A stretch of DNA of 64,000 nucleotides, from positions 2,542,001 to 2,606,000 of the forward strand of contig JAMXDE010000007.1 of NCBI GenBank assembly GCA_026770025.1, in the 5' to 3' direction. This document shows, in pieces, positions 1 through 64,000 of this stretch. The notes beneath the pieces were generated by a model. That model had not been told where the DNA came from. It searched no databases and saw only the letters and a program-made list of their open reading frames with translations. This DNA comes from Craspedostauros australis. Its lineage: Eukaryota > Bacillariophyta > Bacillariophyceae > Mastogloiales > Achnanthaceae. The position numbers were made by a program, and so were the translations under genes. Position 1 is the first letter of the stretch; each line of letters begins with the position of its first letter.

Positions 1-561
1 TGCGGACAACCAACCAAGACGCGCGTTCTGACACGTTCTTGTGTGTGGTGATCAATCACGAGTGGATGTCAATTCAAATACAAACCGCGAACGCCAGCGC
101 GCCAGTCGGACAACCCAGACAGAGCTGACGCATGCAAGGTGACAACCTCAACAAGCGTTTTCTGAGTGACACGAGTTGCTGAATCGTGCATGTGACATGA
201 ATCAACGATTCAGTTCCAGTCACGAGTCATCAATCAAAGCGCATCGTTCGCGATTGCGGAACATCATCACAAGATCGTCAACAATGCAACAGGAAAGCAT
301 CCATCCTGCGAATGCCTGGACGAGCCAAGGGGTGCGCAGGCCGTACTCGCAGAGTGTTTCCACCAGGACGCTGTATCCTTCGGTGACACAACCAACAACG
401 CCGATGACGACACGCAGATCGGCAGGGACAAACCAGACCGTCACGTCAAAACGAAACTCGCATCCATCACACATCATCCAACCTCCGCGCAAGCAACAAG
501 CAACGCCTCGGAACAACATCTGCAAGGCAGCATCGGCAAACAAGAAGCTTCAGACCATGCA
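1..561. other. Intergenic, upstream of the methyltransferase gene
   Basis: No supported gene. Short open frames overlap on both strands (176-565 forward, 220-543 reverse), but neither shows a recognisable domain and the two are mutual shadows. The promoter of the gene starting at 562 should lie here; I see no clear core element. Confidence 0.5.
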
Positions 562-2181
562 ATGATGGCCAAGATACGAAATCTTCTGTGGCTACTGGTT
601 GCTGTTTGCTTTCGGCTTTTGCTCCTTCCTCCAGCCGCTGCTGCCTTCGGGAGCGGCGCAAGACCCCTCCATTCCGTTTCGATACATCGCCATCCGCACC
701 CGGTACCCGACATCGACATCGACATCGGCAAGGCTCCCAGTTTCTTCGCTCAACCAAACCCCAAAGCCCCCATCAACAGAGCTTCTCAAGTCACCGTGCG
801 TCTGCTTGCCACTCACGCCGACTCTTCATCGTCGATCGATGAGACCATCGCAATGAAAGAAGCCACCACAAAGTCGACAGCTCAATCTGTCACTCTGCAC
901 ATGCACAAGCACCGTCGCAATCGTGCTGTTGGCAAGATCGTCACATCCGGCACGGCCAAAGAGTTGGTTGAATCCATCAAGGAGTTCATCTATCCCAACT
1001 ACCGTGTCGCCGAACTCGGATCGCAGCTACGCGATGTTTCCAAGGCGATATGCGAAGTCCTTGCAGATAGTGGTGATGGCGATGACACTGACGGCACTGC
1101 CGGCCATGTCATGCTGGTGGATGTGGAACGCCGATTTCCCAAGAACGTCAATGATGGATCACGTACGGATGCGATGCGGCAGAAGCATGCGGAGGTCGAC
1201 TTCTTTCCTGACATATCTACCTTCCAGGAGATGGAGAACCTGGATGATTGGAGGCGCGTGCTATTCCCGCAACGATCGGGAACAGCAGCACCAGCAGCAT
1301 CCATATCATCGGCAGAATCTACGCATGAACAGCCTCATGGCTACGATGCTCTGGTGTTGGACGTCAACAGCATCGTCGGCAACGATCTAGAATGGACCGC
1401 ATTGTCCATCATCCGGGAGTTCCAGGCATTGAATGGCAAGGATCGCCCGCTGGTCGTGCTGGTCAAGTCTGCAGGATTGAACCAATGGGCGACGAGGTTG
1501 CTGCACGGTCCCAAGGTAGTGAACAACAAAGGTTCCACCGACGGGATTGGACCGCCGCACGTCATTGCCACACGCGGCGTCCAAGAGTATCGCAGTACGA
1601 TCCCTTTCGTGGTGCGGTCCGGTGATGCGGTGCTGGAAGTTGGCTGTCACTTCGGCACATCCACTGCATTGTTGCAAGAAGCGGTTGTGAGCGGAAACGT
1701 GGCAGATGGCGTCAATGATGTCGACGGTGTCAACAACGGCGAGAGTGGTGCGGCCATATCAGCTTCCAACGGATACTGCATAGGGGTCGACGTCGGTACA
1801 AAGATTATCAGAGAGGCTCAGCGGAAGTACCCGGATATCTTCTTTCGCGTCGGAAATGCTTGGAGAACGGCGGACCTGCTTCGGATACAGCAAGAGTACC
1901 TCCAGGGACTCAAGAACACCGCCTCCAATGATTCCACCGGCCAACCAGCGGATCACCGTTTGGGCTTTGACGTCGTCTACATTGACGTTGGCGGGCTGTC
2001 GGGTGCGGATGGTCTGATCGAGGCTATCAACCTCATCACGTCCATCCGATACGCGCTTGAACCAAGGTGCATGGTCATCAAGAGCCTGTGCATGCAGAGA
2101 CTCTCGTCGACGTTGGTTCCATTCTGGCGGCTCCCAAAGAGTGGCAACCTTGCGAAAGGAAATGGCAAGAAGCAGACATGA
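562..2181 (+). CDS. Plastid-targeted SAM-dependent methyltransferase-like protein
   Basis: A 539-residue single-exon protein. Two Met codons in a row (562, 565) open a hydrophobic segment (about residues 6-28) ending AAAF-GSG, a signal peptide plus ASAFAP-like junction predicting plastid import. The C-terminal third carries a class I methyltransferase Rossmann pattern: motif I LEVGCHFGTST near residue 358, the acidic strand end IGVDVG near residue 410, and FDVVYIDVGG near residue 470. The first half has no domain I recognise. The substrate is unknown. The C-terminus (KSLCMQRLSSTLVPFWRL, then a short basic tail) ends without an obvious splice site. The fold is fairly sure and the targeting probable; a non-enzymatic member of the fold is possible. 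Confidence 0.75.
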   Translation: MMAKIRNLLWLLVAVCFRLLLLPPAAAAFGSGARPLHSVSIHRHPHPVPDIDIDIGKAPSFFAQPNPKAPINRASQVTVRLLATHADSSSSIDETIAMKEATTKSTAQSVTLHMHKHRRNRAVGKIVTSGTAKELVESIKEFIYPNYRVAELGSQLRDVSKAICEVLADSGDGDDTDGTAGHVMLVDVERRFPKNVNDGSRTDAMRQKHAEVDFFPDISTFQEMENLDDWRRVLFPQRSGTAAPAASISSAESTHEQPHGYDALVLDVNSIVGNDLEWTALSIIREFQALNGKDRPLVVLVKSAGLNQWATRLLHGPKVVNNKGSTDGIGPPHVIATRGVQEYRSTIPFVVRSGDAVLEVGCHFGTSTALLQEAVVSGNVADGVNDVDGVNNGESGAAISASNGYCIGVDVGTKIIREAQRKYPDIFFRVGNAWRTADLLRIQQEYLQGLKNTASNDSTGQPADHRLGFDVVYIDVGGLSGADGLIEAINLITSIRYALEPRCMVIKSLCMQRLSSTLVPFWRLPKSGNLAKGNGKKQT

Positions 2182-2813
2182 GGAGCTGTGGGTACCTCTC
2201 AACACCAACGTCAAGCTTGACAATGGACGGAATCGTCTCCAGTACGTAAGCACATTGGAAAGCGGAATACCCTACGTGCGTGTCATAGAACACTGATACA
2301 AATGCAGGCCCACCAGTGCATACTCGTGGGCGTGTAGTGATGTGCCCAGCACGAGCGCGAATGCTTTTCGATTTGGCTATAATAGGTTATACCTTTGCTG
2401 CCTTTTCTTTTACATCCATGGTTTCTTGTTTGTTTGTTATTTTCTCTTGTTTGTGTTTTCACTTCATCTTCCTCTTGTTTCGGTTCGGTGTCCAGGTGAT
2501 TGCTTTCGCTGATCCGAGCCCGTTCATTCCTTCTTGTTGAACCGCATCCATCACCCATGATCCTCGCGCCTCCTTCGCCCGCCATCTTTCACCACAATAT
2601 CACGCTTGCAGCATGAATGGTTGCCACCCCTGCCCCCTTCTTCCCGCGGCCCAACCCAACAACATAGAGTAACACGAAACGATATGACACGACACAGCGC
2701 ATTCCCCAGCTTGACCATGAACACGGATCTGAATACTCGTACCTGCGCATACTTTAGAAGATGGAAGCACTTGAAATTGTTGATCACGATCATGACAAGG
2801 AGATGAGATGTGC
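2182..2813. other. Convergent 3' flanks
   Basis: Spacer between the ends of two convergent genes. It is T-rich around 2385-2500 and holds one TACTCGTA octamer (2734-2741). No coding region is supported. Confidence 0.5.
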
Positions 2814-4257
2814 TCAATAATGATGGTAGGGCTGGTAGCCACCACGTCCTCCGCGGTAGCCTCCTCTGTAACCGCCGCGTCCGCCACGGTAGCCACGGCC
2901 TCGACCACGGCCCCTTCCACGTCCGCCTTCACCCCCGCCGCGCTGGAATGCGGGGAGGTTGACGCGCTTGTGTGTGACCTTGAGCTGACGCCCCTTGAAG
3001 TCGGAACCGTTGAGCTTGACGGCATTTTCAACGGATGCTTCGGACTGATATTTCGGTAGAGGCGCATAAAGATGAAGACAAAGAGAGTGAGAGGCAAAAG
3101 ACCGCATGTGTGTGTCGTGGGACGACAAGCATATAGAAGGGAGCATTCAGAGGTGAGATGAAGGCATCCCATAAGTGTGTGCATGTATGGCAGATTGGTG
3201 AACAGAAGGCAACCCCAATCGGCAAGCCAAAGTTCAAATCATTAGTAGGAAGATGCAGAGGAAAGCAATCGATGAGCAATCGTTAGCAAGCACGAAATTT
3301 AGCATACAATCAGTGGGCGTTTGCGCGGTGAGTACGAGTATGCTACCCGCTTGCCTCTCGCCAATGATCGCAGAGTACATGATGCTGGAACGACCGCCAC
3401 TGGCATTCCCAACGTTGCTGTTTGGTGATGACGCAAAGTGATGCTCCTTGACGCAAGATGATCAGCGCAACTCTTGCAGATGTTGGTTTTGCGCATACTT
3501 CGACTGGCAATGGCGACAGCGATGACACGTAAACGATGATGAAGCTTCTTGCACTTGTGGTTGTGACCAAGACGATTTTGATTTGTGCAATCCCCTCCTT
3601 ACCCCAAATTCGATGTATGCGAAACCTTTGATGGGCATCATGGCAAGGTTGTTGTGTTGATTGAAAGACGAGAAATGATCGCAATGAAGGAAACAAATGA
3701 TCGCAATGAGTCATATGGAGTACTCGTAGAATGGATTAACCAAGGCATTAACCAAGGCACTGACCAAGTCATGGGACAACAGAACAAAACAAAACAGAAC
3801 CAGATGGAATAGAATGCAATAGAATACAATAGAATAGAATAAAGTACAATAGGAAAGACGAAGAAGACGTACCCTTCGGACGTCCCGAGTACTTGTCGCA
3901 CACGATCGTGACGCGCTCCACAGTTCCGCAGGCCTCAAAGTGCGACAGCAGCTCTTCCGGAGTGGCGGTGTAATCCACCTGTCCAACGTAAACGGAGTTC
4001 TTGTCCTTGGAGGCCGCATCCGTCGGCTTGGCCGCTGCAGCAGATCCCTTGGCACCAGCGGCATCCCCACCAGAGTCCTTCTTCTCCAGCTCCTCCGTCT
4101 CCTTGGTTATTCTGGCCGCCTCCGCCTCCATGCGCGCGATCTCTGCCTCGAGCTTCTCCACGTCATCTTCATCGTCTTCGTCTTCGGCCGCTGGCTCCGT
4201 GGTCTTCTCGGTCGGCTCCTCCTTCTTGGGTTCTTCTGTTGTTGCTTCTGCGCTCAT
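2814..4257 (-). CDS. Nuclear poly(A)-binding protein, PABPN1/Pab2 type (spliced, 3 exons)
   Basis: Exons on the minus strand: 4257-3873, 3625-3603 (23 nt) and 3044-2814, giving 212 residues. Introns are 247 and 558 nt with donors GTACGT and GTAAGG and acceptors AAAG and TCAG; phases match exactly. Order: acidic Glu/Lys-rich N-terminus, a coiled coil (about 30-75), one RRM (about 89-165) with RNP2 VYVGQVDY and RNP1 completed by the microexon (GFAYIEF), then an Arg-Gly-rich tail. This is the layout of PABPN1, which binds poly(A) tails in the nucleus and controls tail length; the RGG tail is a likely arginine-methylation target in the family. The large second intron could hide an alternative exon, though the RRM is complete without one. 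Confidence 0.85.
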
Positions 4258-4767
4258 GGTTGGACTTTCTACTTGCGATGCTTGTGATGATTTGCAAATA
4301 CTTCCCTCCTGTTGTTCTTGCTCTGACTCTTGCTCTTGATGATTGAGTTGTTTGAGTTATTGGTAATGATTTCTGTTGTCGAGATTCGCTGCTTTTGTGA
4401 TTTTGGGACGAAGGCGTGCTATTTGCGCGCTGAAACTGTTTTCGCTGTTTTGTGCTTGAGGCTTGTGTGCGGTTTCGGCGCGTGTTTCACGCACATGCCG
4501 ATGTGCGTACAGACGTAACAAATGACAGATACAGAATGGCCAACTCAATCTTTTTTGGCGCGAAGGAAACACGAAAATCAAATGACAGGAGAGAATCATG
4601 ATGGGCCGGCACAACGATCAAAGCAGAAGGCCGATTGACGAAGCCGAATACTATACTCGTCCGTCGGCAGACAGATAAGGAACGACATCTTCAACAGACA
4701 TACGTTGCAAAGCAAGTTTCAAATTCGATACAGTACTGCAGTGACACATCGGCCCATCAATCAGGAC
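4258..4767. other. Divergent promoter region
   Basis: 510 nt between two divergent starts (poly(A)-binding protein leftwards, EEP hydrolase rightwards). Rich in short T and TTG runs near 4320-4400. No coding region or clear TATA box is supported. Confidence 0.45.
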
Positions 4768-6009
4768 ATGATGAAGTGCAAATCGGTGGCAACCCTCTTC
4801 CCATTCCTTCGCTTCGTGACGCCGTTGACCCCGCCTTTCCCTGCACGGAATGTCGCATCGTCTGCTGCGAATATCAACGATGACATCGCCGCGTCAGAAG
4901 CTGAGCATGCGACGACGCGATTGCGCGTCATGACATACAACATCCAGGCGTGGAGGGATGTGGAGCACAGATGCAACTTTGACAGGATCGTCGAGACTGT
5001 CAGGGCCGTCAATCCTCACATTCTCTGCCTAAATGAGGTGCTGCATCCATTCGCAAACCCAGAAGCGTCCTACCGCTTGCGAGATGGCACGGCTGCTCCG
5101 AACAGCAGCAACGATAGCACAAAGGCCACGGGGAATGAAATCCAAGAATACTACGACCGCGTCCAACGGCGGGAGGGACGCGATTGGCCCATCCCGGCCT
5201 CCTTCTTTCCGGACCACGAAGCCCAAACCTTCTTGCACCAGCTCGCCATTCAAACTGGCCTGAATCGCACCGTACAGTTCTGCAGCACTGTTGAGAACTC
5301 CAATTTTGGGGATGGCAGCCATTTCGGCAACGCTGTGCTCAGCCATTTGGAAATGGATTCGGTAGAACATCGCTTGCTGACCATCGAGGACGGCGACATC
5401 GACTTGGGGAATCAACCGAGAGACTTTGTGGACCCGCGTGCCTTCAGCGCATGCGCGATCAAGGTGCCACCGTCATCCACAGATGCGACAGGCAATGGCA
5501 AAAACGATGTCAGCGACTGCGTCTGCATCGGCGTGGGCTTCGTCCATTTGGATCACAAATCGGAGGAGTTGCGTGACAAGCAGATTCGTCGCGGTATCAG
5601 TGAGACGGAATCTTTGCTGAATACGGTTCCGCATCTCATTTGCGGTGACATGAACACTTTGCAACGATCCGACTGCGATGATGACACCTGGCATGCCATC
5701 TTGGATCTGTACAGAACCCGTGGATGGGTCCCACCAACCGAACGGTCCTTGGTGTTGGATTCATTGCACGAGCTGGGGTATGAGGATACTTTTTACGCCC
5801 GCGAATGCCCATCGCAAGCATTGGAATTCCCAGAACCGACGGCGTGGACGGATGCGTCGTTGATGCGGATCGATCACATCTTCAAGAAGGAGGCCGACGG
5901 TTGCGGACATGGCATTCGGATTCTGGACCACTTCCGCGATGAGTCCACGGCCAGCGACCATTTCGCTGTGGCGGTTGACATTGAGATTTATCATCGACGC
6001 AAGGAATGA
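4768..6009 (+). CDS. Endonuclease/exonuclease/phosphatase (EEP) family hydrolase
   Basis: A 413-residue single-exon protein. The frame is open back to 4705, but the first ATG is at 4768 (ATG ATG). All EEP landmarks are visible: MTYNIQAW (metal-site Asn) after about residue 53, LNEV (catalytic Glu), HLDHKSEELRDKQ, CGDMNT (Asp/Asn pair), RIDHIF, and the C-terminal SDHFAV with the catalytic Asp-His. The family are Mg-dependent phosphodiesterases or phosphatases acting on nucleic acids, mRNA tails, phosphoinositides or sphingomyelin; nothing here picks the substrate. The first 35 residues (LFPFLRF then LTPPFPARNVASS) could be an organelle presequence, but no Phe-junction motif is evident. Confidence 0.85.
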   Translation: MMKCKSVATLFPFLRFVTPLTPPFPARNVASSAANINDDIAASEAEHATTRLRVMTYNIQAWRDVEHRCNFDRIVETVRAVNPHILCLNEVLHPFANPEASYRLRDGTAAPNSSNDSTKATGNEIQEYYDRVQRREGRDWPIPASFFPDHEAQTFLHQLAIQTGLNRTVQFCSTVENSNFGDGSHFGNAVLSHLEMDSVEHRLLTIEDGDIDLGNQPRDFVDPRAFSACAIKVPPSSTDATGNGKNDVSDCVCIGVGFVHLDHKSEELRDKQIRRGISETESLLNTVPHLICGDMNTLQRSDCDDDTWHAILDLYRTRGWVPPTERSLVLDSLHELGYEDTFYARECPSQALEFPEPTAWTDASLMRIDHIFKKEADGCGHGIRILDHFRDESTASDHFAVAVDIEIYHRRKE

Positions 6010-6524
6010 AGCAATTGTATGTGGCGGTGATCAACCATGCTACGCGTACGTGGGACATGCAAGGTAGTCTCTGGCATGAGCGCTTCTGTCGACACATTGA
6101 CATCAATAGAGGTGTGCCCATTGATTCGCCCTGTGTCTGTCGCCGCCAACTGTGAAAGGCGTGTTCAAACACGAATGAGTCAAGGGTGTGATGAACAGTG
6201 AACACGAAACTGAAAATGGCCATGGCGATGACCGAAGCAACACATCCGCAGGTGTCCATCGGCACAACACTCAACATCACAATCAGCAACACCACCATTG
6301 CAAACGCAACACCCATAACTCCTACTGGAGCTTGGTTTCCTTTTTGCAGACTTATCCTTCCACAATCATACTCTTTCTCGCGTGGAGCAGACAAGTACCA
6401 AAACCGATATTGACACGCCGAAGCTCAAATCGCCACAGACGAACAGCAGCGCTGCCGTTGCTGCTGCCATCATCAGGGTTATCATCAAACCCTTTGAGAG
6501 AGCAGGGAGAGAGCACGAATCAAG
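6010..6524. other. Intergenic, tandem genes
   Basis: 515 nt between two forward genes, with many CAACA/CATCA words near 6240-6320. No supported gene. Confidence 0.45.
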
Positions 6525-8170
6525 ATGCTATCGGCAACATTCAAACAACAGGCGAAGTTTGACTTCCGAAGAGGCAATGCAGCACCCCGTTTTCGGATAT
6601 CGTTGCGGTTGGTGTTGATCGTCTCCGCGGTCATCATCGTCTTCATGTATGTTGCGGTCTTCCGGGCGCTCTTCCTGCAGGACGATCCCATCGCTACCCA
6701 ACAGGATGGCCTGGCATTCATGCATCAACCCACTGCTCGTATGGAGGGTGCTGTCCCCAAAGTCAAGGAAGCAAGCAGCCGCATGCAACAACCAGTGGAT
6801 ACGTCAGAACTCAAGTCAGACAATGAGCAGCCACGGCAAAAGAAAATGCAACAGAAAAATGGACGGAAACTTGCCACCTATCCCGATTGGAAAGAACTCG
6901 TCATGGACCTAGCTGCAATGACACCCACCGACGTGTTGCGCACCTTGCATGATGAGGATCCTTTCGGCGTCCGCACCTTCGAACGCAAGCTGCTGGACCA
7001 GGAGTCGCAAAAGCAGGCCTTCCTGACTCACGAAGAATTGAAGGAACTCTTCCCATGCCCCGATCAGCGCATCACGCTTCCCAACCAACGCAAGATGGAC
7101 ATGATCCTGCAATTCGTCGACGACCCCGACGTCTTCCTGTTCTTCCAGCACCTGCGCAAGGCCGGCGGCACCAATTTCTGCGCGCTGGCCGAGCGCAACC
7201 TGCCCAAAAACGAAGTTCCCTCGTATTACTGCATGCCCGACTATCATTGGAAAATCACGAGGCCGCACGAGCAGCAACGCTGCGCAGGTTGCTTCTCGTA
7301 CTGGACGAATGAAGAAATCGTCACGAACATGCATGCCAAGCACCACAAGATTCTGGGCAACGAATGGGATGCCTTCGAATCGAACAGGTTCTTTGATTTG
7401 CCGGCCGTCTTTGCAACCTCCTTCCGCAAGCCGTTGCATCGGGCATTGTCGCAGTTTCGATTTGAATGCATCGAAGACAGAGTGAGTCCAATGCTTTCCT
7501 TGTCCAGTGTTAGGGACTGTACGAGTATGTACACCACGCTTTTGGTTGAGCGAATTTGCGCACGATACTATTCCACATGTTTGTACCTCCATCGTTGTTG
7601 TCCTGCTTTCACTAACACTTGTCCATGTTCCATCCATCCATCCATCCACCCAACCGTCCATCGATGGTACACGCACAACAGGGTTGCCGCATCAAGGTGA
7701 TTGAGAAATGGTGGGAACATCGCAAGGATCTCGCCAACGTGTACACATGGACCTTCACCGACAAGCACGTGCGCAAAAAGATTCAAGCTGCGATGGACGA
7801 TGCCTCCGTGCAAACCCGGCGTGATATTCTGGGACAGGCATTGGATACGGTGGCGAAGTTCCATCTCGTTATGGTCATGGAATGGCTGGCGTACGCCCCC
7901 GATCACGTGCGAAAGGTGCTTGGCTTCGAAGACACGCATCCGCTGACGGAACGTGTGCGGCCGCACATCAATCAGTACCAGAGAGATGATGGGCAGGAGA
8001 CGAACAAGCTGGGGGCGGCGGGGATCGCCAAAGCGAGCTGGTCGCCAGAGGAGTACCTGTCCAAGGAGCAGTACAAGATCATGAGCGAGGACTTGGCGTT
8101 GGATGAGATCCTCACCGATGCCGCGAGGCGGATGTTCCTGGAACGAGTGGTTTGCAGGGAGGATCAATAA
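6525..8170 (+). CDS. Type II membrane sulfotransferase-like protein (spliced, 2 exons)
   Basis: Exons 6525-7481 and 7682-8170; the 200-nt intron has donor GTGAGT and acceptor ACAG, phase 0, giving 481 residues. A short cytosolic tail and one membrane anchor (about 25-45, LVLIVSAVIIVFMYVAVF) predict a Golgi type II topology. The lumenal domain has FFQHLRKAGGTNFC near residue 208, the pattern of the 5'-phosphosulfate loop of Golgi carbohydrate sulfotransferases, and FRKPLHRALSQF near residue 300, matching the 3'-phosphate-binding strand/helix. It would transfer sulfate from PAPS to a glycan or protein; the acceptor cannot be read. The intron holds a CATC repeat and a TACGAGTA octamer. Confidence 0.75.
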
Positions 8171-8842
8171 TGTAGAATGGGTCGATCAAGCGTTCCTCCA
8201 ACGATACGATTGCGACGGTCTGGTACGAATGTGACAACATTGCAACTTCATGTGAATGTGGGGAAAGCGCAATCTGGATGATTCGAGTGAGACATTTGTT
8301 TTACATTTGTGCTTGGGCTATTATCAGTGGTTGTAGTTGTGACTGTAGGTTTGGAACATTGCCTGATGCTCCTGCCCCCATCGCATCGCGGCAACGCGCA
8401 GCTTGCCATTCGGTGCATGGTAGCAGAGTACTTTGATTGGTAGGGTAATCATGAGAGAGAGGGGTACGTCAGGCATCTGCAAACTTCGGCTGGTGGAGGT
8501 GGATCACCGACAGGATGATCTATCTCGATCCAACGATCGTTCGTACACCCTCCCTTTTATTGTGTTCCGTCGCATAGCGTCCCATTGTGCTGTGTCTTTG
8601 TCAACAACGGTTTGGCAACAGCAGCAGCATCTTGGTACCGCAACGAGGCATTTCAAAATCAAGTGGAGGATGGTCATGTGTTGTTCACTGAACATGGCAT
8701 GACATAAGACTTGACTGGATGTGACATGGAAAGACGCGGTGATGGGCTGCGCTATTGGACACGCCGAAGCGTTGGAGTAATCGTCGTGTTGTGAGTGCGC
8801 CCATGCCGCCGCCTTGTCTTGGTTGGTTCATCCTGTGTGCAC
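8171..8842. other. Convergent 3' flanks
   Basis: 672 nt without a supported gene. It contains GGCATGACAT at 8696-8705, a word also found after two other genes. Confidence 0.45.
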
Positions 8843-9904
8843 TTATTCGTCGTAAGAGCTGCAGGAGTAGGTCGTTTGGGAGACGATGAGCGCTGTGATG
8901 AGTCCGTAAAGTCCAAGATTGGAAGCGAAGACCTGGATGAGGATGGTACCGACGAAGAGAGCATCACCGGCGCCGCTTTCCTGACCGCCGGAGTCGCCGG
9001 TGAAACCCATCTTCTTCCACGAGGCGGCCATTGCGGATTGCGCACCGATCGCTCGTGTACCGGCATCTGCAGAAATACCAATTGCGAGACCAGATGCCAG
9101 CGACGTGAAGCCGCAGCACAGACCGGCCGCGAGATGGGCGAAAGCAGTATATTGTGAGTATGTTGACAGGCCAGTTCCGACCTCAGGCCTTGTGAATTTT
9201 CCGTTCAAGATGACGGCGACGATGAGTCCGTAGATTCCGAGCACACCAGCCATGACCACTGGAATGATGTTCTTCATGAGGAGGTCCGGCGATCGGATTC
9301 CCATGGCCATGATACCCTGTCCTGCCTTGGCGGTACCGTAAGCTCCGCCGATGTCTGCGTTTTTTAGTGAGATATTGTTAGAGCGGAGATGAATGAGGTC
9401 GACCCAAAGTATCATCGTACGTGTCGTTGCGATGATGGTGCATGAGTTTGTGGCAAATGGGAGAGGAGGGCGTACTGGGTGAGCTACGAGCAGAGTGATG
9501 GTGCAGTTGTCGCAGAACACAGCGAAACAGAAAAGAACATGGCATTGCGGCTTGCTGCATGTGGACCACCATGAGTGCAGCATTGTGCACAAAGGAACAA
9601 GTTCTCTCTGTTTGGCCACAATTCTGAGACGCAGATCTCAAGACGCGTGCGCTCACGCATTTGAAGCCGATGCGCCTCCATGCTGAATAGCCATGCGATG
9701 CACTTGCGCACATTGTATCCATTTGCGTCACTGCATCACGCGAACGCATCCATCAAATGAAGCGATGGTAGACTCACTGGCAAAGACGACGGCGCAGGTT
9801 ATTCCTGTGAATCCGACAACTGGGGCCCACGCTGGGCATGGGTAGCTGATATTTCCCTCGTCGTAGGCATCATTGTTTGCCTGCTGATCCAAATAACGCT
9901 CCAT
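8843..9904 (-). CDS. V-type H+-ATPase proteolipid subunit c (spliced, 2 exons, atypical)
   Basis: Exons 9904-9778 and 9354-8843; the 423-nt intron has donor GTGAGT and acceptor CGCAG, phase 1, giving 212 residues. Four hydrophobic helices show the duplicated hairpin of the V-ATPase c ring: exon 1 ends CAVVFA, then IGGAYGTAKAGQGI, NIIPVVMAGVLGIYGLIVAV, an alanine/glycine-rich third helix with GLAIGISADAG, and the last helix ILIQVFASNLGLYGLI. The family is normally about 155-165 residues; extra length comes from a Gly/Ser-rich insertion before helix 4 and a short polar tail. Most striking, the helix-4 glutamate that carries the proton (usual FAE) reads FAS, and no other helix offers Asp or Glu. 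It may be a variant ring subunit rather than the main c. Confidence 0.85.
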
Positions 9905-11208
9905 GATTGCTGATGCTGTGATGTGTCGTGTGTAATTGATGCTTTGTGTGACGTGCGTCGTTGGTGTTGAATTGATTGTTCAGTCGTTGCTATCTGCAGT
10001 TTGCTGCTTGAATGTCGCTTCGAATGATGATGCTGTGGTTGACGCTACTGTTTTTATCACAAAGTCAAGAATGCTGGAGCTGCAAAGCAGAATGATGAGG
10101 CGATGAAAGTGTGTTGTGTTTTGGTGGTGTGCAGCGATGGTGATGTATAGTAGACTGCTGAAGGGGTTTGTTTTGATGCTATTGATGGTGGGAACAACAA
10201 AGGTGAGTGCTGGTGCTGTCGTTATCGTTGTTATCGTTGTTATCACTGTGGTCGATGTTGGAATGTTCTTGGATTGCGAGTACGCAGTTGTTGCCGCTAT
10301 TGTTGGTGTGTTTCTCTTGACTGATCGATGAGGCTGCTCACGGCGCTTTCGGTTGGGTGAGGACTTGTCCTTCTCCTTTTTGAATTCTGGCTTGGCTTGG
10401 CTTGGCATGCCTCGGCTGTTGTGTTTGTCGTTGTCGCTGTGTTTGGCTCACCTGACTTGCTCCCACTCTTGGCTTCGAGGCTCCTTTCCCAGCCGCGTAG
10501 AGTGCTGGTAGGTAACTAAACGCCCGCGCAATGACAACACCTCGCGCTACCAATACGTACCTGCTGCTGCTCACATCACTACATCACAAAGAACACCAAC
10601 AACGTGCTGCCGCAATACTTCGCGCACTGTGGCGCACTGTCACACGCAGAATGTGTTGTTTCTGTTCATGTTGTTGGACATGCTCATCATGTGGCGAGGT
10701 TTGTTTGTCTTCCAGTGTTTCGCCGATTCTAACGCACGCCGATGCATTCACATAGATCATTGGGTTCGCGTCGTTTTATGTACTCATTAATGACTTAATA
10801 TATATATGAAAATATAGCCGTTAGTCAAGAAATCAAACTCATTTCTTCTCTTTCAGCTGGAATTTGGAATCCGGAGTCATGATAGTGTGTTGTATTGTTG
10901 ACATACATAGCCCCAACAAACACGATTCAAATATTTAATCACGAACCAGTCCTCCTTGATCTCGGGAACAGATGCTCATTCTTCTTCACCTTCTTTTCAT
11001 TTCGCGTCAGCGAGACGCGTGACATCCACTAAACACCTCGACGCACCACGCGGCGCATCTTCCGCCCTTCGGCTTGCACATCTCGGCCTCTCTGGGACTG
11101 CTTGATGATGCAATCATAATCCGAACGACATCCCAGCTAAGGAACAGTCGATCGAAGGAAGCAGGTTTGGGATCAACAAAAGAGAAGCAAAGCGAGAAAC
11201 ACAACAAG
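9905..11208. other. Divergent promoter region
   Basis: About 1.3 kb between two divergent genes. GTTAT/GTTGTT-rich sequence at 10190-10300 gives overlapping low-complexity frames on both strands; 10790-10960 is AT-rich with TATATATATG. No supported gene. The 5' end of the kinase transcript probably lies after about 11000. Confidence 0.45.
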
Positions 11209-14124
11209 ATGGAGGAAAGGCAGCGGATACGATCCACGAGCATGATCATGACATCGTGGAGCGTCTTGATGGTGGTGGCAGCCACTGTTGCCGTCGCTGC
11301 TCCCTCCACCTGCGATGCCTTCGTGGCTCCATCCCCTCGGCGCATTCCTTCGGCTGCGGTGGCATCGGCTGCGGCGTCGAGGAACGCTGGGTTTGCCTCT
11401 CAATGGCGTTTGAACGTTGCCTCGTTGGACAAGGAGACATCCACAGCGAGCAGCAATGCAGGCAGCAATGCAGGCAGCAAGGATGGACAGCCATCCTCCG
11501 ATGCAGCGGCAGATAACGCAGTTGGCACAAAATGGGAACGCAGGAGGAAGGACCAGCCCTACTCCCCTCGGCTTCAAAAGGCCAGAAAGCTTCTGGACCA
11601 GCTGGCGGCGGATCAGGAAGCGTCGCTCATGTCTCCGTCGCCCTCCCTGCCGACCGTCAGAATGACTCCTCTGCCTCCGAACGGATTGACCAAATCCAAC
11701 CTCAATGCAAACGCTGATGCTTCGATCATTGGCAATGGCAGCGTCAATGGCAGTGCCAACGGTTCCAGCGATCATGGCATCGCGGTGGGGCCATCGTCGT
11801 CACTCGATGCGGGCGTCAACGGCGACGGCTCGCAGATCGTCGTGGACGACAACGTGTGGGTCAACGGCCTTTTGGACGGCGGTGATGTCGTCACGCGATA
11901 CGCATTCCGACGAGGTGTCAAGGTTGCAGAACCCCTCGTCAAGTACGATCCCGTTGCAGCGGAGAAGCTGCTCTTCCGACAGCCCACCAAGTGGCTCGTG
12001 CGCAACGTGCAGATCGCCGGACCGTTCGGCCTGTGGGCTGCTGGCGTCGTCTTCGACTTCCTCATGGGCAAGTCCAAATCCAGCGATCAAAGGCGCAAGC
12101 GTGCCGCGCAGCTCCAACAGGCCATCTCCGGTCTGGGTCCTGCCATCATCAAGGCAGGTCAGGCGTTGGCCAGCCGTCCCGATCTCCTGCCCTCGGAGTA
12201 CCTCGACGAACTGCAGAAACTCCAGGACGACGTGCCGCGCTTCTCCAACGACCTCGCCTTCCGAATCGTCGACCAGGAGCTCGGCGTCAACTTCGACGAC
12301 ATATTCGAGCTCGTGGAGGACGAACCCATCGCGGCCGCCTCCATCGGGCAAGTTTACAAGGCCCGCCTCAAGGCCAACGGCGACACCGTCGCGCTCAAGA
12401 TCCAGCGTCCCAACTGCGAGCAGATCATTGCGCTCGATCTCTACGTCCTGCGCTGGTGGAGCGGCGTCTACAACAAGCTCTTCGAATTCCTCAACCGCGA
12501 TATCAACGTGCAGTCCATCATCGACGATTTCGGCGACCTCATCTACCGTGAGATCGACTACGTTGCCGAGGCTGCCAACGCACAGCGATTCAACGAGCTC
12601 TATGCCGGCGTCACGGACGTCTTCGTGCCCAAGGTCTACTCCGATCTCACAACGCGCAAGGTCCTCGTCATGGAGTGGGTCGACGGTGTGCGCATCAGCG
12701 ATACGGACGCGTTGGCGCGGTACGGCTTGGAACCAAAGAAGCTCATCGACTGTCTCGTGCAGTGCAGTCTGCAGCAGATCCTTGAGAATGGCTTCTTTCA
12801 TGCTGGTGAGTATACTCGTACTTGTGGGAGGAGCATGCTGAGGAGGTGCATGTTGTGGAAGAGTATGCTGAGGGAGCGTAGGGTGTACTTAATTGTGTTT
12901 CATCGTGCTACATTGGATTGCGTCAGCACATGCCCTGTGTGTTGCATGACGGATTTAGCCTGCTCGTATTGGAGGCTGACGTGCTGATGCTCTTCATGCA
13001 CAGCCAGACGTGATACATCAAAGTTCCTTCGCCCGCTCGTCCCTTTGCTCACAATGCCACACTGCTCTCAATTTGCAGACCCACATGCCGGCAATCTGCT
13101 GGCATGTCCCGATGGCAAGCTCTGCTATTTGGATTTCGGAATGGTCTCCTACGCGGACCGATCTCAGCGCAATGGCTTCGTGCTTGCCGTGGTGCACATC
13201 GTCAACCGTGATTGGGATCAGCTCGTCCGGGTCTACCAACGCTTGGGGTTCATTCCGGAAGACACTGATGTGGAGCCCATCAAGGCAGCCCTCGAAAAGG
13301 CGCTTCCTGACGTCCTCAATGCTGACGTCTCGGAGCTCAACTTCAAGAATGTCATCAACTCGCTTGGGGACATCATGTACACCTACCCATTCTCGTTGCC
13401 ACCCTTCTACATCGCCATCATCCGCTGCCTTGGAGTCCTAGAGGGTGTCGCCATTCAGGTCGAACCATCGTCGCGCATCATCAGCGATGCCTACCCCTAC
13501 GTTGCCAGCCGTGTCTTGACGGATCCGCAGGATGACATGCACGAAGCCCTCAAGCGATTGGCACTCACCAGCGACGGCAGAATCAGATGGAACCGTCTCG
13601 AAAGCCTCCTGGACGAGGCCAAATCGTCTTCGGGATACGACGTCCTGGCCGCGCTGGACGTTCTGACGGATTACATCATCTCGGACGAGGGTAGCCTCCT
13701 CCTGACCGACCTCTCCGATCAGCTGGTCGAAGCCACCGACAGTCTGGGCGCGGAGACCGTCGGATACCTCTCCAGAGCGTCCGCCGCGCTCGCCATCAAC
13801 GACGAGGTCACCGCCGTGCGTGCTTTCCGCACCTTCCAACGCCTCATCTCCCAGCAGGGCAACGTGGCCGAGGACGTGCGCACCTCGCTGCCCAACATGC
13901 CGCCCACGATGGCACGGTTCAGCCGTATCATCGAGCTCCTCGACACTGGCGCCACCGACACGGACGTGTCCAAGTTCATTCCCATCGTGCGCAAGCTGGC
14001 GCAAGAGCCAAAAGTGCAAGTGGCGGCCAATGAGTTCGTCGTGCGCCTCGGAGAGCGTCTGCTGAGCCGTGGCCTCCGGGCGGTGCTGGGCCTACCGGCT
14101 CCTGATTTCAATGCCAGGCGATAG
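11209..14124 (+). CDS. Plastid ABC1/UbiB-family atypical kinase (ABC1K; spliced, 2 exons)
   Basis: Exons 11209-12805 and 13079-14124; the 273-nt intron has donor GTGAGT and acceptor TTGCAG, phase 1, splitting the Asp codon of HADPHAGN; 880 residues. The start at 11209 puts a signal peptide (about 12-36) directly before CDA-FVAP, a textbook ASAFAP junction for plastid import. After a Ser/Ala/Asn-rich stretch comes the ABC1 core: KAGQALASRPD near 314, AAASIGQVYKA near 375 (Ala-rich loop replacing the glycine loop), the Lys of ALKIQRP near 394, EIDYVAEAANAQRF, MEWVDG, HADPHAGN and the metal-site LDFGM near 550. Plastid ABC1Ks sit in plastoglobules or thylakoids and regulate prenylquinone metabolism; that role is inferred. 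The roughly 300-residue C-terminal extension is unassigned. Confidence 0.9.
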
Positions 14125-14571
14125 ACAATATGACATTGGTTGAAGTGTGTGCTACTGCGCGGCCTTTGGTCGGCTTCTGAGCAGCGCTCCACTCGACCAT
14201 AGTATTATAGTAGCAAAGGACTGTTACTGGCTCTTTCGATCCCCTGACCTTCTCTGTTTAGCCTTGGTGCCTTGTTGCGACACGTCCAGTGATACGAGTC
14301 CATGTCCAACCCATCTTGTGGTTGCTTTGTGTGATGATTTGGTCGGAATGCCGATGGACGCACACATTCCACTTCATTGTACGCGAATGATAAACACCTG
14401 CTCACAAACGCCCGCCATGGCATTATCATGGATTGTCAAATTGCGGAATAGTTTTGGATGGATGCATCGCATTTGACTCAACTACAATTCTGACTGCTCT
14501 ACTCGAATGTATTATAGAATACCTACGAATCAACTATAATGCATCAACGGCAGTAGTCGTAGTTGGGTGGT
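14125..14571. other. Convergent 3' flanks
   Basis: 447 nt between convergent genes; no supported gene or notable repeat. Confidence 0.45.
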
Positions 14572-17500
14572 CTATCGTCTTCCTTTGTTCTTCTTCTTGC
14601 CACCCTTCTTCTTCGACTTCTTTGGTGTTGGCTCACCATCCTGCTCACGGGTGTAGTCATCCTCGTCGGTGGCCTTGCGCTTGTCGCGGACGCTTTGTAT
14701 CTGCACAGTGCCAGTTCCAGTTCCGTCCAACGTCTTTCCGTCCAGCACCTTGCTCCACTGCTCATCGTTCCCCTTGATGGCGTACTGCATGATGGACTCG
14801 TCGTTCGCGACATCCGCACGCAGAGTCTTCACATTGTTCTTCTTCCTTCCGTTGGCGCCGTTGCTGCCATTGCCGTTGAATTCGGCCATGGCATCCTGGG
14901 CAGCGTCAGCCGCATCCTCATCCAACGTCTTGCCAGCAACGTCACGCATCTTGCTGACCTTGGCTTCCACCTTGGCACGTTTGTCGCCGCCGAGCAATGC
15001 CTTCTTCTCTTCGTCTTCAACAACACCGTTGAGGGCGATCGACACCTTCCGCATGGCCTTGTTGAACAACGCGAGGACTTGGTTGGCAGGGAGTCCCAGC
15101 TCCTTCGTCATGGAATCGACATCACGATTCTGCAATCCGATGCCACACAGCAACGCGGACTGGACGCTGGAGAGGTTGAAGGTGTCACCGAGACGGTTCA
15201 TGAAGAATAGTCGGGCCACTGTCGGCAATAGATCGGTGACGAGATGGTGATCACAAAGATTGCGACCGTACAACTCCAGGCGCTTCAGATCGTGATGTGT
15301 GATCATCTGCGTGAGCTCGTCGACCGTCACCTTGCTGTGCTTGATGCCAGAACGCTTGGCGTCGCCGGCCGATGCATCCGACGATGTCATGTTGTCCAGC
15401 GATGAGATGGCCAAGCGAATTGGCATGTCGCGGAATGCTCCACCGAGCAACGCCACGAATCGGCGCTTGGTGTCAGCGACGAAAGCATCCAGCCACGCAT
15501 CGTCAACCCCGGACTGCTTTGGCAGGGCGCGGATCATGATCGCAGAGTGTTCGCCCGTGAGCTCGTTCTTTGTTTGCCTCGTGTACAGGAGCTTCATGCC
15601 TGTGCGGTTCCAGAACTTGTGCAGCTGCTCCGTCAGGCCGAACGAAGTGCCGATCCAATCCAGCGCCGGTGCATCGACGTCAGTCAATGGAAGTAGCAAC
15701 GGCGGGAGCTCCTTTCGTGGTGCCACCTTTTCTTCTTGGATGCCACCCTTTTTCCCGTTTCCATTGGATTTGTTGCTGCTACCATTGGCATTGCCACCGC
15801 CGTAATCAGAGTCTTCGTCATCATCATCATCGCCATCATTATTCTCATCGTCGTTGTTGTCCTCGTCATCATCGTCCTCCATGTTATCCAAGGAGATCAT
15901 GTCGCCGTTGTAAAATCGATAGAGCTGTTCGATCGCTCTCGATCCATATCCCATGCCCTGCACCGATGGATGAACCGCAACTCGCACAAGACGAGCGCCG
16001 CTGAGCTGAGCAAACTTGGAATCGCCGAACTGCTGTGAGATCGTCCACGGGATGAGATCACCGGCGGACCGATGACCACGCGCCAGCTGCGCTTCGACGG
16101 CACGTCGTGAGATCTTTCCCTCCAAGGCGACCTGAACGACCGCCAGGATATCCGGCAATGAGTTCGCATCCTTCTCTGCGGCCGGTGACAGCAGAACGAA
16201 GACCTTGTGCGATGGTGCATCGGACAGCATTTGCAGATCGTTGGGAGTGTTCTTGTAGTGCGCGCTGGTGTAGAGGCCCATGAGCTTCTGCAGGAATGAT
16301 TCGGAGAGTTTGTGGTAGGAGAAGAGGGCGTCGCGGTCGACGCTGTACAATTCGCAATCGCCAGGCGCCGGTGCACCTCCCTGCAGCTTCAACTGCGCGC
16401 TGGACCCGCAGTCCAAGCAGAGGAGCTTGTTGAGCCAGCTCTCGATGCCATCACCTTCGGCGTAACGGATGGGCATGGAGAGCTCGATCTCGCGCAGCGG
16501 CCCCGTGAGGTTGTCGCCGGACGCATCCACAAGCGCGGCGGCCGCTGCCTGGTAGCGCTTGTCATGCGTCTTGGCCTGGCCCTTGTTGGATCTGGTTCCG
16601 GCGATGCTGTTGGCTGCCGCGTTGGCAACCGACAGCTCCGCCGACCGACCTCCCTTGCTTTCTCGCAGCTCCTTGATCAACTTCAGGCTGAGCGCACGTC
16701 CCGTGCCCTCGTAGCCGTTGACGGTGGAACTGACAAAGGTGAGACGGTCCGGCTGGTGCATGAGCGTCCGCACGATCGGCAATGGAATGGCTGCAGCCTC
16801 GTCGATGGCAACGATCTCCGCTGACGTGAACTTGTCCTTCTCATCCGGTGAGATGTACTGTATGACCTGCCTGTGGCTGCGATGCAGATGGATGGCGATG
16901 ATGCACTTCGTCTGCTCCCTGCCTGATGCATTATTGTACGTGATGTTGTAATCCATGTGCTCCTGGTACTTGAGCGCCTTCAGACCACGGCAAAGAAAGT
17001 CAAAGACGCTGACAAGATTCTCCGGTGCCGGTGCCGTGACTGCCAGGGTGGAGTAACCGAGCGAGATGGCGCCGGCGAGGCACAGACCCATGGCAGCTGA
17101 TTTGCCACGGCCACGAGCCGCCGTCATGGCAACTGTCGACTTGGTCGTCTTTTCGGAACACGCCTCCAGGAAGACGAGCAGCGCCTTGGCCTGGTCCAGG
17201 GTCTTGGCCAGGTCCACGAGCACCCCCACGTGCGGCGTGTCGATGAGGGATTGCTTGAGGTCCCTGAGTTCCGCCTCCTCGGGCGTCTCCCGCACGACGA
17301 CCTCGCCGGCTTCGCCCTTCTCCAACGCCTTGGGATTCAACCGCTGCAGGGTGCGCTTCGACAAGGGCAGCACGTTGAGCTCGTCATCGCAGACCAGACA
17401 ATTCTGACACTTGGCCAAGGAAAGGATGAATCGTTCGTTGAAGCGCGGCACGACGTCTCCCGCCGATTCCGTGCGGTAGCGTGCGTGAACGTCCATGCTC

Positions 17501-18000
17501 ATGGCGTAGAGCTGCTTGAGCGACTTGACGGTGCGCATGAGGAAGATGACCAGGCCGCCACCGCGCACCGTCTCGATGGTGCGGGCCATGAGGTTGGGCG
17601 TGAGGGCCTCAAAGTCCTGCAGCACCAGCATGCCGACGGTGGTGCCCAGCACGCGGTGGGAGTCCCTGTAGTAGCACCAGGAGATGTCCGTTCCCGACAC
17701 GAATAGCTCGAAGTTGTCGGCCTGATCCGCGAGGGAGGCGTTGCTGGAGAGTCCGCGCGATTTGTCGCGACGCAGCTTCTTCATGCGCTTCTTGCGATGC
17801 GTGGAGAAGCCTAGATCCTTCTTGTAGCACCACAGCACGTTGGGTCGTTGCTGGATGGTGGTGCGGGTGAGGATCTGATGCAGGTTGGGCACCTGATCCT
17901 TGCCATGATCGCCCACGAGCACCAGCATGGACCGCTCCCCCGTCACGACGCCGCGCTCGATCAAGGCGCGGACGCGGTCGTCCAACCGCTTGCGCACCAT
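14572..18000 (-). CDS. NAT10: RNA cytidine acetyltransferase NAT10/Kre33
   Basis: A 1142-residue single-exon protein that makes N4-acetylcytidine in 18S rRNA and some tRNAs in the nucleolus, using ATP and acetyl-CoA. Visible order: N-terminal TmcA-like region (RPNVLWCYKKDLGFSTHRKKR, about 50-75), helicase module with Walker A ARGRGKSA near 293 and Walker B IDEAAAIPLP near 398, GNAT domain with the acetyl-CoA loop QGMGYGSRA near 682, then the tRNA-binding region. A Lys/Arg-rich tail (KKSKKKGGKKKNKG) fits nucleolar location. Between GNAT strand and PRKELPPLLL lies an acidic Asp/Asn/Gly-rich linker (about 703-755), longer than usual at a naturally variable site. Length and motifs agree with the eukaryotic family, so the call is firm. 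Confidence 0.95.
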   Translation of the reverse strand: MVRKRLDDRVRALIERGVVTGERSMLVLVGDHGKDQVPNLHQILTRTTIQQRPNVLWCYKKDLGFSTHRKKRMKKLRRDKSRGLSSNASLADQADNFELFVSGTDISWCYYRDSHRVLGTTVGMLVLQDFEALTPNLMARTIETVRGGGLVIFLMRTVKSLKQLYAMSMDVHARYRTESAGDVVPRFNERFILSLAKCQNCLVCDDELNVLPLSKRTLQRLNPKALEKGEAGEVVVRETPEEAELRDLKQSLIDTPHVGVLVDLAKTLDQAKALLVFLEACSEKTTKSTVAMTAARGRGKSAAMGLCLAGAISLGYSTLAVTAPAPENLVSVFDFLCRGLKALKYQEHMDYNITYNNASGREQTKCIIAIHLHRSHRQVIQYISPDEKDKFTSAEIVAIDEAAAIPLPIVRTLMHQPDRLTFVSSTVNGYEGTGRALSLKLIKELRESKGGRSAELSVANAAANSIAGTRSNKGQAKTHDKRYQAAAAALVDASGDNLTGPLREIELSMPIRYAEGDGIESWLNKLLCLDCGSSAQLKLQGGAPAPGDCELYSVDRDALFSYHKLSESFLQKLMGLYTSAHYKNTPNDLQMLSDAPSHKVFVLLSPAAEKDANSLPDILAVVQVALEGKISRRAVEAQLARGHRSAGDLIPWTISQQFGDSKFAQLSGARLVRVAVHPSVQGMGYGSRAIEQLYRFYNGDMISLDNMEDDDDEDNNDDENNDGDDDDDEDSDYGGGNANGSSNKSNGNGKKGGIQEEKVAPRKELPPLLLPLTDVDAPALDWIGTSFGLTEQLHKFWNRTGMKLLYTRQTKNELTGEHSAIMIRALPKQSGVDDAWLDAFVADTKRRFVALLGGAFRDMPIRLAISSLDNMTSSDASAGDAKRSGIKHSKVTVDELTQMITHHDLKRLELYGRNLCDHHLVTDLLPTVARLFFMNRLGDTFNLSSVQSALLCGIGLQNRDVDSMTKELGLPANQVLALFNKAMRKVSIALNGVVEDEEKKALLGGDKRAKVEAKVSKMRDVAGKTLDEDAADAAQDAMAEFNGNGSNGANGRKKNNVKTLRADVANDESIMQYAIKGNDEQWSKVLDGKTLDGTGTGTVQIQSVRDKRKATDEDDYTREQDGEPTPKKSKKKGGKKKNKGRR

Positions 18001-19152
18001 CCTTGCGTTTGCAGTCGATTCTTTCTCCTATGATCCACGATGTTGTTGGCAATAATAGTATGGCACTATACTATATAATACTATACTGCAATATGCGGAT
18101 AGATGATGGACGCAATATCAGTCCTCGTCTCGGTTTGTTGCAGAGTATAGTACAGATTCGCACCACTCATTGTGTTCTGCCCACGAAAGCCGTAGCTCGT
18201 GAGCAACCAGCGCTTCGCGGAAATCGTGATGGGTTGGTTTGTCCTCACTTTTTTGCTTTCTCGCAGTTTCCGAGATGGTTGGGTTTTCATCCAACTGGTT
18301 ATGGGACTCTGTGATCGAATTGGTAGTCCATCGAGTCAATGGTGGGAGATTGCTTGTTTGGCGACTTGATTCACGAATATGTCTGCAACACAAGACCCGT
18401 CTGACCGGCGTATCGCTGCAGAGGCTTGGATACCGCCAAAAAATGACGATCTTGGTCCAGTTTGGTTGGTGTCGGAAACGGCACTTTGTTTCCTTTTCGT
18501 TGCGCTTGTTTTTGTTTTCCGGAAGACGCCCGCGAGTTTTTGTTCTGGTGTCTGTCATGGCCACAAACATTAGGAGGAGCAGAGGAGCGTCCGACAGAAT
18601 CGTATTTGCAGAATCGGTGTTGGCCCTTGGCTCGAGAGTGCTGGTATTGGAGTGTTACGGAAAGGCTTTGGTGGTTGATCTTTGTTGGTTAATGTTTGGT
18701 GGTTAATCTTTGGTGTTGGTGGAACATATAATAAAACAAGAGGAACAGCACCAGGAAGAACAGGACAGGTCGGACGGGCAGAACGCGGGGAGAGGACGCT
18801 AAGGTTGCGCGCAACCAACTGCTTCGATTGCAGCAGACGCCATCCTCCTTGGAACTGCTCCATTCTTGCTGGATATTGTGGGAAAGGACGCATACAATAC
18901 TGGACAGTCCATTGTCGATAAAGGATAGTCGATACTCGATAGTCCATAGTCGATCCTCCACACTGGATAGTCCATTGTCGACAGTCGACAGTCGACAGTC
19001 GATACTCCACACAAGAAGGCGCCCGGAGGCAGCAGTGAAGACGGAGGCAATCGCTGACTGCGACTGCTTGCCACTCAAAGAAAGCAGTGGCTTCATTCGA
19101 CACCGCCTCCCGTCGCAACAGCATCGGTACGAGCATCGATAGGAGTGTTGAG
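18001..19152. other. Divergent promoter region with GTCGA-rich repeats
   Basis: About 1.15 kb between divergent NAT10 and the SR-protein gene. Next to NAT10, at 18056-18095, is an ACTATACTATATAATACTA block, a candidate TATA/initiator for the leftward transcript. At 18893-19012 is a dense cluster of GATAGTC/GTCGACA words. A frame open at 18239-18706 shows no domain and is not called. Confidence 0.5.
18893..19012. repeat. Imperfect GTCGA/ATAGTC repeat cluster
   Basis: Short degenerate units (CGATAGTC, CATAGTCGAT, GTCGACA) alternate over about 120 nt. Includes overlapping GTCGAC palindromes near 18978-19000. It lies 140-260 nt before the SR-protein ATG and can fold into several small hairpins. 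Confidence 0.6.
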
Positions 19153-21606
19153 ATGTACCGCCACGCACCACCTCCGCTGCGAGGGAGTGGAGGCCGCCCA
19201 GGAGGAGGATCCCTTCCTCCGCCTCACTTGGCGTCTCGTGGGTCGGTGTCATCGCCTCCATCATCATCGTCGCCGCCCGAAGACTGCGCCCGGCCATCAC
19301 CCTACATGCAGAAGCCCAACGCTGACCGGAGGGCTCCTGACAAAGAACATGGGGGGTACTACGATTACCCTGCCGATGCTCACGCCGATCGGTCTGGAGA
19401 TGCGACTCGCAAGCCATCTCAGCCAATGCACCATCGAGGAGGACCAGCTCCTGGTTGGGGTGGACCGCGTGGCTCACATGCCCACCATCATCAGCAACCG
19501 CATCGACATCATCGTCATGCCCACCAACAACAGCACCCGCATGGACATGCGCATTCCCACGGGCACTCCTATCCGCATCGTCAACCGCAGCACCAGTCAC
19601 ACCACTCATCGCATCATGCATCATCGCACCAACAGCATCGCCACAAAGGCAGCTGCCAGGACCCAGCACGTCCATCGTCGTCCAGCAGGAGCAGATCATC
19701 GAGAGATCGGTCACGCACGAGATCCATGTCCAGATCGCGGTCCAGATCGCGCACTGCGTCTCCCCGAGGTTACCGCAACCGCCCTCGAAGTCACAGTCGT
19801 AGCCGTAGCCGCAGTCGTCCTAGATCGAGATCCAGGTCCGGTGGAGGATCACGGTCCCGCTCGAGGCATCGTGGTGACGAGCACAATCGCAGGGGCAGAA
19901 GCGCAAAACGTGACAATCAACGCAAGCACGCTCACAGCCACTCGCGGCCAAGGTCGCGCAGTAGGTCACGTTCACGATCACAATCTCGATCCAGGCCAAG
20001 ATCCACGTCGAGAACGAAGTCGGAGGCGAGGAGAAGATCCAGGTCTGTTTCCAATTCACGCTCCAGATCGAGGTCACGCTCCAGATCGCCCTCGCGGTCG
20101 AGATCGAGATCGCGCTCCAGATCCTACGATCGGCACCGTCGTCTCTCACCATCGCCCATCTCCCACTCCAAACGCAATCGATCGCACTCGTACTCATCCA
20201 GGGAATCGGATCGCGACGATTACTCCTCATCTGACGAATCGGTCCACTCCAGATCGTCAGCGTCATCGTCCGGCTCGGATGCATCGCGACGCACCAGGAA
20301 GCGCAGACGCACCCACTCCTCGCGGCATGGCAGCCGATCTTCCAAAGAACACCAACCGCCAAAGATTGATTCAGACTTCTCGCAGGATCAGCGCACCGTT
20401 CTGGTCGCGCAGCTTGTCATGCGCACCAAGGAACACAACCTTCACGACTTCTTCTCCAAGCACAACTGCGCCGTCGTCCAGGTCACCATGCTGTGCGACA
20501 GGGGGAAGGACCAGCACAAAGGACTCGCGCATGTAGAGATGGCATCGATGGAAGATGTCAAACGGGCGATCGCGCTCTCGGACAAGGCACCCGGCTTCCA
20601 ACGATTCCCCTTGCTCGTCAAGACCATGGAGGAAGGGAGAAAGGCCTTTCCAGAATCGCAAGGACCGACCAACGTCCTTGGTCCAAGACGCAACGCGCCA
20701 AGACGATTGGCTTCCATGCACAATGGCCCGCAGTCACTCGGGTGCCAGCAGGTGTACATCGGGAGCCTCGATCCTTCCGTCATGGAGGATCATCTGTTTG
20801 CCGTCTTTTCGCAGTTCGGGACGCTCAAGAAGGTGATGCTGCAGATCGATCCAGTGTCGCGCGTCAGCAAGGGGTACGCCTTCCTCGCATTCGTCAACCC
20901 AAAAGATGCCAACCTCGCCATCAAAACCATGGCCAACAAGCCCTTCCTTGGTCGTTCCCTCAGAACCGGTTGGGCCGGCCAAAAGTCCAACCACCCCAAC
21001 GCAGCTGCTTGCATATCCAACGAATTCCCGCCAGATGCATCCGACAGAGTCCAACGCGCAATGGCGACGCTGCAGCTCATCGCGGCCAAGCACAAGAATG
21101 GGACCAACGTGATCACGCCCTTGCGCAACTCCGCGCAGCCTTTCACGCCCGCTGGTTGGAATAAGGCGGTGCCGAAGAATGGACAGATGCCAGCAAGGAT
21201 CCCACCACCGCCGCCTCCTCCACGATTGCCGCCACCCCCACCACCTCCCCCGCCGCCGTTGCCCACAACCAATCGACTGCCGCCACCACCCCCGCCCATG
21301 GATCATATCACGGGCGCGCTGTCTCAAACAATCATGGTCTTCAACATGTACGACAGGGACAAGGAGACCGACGATGGTTGGGAACAGGATCTCAAGGAGG
21401 AATTCGACGATGAGGCGCACCGATTCGGCAAGTTGATTTCGTCTCGCGTCCTGTCGCATGTTCCAGGCGGCAAGATCTGCGCGCGCTTCGAAAAGGTTGA
21501 CGGGGCCCGCGCCTGCGCCACGAAATTTGCCGGTCGATGGTTCGATCGGCGCCAGCTGCGGGTCAAGTACCTCACAGAAGTGGAATGGATGGTCGCGATG
21601 AAATAG
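19153..21606 (+). CDS. RBM39/CAPER-like SR splicing factor
   Basis: The frame is open to 19087, but the first ATG is at 19153, giving 817 residues in one exon. Order: Pro/Gly/His-rich N-terminus, a long Arg-Ser domain (about 180-395), RRM1 (about 412-500, TVLVAQLVMRTKEHNL), RRM2 (about 533-611, VYIGSLDPSV and KGYAFLAFVNP), a linker with three proline runs (about 684-716), and a C-terminal U2AF-homology-type RRM (about 722-815) with GRWFDRRQL where RBM39 has its Arg-X-Phe signature. This is the RBM39/U2AF65 layout, so it likely helps choose 3' splice sites in the nucleus. The poly-proline linker is not typical of RBM39 and could bind WW or GYF domains. The RS stretch is encoded by repetitive CGATCC/AGATC codons, which opens a shadow frame. 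Confidence 0.85.
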   Translation: MYRHAPPPLRGSGGRPGGGSLPPPHLASRGSVSSPPSSSSPPEDCARPSPYMQKPNADRRAPDKEHGGYYDYPADAHADRSGDATRKPSQPMHHRGGPAPGWGGPRGSHAHHHQQPHRHHRHAHQQQHPHGHAHSHGHSYPHRQPQHQSHHSSHHASSHQQHRHKGSCQDPARPSSSSRSRSSRDRSRTRSMSRSRSRSRTASPRGYRNRPRSHSRSRSRSRPRSRSRSGGGSRSRSRHRGDEHNRRGRSAKRDNQRKHAHSHSRPRSRSRSRSRSQSRSRPRSTSRTKSEARRRSRSVSNSRSRSRSRSRSPSRSRSRSRSRSYDRHRRLSPSPISHSKRNRSHSYSSRESDRDDYSSSDESVHSRSSASSSGSDASRRTRKRRRTHSSRHGSRSSKEHQPPKIDSDFSQDQRTVLVAQLVMRTKEHNLHDFFSKHNCAVVQVTMLCDRGKDQHKGLAHVEMASMEDVKRAIALSDKAPGFQRFPLLVKTMEEGRKAFPESQGPTNVLGPRRNAPRRLASMHNGPQSLGCQQVYIGSLDPSVMEDHLFAVFSQFGTLKKVMLQIDPVSRVSKGYAFLAFVNPKDANLAIKTMANKPFLGRSLRTGWAGQKSNHPNAAACISNEFPPDASDRVQRAMATLQLIAAKHKNGTNVITPLRNSAQPFTPAGWNKAVPKNGQMPARIPPPPPPPRLPPPPPPPPPPLPTTNRLPPPPPPMDHITGALSQTIMVFNMYDRDKETDDGWEQDLKEEFDDEAHRFGKLISSRVLSHVPGGKICARFEKVDGARACATKFAGRWFDRRQLRVKYLTEVEWMVAMK

Positions 21607-22139
21607 ATCGGCACAGCTACGGCCGACTATACGAGGCGACAGCTACAGGCGAATTGAATTGAGCCTTGCGCTGATTTGATGGGTGGGGGAACATTTGCCC
21701 TCGAGGATAGCAAGGGGTAATACTGATGTATTGGATTATTCAATACAACGATAGGCCCAACGAGTATTCCCTCTTTGCTCACTGTCATTCATTCCATGTG
21801 GAGCGCTCTCTGTGTCTCGTCCTTGAGTAACTGCTCAAGTAGTTGCAAATTCGTCATTGGAGGAGGATGCAACATACTCGTATGTACGTATGTACGACCA
21901 AAGCGCAGGTGGACAAAATCCTCCACTCCACAGTGGACAAGATCTTCAGTGAAACAAAAGCGGCACTGACCATCAGATGTAGTCGTCCTTCATTCTATCC
22001 ATAGTCGGATGACGAATAGGACTGTTCTGTACCGTTTCGTGCGGTGCGTGCTGGTACGTACGAGTAGATCAGATTGCGGAAGCCTCTATCAATTACGAGT
22101 AATCTAGAGAGTAGTCGAGAGAACAGTTGAGAGTACCTA
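21607..22139. other. Convergent 3' flanks
   Basis: 533 nt with three TACTCGTA-type octamers (21875, 22059, 22094), the densest local group in the window. GTACGTATGTACG and GTACGTACGAG form local palindromes. No supported gene. Confidence 0.5.
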
Positions 22140-24938
22140 TCAATCATCCAGATCGAACTTCTTCAGACGCTTGCGAAGGTTGATGATCGGTTGACGCAAT
22201 GCGATGGAATCGCTGAATCCCTTGTTGTGGTAGTGCAAGGTCGAATAGTACCGATGCTGCCGCAACAGATCCGTGCGTGTCACCATGCCCATCAGCTGCT
22301 TGGTCCCATCGGCCACCACGGGAATGCAACCGACATCGTTGGCCAGCAGCATCCCTTCTACCTGCGGCATGGTCATGCTCATCTCCGCGACTGTCACGTG
22401 CTGCTTCATCCAGCCCTTCACCGTCGAACCACGTTTGCGGCGTTCATCCGAAATCCGGTGGGCCTCTTCGATCTCTTCGTCTGACATGGGCTTGCCCTTC
22501 TTCTTGGCATCATCCTGCTGCTGCTGCAGACGGCGCACACGTTTCTGCTCCTTGTTCCACATGCGTTGCTTGGCCGCCGCGACTTCCTTGTACGATACCA
22601 AACCGATCACGTTGTTGTCGTCATCCACGACAGGCAGCGCCCGGACGTCGTACCGCGAGAAGAAGTCTTCCACTTGCGTCTCCGTCATGTCCGGCTTGAC
22701 ACTGAGGACTGGCGCTGTCATGAAGTCAGCCACCATGGCCTGTTGGTTCAGGCTAGTTTCCACGAGCTCCTCGACGAGTCCTTCCATAATGACATCGGCT
22801 TCGGCTTCATCGTTGAGCCGAACTGTGGCCGAGGCTGCCTTGGCGTGTCCGCCGCCGCCGAACTTTTCAAACAGCTTCCCCAAGTTGACCGCCTTCATGT
22901 TGATGCCGGCCTTGACGCGTCCGATGATGATGAGCGTCAGCGAACGCTTCTTCGTCGCGATGGAGCGACTTTGTTCGCGTTCCACATCCTTGGCGAATGC
23001 GACAAATTCCTCAAAATCGATCTTGCCATCGCCGTTGGTGTCCATGACGGAGATCAAGTTCTTGACGGTCTGGTCGGAGGCGATGATGCCCGAGGCATTC
23101 AGGGTCGCCGTGAGTTCGCGACGGTCGAGGTAGTCCGATTTGTCAGTGTCGCTGCGATCGAAGGCGGCTCTGAGCTTTCTGCGCAGGATGGCCTCGTCTT
23201 CTCCGTCGTATCCAACCGCGCTGGCCATGTCCTGGCCGTCGTCATCGAGCGTCGTGGTTCCGACGGGCTGCAGCAATCGGGACTGGATGCCCTCCGAGAC
23301 TTGCTTGCGTTTGGATCCCTTCTTGGAGCCACCGGAGCGCGCCTCGTAGACGATGCCGAGGAGGTAGACATCGGAGCTGCTCAGTTCGAGCGCATCCTGC
23401 GTGACTGCCGCCAGCCCATTGATGAAGCCGTCGGCCTTGAGCAGGACCGTCGACATGGTGACGCCGTGGATTTCGGTGGAGTTGGTGTGGATGAGCGCCT
23501 GCGTGAGAACGCCCTGCTGCTCGGCACTGAGGGAGGAATGGGCATGTTCGGCAATCGCGGTCTGGCTGGCGCCCTGCTCCATGAGCCATGCCAAAGCCGC
23601 GGCGTCGCGTGCCGTGGTGGAATCGTAGACCAACGACCCCGTATCAGCATGGATGCCAAGCGCCAGCAGGGTGGCCTCGGCCTCCGTCAGACCGTCATCG
23701 AGATCGGCATCTCTGAGCCGCTCGACGATGAGGGATGACACGGAGCCGACCTTGTCCACGACGTAGTCCGTGGCTTCGGGGATATCGGAGTCCGAGTCTA
23801 TGTGGTGATCCACGACGGTGACACGGTTGGCGTGCTCCAGCAGGGGTTCGGCAGGGCCGATGCGATCTCGACGCTGCGCATCCACCAGTCCCAGCCGGTT
23901 GAGACCCGAGAGATCGTCCGGCAGGGACTTCAAGGAACGGATGGGGAAGAGGTGCTTATGCAAGGCGAGGAAGCGATAGACGCTGGGATGCGCGCCGCGC
24001 GGCAGTACGACGAAGGTTGGAAGGTGGGAGGCGCTGTCGTACTGCGACTTGTCAACGCCCTCGTTTTGGAGTTTGTTGTTCTGGGCGGACCAGAGCTTGG
24101 CCAAGCCCACGGCGCTCGCCAAGGAATCGAAGTCCGCTGTGCAATGTGTGAGCACGACGTTGAACCCGCTCTGAGGCACGATTTGTGCTGGCTGTTCCTT
24201 GACGCGAGGTCGTTTGAAGAATTTCGGCTTCTTCGGCTTGTCCTCTTCTGCTCCCAGTTGTTGCTGCTGTTGCTGCTGTTGTTGCTGCTGCTGTTGATGA
24301 TGCTGTTCCTGTTGAGTTGCAGGAAGTGTTGTGGCGGATGCTGTTGTCGTATGTCCTGACGCGGATTGTTGTTCCACCGCGCCGGTACCATCGGCAGGAA
24401 CATCGATGATGTGGCCATTGCTATCTCTTCTGACTGCTGCTGCCCCGTTCGATTCCGATTCCGATAATGGCTCCACCTGGTCCGCGGGAACAGCCGAGAC
24501 GTGTCCCTCATCATCCGACACGATTTCCAAACCGTTGCCCTCGAGGAACTTGGCCGAGTATGTTTTCATTGTCTTTGGTATCGTTATGCCGTACTTGGAT
24601 CCAGCTTTGGAGTTGTTCGACGTCGTGGTATTCTGTTGCGTCTGTTGCTCAGGCACATCGACGACGTCCGCGTCTTCCATGTTCGAATCCGCCGCCGTCA
24701 TGCGAAGCATCGATCTTGGTTGGAATCGTCGGCTGCTGTTGGCTGGAGACAAACGTGAAGATCGTTTGTGGCTTGACGTCATGGCGGGCCGCAATGTGAT
24801 GAATGCTCGGTTGCATTTGAATGACGGCACGAAGGCATCGGCCATCCACAGTCCGCTGGTGCCTGACTGCGCTGACAGCATGCTGCAGCAGATGAGGTAG
24901 GCAGCATGGTTTCTCTTTCCGGCGCTGAAGACGGTCAT
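22140..24938 (-). CDS. Plastid-targeted DHH phosphoesterase with inserted EF-hands and twin CBS domains
   Basis: A 932-residue single-exon protein. The N-terminus has a weak hydrophobic segment then ADA-FVPS (about 33-40), suggesting plastid import. After a Gln-rich run (about 213-233) comes a DHH domain with complete motifs: THCTADFDSLAS near 260, LVDAQRRDR, VVDHHIDSDSD near 375, and GIHADTGSLVYDSTTARD. The DHHA1 part starts normally (HGVTMSTVLLK), is interrupted by two EF-hands (about 591-651; loops DTDKSDYLDRRE and DTNGDGKIDFEE), then resumes with VGRVKAG-like sequence and KFGGGGHAKAAS near 693. Two CBS domains follow (about 735-783, 840-895). The DHH-DHHA1-CBS-CBS order is that of bacterial CBS/DHH/poly(A)-polymerase fusions, minus the nucleotidyltransferase. 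Likely activity: hydrolysis of short RNA or a small nucleotide, tuned by calcium and adenosine ligands (inference). Confidence 0.85.
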   Translation of the reverse strand: MTVFSAGKRNHAAYLICCSMLSAQSGTSGLWMADAFVPSFKCNRAFITLRPAMTSSHKRSSRLSPANSSRRFQPRSMLRMTAADSNMEDADVVDVPEQQTQQNTTTSNNSKAGSKYGITIPKTMKTYSAKFLEGNGLEIVSDDEGHVSAVPADQVEPLSESESNGAAAVRRDSNGHIIDVPADGTGAVEQQSASGHTTTASATTLPATQQEQHHQQQQQQQQQQQQQLGAEEDKPKKPKFFKRPRVKEQPAQIVPQSGFNVVLTHCTADFDSLASAVGLAKLWSAQNNKLQNEGVDKSQYDSASHLPTFVVLPRGAHPSVYRFLALHKHLFPIRSLKSLPDDLSGLNRLGLVDAQRRDRIGPAEPLLEHANRVTVVDHHIDSDSDIPEATDYVVDKVGSVSSLIVERLRDADLDDGLTEAEATLLALGIHADTGSLVYDSTTARDAAALAWLMEQGASQTAIAEHAHSSLSAEQQGVLTQALIHTNSTEIHGVTMSTVLLKADGFINGLAAVTQDALELSSSDVYLLGIVYEARSGGSKKGSKRKQVSEGIQSRLLQPVGTTTLDDDGQDMASAVGYDGEDEAILRRKLRAAFDRSDTDKSDYLDRRELTATLNASGIIASDQTVKNLISVMDTNGDGKIDFEEFVAFAKDVEREQSRSIATKKRSLTLIIIGRVKAGINMKAVNLGKLFEKFGGGGHAKAASATVRLNDEAEADVIMEGLVEELVETSLNQQAMVADFMTAPVLSVKPDMTETQVEDFFSRYDVRALPVVDDDNNVIGLVSYKEVAAAKQRMWNKEQKRVRRLQQQQDDAKKKGKPMSDEEIEEAHRISDERRKRGSTVKGWMKQHVTVAEMSMTMPQVEGMLLANDVGCIPVVADGTKQLMGMVTRTDLLRQHRYYSTLHYHNKGFSDSIALRQPIINLRKRLKKFDLDD

Positions 24939-26393
24939 TGTTCTTCTGGCTGTTGTTGCCGTTCACCTTGTTGCGAAGGTTGATGTGACGATTGATGTTG
25001 GTCTCGTTGGTCTGTTTGGGCCCAAGTTGGCATGGATTGGTTTGGCTCCGATCGAATCAATTTGCCACCCAATGAAATGAAACGAAATGGAAGAATTAGG
25101 CGAAAGAGCCGAGGGACGCTCAAGTGCGCACAGATCAAGTCAAGGCTGATGCAGACGCCCTCGATAGCGATCAATTGAATTAATCGATAGATGGATGCAG
25201 TGGTGGATGTAGTGGTGGATGAATGACCTCTCAACGCTTCAGTCTCATAGATTGTGACGTTCCGTTTGATGGATCAAGTGATGTGTTGATGTGTTGATGA
25301 ATTGACGTGATGACGTGATGACGTGCTGATGGACGGAAGAATGGATGATGGGTTGATTGGGTTGATTGGATTGATGCAAAGATTCACAACAGATGTCTGT
25401 GATGAGACGCAGCACCTTTCGATCTCAACAATCTCGCGATGATCGGGTGGATACTTCGTCGCTTGCTTCCCTGCTTCCGTGCTTCCTTCTATCTCGCTCT
25501 CTCTTGGCTTCACCGTCTTTCTCCCTGCGTTCGCAATGCGCTTCCGGTCGGACAAGGCCCTTGGGCGAGATGGTACCACTACTACTATGGTACGAATGCT
25601 CGTGTGGGAGCTCTGCTAACGACCTCTCGACAACAAGATGCGCGCGTGGCCTTCGGGTTGGTCGATGAGCACGAGTATCAACCAGCGTACGTATTCGAAG
25701 CTGTTGCCTTGTGTGGTACTACTACGGCTATGATACCTCGTACTCCCTCGGATGCTGGTGAATTGTGGTGAATCGAGGCGAATTGTGGTTGGAAGAGGTG
25801 TCACCAAATGAGGCGCAAACAGTTTCGCGTTCATCCCTCCGTCATCAATGTCCATCGTGGGTGTGTGCCTCACCGTGTCATTTCGTGCCATCCCTCCCTT
25901 TGTTGGTTGGTGACTTGGCGTGTTCTTTGTCACGGAGATGCCGTCGTTCTCATTTCTCGTCTGTCGTGCGTCCGTTTGTCACGCGTTTCTTCACCGCTGT
26001 CCAGCATTCTATTTTTGTTGTGTAGACATATCCGGCACGTTTGCAGAACCTGGTCCGCTCCAATCGTGTTGGTGGTGATCGAAAAACGTCAGACGGCGAT
26101 TGACGAGGCGAGAGAGGGTTTGTTGGCGCGGAGGCGTCATCGGTCACATGTTGAATCAGAATCACCACTTTGGTCAACACATCACCGCCATCGGCTCAGT
26201 CAACGCCTCCCTCCCTCTGCGTTTGTCGGCCTCTGCGCCACTGAAAAAGGATCTGCAAGCAGAGCAGTGGTATCAACCTTGTCATTTCATAAATTGAATT
26301 CAATTGCATGAAATTGCACAGCACAGCGCCACACTCTGCTCGTCTACCCTGTGCATCTTCATTAGCATACTCGCCCTTCGGTCAACAGTCAAG
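24939..26393. other. Divergent promoter region
   Basis: About 1.45 kb without a supported gene. Contains GATGTGTT/GTGATGAC short repeats at 25276-25335 and a TACTACTACTATGGTACGA block at 25577-25595. Scattered short frames on both strands have no domain. Confidence 0.45.
25276..25335. repeat. Short tandem GATGTGTT / GTGATGAC repeats
   Basis: Two to three imperfect copies each of GATGTGTT and TGACGTGA in about 60 nt, several hundred bases upstream of the DHH gene. TGACGT cores resemble bZIP sites, but this is only a resemblance. Confidence 0.4.
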
Positions 26394-27503
26394 ATGGTTC
26401 GATTCGTTTTCCTTGCAATGGTCAGTGCCTCCTTGGTGCTCAGCGGCGACGCATTCTCGCAGCAACGGATGCAGTCGCAGTCACAATCGGCATCGGCATT
26501 CTCACGTGTGCGTGAAAGCATCACCGATGGTAGAACGGTCATGAATGCCAAGCCAGTCCGAGCCAACGACAACAGCGACATCAAAAGCATCAACAATGAT
26601 AGGGACGCCGACGACAGCTCTCATCTGTCACGCCGAGACTTTGGTCAAGCTGCTGGGGTTGTTTTAGCGGGTGCATTGGTCGGATTGCCATCCATGGCAT
26701 CGGCAGGCATCGACGTCGCTGGCCTGCGGGTGGAGGGAGCCGCACCTTCCAACCCAACCATCTCGTCGCAGCTCAAGGCCTTCGATGGATCCGCTTCATC
26801 GCGCATCCAAGAAATCAAGGCAGGCGCAGCATCGCCATCGAAAGCGTACGACGTCATCAAGCCCAGTGCGGTTACGGCTGGAGATCCGATCGGCATTGCC
26901 ACCTGGGCCTTCCGTGCCTCGCCAGGATACCTGCCGCAGCTCACCACCGCGGGCGCGTTCAAGAACCTGTACCGCTGCAACGACCAAATCGTCGCACCGG
27001 AATCGACAGGCCGCCGTGCGCTCAGCGTGCAGTTCGAATTTCCATCCGATTGGCTGCAGCTGGATCGCCAGACCGGCGGATTGCAGTACGTCGATCAGCG
27101 CAATGGCGACAAGCTCTATCTGTTGCGCGCGCGTCTCCCGGCCGACACGACGTTGGAGACGGTGCCCAAGGCCTACATCGGCGAGGCCCTCTTCAACCCG
27201 CAAGGGTCCATCGCGCGCACTGGCAACACGATCGAGGAATACAAGGTGTCCACCGCGCAGGTGCTGTCGGACTGTCCTGCCGGAACCTGCTCCGTCCGAA
27301 GACGATTCAAGGTCAAGTACGCCACCGTCACTGGCAACGGGCTGCGCGTGGAGCGCCGGGGATTGGTGGATGCCTTCGAGGTGCCCAACTCGGATACCAT
27401 CGTCATGCTCGTCACGTCGTCGAACGCCATCAAATTCGATGCCAAGAACAGTTTGGAACGCGAAACGGTAGAGAATATCGTTCGGTCCTTCGCCGTGGAG
27501 TAG
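26394..27503 (+). CDS. Thylakoid lumenal PsbP-like domain protein
   Basis: A 369-residue single-exon protein. I chose ATG 26394 because it begins a clean signal peptide (MVRFVFLAMVSASLVLSGDA) ending at F-SQQ, an ASAFAP-type junction. A second targeting element follows at about 79-104: SRRDFGQAAG, a hydrophobic stretch, and PSMASA-GID. This is a twin-arginine lumen signal with an AxA cleavage site, so the mature protein should be lumenal. The mature part contains LSVQFEFPSDWLQLDR and NGDKLYLLRARLP, resembling the start of the PsbP fold, and ends with ETVENIVRSFAVE as PsbP-like proteins do. Family members aid photosystem II or NDH assembly. The localisation is strong; the PsbP assignment is moderate, since similarity is by eye only. 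Confidence 0.7.
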   Translation: MVRFVFLAMVSASLVLSGDAFSQQRMQSQSQSASAFSRVRESITDGRTVMNAKPVRANDNSDIKSINNDRDADDSSHLSRRDFGQAAGVVLAGALVGLPSMASAGIDVAGLRVEGAAPSNPTISSQLKAFDGSASSRIQEIKAGAASPSKAYDVIKPSAVTAGDPIGIATWAFRASPGYLPQLTTAGAFKNLYRCNDQIVAPESTGRRALSVQFEFPSDWLQLDRQTGGLQYVDQRNGDKLYLLRARLPADTTLETVPKAYIGEALFNPQGSIARTGNTIEEYKVSTAQVLSDCPAGTCSVRRRFKVKYATVTGNGLRVERRGLVDAFEVPNSDTIVMLVTSSNAIKFDAKNSLERETVENIVRSFAVE

Positions 27504-27818
27504 AGTAGAAGCGATGCCAGTCGGATCCGAGGATAACTACGGAAGCATCCCACAGCATGGAACAACGTACTCCAAGCTAAGCTATTGCAAACAAATCAAG
27601 CTACAACGAATCCATTGAACGCAAATGCGGCTGGGGTGTGGTTGTGGTTGTGGTTGTATGACTGTGCTTCTACACTCTGCTCTATGCGTACGAGAGAAGT
27701 CATGACGTACGGAGTGTATCCCATCGATCGTTGTTTCCGTTTGTCTCTCCCTCTCTCTAGAGAGAGCGAGTTCAAAATTCTTGCGAGACGCAGGCATCGA
27801 TGCTGTTATGCTGTGCTC
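27504..27818. other. Convergent 3' flanks with GA/CT palindrome
   Basis: 315 nt between convergent genes. CTCTCTCTCTAGAGAGAGCG at about 27751-27770 is a near-perfect inverted repeat able to form a hairpin between the two 3' ends. No gene. Confidence 0.45.
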
Positions 27819-28271
27819 CTATGATGCTGGTGGTTCTGTATGAGAGTATGCTTGCCACAACCATTCGTCATCGTTTTGGGCAATGACATTGTTGGCGTTG
27901 CCTTGCTGTGAAGCCGACGATGCTGAGTGCGGTTGGTCTCCTTGCACTTGCACTCCTCCTTCATCGTCGTCGATGGTTCCCAGCAGATCGCCAATCTTAT
28001 GCCATGTGTCCTCGTCCGTCTGCGGTTGGGAGATCCGCAGAACACCTTCGTCATGCGCTTCGACAATCATGAGGGGTTTGTGATCCTTCGATTGGCGGTA
28101 TCCTTCCGAAATGACATCGGGCGAGCATTCCAGAATGAAGATAGGATCGTAGCACTCCATCTCATCACCGTCCTTGGCAAGCCATTCGTAGATTCGTGCC
28201 TCTGTGTGGGTGGGGCTCAGCCTCGGAATGGTGACTTTGACTCGTCGGAGGCAGGAGACCGTTCGGAACAT
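27819..28271 (-). CDS. Lipoyl/biotinyl-like domain protein lacking the modified lysine
   Basis: 150 residues from ATG 28271. Residues 11-95 match the N-terminal lipoyl domain of dihydrolipoamide acyltransferases: VTIPRLSPTHTEARIYEWLAKDGDEMECYDP..., then IVEAHDEGVLRISQ and a second half-barrel strand. Where lipoyl domains carry ETDKA, this has LECSPDV, so the lysine that holds lipoate or biotin is absent. The C-terminus is acidic and Ser/Asn-rich. It may be a structural or regulatory relative rather than a carrier. The start is uncertain: the frame continues upstream through a TGAA repeat, and an upstream exon is possible. It is divergent from the small membrane protein gene at 28809. Confidence 0.65.
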   Translation of the reverse strand: MFRTVSCLRRVKVTIPRLSPTHTEARIYEWLAKDGDEMECYDPIFILECSPDVISEGYRQSKDHKPLMIVEAHDEGVLRISQPQTDEDTWHKIGDLLGTIDDDEGGVQVQGDQPHSASSASQQGNANNVIAQNDDEWLWQAYSHTEPPAS

Positions 28272-28808
28272 CCCGTGTGCCTTTGTGTTGCGCGGAGTGA
28301 TCGTGATGGTGGCCGTTTGCTGTGCTGTGCTGGGCAATGAATGATCCACAAGACAAAAAGAGATGCAGAGGCAATGAATGGATGAATGAATGAATGAATG
28401 AATGAATGAATGAATGATTGGATGCCTTCGCTGTTTGCTTTGTTTTTGTCGCGTTGCTCTCGGTCTCTTTCTCTCTCTCTCTAGATTCCATTTATGTAGT
28501 TTGCTCGAGTGAGTCCACTGCTTTGCCGTTGCGGCAGATTGGCACGACCACATGACAGTGTGGACAACGCACGCAAAAACACGAAAGTCATCGTTTTGGC
28601 ACAACACATCAAACGGAGTCACCACAACACCCACAACCCAGTACTGACGCTGACACCGGCGCCGATACCGACACCAACTCGACCAACCATCTCCCTCTCT
28701 CTTGTTGCGTCCCAGATACCGAACGAACCCCATCAGAGTCAAACCAGGAAGCAAAGTCAACGACCTCATCTATTCTATACTACTCGATTATACTCTGCTC
28801 CAGGAAAG
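28272..28808. other. Divergent promoter region
   Basis: 537 nt between divergent starts. Contains a tetranucleotide repeat, a CTCTCTCTCT tract (28468-28482) and TATTCTATACTACTCGATTATA about 10-40 nt before the ATG at 28809, a plausible initiator/TATA region. Confidence 0.5.
28374..28418. repeat. Tetranucleotide microsatellite (GAAT)n
   Basis: About ten nearly perfect GAAT/ATGA units in the 5' flank of the lipoyl-like gene. Read on the minus strand it encodes repeated FIHS, which explains an open shadow frame. Confidence 0.9.
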
Positions 28809-29369
28809 ATGCAGTTCAAAGTGGTGATCCCAAACAATGTGAAGTCCGGCCAGACGATACGCATCCACTGTCCTGATGGAACGGAAGCCAATGTGACTGT
28901 TCCCAAGGGCCTCAAGGCCGGCGATTCCTTCATCTTTGAGATGGCCACGGACCAGCTCAACAACCCCAAGGCGTTGATGGACTCGTTGAAGAAGGCAACG
29001 CCGTCGTCCTCCTCGTCGACAAAAGTCGACAAGGGCAAGTCATCAGGAAAGACATCCTCCACGAAATCCACCAAGGGCGGCAATGACCAATCTGGCAATG
29101 ACGATGCCGTCGATGCTCAAGGTGGAAGCTTCCTGGATCGCGAGATCTCCAACTTCCATGACTTCCTCCTGGCGCTCAGCGTGGGTGTGGTCATCGGCCT
29201 TGGCATCGTCATTGGCTTCTTGCTTGGCGTGCTATACATCACCAGCGATGCGGCTGGCGCTGCCAATGCTGCCAAGGGGCATCTAGCCGGCAAAGGGACC
29301 GGCGAGATCAGGTCTCCGCCAGGCATTCCTTCGGGCGAGTCGCTGATGAATCTTAACCGCGTGAGATGA
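28809..29369 (+). CDS. Small single-pass membrane protein with a VPxG-type N-terminal motif
   Basis: 186 residues from ATG 28809; the open frame further upstream is not needed. Residues 1-45 form a compact beta-rich segment (FKVVIPNNVKSGQTIRI, then NVTVPKGLKAGDSFIFEM) with the P-x-G-V-x-x-G-x-x-I/F pattern seen in many stramenopile proteins of unknown function. A Ser/Lys/Gly-rich linker (about 60-105) follows. A hydrophobic helix (about 118-143, LLALSVGVVIGLGIVIGFLLGV) rich in small residues is the only membrane segment, and a short Ala/Gly-rich tail ends the protein. No signal peptide is evident, so the N-terminus probably faces the cytosol. Function unknown. Confidence 0.7.
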   Translation: MQFKVVIPNNVKSGQTIRIHCPDGTEANVTVPKGLKAGDSFIFEMATDQLNNPKALMDSLKKATPSSSSSTKVDKGKSSGKTSSTKSTKGGNDQSGNDDAVDAQGGSFLDREISNFHDFLLALSVGVVIGLGIVIGFLLGVLYITSDAAGAANAAKGHLAGKGTGEIRSPPGIPSGESLMNLNRVR

Positions 29370-29808
29370 GACGACATGGCGTACTATGATACCGTATGGC
29401 ATGACATGGTATGGTATGGTATGGGGCGATAAGCGTCACGCGACATCATTCACGTCTGCGTCTCCTGCAGCCGGATGCAGGCACGCATCTAAGCAGGCAA
29501 GCATGTTCGCACGCAGATACCTATTGAAAGTGCACGCATGCAACCATCTGCATGGTGTCGCTTGCTAATTCCTGGTTTGACGCGATCATAAAAACAAAAG
29601 CCACAGTATCCATCCATCGCGCTCTGTTTCTCCAACACAGTGGCCACGCAACATATTCGTATCGCAAGCGAAGTACAGGAACGTAGAGACTGCGAGAATG
29701 GTCCAGCTTTCATCAATGTATCGACGCATTTAAGAAGCAGGGGATCCCGCTCCAATCAACAAGTTCTTGCGCAAATGGAGTGTGGCAGAAGCACGAACGA
29801 GTGCCAAT

Positions 29809-29836
29809 GGGGGGGGGGGGGGGGGGGGGGGGGGGG
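29809..29836 (+). repeat. Poly-G homopolymer (28 nt)
   Basis: An uninterrupted run of G, the longest homopolymer in the window. It makes shadow frames of poly-Gly or poly-Pro. Length may be affected by sequencing. Confidence 0.9.
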
Positions 29837-30241
29837 TTGCACCGGTTCGGTGCGCGAAGGACACGGCACAGCGACGACCCGATGCCAACGATGTGCAAAC
29901 TCTCGACGTTAGCAACCATTCCAACATGGTGACCGAATTCAGCAGGAAACGTATGGCACTCCTGTTACACAATAGTAAGGCCATACAAGCCATGAACCAA
30001 ATCGGCTATTGGTGATTCCTGATTGAAGAATGAACGAGTCATTTCATGACGGTGGCGGGGATGTCGAAACGGCACGCACCAACATACAATTACTTACAGG
30101 ACACCGGCAAACTGCATAGAGCAGAGAAGTCAATATAATAAGGCAACACTAGGAAAGCTATTGCAAACAGTTGCCTCCATGGAATTGAACGACGTTTGCG
30201 TCCGATTCGGAGTCTGCTACACCCAACCCAAAGTGCGAGCG

Positions 30242-30263
30242 ACTCTCTCTCTCTCTCTCTCTG
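30242..30263. repeat. (CT)n dinucleotide tract
   Basis: About eleven CT units in the spacer before the FkbM pseudogene. Similar tracts recur at many gene flanks here. Confidence 0.85.
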
Positions 30264-30771
30264 CAAGTGTTACAATGAGCGTGGCTTGGCATTTGGCTTC
30301 CGAATACGTTGGCTTGATTGCAGGCCAATGAGCGAAGTCCACTTGTGAAATGATGCGCTTGCGGGCAGGCATGGAAGCAAGGGCAAATGCTTGGAGAAGT
30401 GAATCTCATTCTCGTCGCCATTGTATTGTACTGGGTTCCATCTCATCAAGCTCCCATACAGTGTGATCGATCGGATATGTTCATCGACAGAAATCCAAGG
30501 GCCAATTGCCACGCACTCGAGCAGACCCGTAGAGGACAGTGCGTCTGACGATGGATAACTGATGTGCGGAATACGCTCTCTGCATTGGCGTTGTCCATCC
30601 CATGCAAGGTCTGCCGGTAGCGCATGCAAAATGCAATGCTTGACCGTCTCACTACTCTCGACTCCATTCGACACCTGTGTGTACATTTGTCGATCGCTTA
30701 GCTGGCGCACCTTTCGTGCTACTCCGCAGCGCCATGCTCATTGTTGGCATGGTACAAACACAGCACCGCGC

Positions 30772-31577
30772 TCACTGCATGACATGAGCGTAGATTTTCT
30801 GGAAGTCGGGATGGATGAATCGTGCCGATTGCTGCTTGGTCTCGATGGATTTGTACCCCTTGTCCTTCAGCAGCGATTGCATCGACTCGTCCTTTTCCGG
30901 ATTGTGTCCTTCCGTCTCGACCAGGATGTATCCGAACTGGTGCTTCTCCAAGTCGCTGGACTCCAGCACCGACAGCTCCGCACCTTCAACGTCAAGAGAG
31001 AAGAAGTCGAAGTACTGCACATCTGGGACATCAGTTGAAAGGACACTCTCCAACCGCTTGTATTTGACGATGATCTCCTCAACGGTCTTCTTGCCCCCAA
31101 GAATGCCGCTTCAATTTATCGGACGCAAACTCGCGGAATCCACCCGTGGCAGCATTGTCAACGGACACCCAATGCAGATCTGTCTCTTGGATGCATGCTC
31201 CGGCATGCACTGCGGTGAGCTCATTCTTGCGATTCTTCTCGAGCTTCTCGAAGTTGGAAGGATTCGCCTCGATGAGCACACCCTTCCGATCGAGGAAGGT
31301 GCTGAATACGCACGAATTGCCGAAGCTCGCTCCATCCAAAGCGCCCATCTAGATGTAGCTGCCGCCGCAAAGATTGTGGAATATCGTCTGGAGGTGCAAG
31401 TCCTCTCCGAATTGTGACTGGAACATGCCGACGTGAAGGCGCCTGTCGCAGTTGAACACCCTGCATGAATCCCAGGCGCACGCCGAGGGAGATCAGCAGA
31501 CCCACGACCACGCGGTTATCAGGAGAGGCCGCTGCGCCTGTCCGCTTGGATCGACTCATCGTCGCCATTGTCGACAT
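30772..31577 (-). pseudogene. Decayed FkbM-family methyltransferase
   Basis: Degenerate copy of the intact neighbour at 32159-33106, same strand. From the 5' end (MSTMATMSRSKRTGAAASPDN, then VVVGLLISLG anchor) about 36 codons are missing after the anchor and the frame shifts at VFNCD. A nonsense TAG replaces the Glu codon in GGSYIEMGALDG (about 31350). A one-base frameshift near 31098 (TGGGGGCAAG) separates FASDKLKRHSWG from the C-terminal part. Beyond that the sequence reads cleanly through FFSLDVEGAELSVLES to the stop at 30772. Three independent lesions make this a pseudogene unless unusual splicing rescues it. Similarity to the neighbour remains high, so inactivation looks fairly recent. 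Confidence 0.85.
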
Positions 31578-32158
31578 TGGATTGCGATGCAATGCAGCGC
31601 CTTGCTTTTGTGAGTCTAGGCAAACGCTTCCAGGCATGGGGAGGGCGCGAACTGCGCCATGGCGGGGTCGCGTTTCCGATAGCAGACCACGACGCGGCTG
31701 GTTCGTATTTGTTTGTGACGTCATTTTTTGTGGGTTCTCGTTTTGTTGTTGTTCGGATTCTTCGACATTGGGTCCGCGGCAAATACATAAGTTTCCTTGT
31801 TTTGCAACTGTCTCCACCCGAGTGCGCGACGTTGGCAATGTCACCAAGAGAACACGATCCTCTTCTCACAAATGCAGTATTTGTGACACTCCAACTTTGT
31901 GTGGAGGACACGCATCCAAAAACAGTCTTGGCCGCCTCTACGTATTCTCTTGTGTTGCATGATACAATATTATATTCTATAATAATAATAGTCCACAATA
32001 ACCGTGTTGGTTTGGGTGTGCCATTCTCTCCAGAGAGAGAGAGAGAGAGACGGTGGAGGAGTACCACGCGGCACCATACGTCACAGTTTGGCAGGTTCTG
32101 GTTGCACGCGTGTTGTTCAGAGTGACATGATCGTGCGAGTATACACGCAGTGTCAGAC
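31578..32158. other. Spacer between the two FkbM copies
   Basis: 581 nt. Contains an AT-rich block ACAATATTATATTCTATAATAATAATAG (31965-31992) and a GA tract next to CTCTCC (32026-32049). No gene supported. Confidence 0.45.
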
Positions 32159-33106
32159 TCAGGGAATAACATGACTGTAGATCTGGCGGAAGTTGGGATG
32201 GACGAAGAGAGCCGAATGGTGATCAACTCCGATGAATTCGTATCCCTTGCTCTCCAGCAACTGCTTTATGGACTCCTCCTTCGGTGGGTTGTGCCCATCT
32301 GCCTCGATGACGAAGTATCCGAACTGGTACGTGTCCAAGTCGATGGATTCAAGCACCGACAGCTCGGCGCCCTCCACATCCAGGGAGAAGAAGTCAAAGT
32401 ACTTCACATCCGGGACGTTGGTGGCAAGGATGGTTTCCAATCGCTTGCACTTGACGACGATCTCCTCAACAATCTTGTTGTTCCACCATGTTTTTTTCAA
32501 TCTGTCGGAGATGAATTCGCGGAATCCACCTGTGGCGCCATTCTCAACGGACACCCAATGCAGGTCCATCTCCTCGTTGCACACTCCGGCATGCACAACG
32601 GCGAGGTCATTCTTGCGATTTTCCACGAGCTTCTTGAAGTTGAAAGGATTCGCCTCGATGAGCACGCCCTTCCAGTCCAAACCCACGTTGAACATGTGCG
32701 TATTGCTGAGGTGGACTCCATCCAGCGCGCCCATCTCAATGTAGCTGCCGCCGCAGAGACCCGGAAAAGTCTCTCGAAGATGCTTGTCCTCACCGAACTG
32801 CGATTTGCGCATGGCGCGGGTTGGTTCCTTGTCGCATTTGAAGACGCCGGTGTGTGGCGTGGAGGACCGAGGGCCCGCCGGCGGTGAATGCCCAGCTTTG
32901 AGGTTGCGCTTCATATCAACGTCGACGCTTGCGAAATCCTGGGAACTGCCAGCCATACAAATCAGCAGCATGCCGAGGCAGACCAGCAAGCCCCCAGCGA
33001 CGAGATTGGCGGGGGAGGCTGCCATGGCAGTGTTGCCGGATCGTGACGCCATCTTCATTCGAGACACCCCCAACATCGTTTTGCTTTGCTTTGTGCTGCG
33101 TTGCAT
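32159..33106 (-). CDS. FkbM-family methyltransferase, membrane-anchored
   Basis: 315 residues, one exon. In-frame Met codons at residues 1, 11, 17 and 19 make the exact start uncertain. A hydrophobic segment (about 34-53, NLVAGGLLVCLGMLLICMAG) predicts a type II anchor. The catalytic part is a full FkbM (Methyltransf_21) domain: SQFGEDKHL near 104, the SAM loop YIEMGALDG, LIEANP, and FFSLDVEGAELSVLES near 240. The family O-methylates sugars or other small groups, usually on glycans or natural products; in a secretory location a glycan substrate is plausible. The adjacent pseudogene on the same strand is its tandem duplicate. Confidence 0.85.
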   Translation of the reverse strand: MQRSTKQSKTMLGVSRMKMASRSGNTAMAASPANLVAGGLLVCLGMLLICMAGSSQDFASVDVDMKRNLKAGHSPPAGPRSSTPHTGVFKCDKEPTRAMRKSQFGEDKHLRETFPGLCGGSYIEMGALDGVHLSNTHMFNVGLDWKGVLIEANPFNFKKLVENRKNDLAVVHAGVCNEEMDLHWVSVENGATGGFREFISDRLKKTWWNNKIVEEIVVKCKRLETILATNVPDVKYFDFFSLDVEGAELSVLESIDLDTYQFGYFVIEADGHNPPKEESIKQLLESKGYEFIGVDHHSALFVHPNFRQIYSHVIP

Positions 33107-34032
33107 CGTTCCTGTTGTGTTGGTTTGGGTGGGAATGTGTGCGGATTGATCGACTGGTTTCCGATTATGATGGATGCTTTGCTTTGTTGTGTGTGTTGCT
33201 CGTCTTCGCTCTTTGTTGTTGCTAGTTCATGCGGAGCAGAGTGCGGGCCACACCAGTCCCCACGAAAGGGTGCATGCATCTTCTACAAACAACGATTCAT
33301 CACAACAGCGAAGCATACTCCAGCATTGGCGCAGGTGGAATTGCCCTCCGCGCACCTTCGAACACGCTATACACCCAACGGCAACTCCACAGCGACGCGG
33401 TGCGATCATCTGACACCTTTGGCGCGCAAAACTCCAGCGCGCGAATGTGATCTGACGGAGTAAAAACGATCGTTGTTCGTGTCGCGGATTGTTTTTGACA
33501 ATCGCGAATGTGAAAAGCCTCGATCGATACCCAAAACAGCTGAGTGTTGATGTCACACACGACATGGGAACTGGGGGGACGGAAATTGCACAGGACTGTT
33601 TCGTGACACAATCCTGCTTGGATTTCGTGGGCCACAATTTTATTCGATGTGGTCGAAGACATGTGAAGTCGACTGCTTCGACTTCGGGGCGATTCGCCGA
33701 ACTTGTTCGCCTGCGTCTGTGCGCGTCTGTGCGCGTTTGGACACGTTTGGAAGCGATTGTGACGCCAGAACGAGATCTGTTGCTGTCTTTGGCGCAGCGC
33801 CACACGATGATCAGAGAGACACTACCATTTGTGTCCACAATGACACTCACGCCATACATTCTGCATTGCGCATTTGCAACTCTTCACGCTGACCTCCTGC
33901 GGCACGCAATTGCAAAGTCCACACCTTGTGGCTGCAAGCAGGAACAGCATTCATTGCATCCATTTCCTTCGAGTAAAGCGCGGTCGATGCCAAGGGACGC
34001 GGTGCCAGCGGATGACGCAACGCCAATGAGGC
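33107..34032. other. Divergent promoter region
   Basis: 926 nt between divergent genes; only short shadow frames on both strands. No supported gene or repeat. Confidence 0.45.
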
Positions 34033-35598
34033 ATGGGTGGTTCTGATGGGAGCTCGACAAGCCCGACGAAACCAGGAAAGGCGAAGGCTAAGTCGAAGGC
34101 ATCGGCCAGAGTTCTGCTGATCTTTGGGATTGTGCTGCTGATCAGCTTGCTGACGATCGCTCGATCTCCAGTCCAGAAGCTATCTCAACTGATCGATTAT
34201 GACATCTACGAGTATGCTTCGGGAGTCACAGTACGGCCGGGCATTGGGTCTGCAATCGAACATGGTCGACACAACCAAACCACAGGCGGACAGATGCAAC
34301 ACAACGGCGCCACTCTCAATAGCAGCATCACCAACACCAACTGCAGCGACGGTGCAAGGAAAGGATTCGATCTCGTCCTCTGCAAAAATCCCATGGCAGT
34401 CATTCCAGCTTCGGTATTCGTCGATTCCAGCTCACCCATCCGGCCTCCGCCTGCCTTGGAACTCAACAGCAACGAGGCGACCTCCGCCTGTCTGATCTGG
34501 ATGGACGATTCTCAGCGGCTCGTTGAATGGATCGCCTATCACTACTACACGTTCTCGCTGCGAACGCTCGTCATATTCCGTGACCCCAAGAGCACGCAAG
34601 ATCTGGAGCCAATCGTCAGACGCTGGAGGGGTCTCGTCGATATCAAGGCCTGGCACAACCAGTCCGACTTCTACGTTGACCCAGGCCTGCTCAAGACGAT
34701 CTGGGCCAAGGAAGAGAAGCTTCCCGGCATCAAGAACTGGAAGAAACGCAGGAAGTGGGATTACGATATCCATATAAGGAATCAGGAGGAATTCTACCGC
34801 AGCTGTTCGATGTACCTGCAAGGAATCGATCGCACGTGGACCATCTTCATTGACACGGATGAACACATTGTCTTCAACAGCAAATTCATTCAGGATGTTC
34901 CGAACAGGATGCGGGAACCAGGCAGCATCTTCAACACGTTGCGGCACATCCAAACGCACAACGCGACGAAGGGACGGAGCCAATTCGAAGGTGCGTGCGT
35001 CACGATCCAGCGGACGCAGTACGGCGCCATCGAAAGCCCGGACGAGCACACGCGTCATGGAGTGCCCGACTTCGTGGATCCTTACCGATTTCAAACGCTG
35101 CGCTTTCGTCATGTCGAGCAGGACACGTACCTTGGAAAGACCATCGCCGACGTCTCGAGGCTCACATTCCAGGGAGAGACTATCTCCACCCATCAGCTCG
35201 TGGTCAGCCAGTGCCCGGATGCGTGGGGTCGTGACAATGACATCTTTCGCATCAACCATTACATCGGCTCCTTCGAGGCCTTCCAACGCCCCAACGATCG
35301 CCGGGGGAGAACTGCAAGCCGAACGAAGAAGTGGCATGATGAGGGCACGAAAGCGGACAAGTTCCCAGGACCTCCCGTGGGTGACGAGGCCAGGTACTGG
35401 ATTCGAGGCTTCGTCGATCAGTTTGGACAGCAAGACACCGAGTTGTTGTTGGAGGGTGCGGGCAGCCCGTACAATGCGGAGACAGCGATGGAACGCAAGT
35501 CACTTGCGTGCGGCGACAATTGCTTGGAACCGTACGCGCCTACCGATTCCATTCTGGAAGCGATTGACCGATCGTTGGCATCCGCAACTGCGGCATGA
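34033..35598 (+). CDS. Type II membrane glycosyltransferase, GT92 (DUF23)-like
   Basis: 521 residues, one exon. A Ser/Lys-rich cytosolic tail and a single anchor (about 26-44, ARVLLIFGIVLLISLLTIA) predict Golgi type II topology. The catalytic part matches GT92-like enzymes: ACLIWMDDSQRLVEWIAYHYY (about 154-175), LVIFRDPKSTQDLEPIVRRW, and WTIFIDTDEHIVFN near 273 with a DxD-type metal/nucleotide-sugar site, followed by conserved aromatic and His-rich stretches (FRINHYIGSFEAF). It should transfer a hexose, galactose in animal GT92, to a glycan. Cysteines near the C-terminus (LACGDNCLEPY) may form a lumenal disulfide. Family call fairly sure; acceptor unknown. Confidence 0.8.
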   Translation: MGGSDGSSTSPTKPGKAKAKSKASARVLLIFGIVLLISLLTIARSPVQKLSQLIDYDIYEYASGVTVRPGIGSAIEHGRHNQTTGGQMQHNGATLNSSITNTNCSDGARKGFDLVLCKNPMAVIPASVFVDSSSPIRPPPALELNSNEATSACLIWMDDSQRLVEWIAYHYYTFSLRTLVIFRDPKSTQDLEPIVRRWRGLVDIKAWHNQSDFYVDPGLLKTIWAKEEKLPGIKNWKKRRKWDYDIHIRNQEEFYRSCSMYLQGIDRTWTIFIDTDEHIVFNSKFIQDVPNRMREPGSIFNTLRHIQTHNATKGRSQFEGACVTIQRTQYGAIESPDEHTRHGVPDFVDPYRFQTLRFRHVEQDTYLGKTIADVSRLTFQGETISTHQLVVSQCPDAWGRDNDIFRINHYIGSFEAFQRPNDRRGRTASRTKKWHDEGTKADKFPGPPVGDEARYWIRGFVDQFGQQDTELLLEGAGSPYNAETAMERKSLACGDNCLEPYAPTDSILEAIDRSLASATAA

Positions 35599-35834
35599 TA
35601 AGAGTCGACGGAGCGTTTGTGGTGGCAGTGTACATATGGGTCATGCTGTTGCATGGTACGGCATGACATGGCATAGCAAAGCATATTAACTTGGAACTAT
35701 ATTGAAAGGGAGACAAACATCGCTAGTGGGTTAGTGGCAAGGCCCCAAAGTGGATGGGATGCGGGGCCAATACTGGAGGAGTATGGGACTAAGAAGTACG
35801 TGCACAGCATGCGACTGTGTCACTCGATAGTGTT

Positions 35835-37554
35835 TCACGGAACTCGCCGGTACACTATCGAGAGTTCATTGCTCTGGGGGATGTTCAGAGGTTCCAGGGT
35901 GACGGAGAAGTTCCGAATGCCTTCGCTGCGCTTGAACCTTTCTTTCCATGCATTCTTGCAGCTTCCGCTTGAATTGGGCGCTCGCTCTTGTGTGGTACTT
36001 GGATCAGCTGCGCGCATTTTAGGAGGGGATGTGATCGATGAAACTTGGATCTTGCAAAACATTGTGGGCTGCCCTTGCAGAAACGGCGGCATCGCGGACA
36101 TTAGATATCTCGAGGACGGCAGCAAGCCATGATCCAAGAGGCGGCGCTGGAGGAGACTGTCTTCACATTTGACCTTGACGATGTCATCACCGGCGAATTT
36201 GCCCGCCAGCGTTGGGTAGACCAGCATGTTGCTGTTGAGCACGTCACTATTGCGGCAGCTGTCATCGATGTTACCAGTATCGTCGGCGAACAAGTCAAAG
36301 AAGGACTTGCCGACAATGGATGTACCAAGCAGCTTGGTTGCCGCGCAGTTAGCGAAGCATATCCGAAAAGGGAACGAGGACAAAGTGATAAGACTGGAGC
36401 GACCAGGATACGGTCAGTGAATTGATGGATGGGTGGATGGATGAGAGCGCGCAAGAATGCAAGTGAGAGAAAGTCCACCTACTTGTGGCGTGAACAGGGC
36501 ACAACACTCGAGCCAAACAGCAACACTGTGATGTTGACAGCGAAAGAGCCTCTTCGATGAAAGCTGCTGCCTCTGTCACAGGCTTTCAGCTTCCGTATTG
36601 CCCTGTCTGTCATCGCTGGAGTTAGCATACCATTTATGCCAATATCTTCGTTGCTGAGACTAATCCTGATACTGGTATAGCCACAGACAATACGAAAGCA
36701 AGCAGGAGGCAGGAGGCAGGAAGCTGTGCAACCCTACAGCGATCTTTGCTTGATTCTGCGTGGTCTCGGCTTGGATCTGATCGCACTTACGTTGGTTGAC
36801 CATTGGCGTGATGTGTCATCCAATGCGGACAGTCGGCAGGCGTTGTTTCATCGTCACTTCGACTTGACATGATTGATGGAGAGCTTGCCGCATCCTGATC
36901 ATCGTCTTGTTGCAGCGTGGATTCCATCTTCTGTCGTTTGGCTGCTCGAGGCGACCAGGCAGCTGTTTGTAGCGCACGTTTGGACTCTAGATGATCCGGA
37001 AGACGAAGGTTGGAGAACATGGTTTCGGACGTTTCCATGCCACAGCGCGCAGTGGTGGAAAGCAAAGCCATTGGATGTATGGCATGGCTTGATGCAACAG
37101 ATGTCGCACGATCATGGGACATGAGAAGCATTAGCTGGGTCAGCCAACCATCGTCGCCTCTTCGCTCCGCCGAAACTGCTGCTGCGGACTTTTCCTCATG
37201 TTGCTGCTTTGCTGGGGACAAAGCTGATGTTGATGAATTTCCCCAAGATTGACTACTGCTCGGTTGCTCCTGATGATCACACGAGGAGATCGATCCACAT
37301 ACCGAGGCTGAAGCATGACAGCTGCCGTGAAGAGCTTTCGTTTCATCGACTGAGACTGTTGAATTGGCATCGACATCGATGTTGAGCAGAATGCTCGGAT
37401 TGAGCTTGTCTTGAATGGATTCCGCACAGCGATTGCGGTGAGGATGGAAGCTCACGTTTTGCTCCATTGTGCTATTGTGGAAGGCCGTGTTCATCTGTTG
37501 CGACCAAACCATCCTGCTCCACTTCTCTTTTTGCGTTTCCGTTCTGCACCTCAT
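35835..37554 (-). CDS. PAS-domain protein (spliced, 2 exons)
   Basis: Exons 37554-36791 and 36393-35835; the 397-nt intron has donor GTAAGT and acceptor CTCCAG, phase 2, giving 440 residues. The N-terminal 250 residues are Ser/His/Gln-rich with a basic patch (SPRAAKRQKM) that may be a nuclear localisation signal. The splice joint creates ITLSSFPFRICFANCAATKLLG then VGKSFFDLFAD, a typical PAS core start; CEDSLLQRRLL and CKIQVSSI look like later PAS strands. The C-terminus is Ser/Arg-rich. PAS domains sense small ligands, flavin or redox state or mediate dimerisation; stramenopiles have many. No bZIP, bHLH or kinase module is visible, and no cysteine in the context required of a LOV photoreceptor. 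An additional 5' exon cannot be excluded. Confidence 0.65.
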
Positions 37555-39329
37555 CTTCAGCTCCGAGACGCACGAGCTGCTGCTGCTTGGTTGTATTCCA
37601 CACCGTCAAAGTTAGCGTCAGCGTCACCGTTCCCTCAAGGATCACCTGATGTGGGCACGGAGATTGACACTCGATGCCACCGGATTCGCTGGGGGCGTTC
37701 AAGGAAGAGCCCCACGAGTCCTTCTTCCCGCCTTTGATTTATGTTCCCGCTCCTGCGACCTCAACGCTCTTGTCTACCCGTTGTCTACTCGATGCAAATC
37801 AAATTGTGTGAGCAAGTACGGTGACGAATGAACGTGTGTTCGTGGAATACCTTCCTTGGATGATGGTGCCACCTCTCTTCTTTCAATCGACGCGATGAAC
37901 AGAACGAACAAAGAGGTCGCAATGGGATGACTGCAAGATGACTATGAGTGGAGCCTCCGTTGACGATCACAATGGACTCTTGCTCTTGCGCAAAATCAAA
38001 CGTTGACCTGTGCGCATTGCCGCCGTACTCTCCTCTCTGACATACCTTGCTTGTGCGTACCAAACCGCGAACCACCATTCGTCTGTTCCTCCACAAGGAC
38101 GAAGATCACAACGAAGACCAGAAGAGAGGAAGAAGAAAGTCTTGTCTCGTGCCGCATTTCTGGCACCTCTGCTCCTGCGCTTCTTTGCTTGTATTGGCGA
38201 GTTGTGAGGCACTCTCTTGGTACTCATAGTACGATGATACGCGATGCTTCCTCTGGAATGCAACAATCTCGCCCAACACCATCTGTCTCCGCGCAGACAG
38301 AATCGGCTTTTTCCCGTGCTCTGTCCTCGCCTGCTGGATTGGTGTCTGGGGCCATCAAGACCGTGACAACAGAAGAAGAACCGTGACGTGTGAGGTCATC
38401 ACTTTTTCGAAGTACGTGCGGTTCGCTGCATTAAGTCGGTTCTGACGTTCGCTCTGTCCAGTTGATGTCTGTGTGATAATCGAAGGATGACGTCGATCGA
38501 CATCACCGTGCTTCGAAAAGGCTTCGCCAAAGCCAACGAGAAATCCTCCACACTTGTCAACACCAACAACGCAGATCATGAAACAATCAGGTTATGCGAA
38601 CTTTGTCTAGAGAGAGTGAGAGAGTGCGTGTGTCTCCTCTGCTATACTCCACTCTACTCTCGTTTTACTCTTCCATCCACAATGGCATAGCATGGCATGT
38701 GCAATGGCACATGAATGACATCGTTGTATAGATACAACGATGTCTAACCGAAGAAGAATAAGAAAGAAGCAAAGCAAGGAAGTCAAGAAGGGTGCACGCC
38801 TCACCGTTAGTAGCGTGCACGCGAGACAGATGGATAGAAAGGTGCAGAGCGAGAGAGAGAGGAGCACCTCTTTGCGAGTAGTTCCATGTTGCTCGCTACG
38901 ATTTGGATCGGGGCTGCCATCGTTGTCTTGTCTTCAATATGGCCAAGGACTGTGGATGCCAACCCTCGCAGAGATCGATGGTGCCTCGTGTGTTTTGCAG
39001 ATGCTCAGCTCGATGTCAGCAGTGGCCAACAATTTGACCGCAGCACGTACGACGACTCCACCATCCTCTGGAGCATTCGGACCGAAGTACGAGTACTCTG
39101 CCTGTGTGCATGCATGCGTACGAGCTATGATAGGATGCATGCGTTGTCGAACGGATCAACTGCTATTCGCCATCAATGTTGCCTCTGCTCATGGCCACAT
39201 CCACATCCACGTACTTGAGAAGACAGCCGCAGCTTGACCACATTCCGCTCCACCACACGCAGATTGAGTTATGGGGAGCCACACTGCAGTGCATCGCCAT
39301 CTGTCATTGTTCTCGTGTCATTTTCTATC
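37555..39329. other. Intergenic
   Basis: About 1.8 kb between the PAS gene start and the LarE gene end. Contains CATGGCATG/CACATG words near 38690-38712, short GA tracts (38608-38622, 38848-38862) and a TACGAGTA octamer (39088). No supported gene. Confidence 0.45.
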
Positions 39330-40652
39330 TCAATCGTCGCCGGACTTCGTCGCCACGGATCCGCTCTTGAAGGCGCGAACATTGACGGACGCAAAGCCCA
39401 GCTCGTTCACAAAGTAATGCTCCCAACTGACGTGGTTGGTGGCAGCTTCCTGAGCACGCGACAGCACCGCCGACTCCACCTCCACCATGGCACGGTTGTT
39501 GGTCAGCAACCGCACTCGCATGTTGCGCGTGGCATCGAGATGCAAAGCAGCGCGGACGTACCGCTCCGCTTGTTCGATGCGCTGCAGATGCTCCGGAACG
39601 GCCTCCACGCCCAGCGCCAAGCGCGAACGCAGGCAGGGCGATGCCGCGTAGTTCCAATTCGGCAATCCCAGATGCTTGGCGGCGATCCTCACGTGGTGCT
39701 TGGGAATCTGCACCAAGGGAGATCGGACGTTGAAGTTGTTGGCAGCGATCAATCCCAACCGCGTGGGATCTTGCACGTCGTCGGCGTTGGTGCCGTTGTA
39801 CAGCCGCCGGTCATCGTTGCCGTTGCCGTGCTTGGCGATGATGGCATCCAAGCAGGTGTAGAGATGCGTCTTGCAGGCCAGGCAAGCCTGTCCGCTGTTC
39901 TCGATGTAGACATCGTCGCCGCCCTCCGTGGTGGGTATTTGGTCCAGGTCGAATCCTATGGTGCTGGCCACGTGCTCCGCCAACGACACCTGTTCTGCAG
40001 GCACGGCGGGTGAAAGTCCCAGGACTGCCTGGACGGTTTCCTCTGGCGTCGCCACACGATGCACCAGCGTTGCGACGAGAGCTGAGTCCACACCACCTGA
40101 GTACGCGATGATGTGCTGTTGCGCACCATCCATGAGCATCCTGGTGCGTTGGAACAGCGATTCCACGAGCTGGGTGGGGTCTACATCGATGTCGATGTCG
40201 CCAATGTTGCTGTCATCTGTCGCTGATGAGTGTGTGACTTGCACCGGCATTGCTGCTGCTGGCGACGAAGCAGAGGAGAGTCGCGAGTTGTGAAATCGCG
40301 CAACTGATCCACCAACCGAGCGCATGACCCTTCGCTGCTGTCGCCATCTCTGCTGGCCATTCGGTCTATGAAATAATGGAAGCCCCGCATGAGTGCAACA
40401 GTCTGCGCTTGCATTCGTATTCGTTGTGAACCTTGATGGGCATGCACGAGTGTCGGGGATCCCCCAGTCCCGCGTTGCATCCATGTCCATGTCTGCCCCA
40501 ACGGCAGCATTGGCATGATGAACATGATCGGCAGAGGCCAAGTTCCGCTGAGCAGCAGCAGGAACTCGAATCGGATCACTTCTCGGCAAGCACCGTGCCA
40601 ACCTCCAGCCACGCCGCCTCAGCAGATTGTGAACCATCACTCTGGTTTCCAT
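39330..40652 (-). CDS. ATP-dependent sacrificial sulfur transferase, LarE-like
   Basis: 440 residues, one exon. The first about 60 residues are Arg-rich and poor in acids, compatible with a mitochondrial presequence. The core begins with the PP-loop IIAYSGGVDSALVA (about 181-194). It continues with ENSGQACLACKTHLY near 255, NGTNADDVQDPTRLGL, VRSPLVQIPKHHVRIAAKHLGLPNW, and PCLRSRLALG, the order seen in LarE. In bacteria LarE gives a cysteine sulfur to a nicotinic-acid mononucleotide derivative while building the nickel-pincer cofactor of lactate racemase. The PCLRSR cysteine lies where the donor cysteine is expected, and the CLAC pair resembles the CxxC of multi-cysteine forms; both are inference. 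No cofactor partner lies in this window. Confidence 0.8.
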   Translation of the reverse strand: METRVMVHNLLRRRGWRLARCLPRSDPIRVPAAAQRNLASADHVHHANAAVGADMDMDATRDWGIPDTRACPSRFTTNTNASADCCTHAGLPLFHRPNGQQRWRQQRRVMRSVGGSVARFHNSRLSSASSPAAAMPVQVTHSSATDDSNIGDIDIDVDPTQLVESLFQRTRMLMDGAQQHIIAYSGGVDSALVATLVHRVATPEETVQAVLGLSPAVPAEQVSLAEHVASTIGFDLDQIPTTEGGDDVYIENSGQACLACKTHLYTCLDAIIAKHGNGNDDRRLYNGTNADDVQDPTRLGLIAANNFNVRSPLVQIPKHHVRIAAKHLGLPNWNYAASPCLRSRLALGVEAVPEHLQRIEQAERYVRAALHLDATRNMRVRLLTNNRAMVEVESAVLSRAQEAATNHVSWEHYFVNELGFASVNVRAFKSGSVATKSGDD

Positions 40653-42225
40653 CGTACGAATGTATAGTTCGTATGAGACGATGCGATGCTCCTGCTGTTC
40701 TTGATGATGTTATTGGTGCGGATCCGAATGAGTATCAGCGTGAGCGTTCAGCTACGCACAGTGCTCCGAAGCAGGTGCAGAGTGCCAATACCTTGAGCAC
40801 ACCGGGTTGGCCGAATCGGAATGCGCGGAAGATCAACCACCCCTCTCGGCATCTCCCGCCAACCACCAACTGAGGCAGAACAAGGAAAGAAAAAACGCCC
40901 AACGTGACATCACTCTCACTCGTATCCATAGTGACGAGTTCTATTGTGTTCGTGCGAGTTCGCGGTTTGTGACTTGAATGAAACAGAGTAGTCTGAGTAG
41001 TCAAATAATCTTAGTGTTGCTTTTTGGTCGATTGGGTCAATCAATGAACATGTTCGAAGAGTGATTCTGGAACACGATTCAATCAACATGTTGGTCTCGC
41101 CAAAAAGTATGACACGTTCACGGAGCAGAACTTCGTTTTCATTCCCTATGTGATGCCAATGAGACACGCTGCTTATGATAGCGTGACATATTTGTTCGGA
41201 TTGAGACATATCGACGACACATGCTGTTACGAAGTCGAGTCCTTTGTATTAAATCAAGTTGCGAAGCAGAAAGGATCACAGGGATGAGGGGCTTGAAACT
41301 CCGACGCACGCGTGTGAAGAAAAAGGGCCTTCGCGCGTGTGAAGAATCATCTCCACTTCGGCCACGACCTCGTGAAGCTGGTTGTAGTGCGCGTACAAAA
41401 TATGCAACGGTATGGCCACGCAACCAAACGGGAGACGCTGCCAACGACACAAAGCGCAAACCGACGCGAAGCACACCAAGAAACACCGAACAGAACCAAG
41501 GAGCGTGACACAACCTTGCGGCATCGCTGTTGGCATTGGTTTCTGTCTCTGTCACCGCAACTGAAAGCGAGCTCTTGGAGCTTTATGACTGAGACCTGAC
41601 ATCGTTGAGCCTTCTTGTTGCGGGTCTTCTGACAACAGTGGCAACACAGATTGCGTCTGCTTGCTCATCGCAGAGTGGATGACATTGGCATTGGCACGAC
41701 CTCAGCGATCATAACATCCACACCACACCACGCGTCCGAGCCACAACACCACAGCCATCAGAACAACAACGAACCCGATCAAGAGAGAGAGAGAGAGAGG
41801 AGAGCCCCAAATCAGGATTGAAGTCAACAGTACTGACTGCCGTGAGAAGATTCGCGTGACAGGTTTCGAGTTGACAAAGGCGGAAAACGTGGGGAGCTGC
41901 TCTGTGGGCGTCAAGGCGAGCAGCAATCAGAACGCCTTGCCATCCGAGCGCTCCGGAACAATCGCGAGACACCAACCAGAACAATCCCTCTCAGTTCTTT
42001 GCTCGCGCCTGCACGTGGAGGTGACTCGTACTCTCGTACTCTCAGATCGTGGTTGTGCCAGCATCATCGTGAGGAAACACAACCACACAAAAAGGCCGTC
42101 ACCAGCATCACCAGCGTCACCAGCATCACCAGCATCGCAACTGCTCATACCACAAGCAAGCAAACAAACAAGTTAACAAACAAGTCAGCAAACAAGTCAG
42201 CAAACAAAAGAAGAGCCATCTGAAG
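40653..42225. other. Divergent promoter region
   Basis: About 1.6 kb. Holds a (GA)n tract at 41781-41800, CACCAGCAT repeats at 42098-42137 and CAAACAAGT(CAG) repeats at 42165-42210, immediately before the next ATG. No supported gene. Confidence 0.45.
42098..42210. repeat. CACCAGCAT/GT and CAAACAAGTCAG short tandem repeats
   Basis: Four to five imperfect nonamers based on ACCAGCATC, then four units of CAAACAAGT(TA/CAG), forming the A-rich leader of the following gene. Such leaders precede several genes here. Confidence 0.75.
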
Positions 42226-42999
42226 ATGATCCGCGACGATGATGATTACATGGAGAACCGGCGCAAGTCGATGATCTCCATCCGCAGGGCCAGCGAGGCC
42301 ATCCCTCGAACCATCACCATCGATGGAGGCCCTGGTGCCTCGCCAGGCTCCGCCATGGATGGCAGCCGCAGGCACGGCCAGGACAGCCCGCACTCACGAA
42401 GGAACACGTACAGCTACGGCAACCACTCCATGCCAATCGACCCGCCCGCCCTCACCAGTCCCCAGCGGTCTCGTGAGCGTCTCTCTCTGTCCAAGATGCT
42501 CTCACCGGACAGCCGGCGACGCAAGTCCACCATCAACCGATCGATACTCAGCGCCGTCATGGGCACGCCCACCACCGCGGCGAGCAGCGGCGACGAAGGC
42601 AAGAGGAACCAGGTGCCCCACCTCCACAACCCGCTCACGTCGCCTTCCATGCAGAGCCCCATCAAGAGGATGTCCAACATCATCCGCAAGAGCATGGTGT
42701 GGAGGAGTCCCAGGGATGGCGAAGCCGATGGAGACGACGACGACAACGACAACGACAACGATGGTGCTGCTGATTACAACCACCAACACAACCAACGACT
42801 GAATCATCACAACTCGTCCGGCATGTGCCACTACGAGGATGATAGCGAAGAGGACGGCGATGCCGACAGCGACGGAAGCAGCTTCGTGCCGCACGACGAC
42901 TACATAAGTCCCAAGTCACGCAACGACGCCAAGGGCATCGAAGAGAAGGAGCTCACTCTCGTTCTGCTGTGTCGAGAACTCGAGCTCATCAGCGATTAG
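42226..42999 (+). CDS. Ser/Arg-rich low-complexity protein, function unknown
   Basis: 257 residues, one exon. No family recognised. The N-terminal 160 residues are rich in Ser, Arg and Pro with repeated RRxS-type sites (RRKSMIS, RRASEAI, RRKSTIN, SNIIRKSMVW), good candidates for basophilic kinases. Residues about 165-180 are Asp/Asn alternation, followed by a His/Asn patch and a second acidic stretch. The C-terminal 15 residues (KELTLVLLCRELELI) form a possible amphipathic helix. Likely disordered regulatory protein. Codon usage (third-base C/G) looks like neighbouring genes, which supports it being real. Confidence 0.55.
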   Translation: MIRDDDDYMENRRKSMISIRRASEAIPRTITIDGGPGASPGSAMDGSRRHGQDSPHSRRNTYSYGNHSMPIDPPALTSPQRSRERLSLSKMLSPDSRRRKSTINRSILSAVMGTPTTAASSGDEGKRNQVPHLHNPLTSPSMQSPIKRMSNIIRKSMVWRSPRDGEADGDDDDNDNDNDGAADYNHQHNQRLNHHNSSGMCHYEDDSEEDGDADSDGSSFVPHDDYISPKSRNDAKGIEEKELTLVLLCRELELISD

Positions 43000-44713
43000 G
43001 CCAACAACCACGCACACGAGCGCACGGCATCCACATGCTCATCTTGCGAAGCAACCTTTTGTTACATCAATCACCATTTTCAGGGGCAGCTATCGTATTG
43101 TATAATATGATAGGCACATCGCGGCCAGAGCCAGAGCGACACAAGCAAACGGGACGAACAATCGAGGGATCCATCGATCGACACGGGGGGTGACCATCCG
43201 GCAAACAGCATGCGAATGGATGCTGTTCAGCTGCGATCCTTTTCCTCCGAATCGAAGCCAAGACAGAACAGCCGGAGCTGCTGACTTGGTGGCCTTGCGC
43301 GCTGCGTTCTTCATGGCTGGAACGCACAACCCATGCTTGTGCACAGGGCGTGTGATGCGTTCTGTGCAAGCATACGAAATTCAGCGCAAGACAAGGAAAA
43401 GCAAGGGCATTTCAAGGCATCAAGAGTCAAGGGACCTCGAAGAATCACAAGCAGTCGGGTTGCATTGTCGCAACGCCGATATGCAGCGCCACAAGGCAGC
43501 ACACTTACTCGTACACGAACTACGTATGCATGCTGCTGCCTTCTGTTACAGTCTCATGCCAACGCCGAATGCCAAATCGGATCTTCGCAACAACGCATAT
43601 CAATCGCGATCTCCGCATCAGCACATCGCTCAGGATGCAAGCTGCTTCCGCGATCAGAACCCATGCCTCGTCTTCGCACTCATCACCCATTTCCTCTTGG
43701 CTTCTCTTTAGTCAAGAGTGGAACGGCCGGACCCAAGCACGGCGTGCTCTGACATCAGGCGCTGTGGCTACCATTACTCTATATTCCCTGTAATCATAGC
43801 ACAACCCCTCTCCATCAACATTGTCCGAAGCTGGAGAGACCGCTGTATCCATCGCCATTGCCATGCCCGCTTCCAGAATGTTCATACATGCCGTTGCGAG
43901 TGCGCATGGATCCAACACAATGCATGCCTCCAGTCCTCTGTCTTCAGCAGCATACTCCACAATTATAGGTCTTGTGTGCTCAATGCGGTGCGGCATGGCG
44001 AAGCAAGACCGAATAGTGCCCGATATATCCGCAAATATCTATGCGTCGATGCGATCTTGTGATCGTGACGGTGGGGAATGAAAAAGACCGTCTTCATCAA
44101 GTGACATTTGGAGTAACCAACCTGTAGGTACGTCGTGTCCAGAGTGATCGATGACATCCACCCGCACGTGCCGTTTGTTCAGCCTTGGCAGCTGTCTTCT
44201 CATCTCAGGACGCGTGCCACACAGATCGAAGGGCCTCTGCAGACTCTTCGTTGGCAGCGCACTGTCCCGCGGATCTCTTCTCCGTCAGAATCCCTCACTG
44301 TGTGCGGGTACAAGTCAGGTCGGTATCCGGACATCCTTTGCCTCCATCAATCAGCGTCCGCTCTACTAATACTCCTCCTGCTCTACTCTGCTCCACCAAA
44401 TAATGATCCCGAACGAACAACAACCACGAGAGCACAGCTACGTACGACCTGCAAGTACAAGTTATTGGTGCTTGTATGAGCGAGTGGAGGACTCGTTGAG
44501 CAGCCTGCTATCATAGAATTGAGTGCTTTGGACATCTCGTGGTTGCTATGCGACCACAAACTAAACTCTCCGCAGGTGTAGAGAGGCAGAGCGCGCATGG
44601 TGCCTGGCTGGAAGTACCATCTGAGTATCATAGAATACATGTTATCATAGTCGCAGAAATCCTGGAGAGGAAGACGACGACCTATCCACAACAACCTTTT
44701 CTCGACACGTGCT
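43000..44713. other. Intergenic with unassigned reverse frames
   Basis: About 1.7 kb. Reverse frames with ATG at 43996-43712 and a frame at 44694-44383 look slightly protein-like but have no recognised domain and cannot be joined convincingly. One TACTCGTA octamer at 43506. Confidence 0.35.
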
Positions 44714-45847
44714 CTATTTCAATTGATCCTGCAAGATGGGTGTCAAGTGCTCTGCGATCTTCAAGGTCTCAATCGCGATCTCGATCGTGGCGACGCCTTC
44801 CGCGGGCGACCCATCGATGAGATGCTGCGTCACGAGCTGCTTCAATTTCAAGTAATCCGGATCTTGCGCGAAGAAGTACGGCATGGCATCGCCCGTCTTC
44901 GCCTTCAGCGTTGGGATGTTGGCGACGGTCTCCGCATCGGGCATGCTGTACCGCGCGAGTTCCTTGCCGGAGGCTGCGTCGGTCACGATGCCGACGGAGT
45001 CATCGCCGCCGCAACGATCGGCCGCGACGTTGACCTCGGCACCACCGCCCTTCGTGGTGATCTTGAACTTCAGCTTGTCAAAGTCAGTGAAGTCCTTGCC
45101 CGACGATGGTCCCTTGAGGGTCTGGCAGCTCGAGTACTCCTTGTCGGCCACGACCGTGTCGATGGAATCCACCGTCACGCCGTAAAATGTGACGAGCAAG
45201 GCGAGCTCGTGGATCGCCATGTTCTTGAGCATGCCCTCGGCGTTGCGTTCGAAGCACTCCGCCAGCTCCTGCGGCGTGTTCTGGTAATTGTTGTTGTGCA
45301 GGAAGGTGATGTCGCATTTGGTGTCCTTGGCCTCGTCGACGAACTGCCTCGATTGCACCAAGTACGAGCTGACGTTCTTGTTGAACCCCATGAAGACCTG
45401 GACCTTAGCGGCCGCGGCGACATCGCGCATGGCTTCCAGCTCCGTGACGGTCGGTGCGCCCGGCTTTTCCAAGAAGATGGCGCGGCAGTTCAGGTGCTCG
45501 ACGCAGGCGCGGAACAGCGATGGATTGTCGGATGTGCGGGCCGAGATGATGGCCAGGCGAATCTCGTTGTCGTCCTTTCTGGCCGGCACGTCCTTGACGT
45601 TGAGGTAGAAGCCGACGCCACTCTTCGTCTCCTGCTCCTTCCGGAATGACTGGAAGGCATCATGTCCTGGCGTTCCGGCCGCCGCTTCGGACATGTACCA
45701 TGGTTCCACCACGTTTGTCAGTTGGGCGCCCGGGACACGTCCATCCAAGATCTGGACGGCATGGTACCAGCCCATGCTCCTCAATGGACAACCGCATCCC
45801 ACGAGGATGACGGAGACCTTCTTTTCGGTAGTTGCTGTAGTGGACAT
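44714..45847 (-). CDS. Gfo/Idh/MocA-family oxidoreductase
   Basis: 377 residues, one exon. N-terminal Rossmann start VSVILVGCGCPLRSMGW (about 11-27) binds NAD(P); FLEKPGAPTVTELEAM near 126 is the family's EKP motif; NAEGMLKNMAIHELALLVTFYGV lies where the catalytic Lys/His helix occurs (here NMAIHEL). The C-terminal half is the alpha/beta dimerisation domain, without a second known module. There is no targeting peptide, so it is probably cytosolic. Members oxidise or reduce sugars, inositols or related alcohols; the substrate is not predictable here. The first glycine-rich motif is GCGCPL rather than GxGxxG, slightly unusual. Confidence 0.85.
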   Translation of the reverse strand: MSTTATTEKKVSVILVGCGCPLRSMGWYHAVQILDGRVPGAQLTNVVEPWYMSEAAAGTPGHDAFQSFRKEQETKSGVGFYLNVKDVPARKDDNEIRLAIISARTSDNPSLFRACVEHLNCRAIFLEKPGAPTVTELEAMRDVAAAAKVQVFMGFNKNVSSYLVQSRQFVDEAKDTKCDITFLHNNNYQNTPQELAECFERNAEGMLKNMAIHELALLVTFYGVTVDSIDTVVADKEYSSCQTLKGPSSGKDFTDFDKLKFKITTKGGGAEVNVAADRCGGDDSVGIVTDAASGKELARYSMPDAETVANIPTLKAKTGDAMPYFFAQDPDYLKLKQLVTQHLIDGSPAEGVATIEIAIETLKIAEHLTPILQDQLK

Positions 45848-46212
45848 GGTGGATGGATGGTGTTTGGGATTGTGGTGAGTGATGCAGCTATGCAGTGCAG
45901 AGTATTGGAATTGTGTCGCGTGGTACGTGCTATGCGGGTGCTGTTGTGACCTTCATTGACGTTGATGTCGGCATTGGGTTGAACTTGTGTGTGCGCGTGT
46001 TGTGGTGTGGTGTGTTGTTGATGATCTTCTTCTCGTCGAAAAACGTCATCATTTTGCATCCCGAAACGCTTCCAAAAATCACGTCTACCTTTCTGTTACA
46101 GTCTAGGCTGTACGCGGAAACTGCGTGTGGAGAAGCACCTTCTGAGGGTGTTGCAGAATGCACCAAACATACGAGTACGTCCAACATGCTGCTGGAGCGA
46201 TTGTGAGTATGC
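45848..46212. other. Upstream spacer of the oxidoreductase
   Basis: 365 nt. TG-rich (45905-46025) with a TACGAGTA octamer at 46170-46177. No gene. Confidence 0.45.
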
Positions 46213-47487
46213 TCACAATTTCTTACTGTCCTCGTTATTCATGGTGGTCATGTCGAGTTCCATGGCACCTACCACTATCGCGATGTCTGGTACAAGCGCG
46301 AGCAATCGTCTCACCGCCCTTCGCTTCGCAACGGCAATGTTGCCTGCATTCGTTGCGTCGTTTGCCCCACCATCGCCATCACCATTGTTGGTATCAAACC
46401 CAGTTTCTCCATGACGCTGCAACAAGTTGCATACGAGTTGGAAGAAGTAGCGCTCCATGAACGTGGCGACCGCTGGCCCCGTGTAGATCTTCTCTGCTTC
46501 CATGAAGATGCCGTCAGAACACAGCCTCATCATGTCGCCACCGGTCCAATCGATGTCGCGCAGCGTGATCTTGTTGTTGGCATTGACGCCGGGCGCGTTT
46601 GAAGCGTGGCTCGAGTGTCGTCCGTACGGAAAGACATCCAAGTTTAGCCGTCGGTAGCCGCCGTCGGCGCACTGCAGGCACTCATCTATCTCTTGCTGTG
46701 TTGCCAGCATCCCCCATGGCTTGTTGCGGCCTGCGCTGTTGCTTTGGTCACCCACGATAACACCAGCTCCTTGGAAACTGACACCTTGCACAACCTTGGT
46801 CGTCTTCGTCGTTGGCTTCATCTTCTTCGGAACAAAGTAACCCTGCACCCATGATGGATTGGGACCAAGCAGGCAGAAGATTGCCCTGCCTGACTTCGTC
46901 GTCTCGTTCGCTGCGCCATCACCGTCGTGCATGCCAGAAACAATAGCATCATTGGCGACTGCGCCTTGATTGGCTTTGGTGGTGCTCATCGTTTTGGACT
47001 TGATGGGCCCTCGATTAGTGTGCCATCGTGGTCCGCAGGAGGGACCATCGCAGAAGTAGTCGCCTTCATCGCCGGCGTCCAAATTCGTGTTGCCGCTGGC
47101 AGGAACTTGACCATCCGATGCCTTGCGCCGCCGTTTGTTGCTCGTCTTTGTTTTTGTCTCCATCCACCCTCCCATTCCTCCACCGCTACGAGCTTTGGCC
47201 GTTGTGCTGATCGGCCTCATCTTGCGCTTGACCTGCGTCCACCCAAGCGGTAGAGTGGATCGCCAAGACGGGAGTTCGCCCGTGACAGACGCTGCTGTCT
47301 TGCCATCCAAACTTCCCACGCTACTCATCGTTGGCTTGCCTGTCACTTCCGCCATCTCAGCTTTGTCTGTATTGGGCGTCATGGTGCGCGTCCTTCCCTC
47401 GAGTTTTGGTTTCTTTGTGTGCATCCGGTTTGCAAGGAGCATGAGCAAAGCCAGAACCAACAGCAACAAGAGTTGCGACAGCGCCAT
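46213..47487 (-). CDS. Type II membrane protein of unknown function
   Basis: 424 residues from ATG 47487; the frame is open further upstream but only from a non-ATG codon. MALSQLLLLLVLALLMLLANR is a clear signal anchor. A Thr/Lys/Gly-rich, strongly basic stem (about 22-215) leads to a compact C-terminal domain beginning IFCLLGPNPSWVQGYFVPKK. It includes VVQGVSFQGAGVIVGDQ, PWGMLATQQEIDECLQCADGGYRRLNLDVFPYG and DIDWTGGDMMRLCSDGIFMEAEKIYTG, with several lumenal cysteines. I do not recognise the family. Topology and neighbours elsewhere in the window (sulfo-, glycosyl- and methyltransferases) suggest a Golgi or secretory enzyme, but no catalytic motif is identified. Confidence 0.65.
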   Translation of the reverse strand: MALSQLLLLLVLALLMLLANRMHTKKPKLEGRTRTMTPNTDKAEMAEVTGKPTMSSVGSLDGKTAASVTGELPSWRSTLPLGWTQVKRKMRPISTTAKARSGGGMGGWMETKTKTSNKRRRKASDGQVPASGNTNLDAGDEGDYFCDGPSCGPRWHTNRGPIKSKTMSTTKANQGAVANDAIVSGMHDGDGAANETTKSGRAIFCLLGPNPSWVQGYFVPKKMKPTTKTTKVVQGVSFQGAGVIVGDQSNSAGRNKPWGMLATQQEIDECLQCADGGYRRLNLDVFPYGRHSSHASNAPGVNANNKITLRDIDWTGGDMMRLCSDGIFMEAEKIYTGPAVATFMERYFFQLVCNLLQRHGETGFDTNNGDGDGGANDATNAGNIAVAKRRAVRRLLALVPDIAIVVGAMELDMTTMNNEDSKKL

Positions 47488-47909
47488 CAAACACACACGG
47501 ATGGATCCACCCCACTTGCCTTGCTTTGTGTTTGTTTGCTGTTTGTTCGTGTCGAATTTCCCTCCATCTCTTTCGAGTCTATCCAAGTACGCCAAGATAC
47601 TCCTGTACAACTATGGTTTATGTATAATTTACCGCCACATAGTATCCTTCGGAAATGGATGATGAAACATGCCGCATCTCTCGTGTGTCGAATTCGCGCA
47701 ACAGCGAAACCATGATGACATCGGCAACGCAATGCCCACAGACATCACCTGTGCATCGCCCATACCTCTGGTCCGCTCCCTCGCACACCGTTCCACACGA
47801 GACAAGAGACAATCTGGGCATGAGACGAGATGAAGCGACGTGACGCGAGGCTGCACTTCAACAGGCGCATCGCAACGCATCGGAATGTCCATCATTGATG
47901 CGCCAACTC
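47488..47909. other. Spacer before duplicated block, copy A
   Basis: About 420 nt. Low-similarity sequence; no supported gene. Confidence 0.35.
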
Positions 47910-48690
47910 GCCACAGTGTGCTGTCATCCATGGCTGGGCTCCGAATCGCTATGCCATGATGTCACGGGACGCAGGCATGGGCAAGGTGTGGAATAAGGCG
48001 CAGAGCCGGTGTGAGGAGTGATCGGATGTGAGAAAAGCGCAGCACCACATCTCCTCCCGCGATAATCAGCCAACCCACAGGCCCCTGCACCAACAACATC
48101 AGCAAGAGTACGCAAGTGAGCCAAGCATCACAACATTCATTCGAGCCACGATCACACACTGATCCTCGAGTACGGATATGCTTCACCATGCGAATGATTC
48201 AGCCGATCAACGCAAGCGCCACCAAGGCGTCTCCACGTTTCATCATGCACTTGCCGGATTCCTCCGCCGTATCGAACAGGAGTTCTGGAGAACCAAGGGG
48301 ATGCCGGATGTAAGCCAAGATGGCAACGCTACTCGCAAGGATGCGACGAGCATCGAGGATTGCTTCGTGCGACGAGGAGACGGGGATTGATACTGACAGT
48401 TTGTTGCATGGGCAGAGACACAATTGCATATGCCATGTTATACATCGTACGACAGCTGCTGCAACGGCATCAACAACAGGGCGAACGCCAACAGCGACGC
48501 CAATCGTACGGCCAACTACCATGCGAAGTGCAGAGGCAAACGGAGATGGAAACGACTGCAATTGCCATCACGCCGATGAACATGGCATGACCGTGACGGC
48601 GATTCTCGTCAGTGGATTCCCTGCATGCGTTGCATCTCGCACAGCAGCCATCGTTTTCATATCAAACGATGCTCATTCAGTAGCGACTGA
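47910..48690 (+). pseudogene. FSH1-like serine hydrolase remnant, copy A
   Basis: Boundaries approximate. Four islands occur in the same order as in copy B (51638-53040) but in several frames: IHGWAPNRYAMMS (about 47926, oxyanion region), HHANDSADQRKRHQGVSTFHH (about 48186) matching the ANDPTDES...YHGLDES block, a segment near 48410-48465 aligned to GFSQGAVLLHI, and ILVSGFPACV (about 48604). The nucleophile serine motif is gone (CCMGRDTIAY in its place), stops interrupt every frame, and no single reading is possible. I read it as a dead copy of an FSH1-type alpha/beta hydrolase lying upstream of a DUF6824 gene, as in copy B. Confidence 0.55.
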
Positions 48691-49803
48691 TGTCAACAGC
48701 CGTGCCGACACGTTTTTGTCAACATGTCAGAAGACGCAACCGGAAAGCAACCCGCCGACGTCAAGTAGCAGTCGGAATCGAGCGGCAAGCTGCGGCATCA
48801 ACGCGATCTGTGGCTGCAGCGATGGCGCTCGTCGCTCGCAGGAGGTTCCATCCAATTGGCACGTGTAAACCACCATCCGTTCAGGGATCATGCCAGACTA
48901 TCACATCAACCCATTCCTAACTACACCCCAAACCCGGATAACAGTATAGACGCCGTGACACTACATTCAAATAGATGCCATGCCAGACCGTATCTATACC
49001 ACTCTGTTGCGGCATCACTGATCGCAACAACTCTTGTGTAAATGCACCCGGTACTTCCTCGCTCTCTGTCGAGAAAGAGAGCAAAGAGGGACCCCGAGAT
49101 GTCGAAAGATCTTTCTCGGTCGCGTCTTTCCAATCAACATCACATCAGTTCCACAGATTCAAACAGACTCATCCACCAGTACTACCCATGGTCATGGTTG
49201 ACCTCGAACCAGAGGTGCCTGCGATCCATCCACCCAAACAGTGATCTTCCAATTTGATTGTAGCCGCATACCAGAAAGGTTGGAATGTCGTCGTCTAACT
49301 GTTGGAACACGAATCGGAGATCGTGAAAAGGTCTGCGGTGTCTGTCGTGTAGTTGGATGACTTGGAGACGGCACCGACATGACAAAATCCGGCTAAGTAA
49401 CTCGTGGTTCGAGTGTCTGCGTTCTGTCGCCTACGTGTCGCAATTCGCCCTTGGGCTTTACCAGGAACGTTATTGGAGGCATGTCTTTCACAAAACACAC
49501 AGCCCTGGCGGCGATGTCTCGTGATTTGGCGGACACTTGCTTTTTCACGCTCACAAAATGAAGCCGACAAACAACATCACATCACGTCGGACATCAAATC
49601 AAATCATCCGTAAACACAAACGCAACGACAGGAACGGCAGCAACGAATGCAAAAGCATCTCGTAACCACAAATCGCCCGCAACATCAAGAACATTGCCAT
49701 ATAATCTGACACAGGCTCTCCCACAACCTCCACCTCCGCTTCAGCCGTAGCCGCAGCCGCAGCCACAACCAAAACAAACAGGCACGTATCGCAGCGTATC
49801 ACG
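48691..49803. other. Spacer before DUF6824 gene A
   Basis: About 1.1 kb. CTCTCTGTCGAGAAAGAGAG at about 49062-49081 is a near inverted repeat. CGTAGCCGCAGCCGCAGCC repeats sit 30-60 nt before the ATG. No supported gene. Confidence 0.4.
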
Positions 49804-50493
49804 ATGCAACAGCAGCAGGAAACGCCAGAACAACAGGGGCAACAGCCTCAGCGACCATCGCCAGTATTATCCTTCGAGCATATCGGCCGCATTGAGACAG
49901 AAGACAAGGTCGATCGTGTTCTTTCCGACTGCTTCACTCCGAGACCTGACCAAGTGATCTGCGCGAGAGGCACGGGGTACTGGCATCATCAAGGAAACGT
50001 CATGTACAGACATCTCATCGAGTATGCCATCCCACGATACTCGAGGGCAACTTTCCGACTGCAAAAGAGCATCATCGTTTCCGAGATTGCCGATGCTATC
50101 GACGCATGGTCCCCGCACAGCGGATTCGTCAAGCGCAGCGCTGACGGGCAGTATTGGGTGAGATGCAGCACCGATTTTGTGAGGGAGAAGATCGGCCAGA
50201 GCATCCGCGATAGATTGCAGGATCAGTACAAGTCCAGCACCAGATCGAAGAAGCTGCGAGGCAAGGCGATCAAAACTCGAGTGAATCGCGGGCTGGAAGC
50301 CATCGTGCAATCAAGACCATACGTCGTGGAAATGTACGACTCTGTGAGGGAGCAAATGGACTCCAAAGCACCGTGCTCCGATGAGATCATCCTTGAAGTG
50401 TTCTTGCAAGCAAACACGAAGCTGCTTGAAACGATCAAGGAGGACACATCGCTGATAGAGGAGTACAAGACGGTCTTCCTGTCGGGAAGATGA
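49804..50493 (+). CDS. DUF6824-domain protein, copy A
   Basis: 229 residues, one exon. A Gln/Pro-rich N-terminus (1-25) precedes a DUF6824 domain (about 47-137). It shows VICARGTGYWHHQGNVMYRHLIE, then RLQKSIIVSEIADAI, GFVKRSADGQYWVRC and DFVREKIGQSIRDRL. These correspond to the domain's usual pattern of G-R-G...H-x-G-N-x-x-[FY]-R, KS-x-I-x-x-x-I, G-R-F-[LV]-K and a final helix with K-I-x-Q-x-[IL]-R. The domain is very common in diatoms and other stramenopiles and has no established function; a nuclear or DNA-binding role has been supposed. The C-terminal 90 residues, partly shared with copy B, begin with a basic segment (RSKKLRGKAIKTR). Intact, unlike its upstream hydrolase neighbour. Confidence 0.8.
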   Translation: MQQQQETPEQQGQQPQRPSPVLSFEHIGRIETEDKVDRVLSDCFTPRPDQVICARGTGYWHHQGNVMYRHLIEYAIPRYSRATFRLQKSIIVSEIADAIDAWSPHSGFVKRSADGQYWVRCSTDFVREKIGQSIRDRLQDQYKSSTRSKKLRGKAIKTRVNRGLEAIVQSRPYVVEMYDSVREQMDSKAPCSDEIILEVFLQANTKLLETIKEDTSLIEEYKTVFLSGR

Positions 50494-51637
50494 TGATCGC
50501 AGTCCGATCCTTCAGCATTTCACAGCACAGCACAGCATGCCATGCCATGCCATGATGTCATGTGATGTGATCTGGCATAGCTCGATCAGAACGCGCAGGC
50601 GGTGACCATTCGAGAGGGGATGGGGATTTTGAAGAGTTCTCTCTGGAGAATCGTAGCCCAATTTTAAGAACTCGTACTCGGACTCTTGCTTGCACTCGCG
50701 CCCTCATATGCACGCCTCTTCGATGCGCTTTCTACTTGTAGTCTTCATGCAGTGCAATTCGATTCTTGCTGCTCCACTCGTGCTGCAATGCGCTCCAGCG
50801 ACAGCCCCGTTCCTCCAGATGGCAGTGAAAGTAATCGATGTATTCATCTGCAGAGCTCTGCTGGTATTGCTGTTGCTCAGAAAGGCTCTCTCTCACGAAT
50901 CATTGGACATACTCCTGATCGTCGTACTTCCAGTAGATGTGGCGCCGCAGTCATCGTCCTCGTCATCGTCATCGTCCTCGTCGTCCGCGTGCTTGCCTCC
51001 ATTCATCAGCACGATCAGTTTGCCTCATGTTGTGGTGTGGTGGTCACGGTGGTCGCCATTCTTCCATCACGACTGAACTCGTGACGGGCTTCGTTGATGC
51101 TAATCCCGACTTTGTGTGGTGACATTATTGTTTTTGTCTGGCGAATGCCTCGAATCGAATCGCGTTCCTCTCTAACGATTGTCCGATACTGTCCGTCATA
51201 TATTCCATACAGCTTGTTTCGAACTAAATATCCGATTATGTCATAGAAGTAATAAGTAAAGTTTTTGTAATTTGCCCTGGTTTCCAAATGTCCGTTGAAC
51301 ATTGTTCACGAACAGTGTTCGCGATCAGTAGTACTTTGGACGGACATATCACGGACAAGTGTTCGTATTAGTTTACAAATATATATTAAAATGGTATTTT
51401 ACCGTATAATTTTGATCGAATTCGTCGAATAATTCGACTAAAAATGAGAAGGAGACAAGAACGTTTCGCGCGCTGGTTCGTGCAAGAATGTGATGGCGCG
51501 GAACCACAAAGAAGTTGCCGACAACCATCCGCAAAGATGCCGATGACGATCCACAAGAGTGTCGAGTGACCAAACAACCTCGCTGCGTCTCGTTCCCTCC
51601 CCCAAGGAGACAGCGAGCGCAAGGCACGACACAAGCG
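50494..51637. other. Spacer between duplicated blocks, with MITE-like element
   Basis: About 1.1 kb. CATGC repeats follow the stop (50536-50554); 51200-51440 is AT-rich and includes a candidate small inverted-repeat element. No supported gene. Confidence 0.45.
51179..51359. mobile_element. Candidate MITE-like element with imperfect terminal inverted repeats
   Basis: TTGTCCGATACTGTCCGTC at the left end pairs with the reverse complement of GACGGACATATCACGGACAA-type sequence at 51340-51359, about 16 of 20 positions with one gap. The 181-nt interior is AT-rich and non-coding, with a further dyad (TGTTCACGAACA). No target-site duplication could be identified, so the call is tentative. Confidence 0.3.
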
Positions 51638-53040
51638 ATGAGCTCAAACATCGGAATGGCGACTGCCAACACAAGCATGTCATCTCATCATGTCGTCTTC
51701 ATCCATGGATGGGCTCAGAATCGCCATGTGATGATGTCGCGGACACAGACATTGACAAGGTGAGGAACCGATCATTGGTTCTCGCAGTGTTTCAGATGGC
51801 CAGGATATCAAGAGCGCAGCGTCATGCTACATTCATGGAAGACCTCCCTCCACACAGCACGGCCGGAGCTCCGCATCTCTCACACATCTCGCCCGATCGC
51901 AACATCCCATGCGTGAACATCTACCATTCTCATCTTCCACTCGCGCTGGTACATGGACGCGCGCACGTGCGCAGGAAGCTGCAGCGCGAGTTACACCAAT
52001 GCTACTTCCTGCAAGCACCACACTTACTTCCGCCGCCATCTGTCAGACCACAGATCCCCACATCAAGAGGAAGACGAAAGCAAGCACCGTTTCCAACGCC
52101 ACGTTCGGTAGAAGCTCCGACAGCCGATAAATTCTCAAGAGAGAGAGCAACATGGAAGCTACCAGCACAGCGACCGTATCTCCGTCGTCGTCACAAGCGC
52201 AGTCGCAAGTGCAGTCAAAGTCAAAGTCGCAGCAAACAACACAGCGACCTGAAAAAACGTGATCACGACCTGATGCCCGAGCATGGTTCCTCTACGATGC
52301 AAATGATCCAACCGATGAAAGCAAGAGTCAGAGAGGCACCCCCACACCGTATCATGGACTTGACGAATCCCTCCGTCATGTCGAACTGGAGCTCGCGAGA
52401 ATCCTACAGTTGGCATGCAGAAACCAACACGGAAACCTCCCGTCCAAGGACGCGCATGAACCAAGACACTGCTTGGTTGGTTTCTCGCAGGGCGCGGTTC
52501 TGCTGCACATCATCGCTCAGATCGTACACAGGTGCCATGAAAGAGCCGATGGACGAGCAGCGCGACCAGCAATGCCATCTCGCGAATCTGCTATCACGAC
52601 GGCATCAGCGACAAGGCGAACGCCAATTGCGAAACCAACCGCAGAACCAGGCAGGGATTATGCTTGCCGTGACAGTGGCTGTGGCCGTGGCCATAATGCT
52701 CACATTCACACAGCCGACAACTCCCCGTGGATGCACGTCGGTGGCTTGATTCCCGCCAGCGGATTTCCTGCATGCTTCTTCAATCAGGCTTGCCTGGAAG
52801 AGTCTGGATCAGCATCAGCCATCGCTTCCACATCAAAAGACACCAACGCAAACACCACCCATATCACCGAAAGCAATCAAATTCAGATGAACCGTTGGAA
52901 TGGCTTGCTGAGAGTTTCATCGATGCACATGATTGGGAAACTGGATACGCGGGGTAGTACAACAGCTGAGCCGACATCTTGTTGCGGCCTTCCATCAACC
53001 AACCATCATATTGCACGAGAAAGGACACATACTGTTTTAA
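51638..53040 (+). pseudogene. FSH1-like serine hydrolase, copy B (probably broken)
   Basis: Exon 1 (51638-51759, ATG 51638) ends at a GTGAGG donor after VVFIHGWAQNRHVMMS. Exon 2 starts at 51975 after GCGCAG and reads in phase as KLQRELHQCYFLQAPHLLPPP, the FSH1 APH-x-LPP signature. Then a frame change, by lesion or undetected intron, is needed between about 52050 and 52265 to reach ARAWFLYDANDPTDES and the nucleophile motif GFSQGAV (Ser codon 52485). ASGFPA and SMHMIGKLDT (Asp) follow. A one-base shift in the GGGG near 52950 leads to the His motif ILHEKGH and stop at 53038-53040. All three catalytic elements are thus present but not in one frame. FSH1 enzymes are small cytosolic alpha/beta hydrolases. 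A sequencing error at either break would restore an active reading. Confidence 0.55.
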
Positions 53041-54270
53041 CAGAGCGGTGCTTGCGCCTCCATTCTTGGATTCCTGGAAGCACGAAAATGACATCGCAAA
53101 GTTCATATTGCTCACATCTCGGCACGAGCACGCTTCCAGCATTTGCAGCTGCTGCTGCCGCTGTCACCGCGACGATCGCTTTGCCTTGGCCCGCATCGGG
53201 CGATCGAATCATGGAAGGCGCAAGAGTGAAGTCCCAATTGCTGTATGGAGTTGTCGATGTCCATTGCTCCACGATTCGGAAGAGGAGGAATGCCAGCACA
53301 GCACTCATATATCTTCAGCTTCTTGGATTGGATTTGGTTCCCTGTCAATCAGTTCATGCAGCCGCCACCAGCGTCTCAGGGCATCACAGCTCGCAACGTC
53401 CGATTGTTGGATCGATCAGGATCGAATGAGCATACCTGCAGGGATTAAGCAGAATCCTCCACTTCACATAACCTCTCTAGAATCAGTCTCAAGCATTCCC
53501 AACTCAAGCTAGCTGGAGCCGTCTGAAATTGCAGATGCTGTCTCTTCAGGACTATCGGTCCTCGTAGCAGCAGTAGAAGCGCGTGCCCATTGGCAGAGAT
53601 CAGGTCGCATCCGTCTCTTGCTATCCGTATTTACGATGCAATACATCACGGATCATATGAGGTAAAGACCGTTCAACTCATTTGCGCGGTTGTGGGAGCG
53701 GCTTCGCGTCCGGGTTTGTTCCACATCGATCCGACTCGTGTTCGGGGCACGCATCATGCAGTAGGGTGCAGTACGTTGCAGTACGGTGCAGTAGGGTGCA
53801 GTAGGGTGCAGTACGGTGCAGTACGGTGCAGTAGGGTGCAGTACGATGCAGGACGATTCAGTGCGATACAAGAGTCGAACAGTGACCCACGCAAACTTTC
53901 CTCGTTGTTTCTGTCGCTATTGTGTGGAGAAGGAGCGAAGTTCGCGATTGTTCGATGAATTGGACTTTGTGCTGGATCAAGTCTTGGCGTTGAATAGACG
54001 ATCTGTGCTTATGGATTGGAGAAGAAAAAACAGCTCTTCGTGACGGTTTTGTTAATTATCTGGTGGTGTATTTGTCTCCTGAGCGTCGCAATAAAGTCTT
54101 ATTTTTCGTTGTGGTTCTGTCTGATTCATGGGAACACATTCGGATCATCAGCGACCACACGTCACGTCACCAGTACTCATGCACGGGATGCCTTGGTGGG
54201 ACTTGCGCCTCCTGTTGGTCACAAAATCGGACTGGCGAAGGGAGCCTCCTGAGGAAACACAAATCAGCAA
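53041..54270. other. Spacer before DUF6824 gene B, with minisatellite
   Basis: About 1.2 kb. Contains a ten-base tandem repeat (53757-53870). Forward frames running past 53040 from the hydrolase remnant have no domain. No supported gene. Confidence 0.45.
53757..53870. repeat. 10-bp minisatellite, about 11 units of GTA(C/G)GGTGCA
   Basis: Units such as GTAGGGTGCA and GTACGGTGCA follow one another without spacers; the last three units are diverged. Two unit types alternate irregularly, indicating past unequal exchange or slippage. Confidence 0.95.
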
Positions 54271-55056
54271 ATGGCAAAGGATCTGCTGAAACAACTCACC
54301 ACTGGAGATTGCTTGGATATCCGCAGGTGCAGGCGTCGGCACAAGCATTGTCAATGTGCCTGTAGCATTGAGTCCCATCACACAACAGACGCAGCAACAA
54401 AAACAGAAACAACAACAGCAGCAGCATTCTACACCACCACGCGAATCAATGACAGCATGAACTACGGAGTCAATCAGGTTCTTCCAGACTCTTTCACTCC
54501 TGAACCTGATCACGTCATTTGTGTGAGAGGCACGGTATACTGGCATCACCCAGGCAACGTCAAATACAGACGGCTCATCGAAGCCGCTCTCCCACGATAC
54601 TCCAACGCGACCAGCCGGCTGCAAAAGAGCATCATCGTTTCCGAGATCGCTAGGGCTGTGGACTCGTGGTCGTTACATAGCGGATTCGTCAAGCGCAGCG
54701 CTGACGGTCAGTGCTGGATGAGATGCAGCAGCGGCTTCGCGCGCGAGAAAATCAGTCAGAGCATCCGCGATGGGCTGCAAGACCAGTACAAGTCCAGCAC
54801 CAAGTCCAAGCAGCGCCGGTGCAAGGTGATCAAGACTCGCATGAGCAACGGTTTGGAAACGATTGTTCATTCGAGGCAATACGTCACGGACACTTACAGC
54901 ACGGTGAGGGCGCAGATACGTGCCAAATCTCCATGCTCCGACCATGACGCGTACCAAATTTTCCTTGAAGCCAACTGCAAACTACTTGGCATGATCAAGG
55001 AAGACGCGGTCATGATGGACGAGTACAAGAAGCTGTATCAATCCGACAAGACGTGA
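54271..55056 (+). CDS. DUF6824-domain protein, copy B
   Basis: 261 residues, one exon; paralogue of the protein at 49804-50493. The N-terminal 70 residues (basic, then Thr/Ala-rich) differ from copy A. The DUF6824 domain (about 76-165) keeps the same landmarks: VICVRGTVYWHHPGNVKYRRLIE, RLQKSIIVSEIARAV, GFVKRSADGQCWMRC and FAREKISQSIRDGLQDQYKSS. The C-terminal segment also aligns along its length with copy A (IKTRMSNGLETIVHSRQYV). Most differences keep the frame and residue class, so both copies seem to be under constraint. The function of the domain is unknown; tandem copies suggest a lineage-specific expansion. Confidence 0.8.
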   Translation: MAKDLLKQLTTGDCLDIRRCRRRHKHCQCACSIESHHTTDAATKTETTTAAAFYTTTRINDSMNYGVNQVLPDSFTPEPDHVICVRGTVYWHHPGNVKYRRLIEAALPRYSNATSRLQKSIIVSEIARAVDSWSLHSGFVKRSADGQCWMRCSSGFAREKISQSIRDGLQDQYKSSTKSKQRRCKVIKTRMSNGLETIVHSRQYVTDTYSTVRAQIRAKSPCSDHDAYQIFLEANCKLLGMIKEDAVMMDEYKKLYQSDKT

Positions 55057-56694
55057 AGGCGCTCCAACAAATGTGCTTCAATTGGGCGAGATGAGATTTC
55101 ACTCTCCTGCCGCGGACGATATCCGGACAACGGAGCGCCACATAGTTCCCCCAGGTCGCACTTGCACTCGTAATCGCAGAAGCGACGCGGAAGCAAAGCA
55201 AATTCGGCGTCGCAGCAGCAAAGTGCGAAGTGCCAAGACGACACGGGGTGAAATGAAAGTGAGATAGAGAAGCGCAGCATGGCAAAGTATGGCAGGGGGT
55301 CATCGTGCAAGCCGCGCAGAAGAGATATTGTGCGCCACAGTACGAGTAGGAGGGAGAATAGAAAACCTGAAGGATTAGTCTCCTCGAATCAAAATCGTCC
55401 TCTCCTATTTGTGCATAGCCGAAGTCAAGTCCAATGCGTGTACTCATGCGTAGCCTCGCAGCGGCTCTAAATCCGCCATGTCGCAGAATGATTGATCGAT
55501 GTCTCGAAGCCATACGCAACCAAAGAGCGAATCGTGGAATACTCCATGCAAATCGGCGCTCTGTCCACCGTGCTCACATTGCTCATCTCACCGCACTCGC
55601 CGACTCCCTCACGGGGCATCACAACACGATGCACGAATCGCAAATTGCGGTACCATAATCATCCCCGTCCGTCGCAATTGTCTGAGGGAATCGATCACAC
55701 CACATCCTGACCTCTCGTAAGAAGCAATCACCACTTTCGCTTATCGTTGGATTGGGAATGAATTCCTTGGATTTGTTTGTGCGATGTTTGGGTGGAGAGT
55801 TTTGTTCAGCTCATTTCTTGGATGTTCCTGTACGTCACAGAGTTGGGAGGCGAGTGACTCCACGAGTCGATAACGAGAAACCTCCACGAGATCGAACCCA
55901 TCATGCTGATTTAGTCGTGTTGACTGTCTGTCTATTGATAGAAATGTTGTATGTCTGTGTATAGAAAATACGGTTGTTTGTTGTCTGTCTGTTTGAATGT
56001 CTGTATGGACAGAAATAGAGGAGACGATGAAATGTCTGTGTGTTCGCAGGACATGGCTGTTCGGCTTTCGTGGCGACTTTCGTGGCTACTTTCGTCAACA
56101 TTGTGCAGAACACATTCCGGAATCAGAAGAGGCGGTAGGATGGGTCATGGTGGACGCCTTGGAGTATTGCCATCGGTATCGCCAGCTAACAGCAGCTCGG
56201 GAAAGCGTAAGACAAAGAGCGGAGAGAGTGATATAGAATAGAGCTTACTGTATTAGATTGGAGTATAGTAGAGCATGATGGTGTGTTGTCCGGACGCAAG
56301 GTGTGAATTGAGATGTTACTTCCGCATCGCAATCTGTGGTTCAGCCAGCCGCAGCTTCAGCCGTCGCACACCACGGCTTGTTTTGCGTGCATGGTTGTCG
56401 GTTTGAATGCACGATCGATCCCACCGCAGAACGGGGGTCGCTTCAATGAAATTGTACGCTCTTCGTAACATACCAGGCTGCGTGCATTGAATAGAGCAGA
56501 GCATTCTCTGGGGGTTGTCTTTTTGATTGATGCCAAAGCGAGCATGGTGCGGCGCTCAGATGCGTAGGCTGCAATGCAATTGGCCATTGGCAGCGAATCC
56601 AGTTGATTCTGAGCCTCGCTGTTTCTATCGCAGCCCATTGATGCTTGTTGCCAAAGTAAGTGCCACGTCATACTGCTGAGCGACCATTTCCTCT
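55057..56694. other. Intergenic
   Basis: About 1.6 kb with no supported gene. Contains a TACGAGTA octamer (55341) and TGTCTGTCTG-type repeats (55920-56010). A GGTTCGAT-like word on the minus strand near 55885 is not part of a tRNA fold I can draw. Confidence 0.45.
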
Positions 56695-57360
56695 TCATTC
56701 AAAATGCTTCATTACGAGATGGACGCTGTCCATGAGGATGAGCATGGTGGCGTAAGGCACAGCCTGACGGAAGGCCGGCTTGTACAGGAGACCGCTCATG
56801 GAGGCCACGGACGCGATCGCGATCTCGCCGAATTCGCCGGGATCGATGGTGACGCGTGCGCCGTACTTGACGACGTGAAATCCTCCGAAGAAGGTGCCGA
56901 AGATGGTCGCCGACCGCGACGTGCCCTGCATGAGGTATCGGGCCTTGGCCATGTTGGAGGCATTCTTGAGGACGGACGATTCGCCGACGCCGCGCATGCC
57001 ATCCATGAAGCCAAAGACCGAACCAGTGATGCTGCCGATGCAACCACCGAATGCGGCCGACTTGAACAGGTCCATCCACTGGAACGGCACGCGGGATGAT
57101 AGAATTGCAGAATTCGTGATGCCGCTTGATGACGATCCCGTCGTGGCCGAATCGGCTGCTGCGCCGGCGTCACCGCCCACAAGCACCGCTGCCTGGTCAT
57201 GACGCTGTTCCAACGCAGCCTGGTGCTCGTCTTGCCCCTCCCTCTGCAGCTGGCGGAATATCCTTTCCTTCGTGTTCGTGAGATCCTTGCCGTCCGCGAC
57301 GTTGTGGTCGCTGGGGATATGCGACCATGGAATGAAGCGCGCCCTCTCCCACGATGACAT
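56695..57360 (-). CDS. Tim17/Tim22/Tim23-family mitochondrial membrane protein
   Basis: 221 residues, one exon. An N-terminal soluble part (1-90, Gln/Glu-rich then Ala/Ser-rich) precedes four hydrophobic glycine-rich segments. These are SAAFGGCIGSITGSVFGFMDGM (about 110-131), SATIFGTFFGGFHVVKYG, EIAIASVASMSGLLY and VPYATMLILMDSVHLV. The GxxxG spacing and the G-x-x-x-G-x-x-x-G first helix are typical of the Tim17/22/23 superfamily, which includes protein translocase subunits of the mitochondrial inner membrane and complex I subunit NDUFA11-like proteins. Which subgroup cannot be told. The gene is divergent from glutaredoxin-3, 487 nt apart. Confidence 0.75.
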   Translation of the reverse strand: MSSWERARFIPWSHIPSDHNVADGKDLTNTKERIFRQLQREGQDEHQAALEQRHDQAAVLVGGDAGAAADSATTGSSSSGITNSAILSSRVPFQWMDLFKSAAFGGCIGSITGSVFGFMDGMRGVGESSVLKNASNMAKARYLMQGTSRSATIFGTFFGGFHVVKYGARVTIDPGEFGEIAIASVASMSGLLYKPAFRQAVPYATMLILMDSVHLVMKHFE

Positions 57361-57847
57361 GGCTGCTGCAGCTTGGCTGGTATTTGATGTGCGTTGAGAA
57401 AGAGTGGTCCGAGTATTGTATAATAGGATAGGATTTCCTCGGTATCATTCCTCTTTGTCTTCGTTCGCAGAAGGAAAGTCTGATGGGCATCAACAACGTC
57501 TGTGCTGACACGAGGCAGAGGCCAACGAAGATGTATGTGTTGCTTCTTTGGTGTCTGCAGCGGCGTCACGTTTGTGGCGCCAAAATGGGTGACCGCAGCG
57601 TCTGTACTTCGACAGGCAGATCAAACCCGAACCCATTCGAACACCTTCGTGCTTCCGCAGATGGCCCAAACCGAGCCCAACATTGGTGTGGAGGACGGTG
57701 TTGTCAGCATCACACATGTTCATAATCATCAAGCCGCGTCGCACGCATGACAACACACTATACTCGAACGCATCACACTGCATGTAAATATACAAAGATA
57801 CAAAGATATTCTACTATTCTATTCTATAAAATAATAGATCAGAGACC
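57361..57847. promoter_or_regulatory. Divergent promoter, Tim17-family gene / glutaredoxin-3
   Basis: 487 nt. Next to the leftward gene is GTATTGTATAATAGGATAGG (57414-57433); just before the rightward ATG is TTCTACTATTCTATTCTATAAAATAATAG (57808-57837). Both are AT-rich TATA/initiator-like blocks at the right distance from the starts. Promoter roles are inferred from position. Confidence 0.45.
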
Positions 57848-58891
57848 ATGAGCCTGCAAAAGGTGAATGCCGCTGGCATTTCCAACAGCAAACCAGCGGA
57901 GTTCCCATGGAAGGGCAAGAAGGCCGTGCTGCTGTTCGGCGCAGCCTGGCATGAAGCATGCCCACCGCTGGAGCAGGTGCTGGATGCGCTGGCCTCCACG
58001 GCCGAGGACCCAGCTGCCATGTACTTTGGAAGCCTGGAGGCGGAGGACGTTTCGGAAGTTGCCGAACGATACGGCGTCTCCGTCGTCCCCACGGTCGTCG
58101 CCCTGGCCGCGGATGGTTCCGTCTTTGAGAGCTTCGAGGGCGTGGCCGACCCGTCCCTGGTCACGCTGGGCGTGCAGCGCCTCATCACGCAATGCGTTGC
58201 GACGGGAGCCGGCGGCGTCGCATCGTCATCGTCAGCAGCGGACGGCGCAGCCTCGCAGCAGGAATCGCTGTCGGATCGGTTGGATCGTCTCATCCGCGGA
58301 GATCAGGTCATGCTCTTCATGAAGGGCAAGCCCGATGCGCCGCGCTGCGGGTTCTCGCGGCAGGCTGTGGAGCTGCTGGAGGAGCAGAAGGTGGCGTTCG
58401 GGAGCTTCGACATCCTCTCGGACGACACGGTGCGTCAGGGACTCAAGAAGCATTCCGACTGGCCGACCTACCCGCAGTTCTACGTCAAGGGCGAGCTGGT
58501 GGGCGGGCTGGACATCGTCAAGGAGATGATCGAAGATGGCCCGCTTGCCGAGCAGTGGGAGGTTCCCCAGACGGATGGCAGCACGGTCGAGACGCTCCAG
58601 CAGAGGCTCGAGAAACTGACGAAGCAGCACAAGGTCATGCTCTTCATGAAAGGCCTTCCGTCGGCTCCGAAATGCGGCTTCTCCCGCAAGATCGTGGAGC
58701 TCCTCGAATCCAAAAAGATCGCCTTCGATGCATTCGACATTCTGGAGGATGAGGAGGTGCGCCAGGGTCTCAAGGAGTTCTCCAAGTGGCCCACCTTCCC
58801 GCAGCTGTACGTCAACGGAGATCTGGTCGGCGGTCTGGACATTTGCTTGGAATTGGATGAGAATGACGAATTCATGGACATGCTGGAGTAA
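57848..58891 (+). CDS. GLRX3: Monothiol glutaredoxin-3 (Grx3/Grx4, PICOT; Trx-Grx-Grx)
   Basis: 347 residues, one exon. An N-terminal thioredoxin-like domain (about 15-118) has WHEAC at the active site, a single-cysteine variant usual for this family. Two monothiol glutaredoxin domains follow, each with CGFS (first Cys at 167 and 276) in APRCGFSRQAVELL and APKCGFSRKIVELL, the TYPQFYVKGELVGGLDI / TFPQLYVNGDLVGGLDI glutathione-binding strand, and KxGQ-like helices. The protein is cytosolic or nuclear and hands [2Fe-2S] clusters bridged by glutathione to iron-dependent partners, including the cytosolic Fe-S assembly machinery. Trx-Grx-Grx matches animal GLRX3 rather than the yeast single-Grx form. 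Confidence 0.95.
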   Translation: MSLQKVNAAGISNSKPAEFPWKGKKAVLLFGAAWHEACPPLEQVLDALASTAEDPAAMYFGSLEAEDVSEVAERYGVSVVPTVVALAADGSVFESFEGVADPSLVTLGVQRLITQCVATGAGGVASSSSAADGAASQQESLSDRLDRLIRGDQVMLFMKGKPDAPRCGFSRQAVELLEEQKVAFGSFDILSDDTVRQGLKKHSDWPTYPQFYVKGELVGGLDIVKEMIEDGPLAEQWEVPQTDGSTVETLQQRLEKLTKQHKVMLFMKGLPSAPKCGFSRKIVELLESKKIAFDAFDILEDEEVRQGLKEFSKWPTFPQLYVNGDLVGGLDICLELDENDEFMDMLE

Positions 58892-59229
58892 ATCAGAGCA
58901 TGTGCTGTCGTGATAGTATTACATGACACCTTCGAACAGGAGCACCAGCATGCGCCATTGTTGCGGGTGCGTGGTTGACGCACATTGCCGGTGATGAACG
59001 CAGAGTATGTATTTCTCTTTTTTCAGACCATCATGCCATTGCGCAGCATGTGTTGTGTGGTACCATTATCCACGGATTGTAGATTCCACGAACATGGCAT
59101 CGCAGGAGAATCATTTCTTGAGAGAGAGAGAGACAGACAGAGTAGTGGACTACTATCACCATGGTATGCACGCCATGCATAGCTCGTAGAATAGGTACCT
59201 ACACCTTCTTTGATGCAGTGTCATACTAC

Positions 59230-59230
59230 T

Positions 59231-59265
<35 letters not shown>

Positions 59266-59267
59266 CT
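59230..59267. repeat. (TC)n(TG)n compound microsatellite
   Basis: About twelve TC units directly followed by six TG units, then TCTC. Non-coding. Confidence 0.9.
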
Positions 59268-61489
59268 CTACCATCGAGAGAGTATCGCATTACTTCTTGT
59301 TGATTTTGCCTGGGCTCCCTGATGGTCAAACAAGAGACATCTCATCTGAAGAGTGCGTCATGTGATGCACATTGCAATCGCGATCACGACTACCGGGCAC
59401 TCTCGACGCAATCAAGCTCCTCTTTTCCTCTCGCGTGCAATCATTCCACTTGATGCCTTCTCGACAAGGGTTGAAGTATCTTCGGATACAGGGAGGGAAG
59501 GGGAACAGATCAAATCCCTGCGCCCTGTCCGCGCTCTCATTGCAGCTCGGACGATTGATGTCAAAGGTAGAGACAAGAGATGACACAACTGCGAAAAGAG
59601 AGGGCCATCTGAGGCAAATGCGTTCGCATTGACCGACTGGATGATGGCTGTACGGGCATGTGTATTAATACAAGTAGATCGTCAGCGTGCGTGGAGCAGT
59701 TGGAAACAGTGTGGCATCGTTGCGTTGCCACATCACCGCAACTCTTGACACGGCCTTGTTGGAAATTGCTCCCGCTCGGAACGCCTCCGTTCTCATCGTC
59801 GTTCTCCTCATTGCCCATCAGCGCTTCGGTTTCGCCGCGTCTGCGAAAGGTGGACTGGAGCCTTCATGACGCAATGTGGTGATTCCTCAACTCCCCCTCC
59901 TCTCTATCTTCGTCTCTGTCTTTGCTGGTCGGCCGAGTGGCTGGGTGCGTGGGTGCGTGGGGGTTCCTTCTCTTCCATCTTCCGTTCCGAGCGAGAAAGG
60001 TATCCTGCGAGATTCTGCAGAACAGCAACGTTGCGGAATTTCGAATACATTCGTCAGAACAAGAATCCGCGTTCCGATTGGGCACGAATGAGTGACATCA
60101 GACACCGACTTTTCGCTTCCGCATCTTTTTGGTCCAGCGCAGAATCACTTTTTCTTCTGTCTCGTTGCGCTTTGTGACAACTCACTCTGGCGATTTGACT
60201 GACGAATGGTATCTGTTCTGTCTGTTCTGATTTGGTTTGGTTCGGCTTACCTTGCCTTAGTTTGCTCTGTACCGCTGATGGCGACGTGGAATTGTGGAGA
60301 TGTTGAAGGAAGATGACAGCAAGACATCAACAAGATCGCCATCACCTCCATTTCACACGTGACAAGATAGCATCTTCAGCATCAACCAAGGTGACAAAGT
60401 GAACAGAAAAAGGGCAGACCCTCCATGAATTTTGCTTCTTGGTTCACGACCACTTTCAAAATTCTGTCACGACATCTCCTCCTGTGATGGCAGCATCTTC
60501 ATCACAACGGGATGGAAAGTGATGGCAGCGCGTGCGGCACATTGAAGTGGACGATCTGCGCATGGTACGACTTTGCACTCGATTGTGATGGAAGAGCGGA
60601 AGAAGAAGCCGCCCGGCTGTACTTGCACTCGTCGCGCAGTTGCAACGTTGTTGATGCCGTTGACACAAAGAGACAGAGGAAAGAAGAAAGAAGGAAGAGT
60701 GAATGAAAAAGTCACTCCCGTGTATTGAACGTGGGAATTGTTGTGACACATTGCTTCTTCATGTGTCTGACACGACACATTCACGACGTGGATCGCCGAA
60801 TAGGCTATTCCTGAAAGATACCTTTGGAGATGCTGGCTCGATGCGTGCAATTTTCGATTCGGTTTCACCTCAGCGTGTTCCCGAAACAGTTGTGTACACA
60901 TTGTGTCAATAGTGCTGAAGAGTTGCCACCAGTGCTGGGGATATCTGACACTGACGCCAGAATCAGGTCAATCACAACACGGCGTCGGGTTGCATGAATT
61001 GAAACGTGTCAGATTGCGCGAATTCTGTCGTTGTTCTTGTTGGCCGTGTGACGGCGACCTTGCGAAGAAGAAGGCGGAGGAAGCCAGCAAGACGACGGCA
61101 CAGGTTTGAACTTCGGTCTCCTTCGTGGGTTCTTTGTTTTCGCCGTGTCGCATGATTGGGGTTGTCGCCGGCGTTGTTGATGTTGATGCTTCTCGTTGTG
61201 GTTGGGGACGATGTGTCTGCGGGAGGCAAGAGGAGAGAGCAGAACACGAGAAATGAGGCCGCGTCGATGGTCTGGAAACTCTCCCTTGAAGGAACAAACG
61301 ATTCAGGAGACAGGCAACGACGGCCACCCAAGCGCCCTTCATTCATGCTCTGAAGCCCAAGTCCAAGTCTCAGACTCAGACTCGCAGTTGCCCAGATCAA
61401 CACTATTGCACTCGTTGGTCGTGCTCATGTTCACAAACATCAAATTCTTCTTCATGGTTCTATCGCAACCACACCACGTTTGAACATTC

Positions 61490-61660
61490 CCACCACCACT
61501 CTCGCTATCATCACCCTCATCAACACCATCATCAACACCCTCATCAACACCATTATCATCACCGTCATCTCCATTATCACCATTATCATCACCAAAGAAC
61601 AGAAGCAACACAAACAGCAAGAAGAACAGCAAGAAGAATAACAAGCAGAACAGCAAACCA
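61490..61660. repeat. Imperfect CATCA / CATTATCACC and AACAGCAAGA repeats
   Basis: Low-complexity ATC-, then AAC/AAG-rich sequence in the far upstream region of the kinase gene. Degenerate units of 9-12 nt. Confidence 0.6.
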
Positions 61661-62305
61661 CGACAGAAACAGAGCAACAACCTTGTAGCGTACACCAGCA
61701 CGGCAACATTACCAACATCAACAACAACAGCACAATCTGGAACCCAAGAGAGGCAGAACGAATCAGCCGTGCCACATCGCATCCTCTGGGCTTGGCATGT
61801 TTTCCTCGCCTTTCTCCACAAATCAAAGCACAAGTCAAAGCACAAATCAGACGCAAAGAGAAGCACGACCACAATCACAACCGCAATCAATCAACGATCA
61901 GAATTGCCCATGCGTGGAACTGGATTCATAAGCAGCAGCCATAACTTCCACCCTCACCAGCCACGATCGCAACAATAGCAGCAGCACAAGTCGCCCCCTT
62001 CTGAATTCATCTGAAGCGGTTCGAAGCAAGCAAGTAGGCAAGCAAGCAAACAGGCAGACAGACAGCGCGAAAAGAACAAATAGTTTTGGTGTCTTTTGCA
62101 GACAACACTGCAGAACAGCACAAAACAGCACAACACAAAACAGCACAAGATAGAAAACAACAGAACAGAACATTGTGGAGCCAGATCACGAATAGCTCGC
62201 ACTCTTGCGGCGAGTATAGTCTTGCCGGACATACAATACACCACAGTCACAAAACAACGGAACCTCAACTTCACACCGAGACGCGCAACTCAGACAAACG
62301 CAAGC

Positions 62306-64000
62306 ATGAGCCTCCCACCAAATTCATACGCTGCCATGCAGCAGCAACAGCATCAGCAGCAACAGCACGCGACGAACACCCGCATCAAGATGGTGGACGG
62401 ATACGCGCTGCAGCAAAAGCTGGGTTCCGGATCCTTCGCCACAGTGTACAAGGGGATTAAGATGCCCACGCAGCATCAGCATCAACAGCAGGATGGAAGC
62501 AGCGCTGACGAAGGACCCACAACCGTCGCCATCAAGGCCATCACGCGAACGTCCGAAAAGCTCACAAAGAAGGTGCTGCAAAACTTGGAAATCGAGATCT
62601 CCATCCTCCGCAGCTACCGCCATCCCAACATCGTGTGCATGCACAACGTGCAGAAGACGGAGCGCCATTTCTATCTCATCCTCGAGTACTGCGGCGGCGG
62701 CGATGTGCAGCGTCTCATCCGCACCAGAAAGGCCGGTCGCCTCAGCGAAGGCCTAACGCGCAGACTCACCAGAGATTTGGCCTCCGGATTGAAGTTTCTC
62801 TGGGGACAGGAATTGATCCACCGCGACATCAAACCGCAGAACCTGCTCCTCACGGGCGCCCTGCCCCTCGATGAGCTCAACGACCCGGAACGCACGCCGC
62901 AGGCGGAAGAGCTGCGTCGACAGGCGAACTTCCCCTCCGCTCAATTTTCTCTCAAAATCGCTGACTTTGGATTCGCCAGGCATCTGCAATCCGCCTCGCT
63001 TGCGGAAACCCTCTGCGGATCACCCCTCTACATGGCACCAGAAATTCTGCAACATCACAGGTACGTACCCCATCATTCGCCATCACATCATCAATGAGCG
63101 CCGCTCAATTTCATGGGTTCTCATCTGCATCCCATCACAACACACCATTGCTTGTGACAGAGAATGAACCAACGAACAATTGCACGAACAACTCACATCA
63201 TGCATCACGTCCTTTCTCTTTCTCGTTGCTGTTTTCTTCTCTCCTGAGCTGCGCAGATACGACGCAAAGGCGGACCTGTGGAGCGTCGGCACCGTGCTCT
63301 TCGAAATGATAACTGGAAAGCCACCGTTCAACGGCGAGAATCACATCGACCTTCTGCGAAACATCCAAAGGAACTCGGTGCGATTGCCCAAAGATGTGCG
63401 AGTTACCAAGCCCTGCGTCAATATCCTCCGCGTCCTGCTCAATCGCAACCCCTTGAGCCGCGCAGGCTTCAAGGAGTTCTTCGAGGCGGCCGATGCCTTC
63501 GTTGCGCTCGGTTGCAAGGGAGTGGCCACGACAGATACGGGAACTTGTCGCAAGACCATCGCTCCATCATCCTCGTCGCCCTCCAATCCACCTGCTGCGA
63601 AGGACCTTGGAACCATCCCAGAAGACGACGGCGCGTCAGGTTCGGATAGTCTCATGACGGTGGCCACCACGGCACAACCAATGCCACAGCAACAGCATCA
63701 CCACCACCCACATCTCCAGCACCAACAACAACAGCACCACCAGTTGTACGTCCCGCAATCCACACCTACGCAAGTGCCAAACACATCGCAGGCACCTCTC
63801 GTGCGCCATGTTGTGCCGCAGCAACAACCAGCAGCAACGCCAGCACCGTTCATCAGCCAGCCAGGATACCCGCCCAACATGCACCACATACCGCCGAACC
63901 AGCGCAATCGATTGACTCCCCTGCAGCCTAGCCCACCGGGCAGCGTCCCGTCTGTGTTTTCCAATGTGCGGATACCCACAATCCCAAGCCTTCCACCGCA
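62306..64000 (+). CDS. ATG1/ULK-like autophagy protein kinase (spliced; 3' end beyond window)
   Basis: Exon 1 62306-63060, intron 63061-63256 (196 nt, donor GTACGT, acceptor GCGCAG, phase 2), exon 2 from 63257 still open at 64000: 499 codons seen. After a Gln/His-rich leader the kinase domain starts GYALQQKLGSGSFATVYKG (about 32), with VAIKAI, HRDIKPQNLLL near 171, DFGFARHL near 218, CGSPLYMAPEIL near 241, and after the splice YDAKADLWSVGTVLFEM and GKPPFNG. The long loop after NLLL and FARHLQ...AETLCGSPLYMAPE are characteristic of ATG1/ULK. NPLSRAGFKEFFEAADAF ends the domain. A Gln/His/Pro-rich linker follows; the C-terminal MIT-type region would lie outside the window. The family starts autophagosome formation under nutrient control. 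Confidence 0.88.

Follow-up and report, generated by a model that had tools for sequence, protein, structure and literature searches.

An EF-hand pair within the DHHA1 domain of a DHH phosphoesterase-like protein with twin CBS domains in the diatom Craspedostauros australis

Background

How does a bacterial-type phosphoesterase come to carry EF-hands inside its catalytic fold in a diatom, and would calcium control it? The question is raised by a gene on the minus strand (22140-24938) of the window, the whole stretch of 64,000 nucleotides that was analysed here, which lies on contig C5 of the Craspedostauros australis genome (74.8 Mb, 90 contigs). Its single open frame starts at an ATG and encodes 932 amino acids plus stop, without internal stops, and Pfam recognises in the protein a DHH domain, an EF-hand pair, an interrupted DHHA1 domain and two CBS domains. 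A sequence-only reading had seen in it a plastid enzyme of bacterial descent that lost a nucleotidyltransferase and gained a calcium switch.

Bacterial relatives and descent

The closest curated family is NF041569, an A-adding tRNA nucleotidyltransferase (2.7e-40). The score of 138 bits stands against a cut-off of 1440, below which full bacterial fusions were found also, and the DHH-DHHA1-CBS-CBS order of the NF041569 fusions is present in the diatom protein, which from its sequence seems to be derived from such fusions without being one itself. That bacterial fusions of the order DHH-DHHA1-CBS-CBS-poly(A) polymerase exist, as the sequence-only reading had noted, is borne out by the single homologue that a plasmid search returned, a Pseudanabaena protein with DHH-DHHA1-CBS-CBS-PolyA_pol and 34% identity, and by a nucleotidyltransferase motif, RRDF[TS]-N, which follows downstream in 63 of 68 loci; the remaining five comprise two of more than 950 amino acids without the exact motif (L041 and L054) and three that end early. 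With a Schekmanbacteria query the plasmid search gave two records, one of which matched the CBS part only, and no relatives were found among viral contigs.

A scan of genome contigs yielded 73 loci, 71 of them cyanobacterial by record title, plus one from a Chloroflexaceae MAG (L013) and one from a Schekmanbacteria MAG (L050), a distribution biased toward cyanobacteria by the search patterns, which were peptides common to the query and one cyanobacterium. In the cyanobacterial phylum draw, 80 of 194 genomes match at 1e-10 and 114 have no match at that threshold; 78 of the 80 matching genomes carry the homologue in a frame of at least 860 amino acids.

In a DHH-DHHA1 tree built without the insert, the query joins the cyanobacterial rows and L050 with a support of 100/99, against five outgroup rows only, one of them (L108) taken from the Schekmanbacteria phylum draw and the other four being divergent members of the cyanobacterial one. 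L050 and the query form a pair (99/88), and without L050 the support for the cyanobacterial side is 45/78. A position of the query inside the cyanobacteria is not separated from one beside them in this tree (AU p 0.345), nor in the full-length tree (AU p 0.307), in which the query forms a long branch. Long branches may account for the pairing of L050 with the query; the tree program flagged a meeting of long branches, those of L108 and the query. The L050 locus (2380-4149) groups with the query and the cyanobacteria, and not with L108, which the same phylum draw supplied from a different genome, a position that suggests transfer, contamination or a long-branch effect.

A cyanobacterial-type origin of the DHH-DHHA1 part is supported. 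The proposed descent from a DHH-DHHA1-CBS-CBS-nucleotidyltransferase lineage is likewise upheld by the NF041569 match, the domain order and the DHH-DHHA1 tree. A direct origin from the plastid endosymbiont does not follow from the tree, because a sequence from a Schekmanbacteria MAG pairs with the query.

The nucleotidyltransferase itself is gone from the protein, as had been proposed: Pfam finds no match to PF01743 among the 932 amino acids. The same genome holds two separate genes with a PF01743 (PolyA_pol-head) domain, and when both were compared by BLASTP with bacterial nucleotidyltransferases of the fused and the stand-alone kind, the result did not discriminate between gene fission and an independent origin. 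The second PolyA_pol-head gene (L006, on G000:C18, 316-2676, minus strand) starts with a hydrophobic stretch and SSAFLGT; perhaps it encodes a CCA enzyme of the plastid, in whose presence the nucleotidyltransferase of the fusion could be dispensed with. The CCA enzyme of Thermotoga maritima is described as carrying Nrn and CBS domains that are dispensable for CCA addition (PMC8208693).

Two other DHH matches in the C. australis genome are both of the DHH-DHHA2 type. Elsewhere in the window lie a NAT10/TmcA-type RNA cytidine acetyltransferase in one frame (14572-18000, minus strand) and an SR-rich protein with two RRM stretches and proline runs (19087-21606, plus strand).

The EF-hand insert and calcium

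DHHA1 is divided into two halves. The first (residues 472-532; 23343-23525, minus strand), delimited by alignment, ends in the first strand of a hairpin (model strand 524-532), and the second (residues 667-720; 22779-22940, minus strand), with a weak PF02272 match, comprises the second hairpin strand (model strand 667-675) and FGGGGH. Between the two strands lies an insert of about residues 533-666 (22941-23342, minus strand), placed by alignment and by the length of the span 515-705, which takes 191 amino acids in the query versus 53-119 (median 60.5) in 68 bacterial homologues. The insert contains an EF-hand pair (residues 587-649; 22992-23180, minus strand) with an EF-hand_7 match above the cut-off (PF13499, 7.1e-15) and four helices in the structure model (579-660). 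Its predicted Ca2+ loops, loop 1 at residues 597-608 (DTDKSDYLDRRE; 23115-23150, minus strand) and loop 2 at residues 633-644 (DTNGDGKIDFEE; 23007-23042, minus strand), both fit the EF-hand consensus with complete ligand positions; position 6 of loop 1 is D, not the usual G. Among 20,000 shuffled inserts, one consensus match occurred in 43 and two in none. The two correctly spaced loops that had been read from the letters are thus present, and on their location inside DHHA1, also claimed before, Pfam, alignment and structure model agree.

No clear donor candidate of the EF module was found in the organism's own genome, where the best EF-hand match outside the gene is a calmodulin-like frame (L008) with 39% over 64 residues. 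By sequence, the best solved relative of the pair is radial spoke protein 7, followed by troponin C, calmodulin and centrin types. The radial spoke match spans 510-654 with the whole protein as query; when only the region is used, it extends over 569-652, that is, the EF pair and about 18 preceding residues, and we regard it as EF-hand resemblance. In a separate observation, one DHH-CBS-nucleotidyltransferase gene of the cyanobacterial phylum draw (L140, 451-3461) is split in two frames near the same DHHA1 hairpin.

In the AlphaFold model, DHH, DHHA1 and CBS fold normally around the insert: the DHH domain fits family II pyrophosphatase (2.8 A, 184 residues), the whole DHHA1 fits the C-Ala domain of alanyl-tRNA synthetase (2.2 A, 119 residues) and the CBS pair fits MJ0100 (1.5 A, 124 residues). 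The EF-hand region, modelled without aligned relatives, has a pLDDT of 49-75 in blocks of ten, and the preceding linker one of 34-63. Fitted jointly, DHH and DHHA1 give an rmsd of 13-17 A, which together with a pTM of 0.58 makes the placement of DHH versus DHHA1 in the model unsafe. Structure prediction had been suggested as a check on whether the EF-hands hinge the DHHA1 domain; it supports the position of the pair in the DHHA1 hairpin, whereas the hinge itself finds no support, given the unreliable domain placement and the confidence in the EF region.

The mechanism that we favour starts from a nuclear gene that would derive from a cyanobacterial-type DHH-DHHA1-CBS-CBS-tRNA-nucleotidyltransferase fusion and would have lost the nucleotidyltransferase while retaining the DHH-DHHA1 phosphodiesterase. 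Catalysis on short RNA oligomers, pApA or pAp would proceed via two Mn2+/Mg2+ ions. In relatives of solved structure, DHH and DHHA1 open and close around a substrate clamped between them. For NrnA, the distance between DHH and DHHA1 is given as 11.9 A in the bound and 19.3 A in the unbound state, and the two domains are proposed to grip the substrate (PMC12709177). In the diatom protein, a Ca2+-binding EF-hand pair would take the place of the DHHA1 hairpin tip, and the binding of Ca2+ would make DHHA1 more rigid, shift it or bring in a partner, with an altered substrate pinch as the outcome. An active phosphodiesterase of cyanobacterial-type descent, probably in the plastid and under some influence of Ca2+, has in our judgement a little less than an even chance of being correct. 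The more specific version, a plastid nanoRNase or linear-dinucleotide phosphodiesterase whose clamp is opened or closed by Ca2+ via the EF pair in DHHA1, with a CBS site adding adenylate control, is tentative and, taken as a whole, rather doubtful.

Alternatively, the EF pair may bind Ca2+ without controlling catalysis, as a tolerated insert or as a docking or targeting module for a protein or a membrane, which we consider quite possible while leaning against it. Insertions in the same DHHA1 loop are common in cyanobacterial homologues, where they reach up to about 66 extra residues and look low-complexity by eye; an insert at this place therefore need not affect activity, and the model attaches the present one via the low-confidence linker. 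However, DHHA1 is itself described as part of the substrate clamp (PMC12709177), and the consensus ligand positions retained in both loops suggest selection for Ca2+ binding.

The N-terminal leader and location

The N-terminal leader (residues 1-82; 24693-24938, minus strand) begins with a hydrophobic stretch, with a maximum 12-residue hydropathy of 1.79, which is followed by ADA|FVPS and by a basic, S/T-rich stretch: the 47 residues 36-82 include 0 acidic, 10 basic and 12 S/T residues. In secondary algae, the bipartite plastid leader consists of a signal peptide, an AXA-F junction and an acid-poor transit segment. A signal plus transit peptide for plastid targeting is accordingly a plausible reading of this composition, and the product probably works in the plastid; the leader could also serve another compartment. 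Of what the sequence-only reading had claimed here, the plastid-type junction is in place, together with the acid-free basic stretch, whereas the plastid location is plausible only, and it is the weakest of that reading's claims, since the combination of signal and AXA by itself arises in 1483 of 20,000 shuffled N-termini.

The frequency of such chance hits is also one reason to consider that the protein works outside the plastid, in the cytosol, the ER lumen or a mitochondrion, and a start at a later ATG (M77 or M80) would drop the leader altogether. We nevertheless consider this unlikely in view of the AXA-F junction with its adjoining acid-free stretch and of the cyanobacterial-type ancestry.

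Between the leader and the DHH domain lies a low-complexity region with a long Gln run (residues 83-254; 24177-24692, minus strand); codon bias is weak (0.024) over residues 79-254. A neighbouring gene (26304-27503, plus strand) shows by eye a similar GDAF-type leader and a twin-arginine lumen-type signal. Pfam assigns no family to its protein, which from these signals looks like a thylakoid lumen protein.

Catalytic residues, CBS domains and the reading frame

The DHH catalytic domain (residues 261-429; 23652-24158, minus strand) matches PF01368 at 8.6e-9, above the cut-off. The motifs of the DHH family are found as H265-x3-D269-F-D271, D353, D377-H-H and D432, residues that we take to be metal-binding. 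All eight DHH motif residues are invariant across 37 bacterial rows and retained in the query, and the same applies to retention of the full set of 14 checked in DHH and DHHA1, which agrees with the earlier statement that all DHH motifs are present; GGGGH, said to be restored past the insert, indeed returns there in frame as G694GGGH698. The Pfam match of DHHA1 (residues 670-714; 1.1e-4, 23.0 bits) remains under its cut-off of 25.9, as does that of the uninterrupted Pseudanabaena homologue (24.1 bits). Invariants were defined as positions at least 95% constant in 38 cyanobacterial-type rows. The DHH domain of the query retains 40 of 48 of them and its DHHA1 domain 13 of 14; the five outgroup rows keep fewer (24-33 and 5-10, respectively), and L050, with 43 of 48 in DHH, stands above the query. 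The product of the DHH-DHHA1 part is most likely a phosphodiesterase whose substrate would be a short RNA oligomer, a linear dinucleotide (pApA, for example) or pAp.

The twin CBS domains of the sequence-only reading are recovered both by Pfam, which matches CBS twice (6.8e-21), and by the fold of the pair. The strongly diverged CBS1 (residues 736-789; 22572-22733, minus strand; PF00571) is separated from CBS2 (about residues 838-896; 22251-22427, minus strand; placed by profile ranges and invariants) by a linker of about 43 charged helical residues (about residues 794-836; 22431-22559, minus strand; model helices 783-813 and 820-836), which the alignment shows to be missing from the bacterial rows included. 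The query keeps 10 of 31 cyanobacterial invariants in CBS1 and 16 of 22 in CBS2. Ten control rows were counted: the six divergent ones (L050, L108 and L141-L144) keep 18-26 in CBS1 and 11-17 in CBS2, so that the retention in CBS2 of the query is no better than theirs, and the four cyanobacterial-type rows keep 29-31 in CBS1. By these counts, the divergence of CBS1 is out of proportion to that of the remaining protein.

The adenylate site of CBS pairs has the motif G-h-x-S/T-x-x-D. It is kept in CBS2 as GMVTRTD and reads GLVSYKE in CBS1, with E replacing D. In the proposed mechanism, CBS2 may have retained the binding of an adenosine ligand; for the drift of CBS1 we infer that this domain had worked for the nucleotidyltransferase before the latter was lost, or that it underwent a change of ligand. 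Dual gating by Ca2+ and adenylates is unproven, because CBS1 keeps so few of the invariants.

A diverged CBS1 and a vanished fusion partner would also suit a protein that has given up catalysis and serves as a scaffold sensing Ca2+ and nucleotides, but this is improbable for a sequence that retains all 14 checked motif residues and exceeds each of the five outgroup rows in DHH and DHHA1 invariants.

The GC3 of the insert (0.77) lies close to that of DHH (0.80) and DHHA1 (0.75), its codon bias resembles that of both, and a sequence scan for donors of the GTRAG type found none anywhere in the 932-codon frame; the EF segment is therefore unlikely to be spliced out, and as far as the DNA shows, the frame through the insert is coding sequence. 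Although the DHH-EF-CBS architecture was examined in one genome only, an assembly, annotation or splicing artefact that fused two genes is highly improbable, given a continuous frame in which DHHA1 resumes beyond an insert of matching codon bias. On the opposite strand, a 390-codon open frame (22566-23738, plus strand) is probably incidental, a consequence of GC-rich codon usage.

Relation to known systems and significance

With the bacterial fusions of DHH-DHHA1-CBS-CBS and a tRNA nucleotidyltransferase or poly(A) polymerase, the diatom protein shares the domain order, the DHH motif residues, GGGGH and 32-39% identity. Unlike them, it has no nucleotidyltransferase, and it possesses an EF pair in the DHHA1 hairpin, a charged linker between the CBS domains, a diverged CBS1 and a leader. 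Family II inorganic pyrophosphatases and exopolyphosphatases have the DHH domain in common with it, as the fit given above illustrates, and DHHA2 as their second domain. NrnA and NrnB are described as standalone and GdpP as carrying PAS-GGDEF (PMC12709177), where the present protein instead has CBS domains and an EF-hand insert.

A likeness in principle exists to CRSH, which is described as a Ca2+-activated plastid ppGpp synthetase, Ca2+-dependent through EF-hands; in the same source, RSH4a and RSH4b of Phaeodactylum are given as being without EF-hands (PMC6881373). By analogy, both proteins would be bacterial-type plastid nucleotide enzymes with EF-hands. However, the two enzymes are unrelated, and the EF-hands of CRSH are at the protein end, those of the diatom protein inside the catalytic fold. 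Among open-licence papers we found none on DHH and EF-hands in one protein; PMC2935356, which matches both terms, deals with scoring models, to judge by its title and the opening of its abstract. A pyrophosphatase/EF-hand precedent did not turn up in the literature search either. Proteins of this architecture may already be present in databases without having drawn comment.

An EF module within the catalytic fold allows the coupling to be tested directly on a single recombinant protein. The two CBS domains give a hint at the fate of a CBS regulator after the loss of its partner enzyme, in which one half diverges and the other is kept. A second unrelated case after CRSH would suggest a route that can be taken repeatedly, in which nucleotide enzymes inherited from bacteria are equipped with EF-hands. 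If the proposed mechanism is true, the plastid would have a Ca2+ input into the turnover of RNA or nucleotide messengers, parallel to and independent of CRSH.
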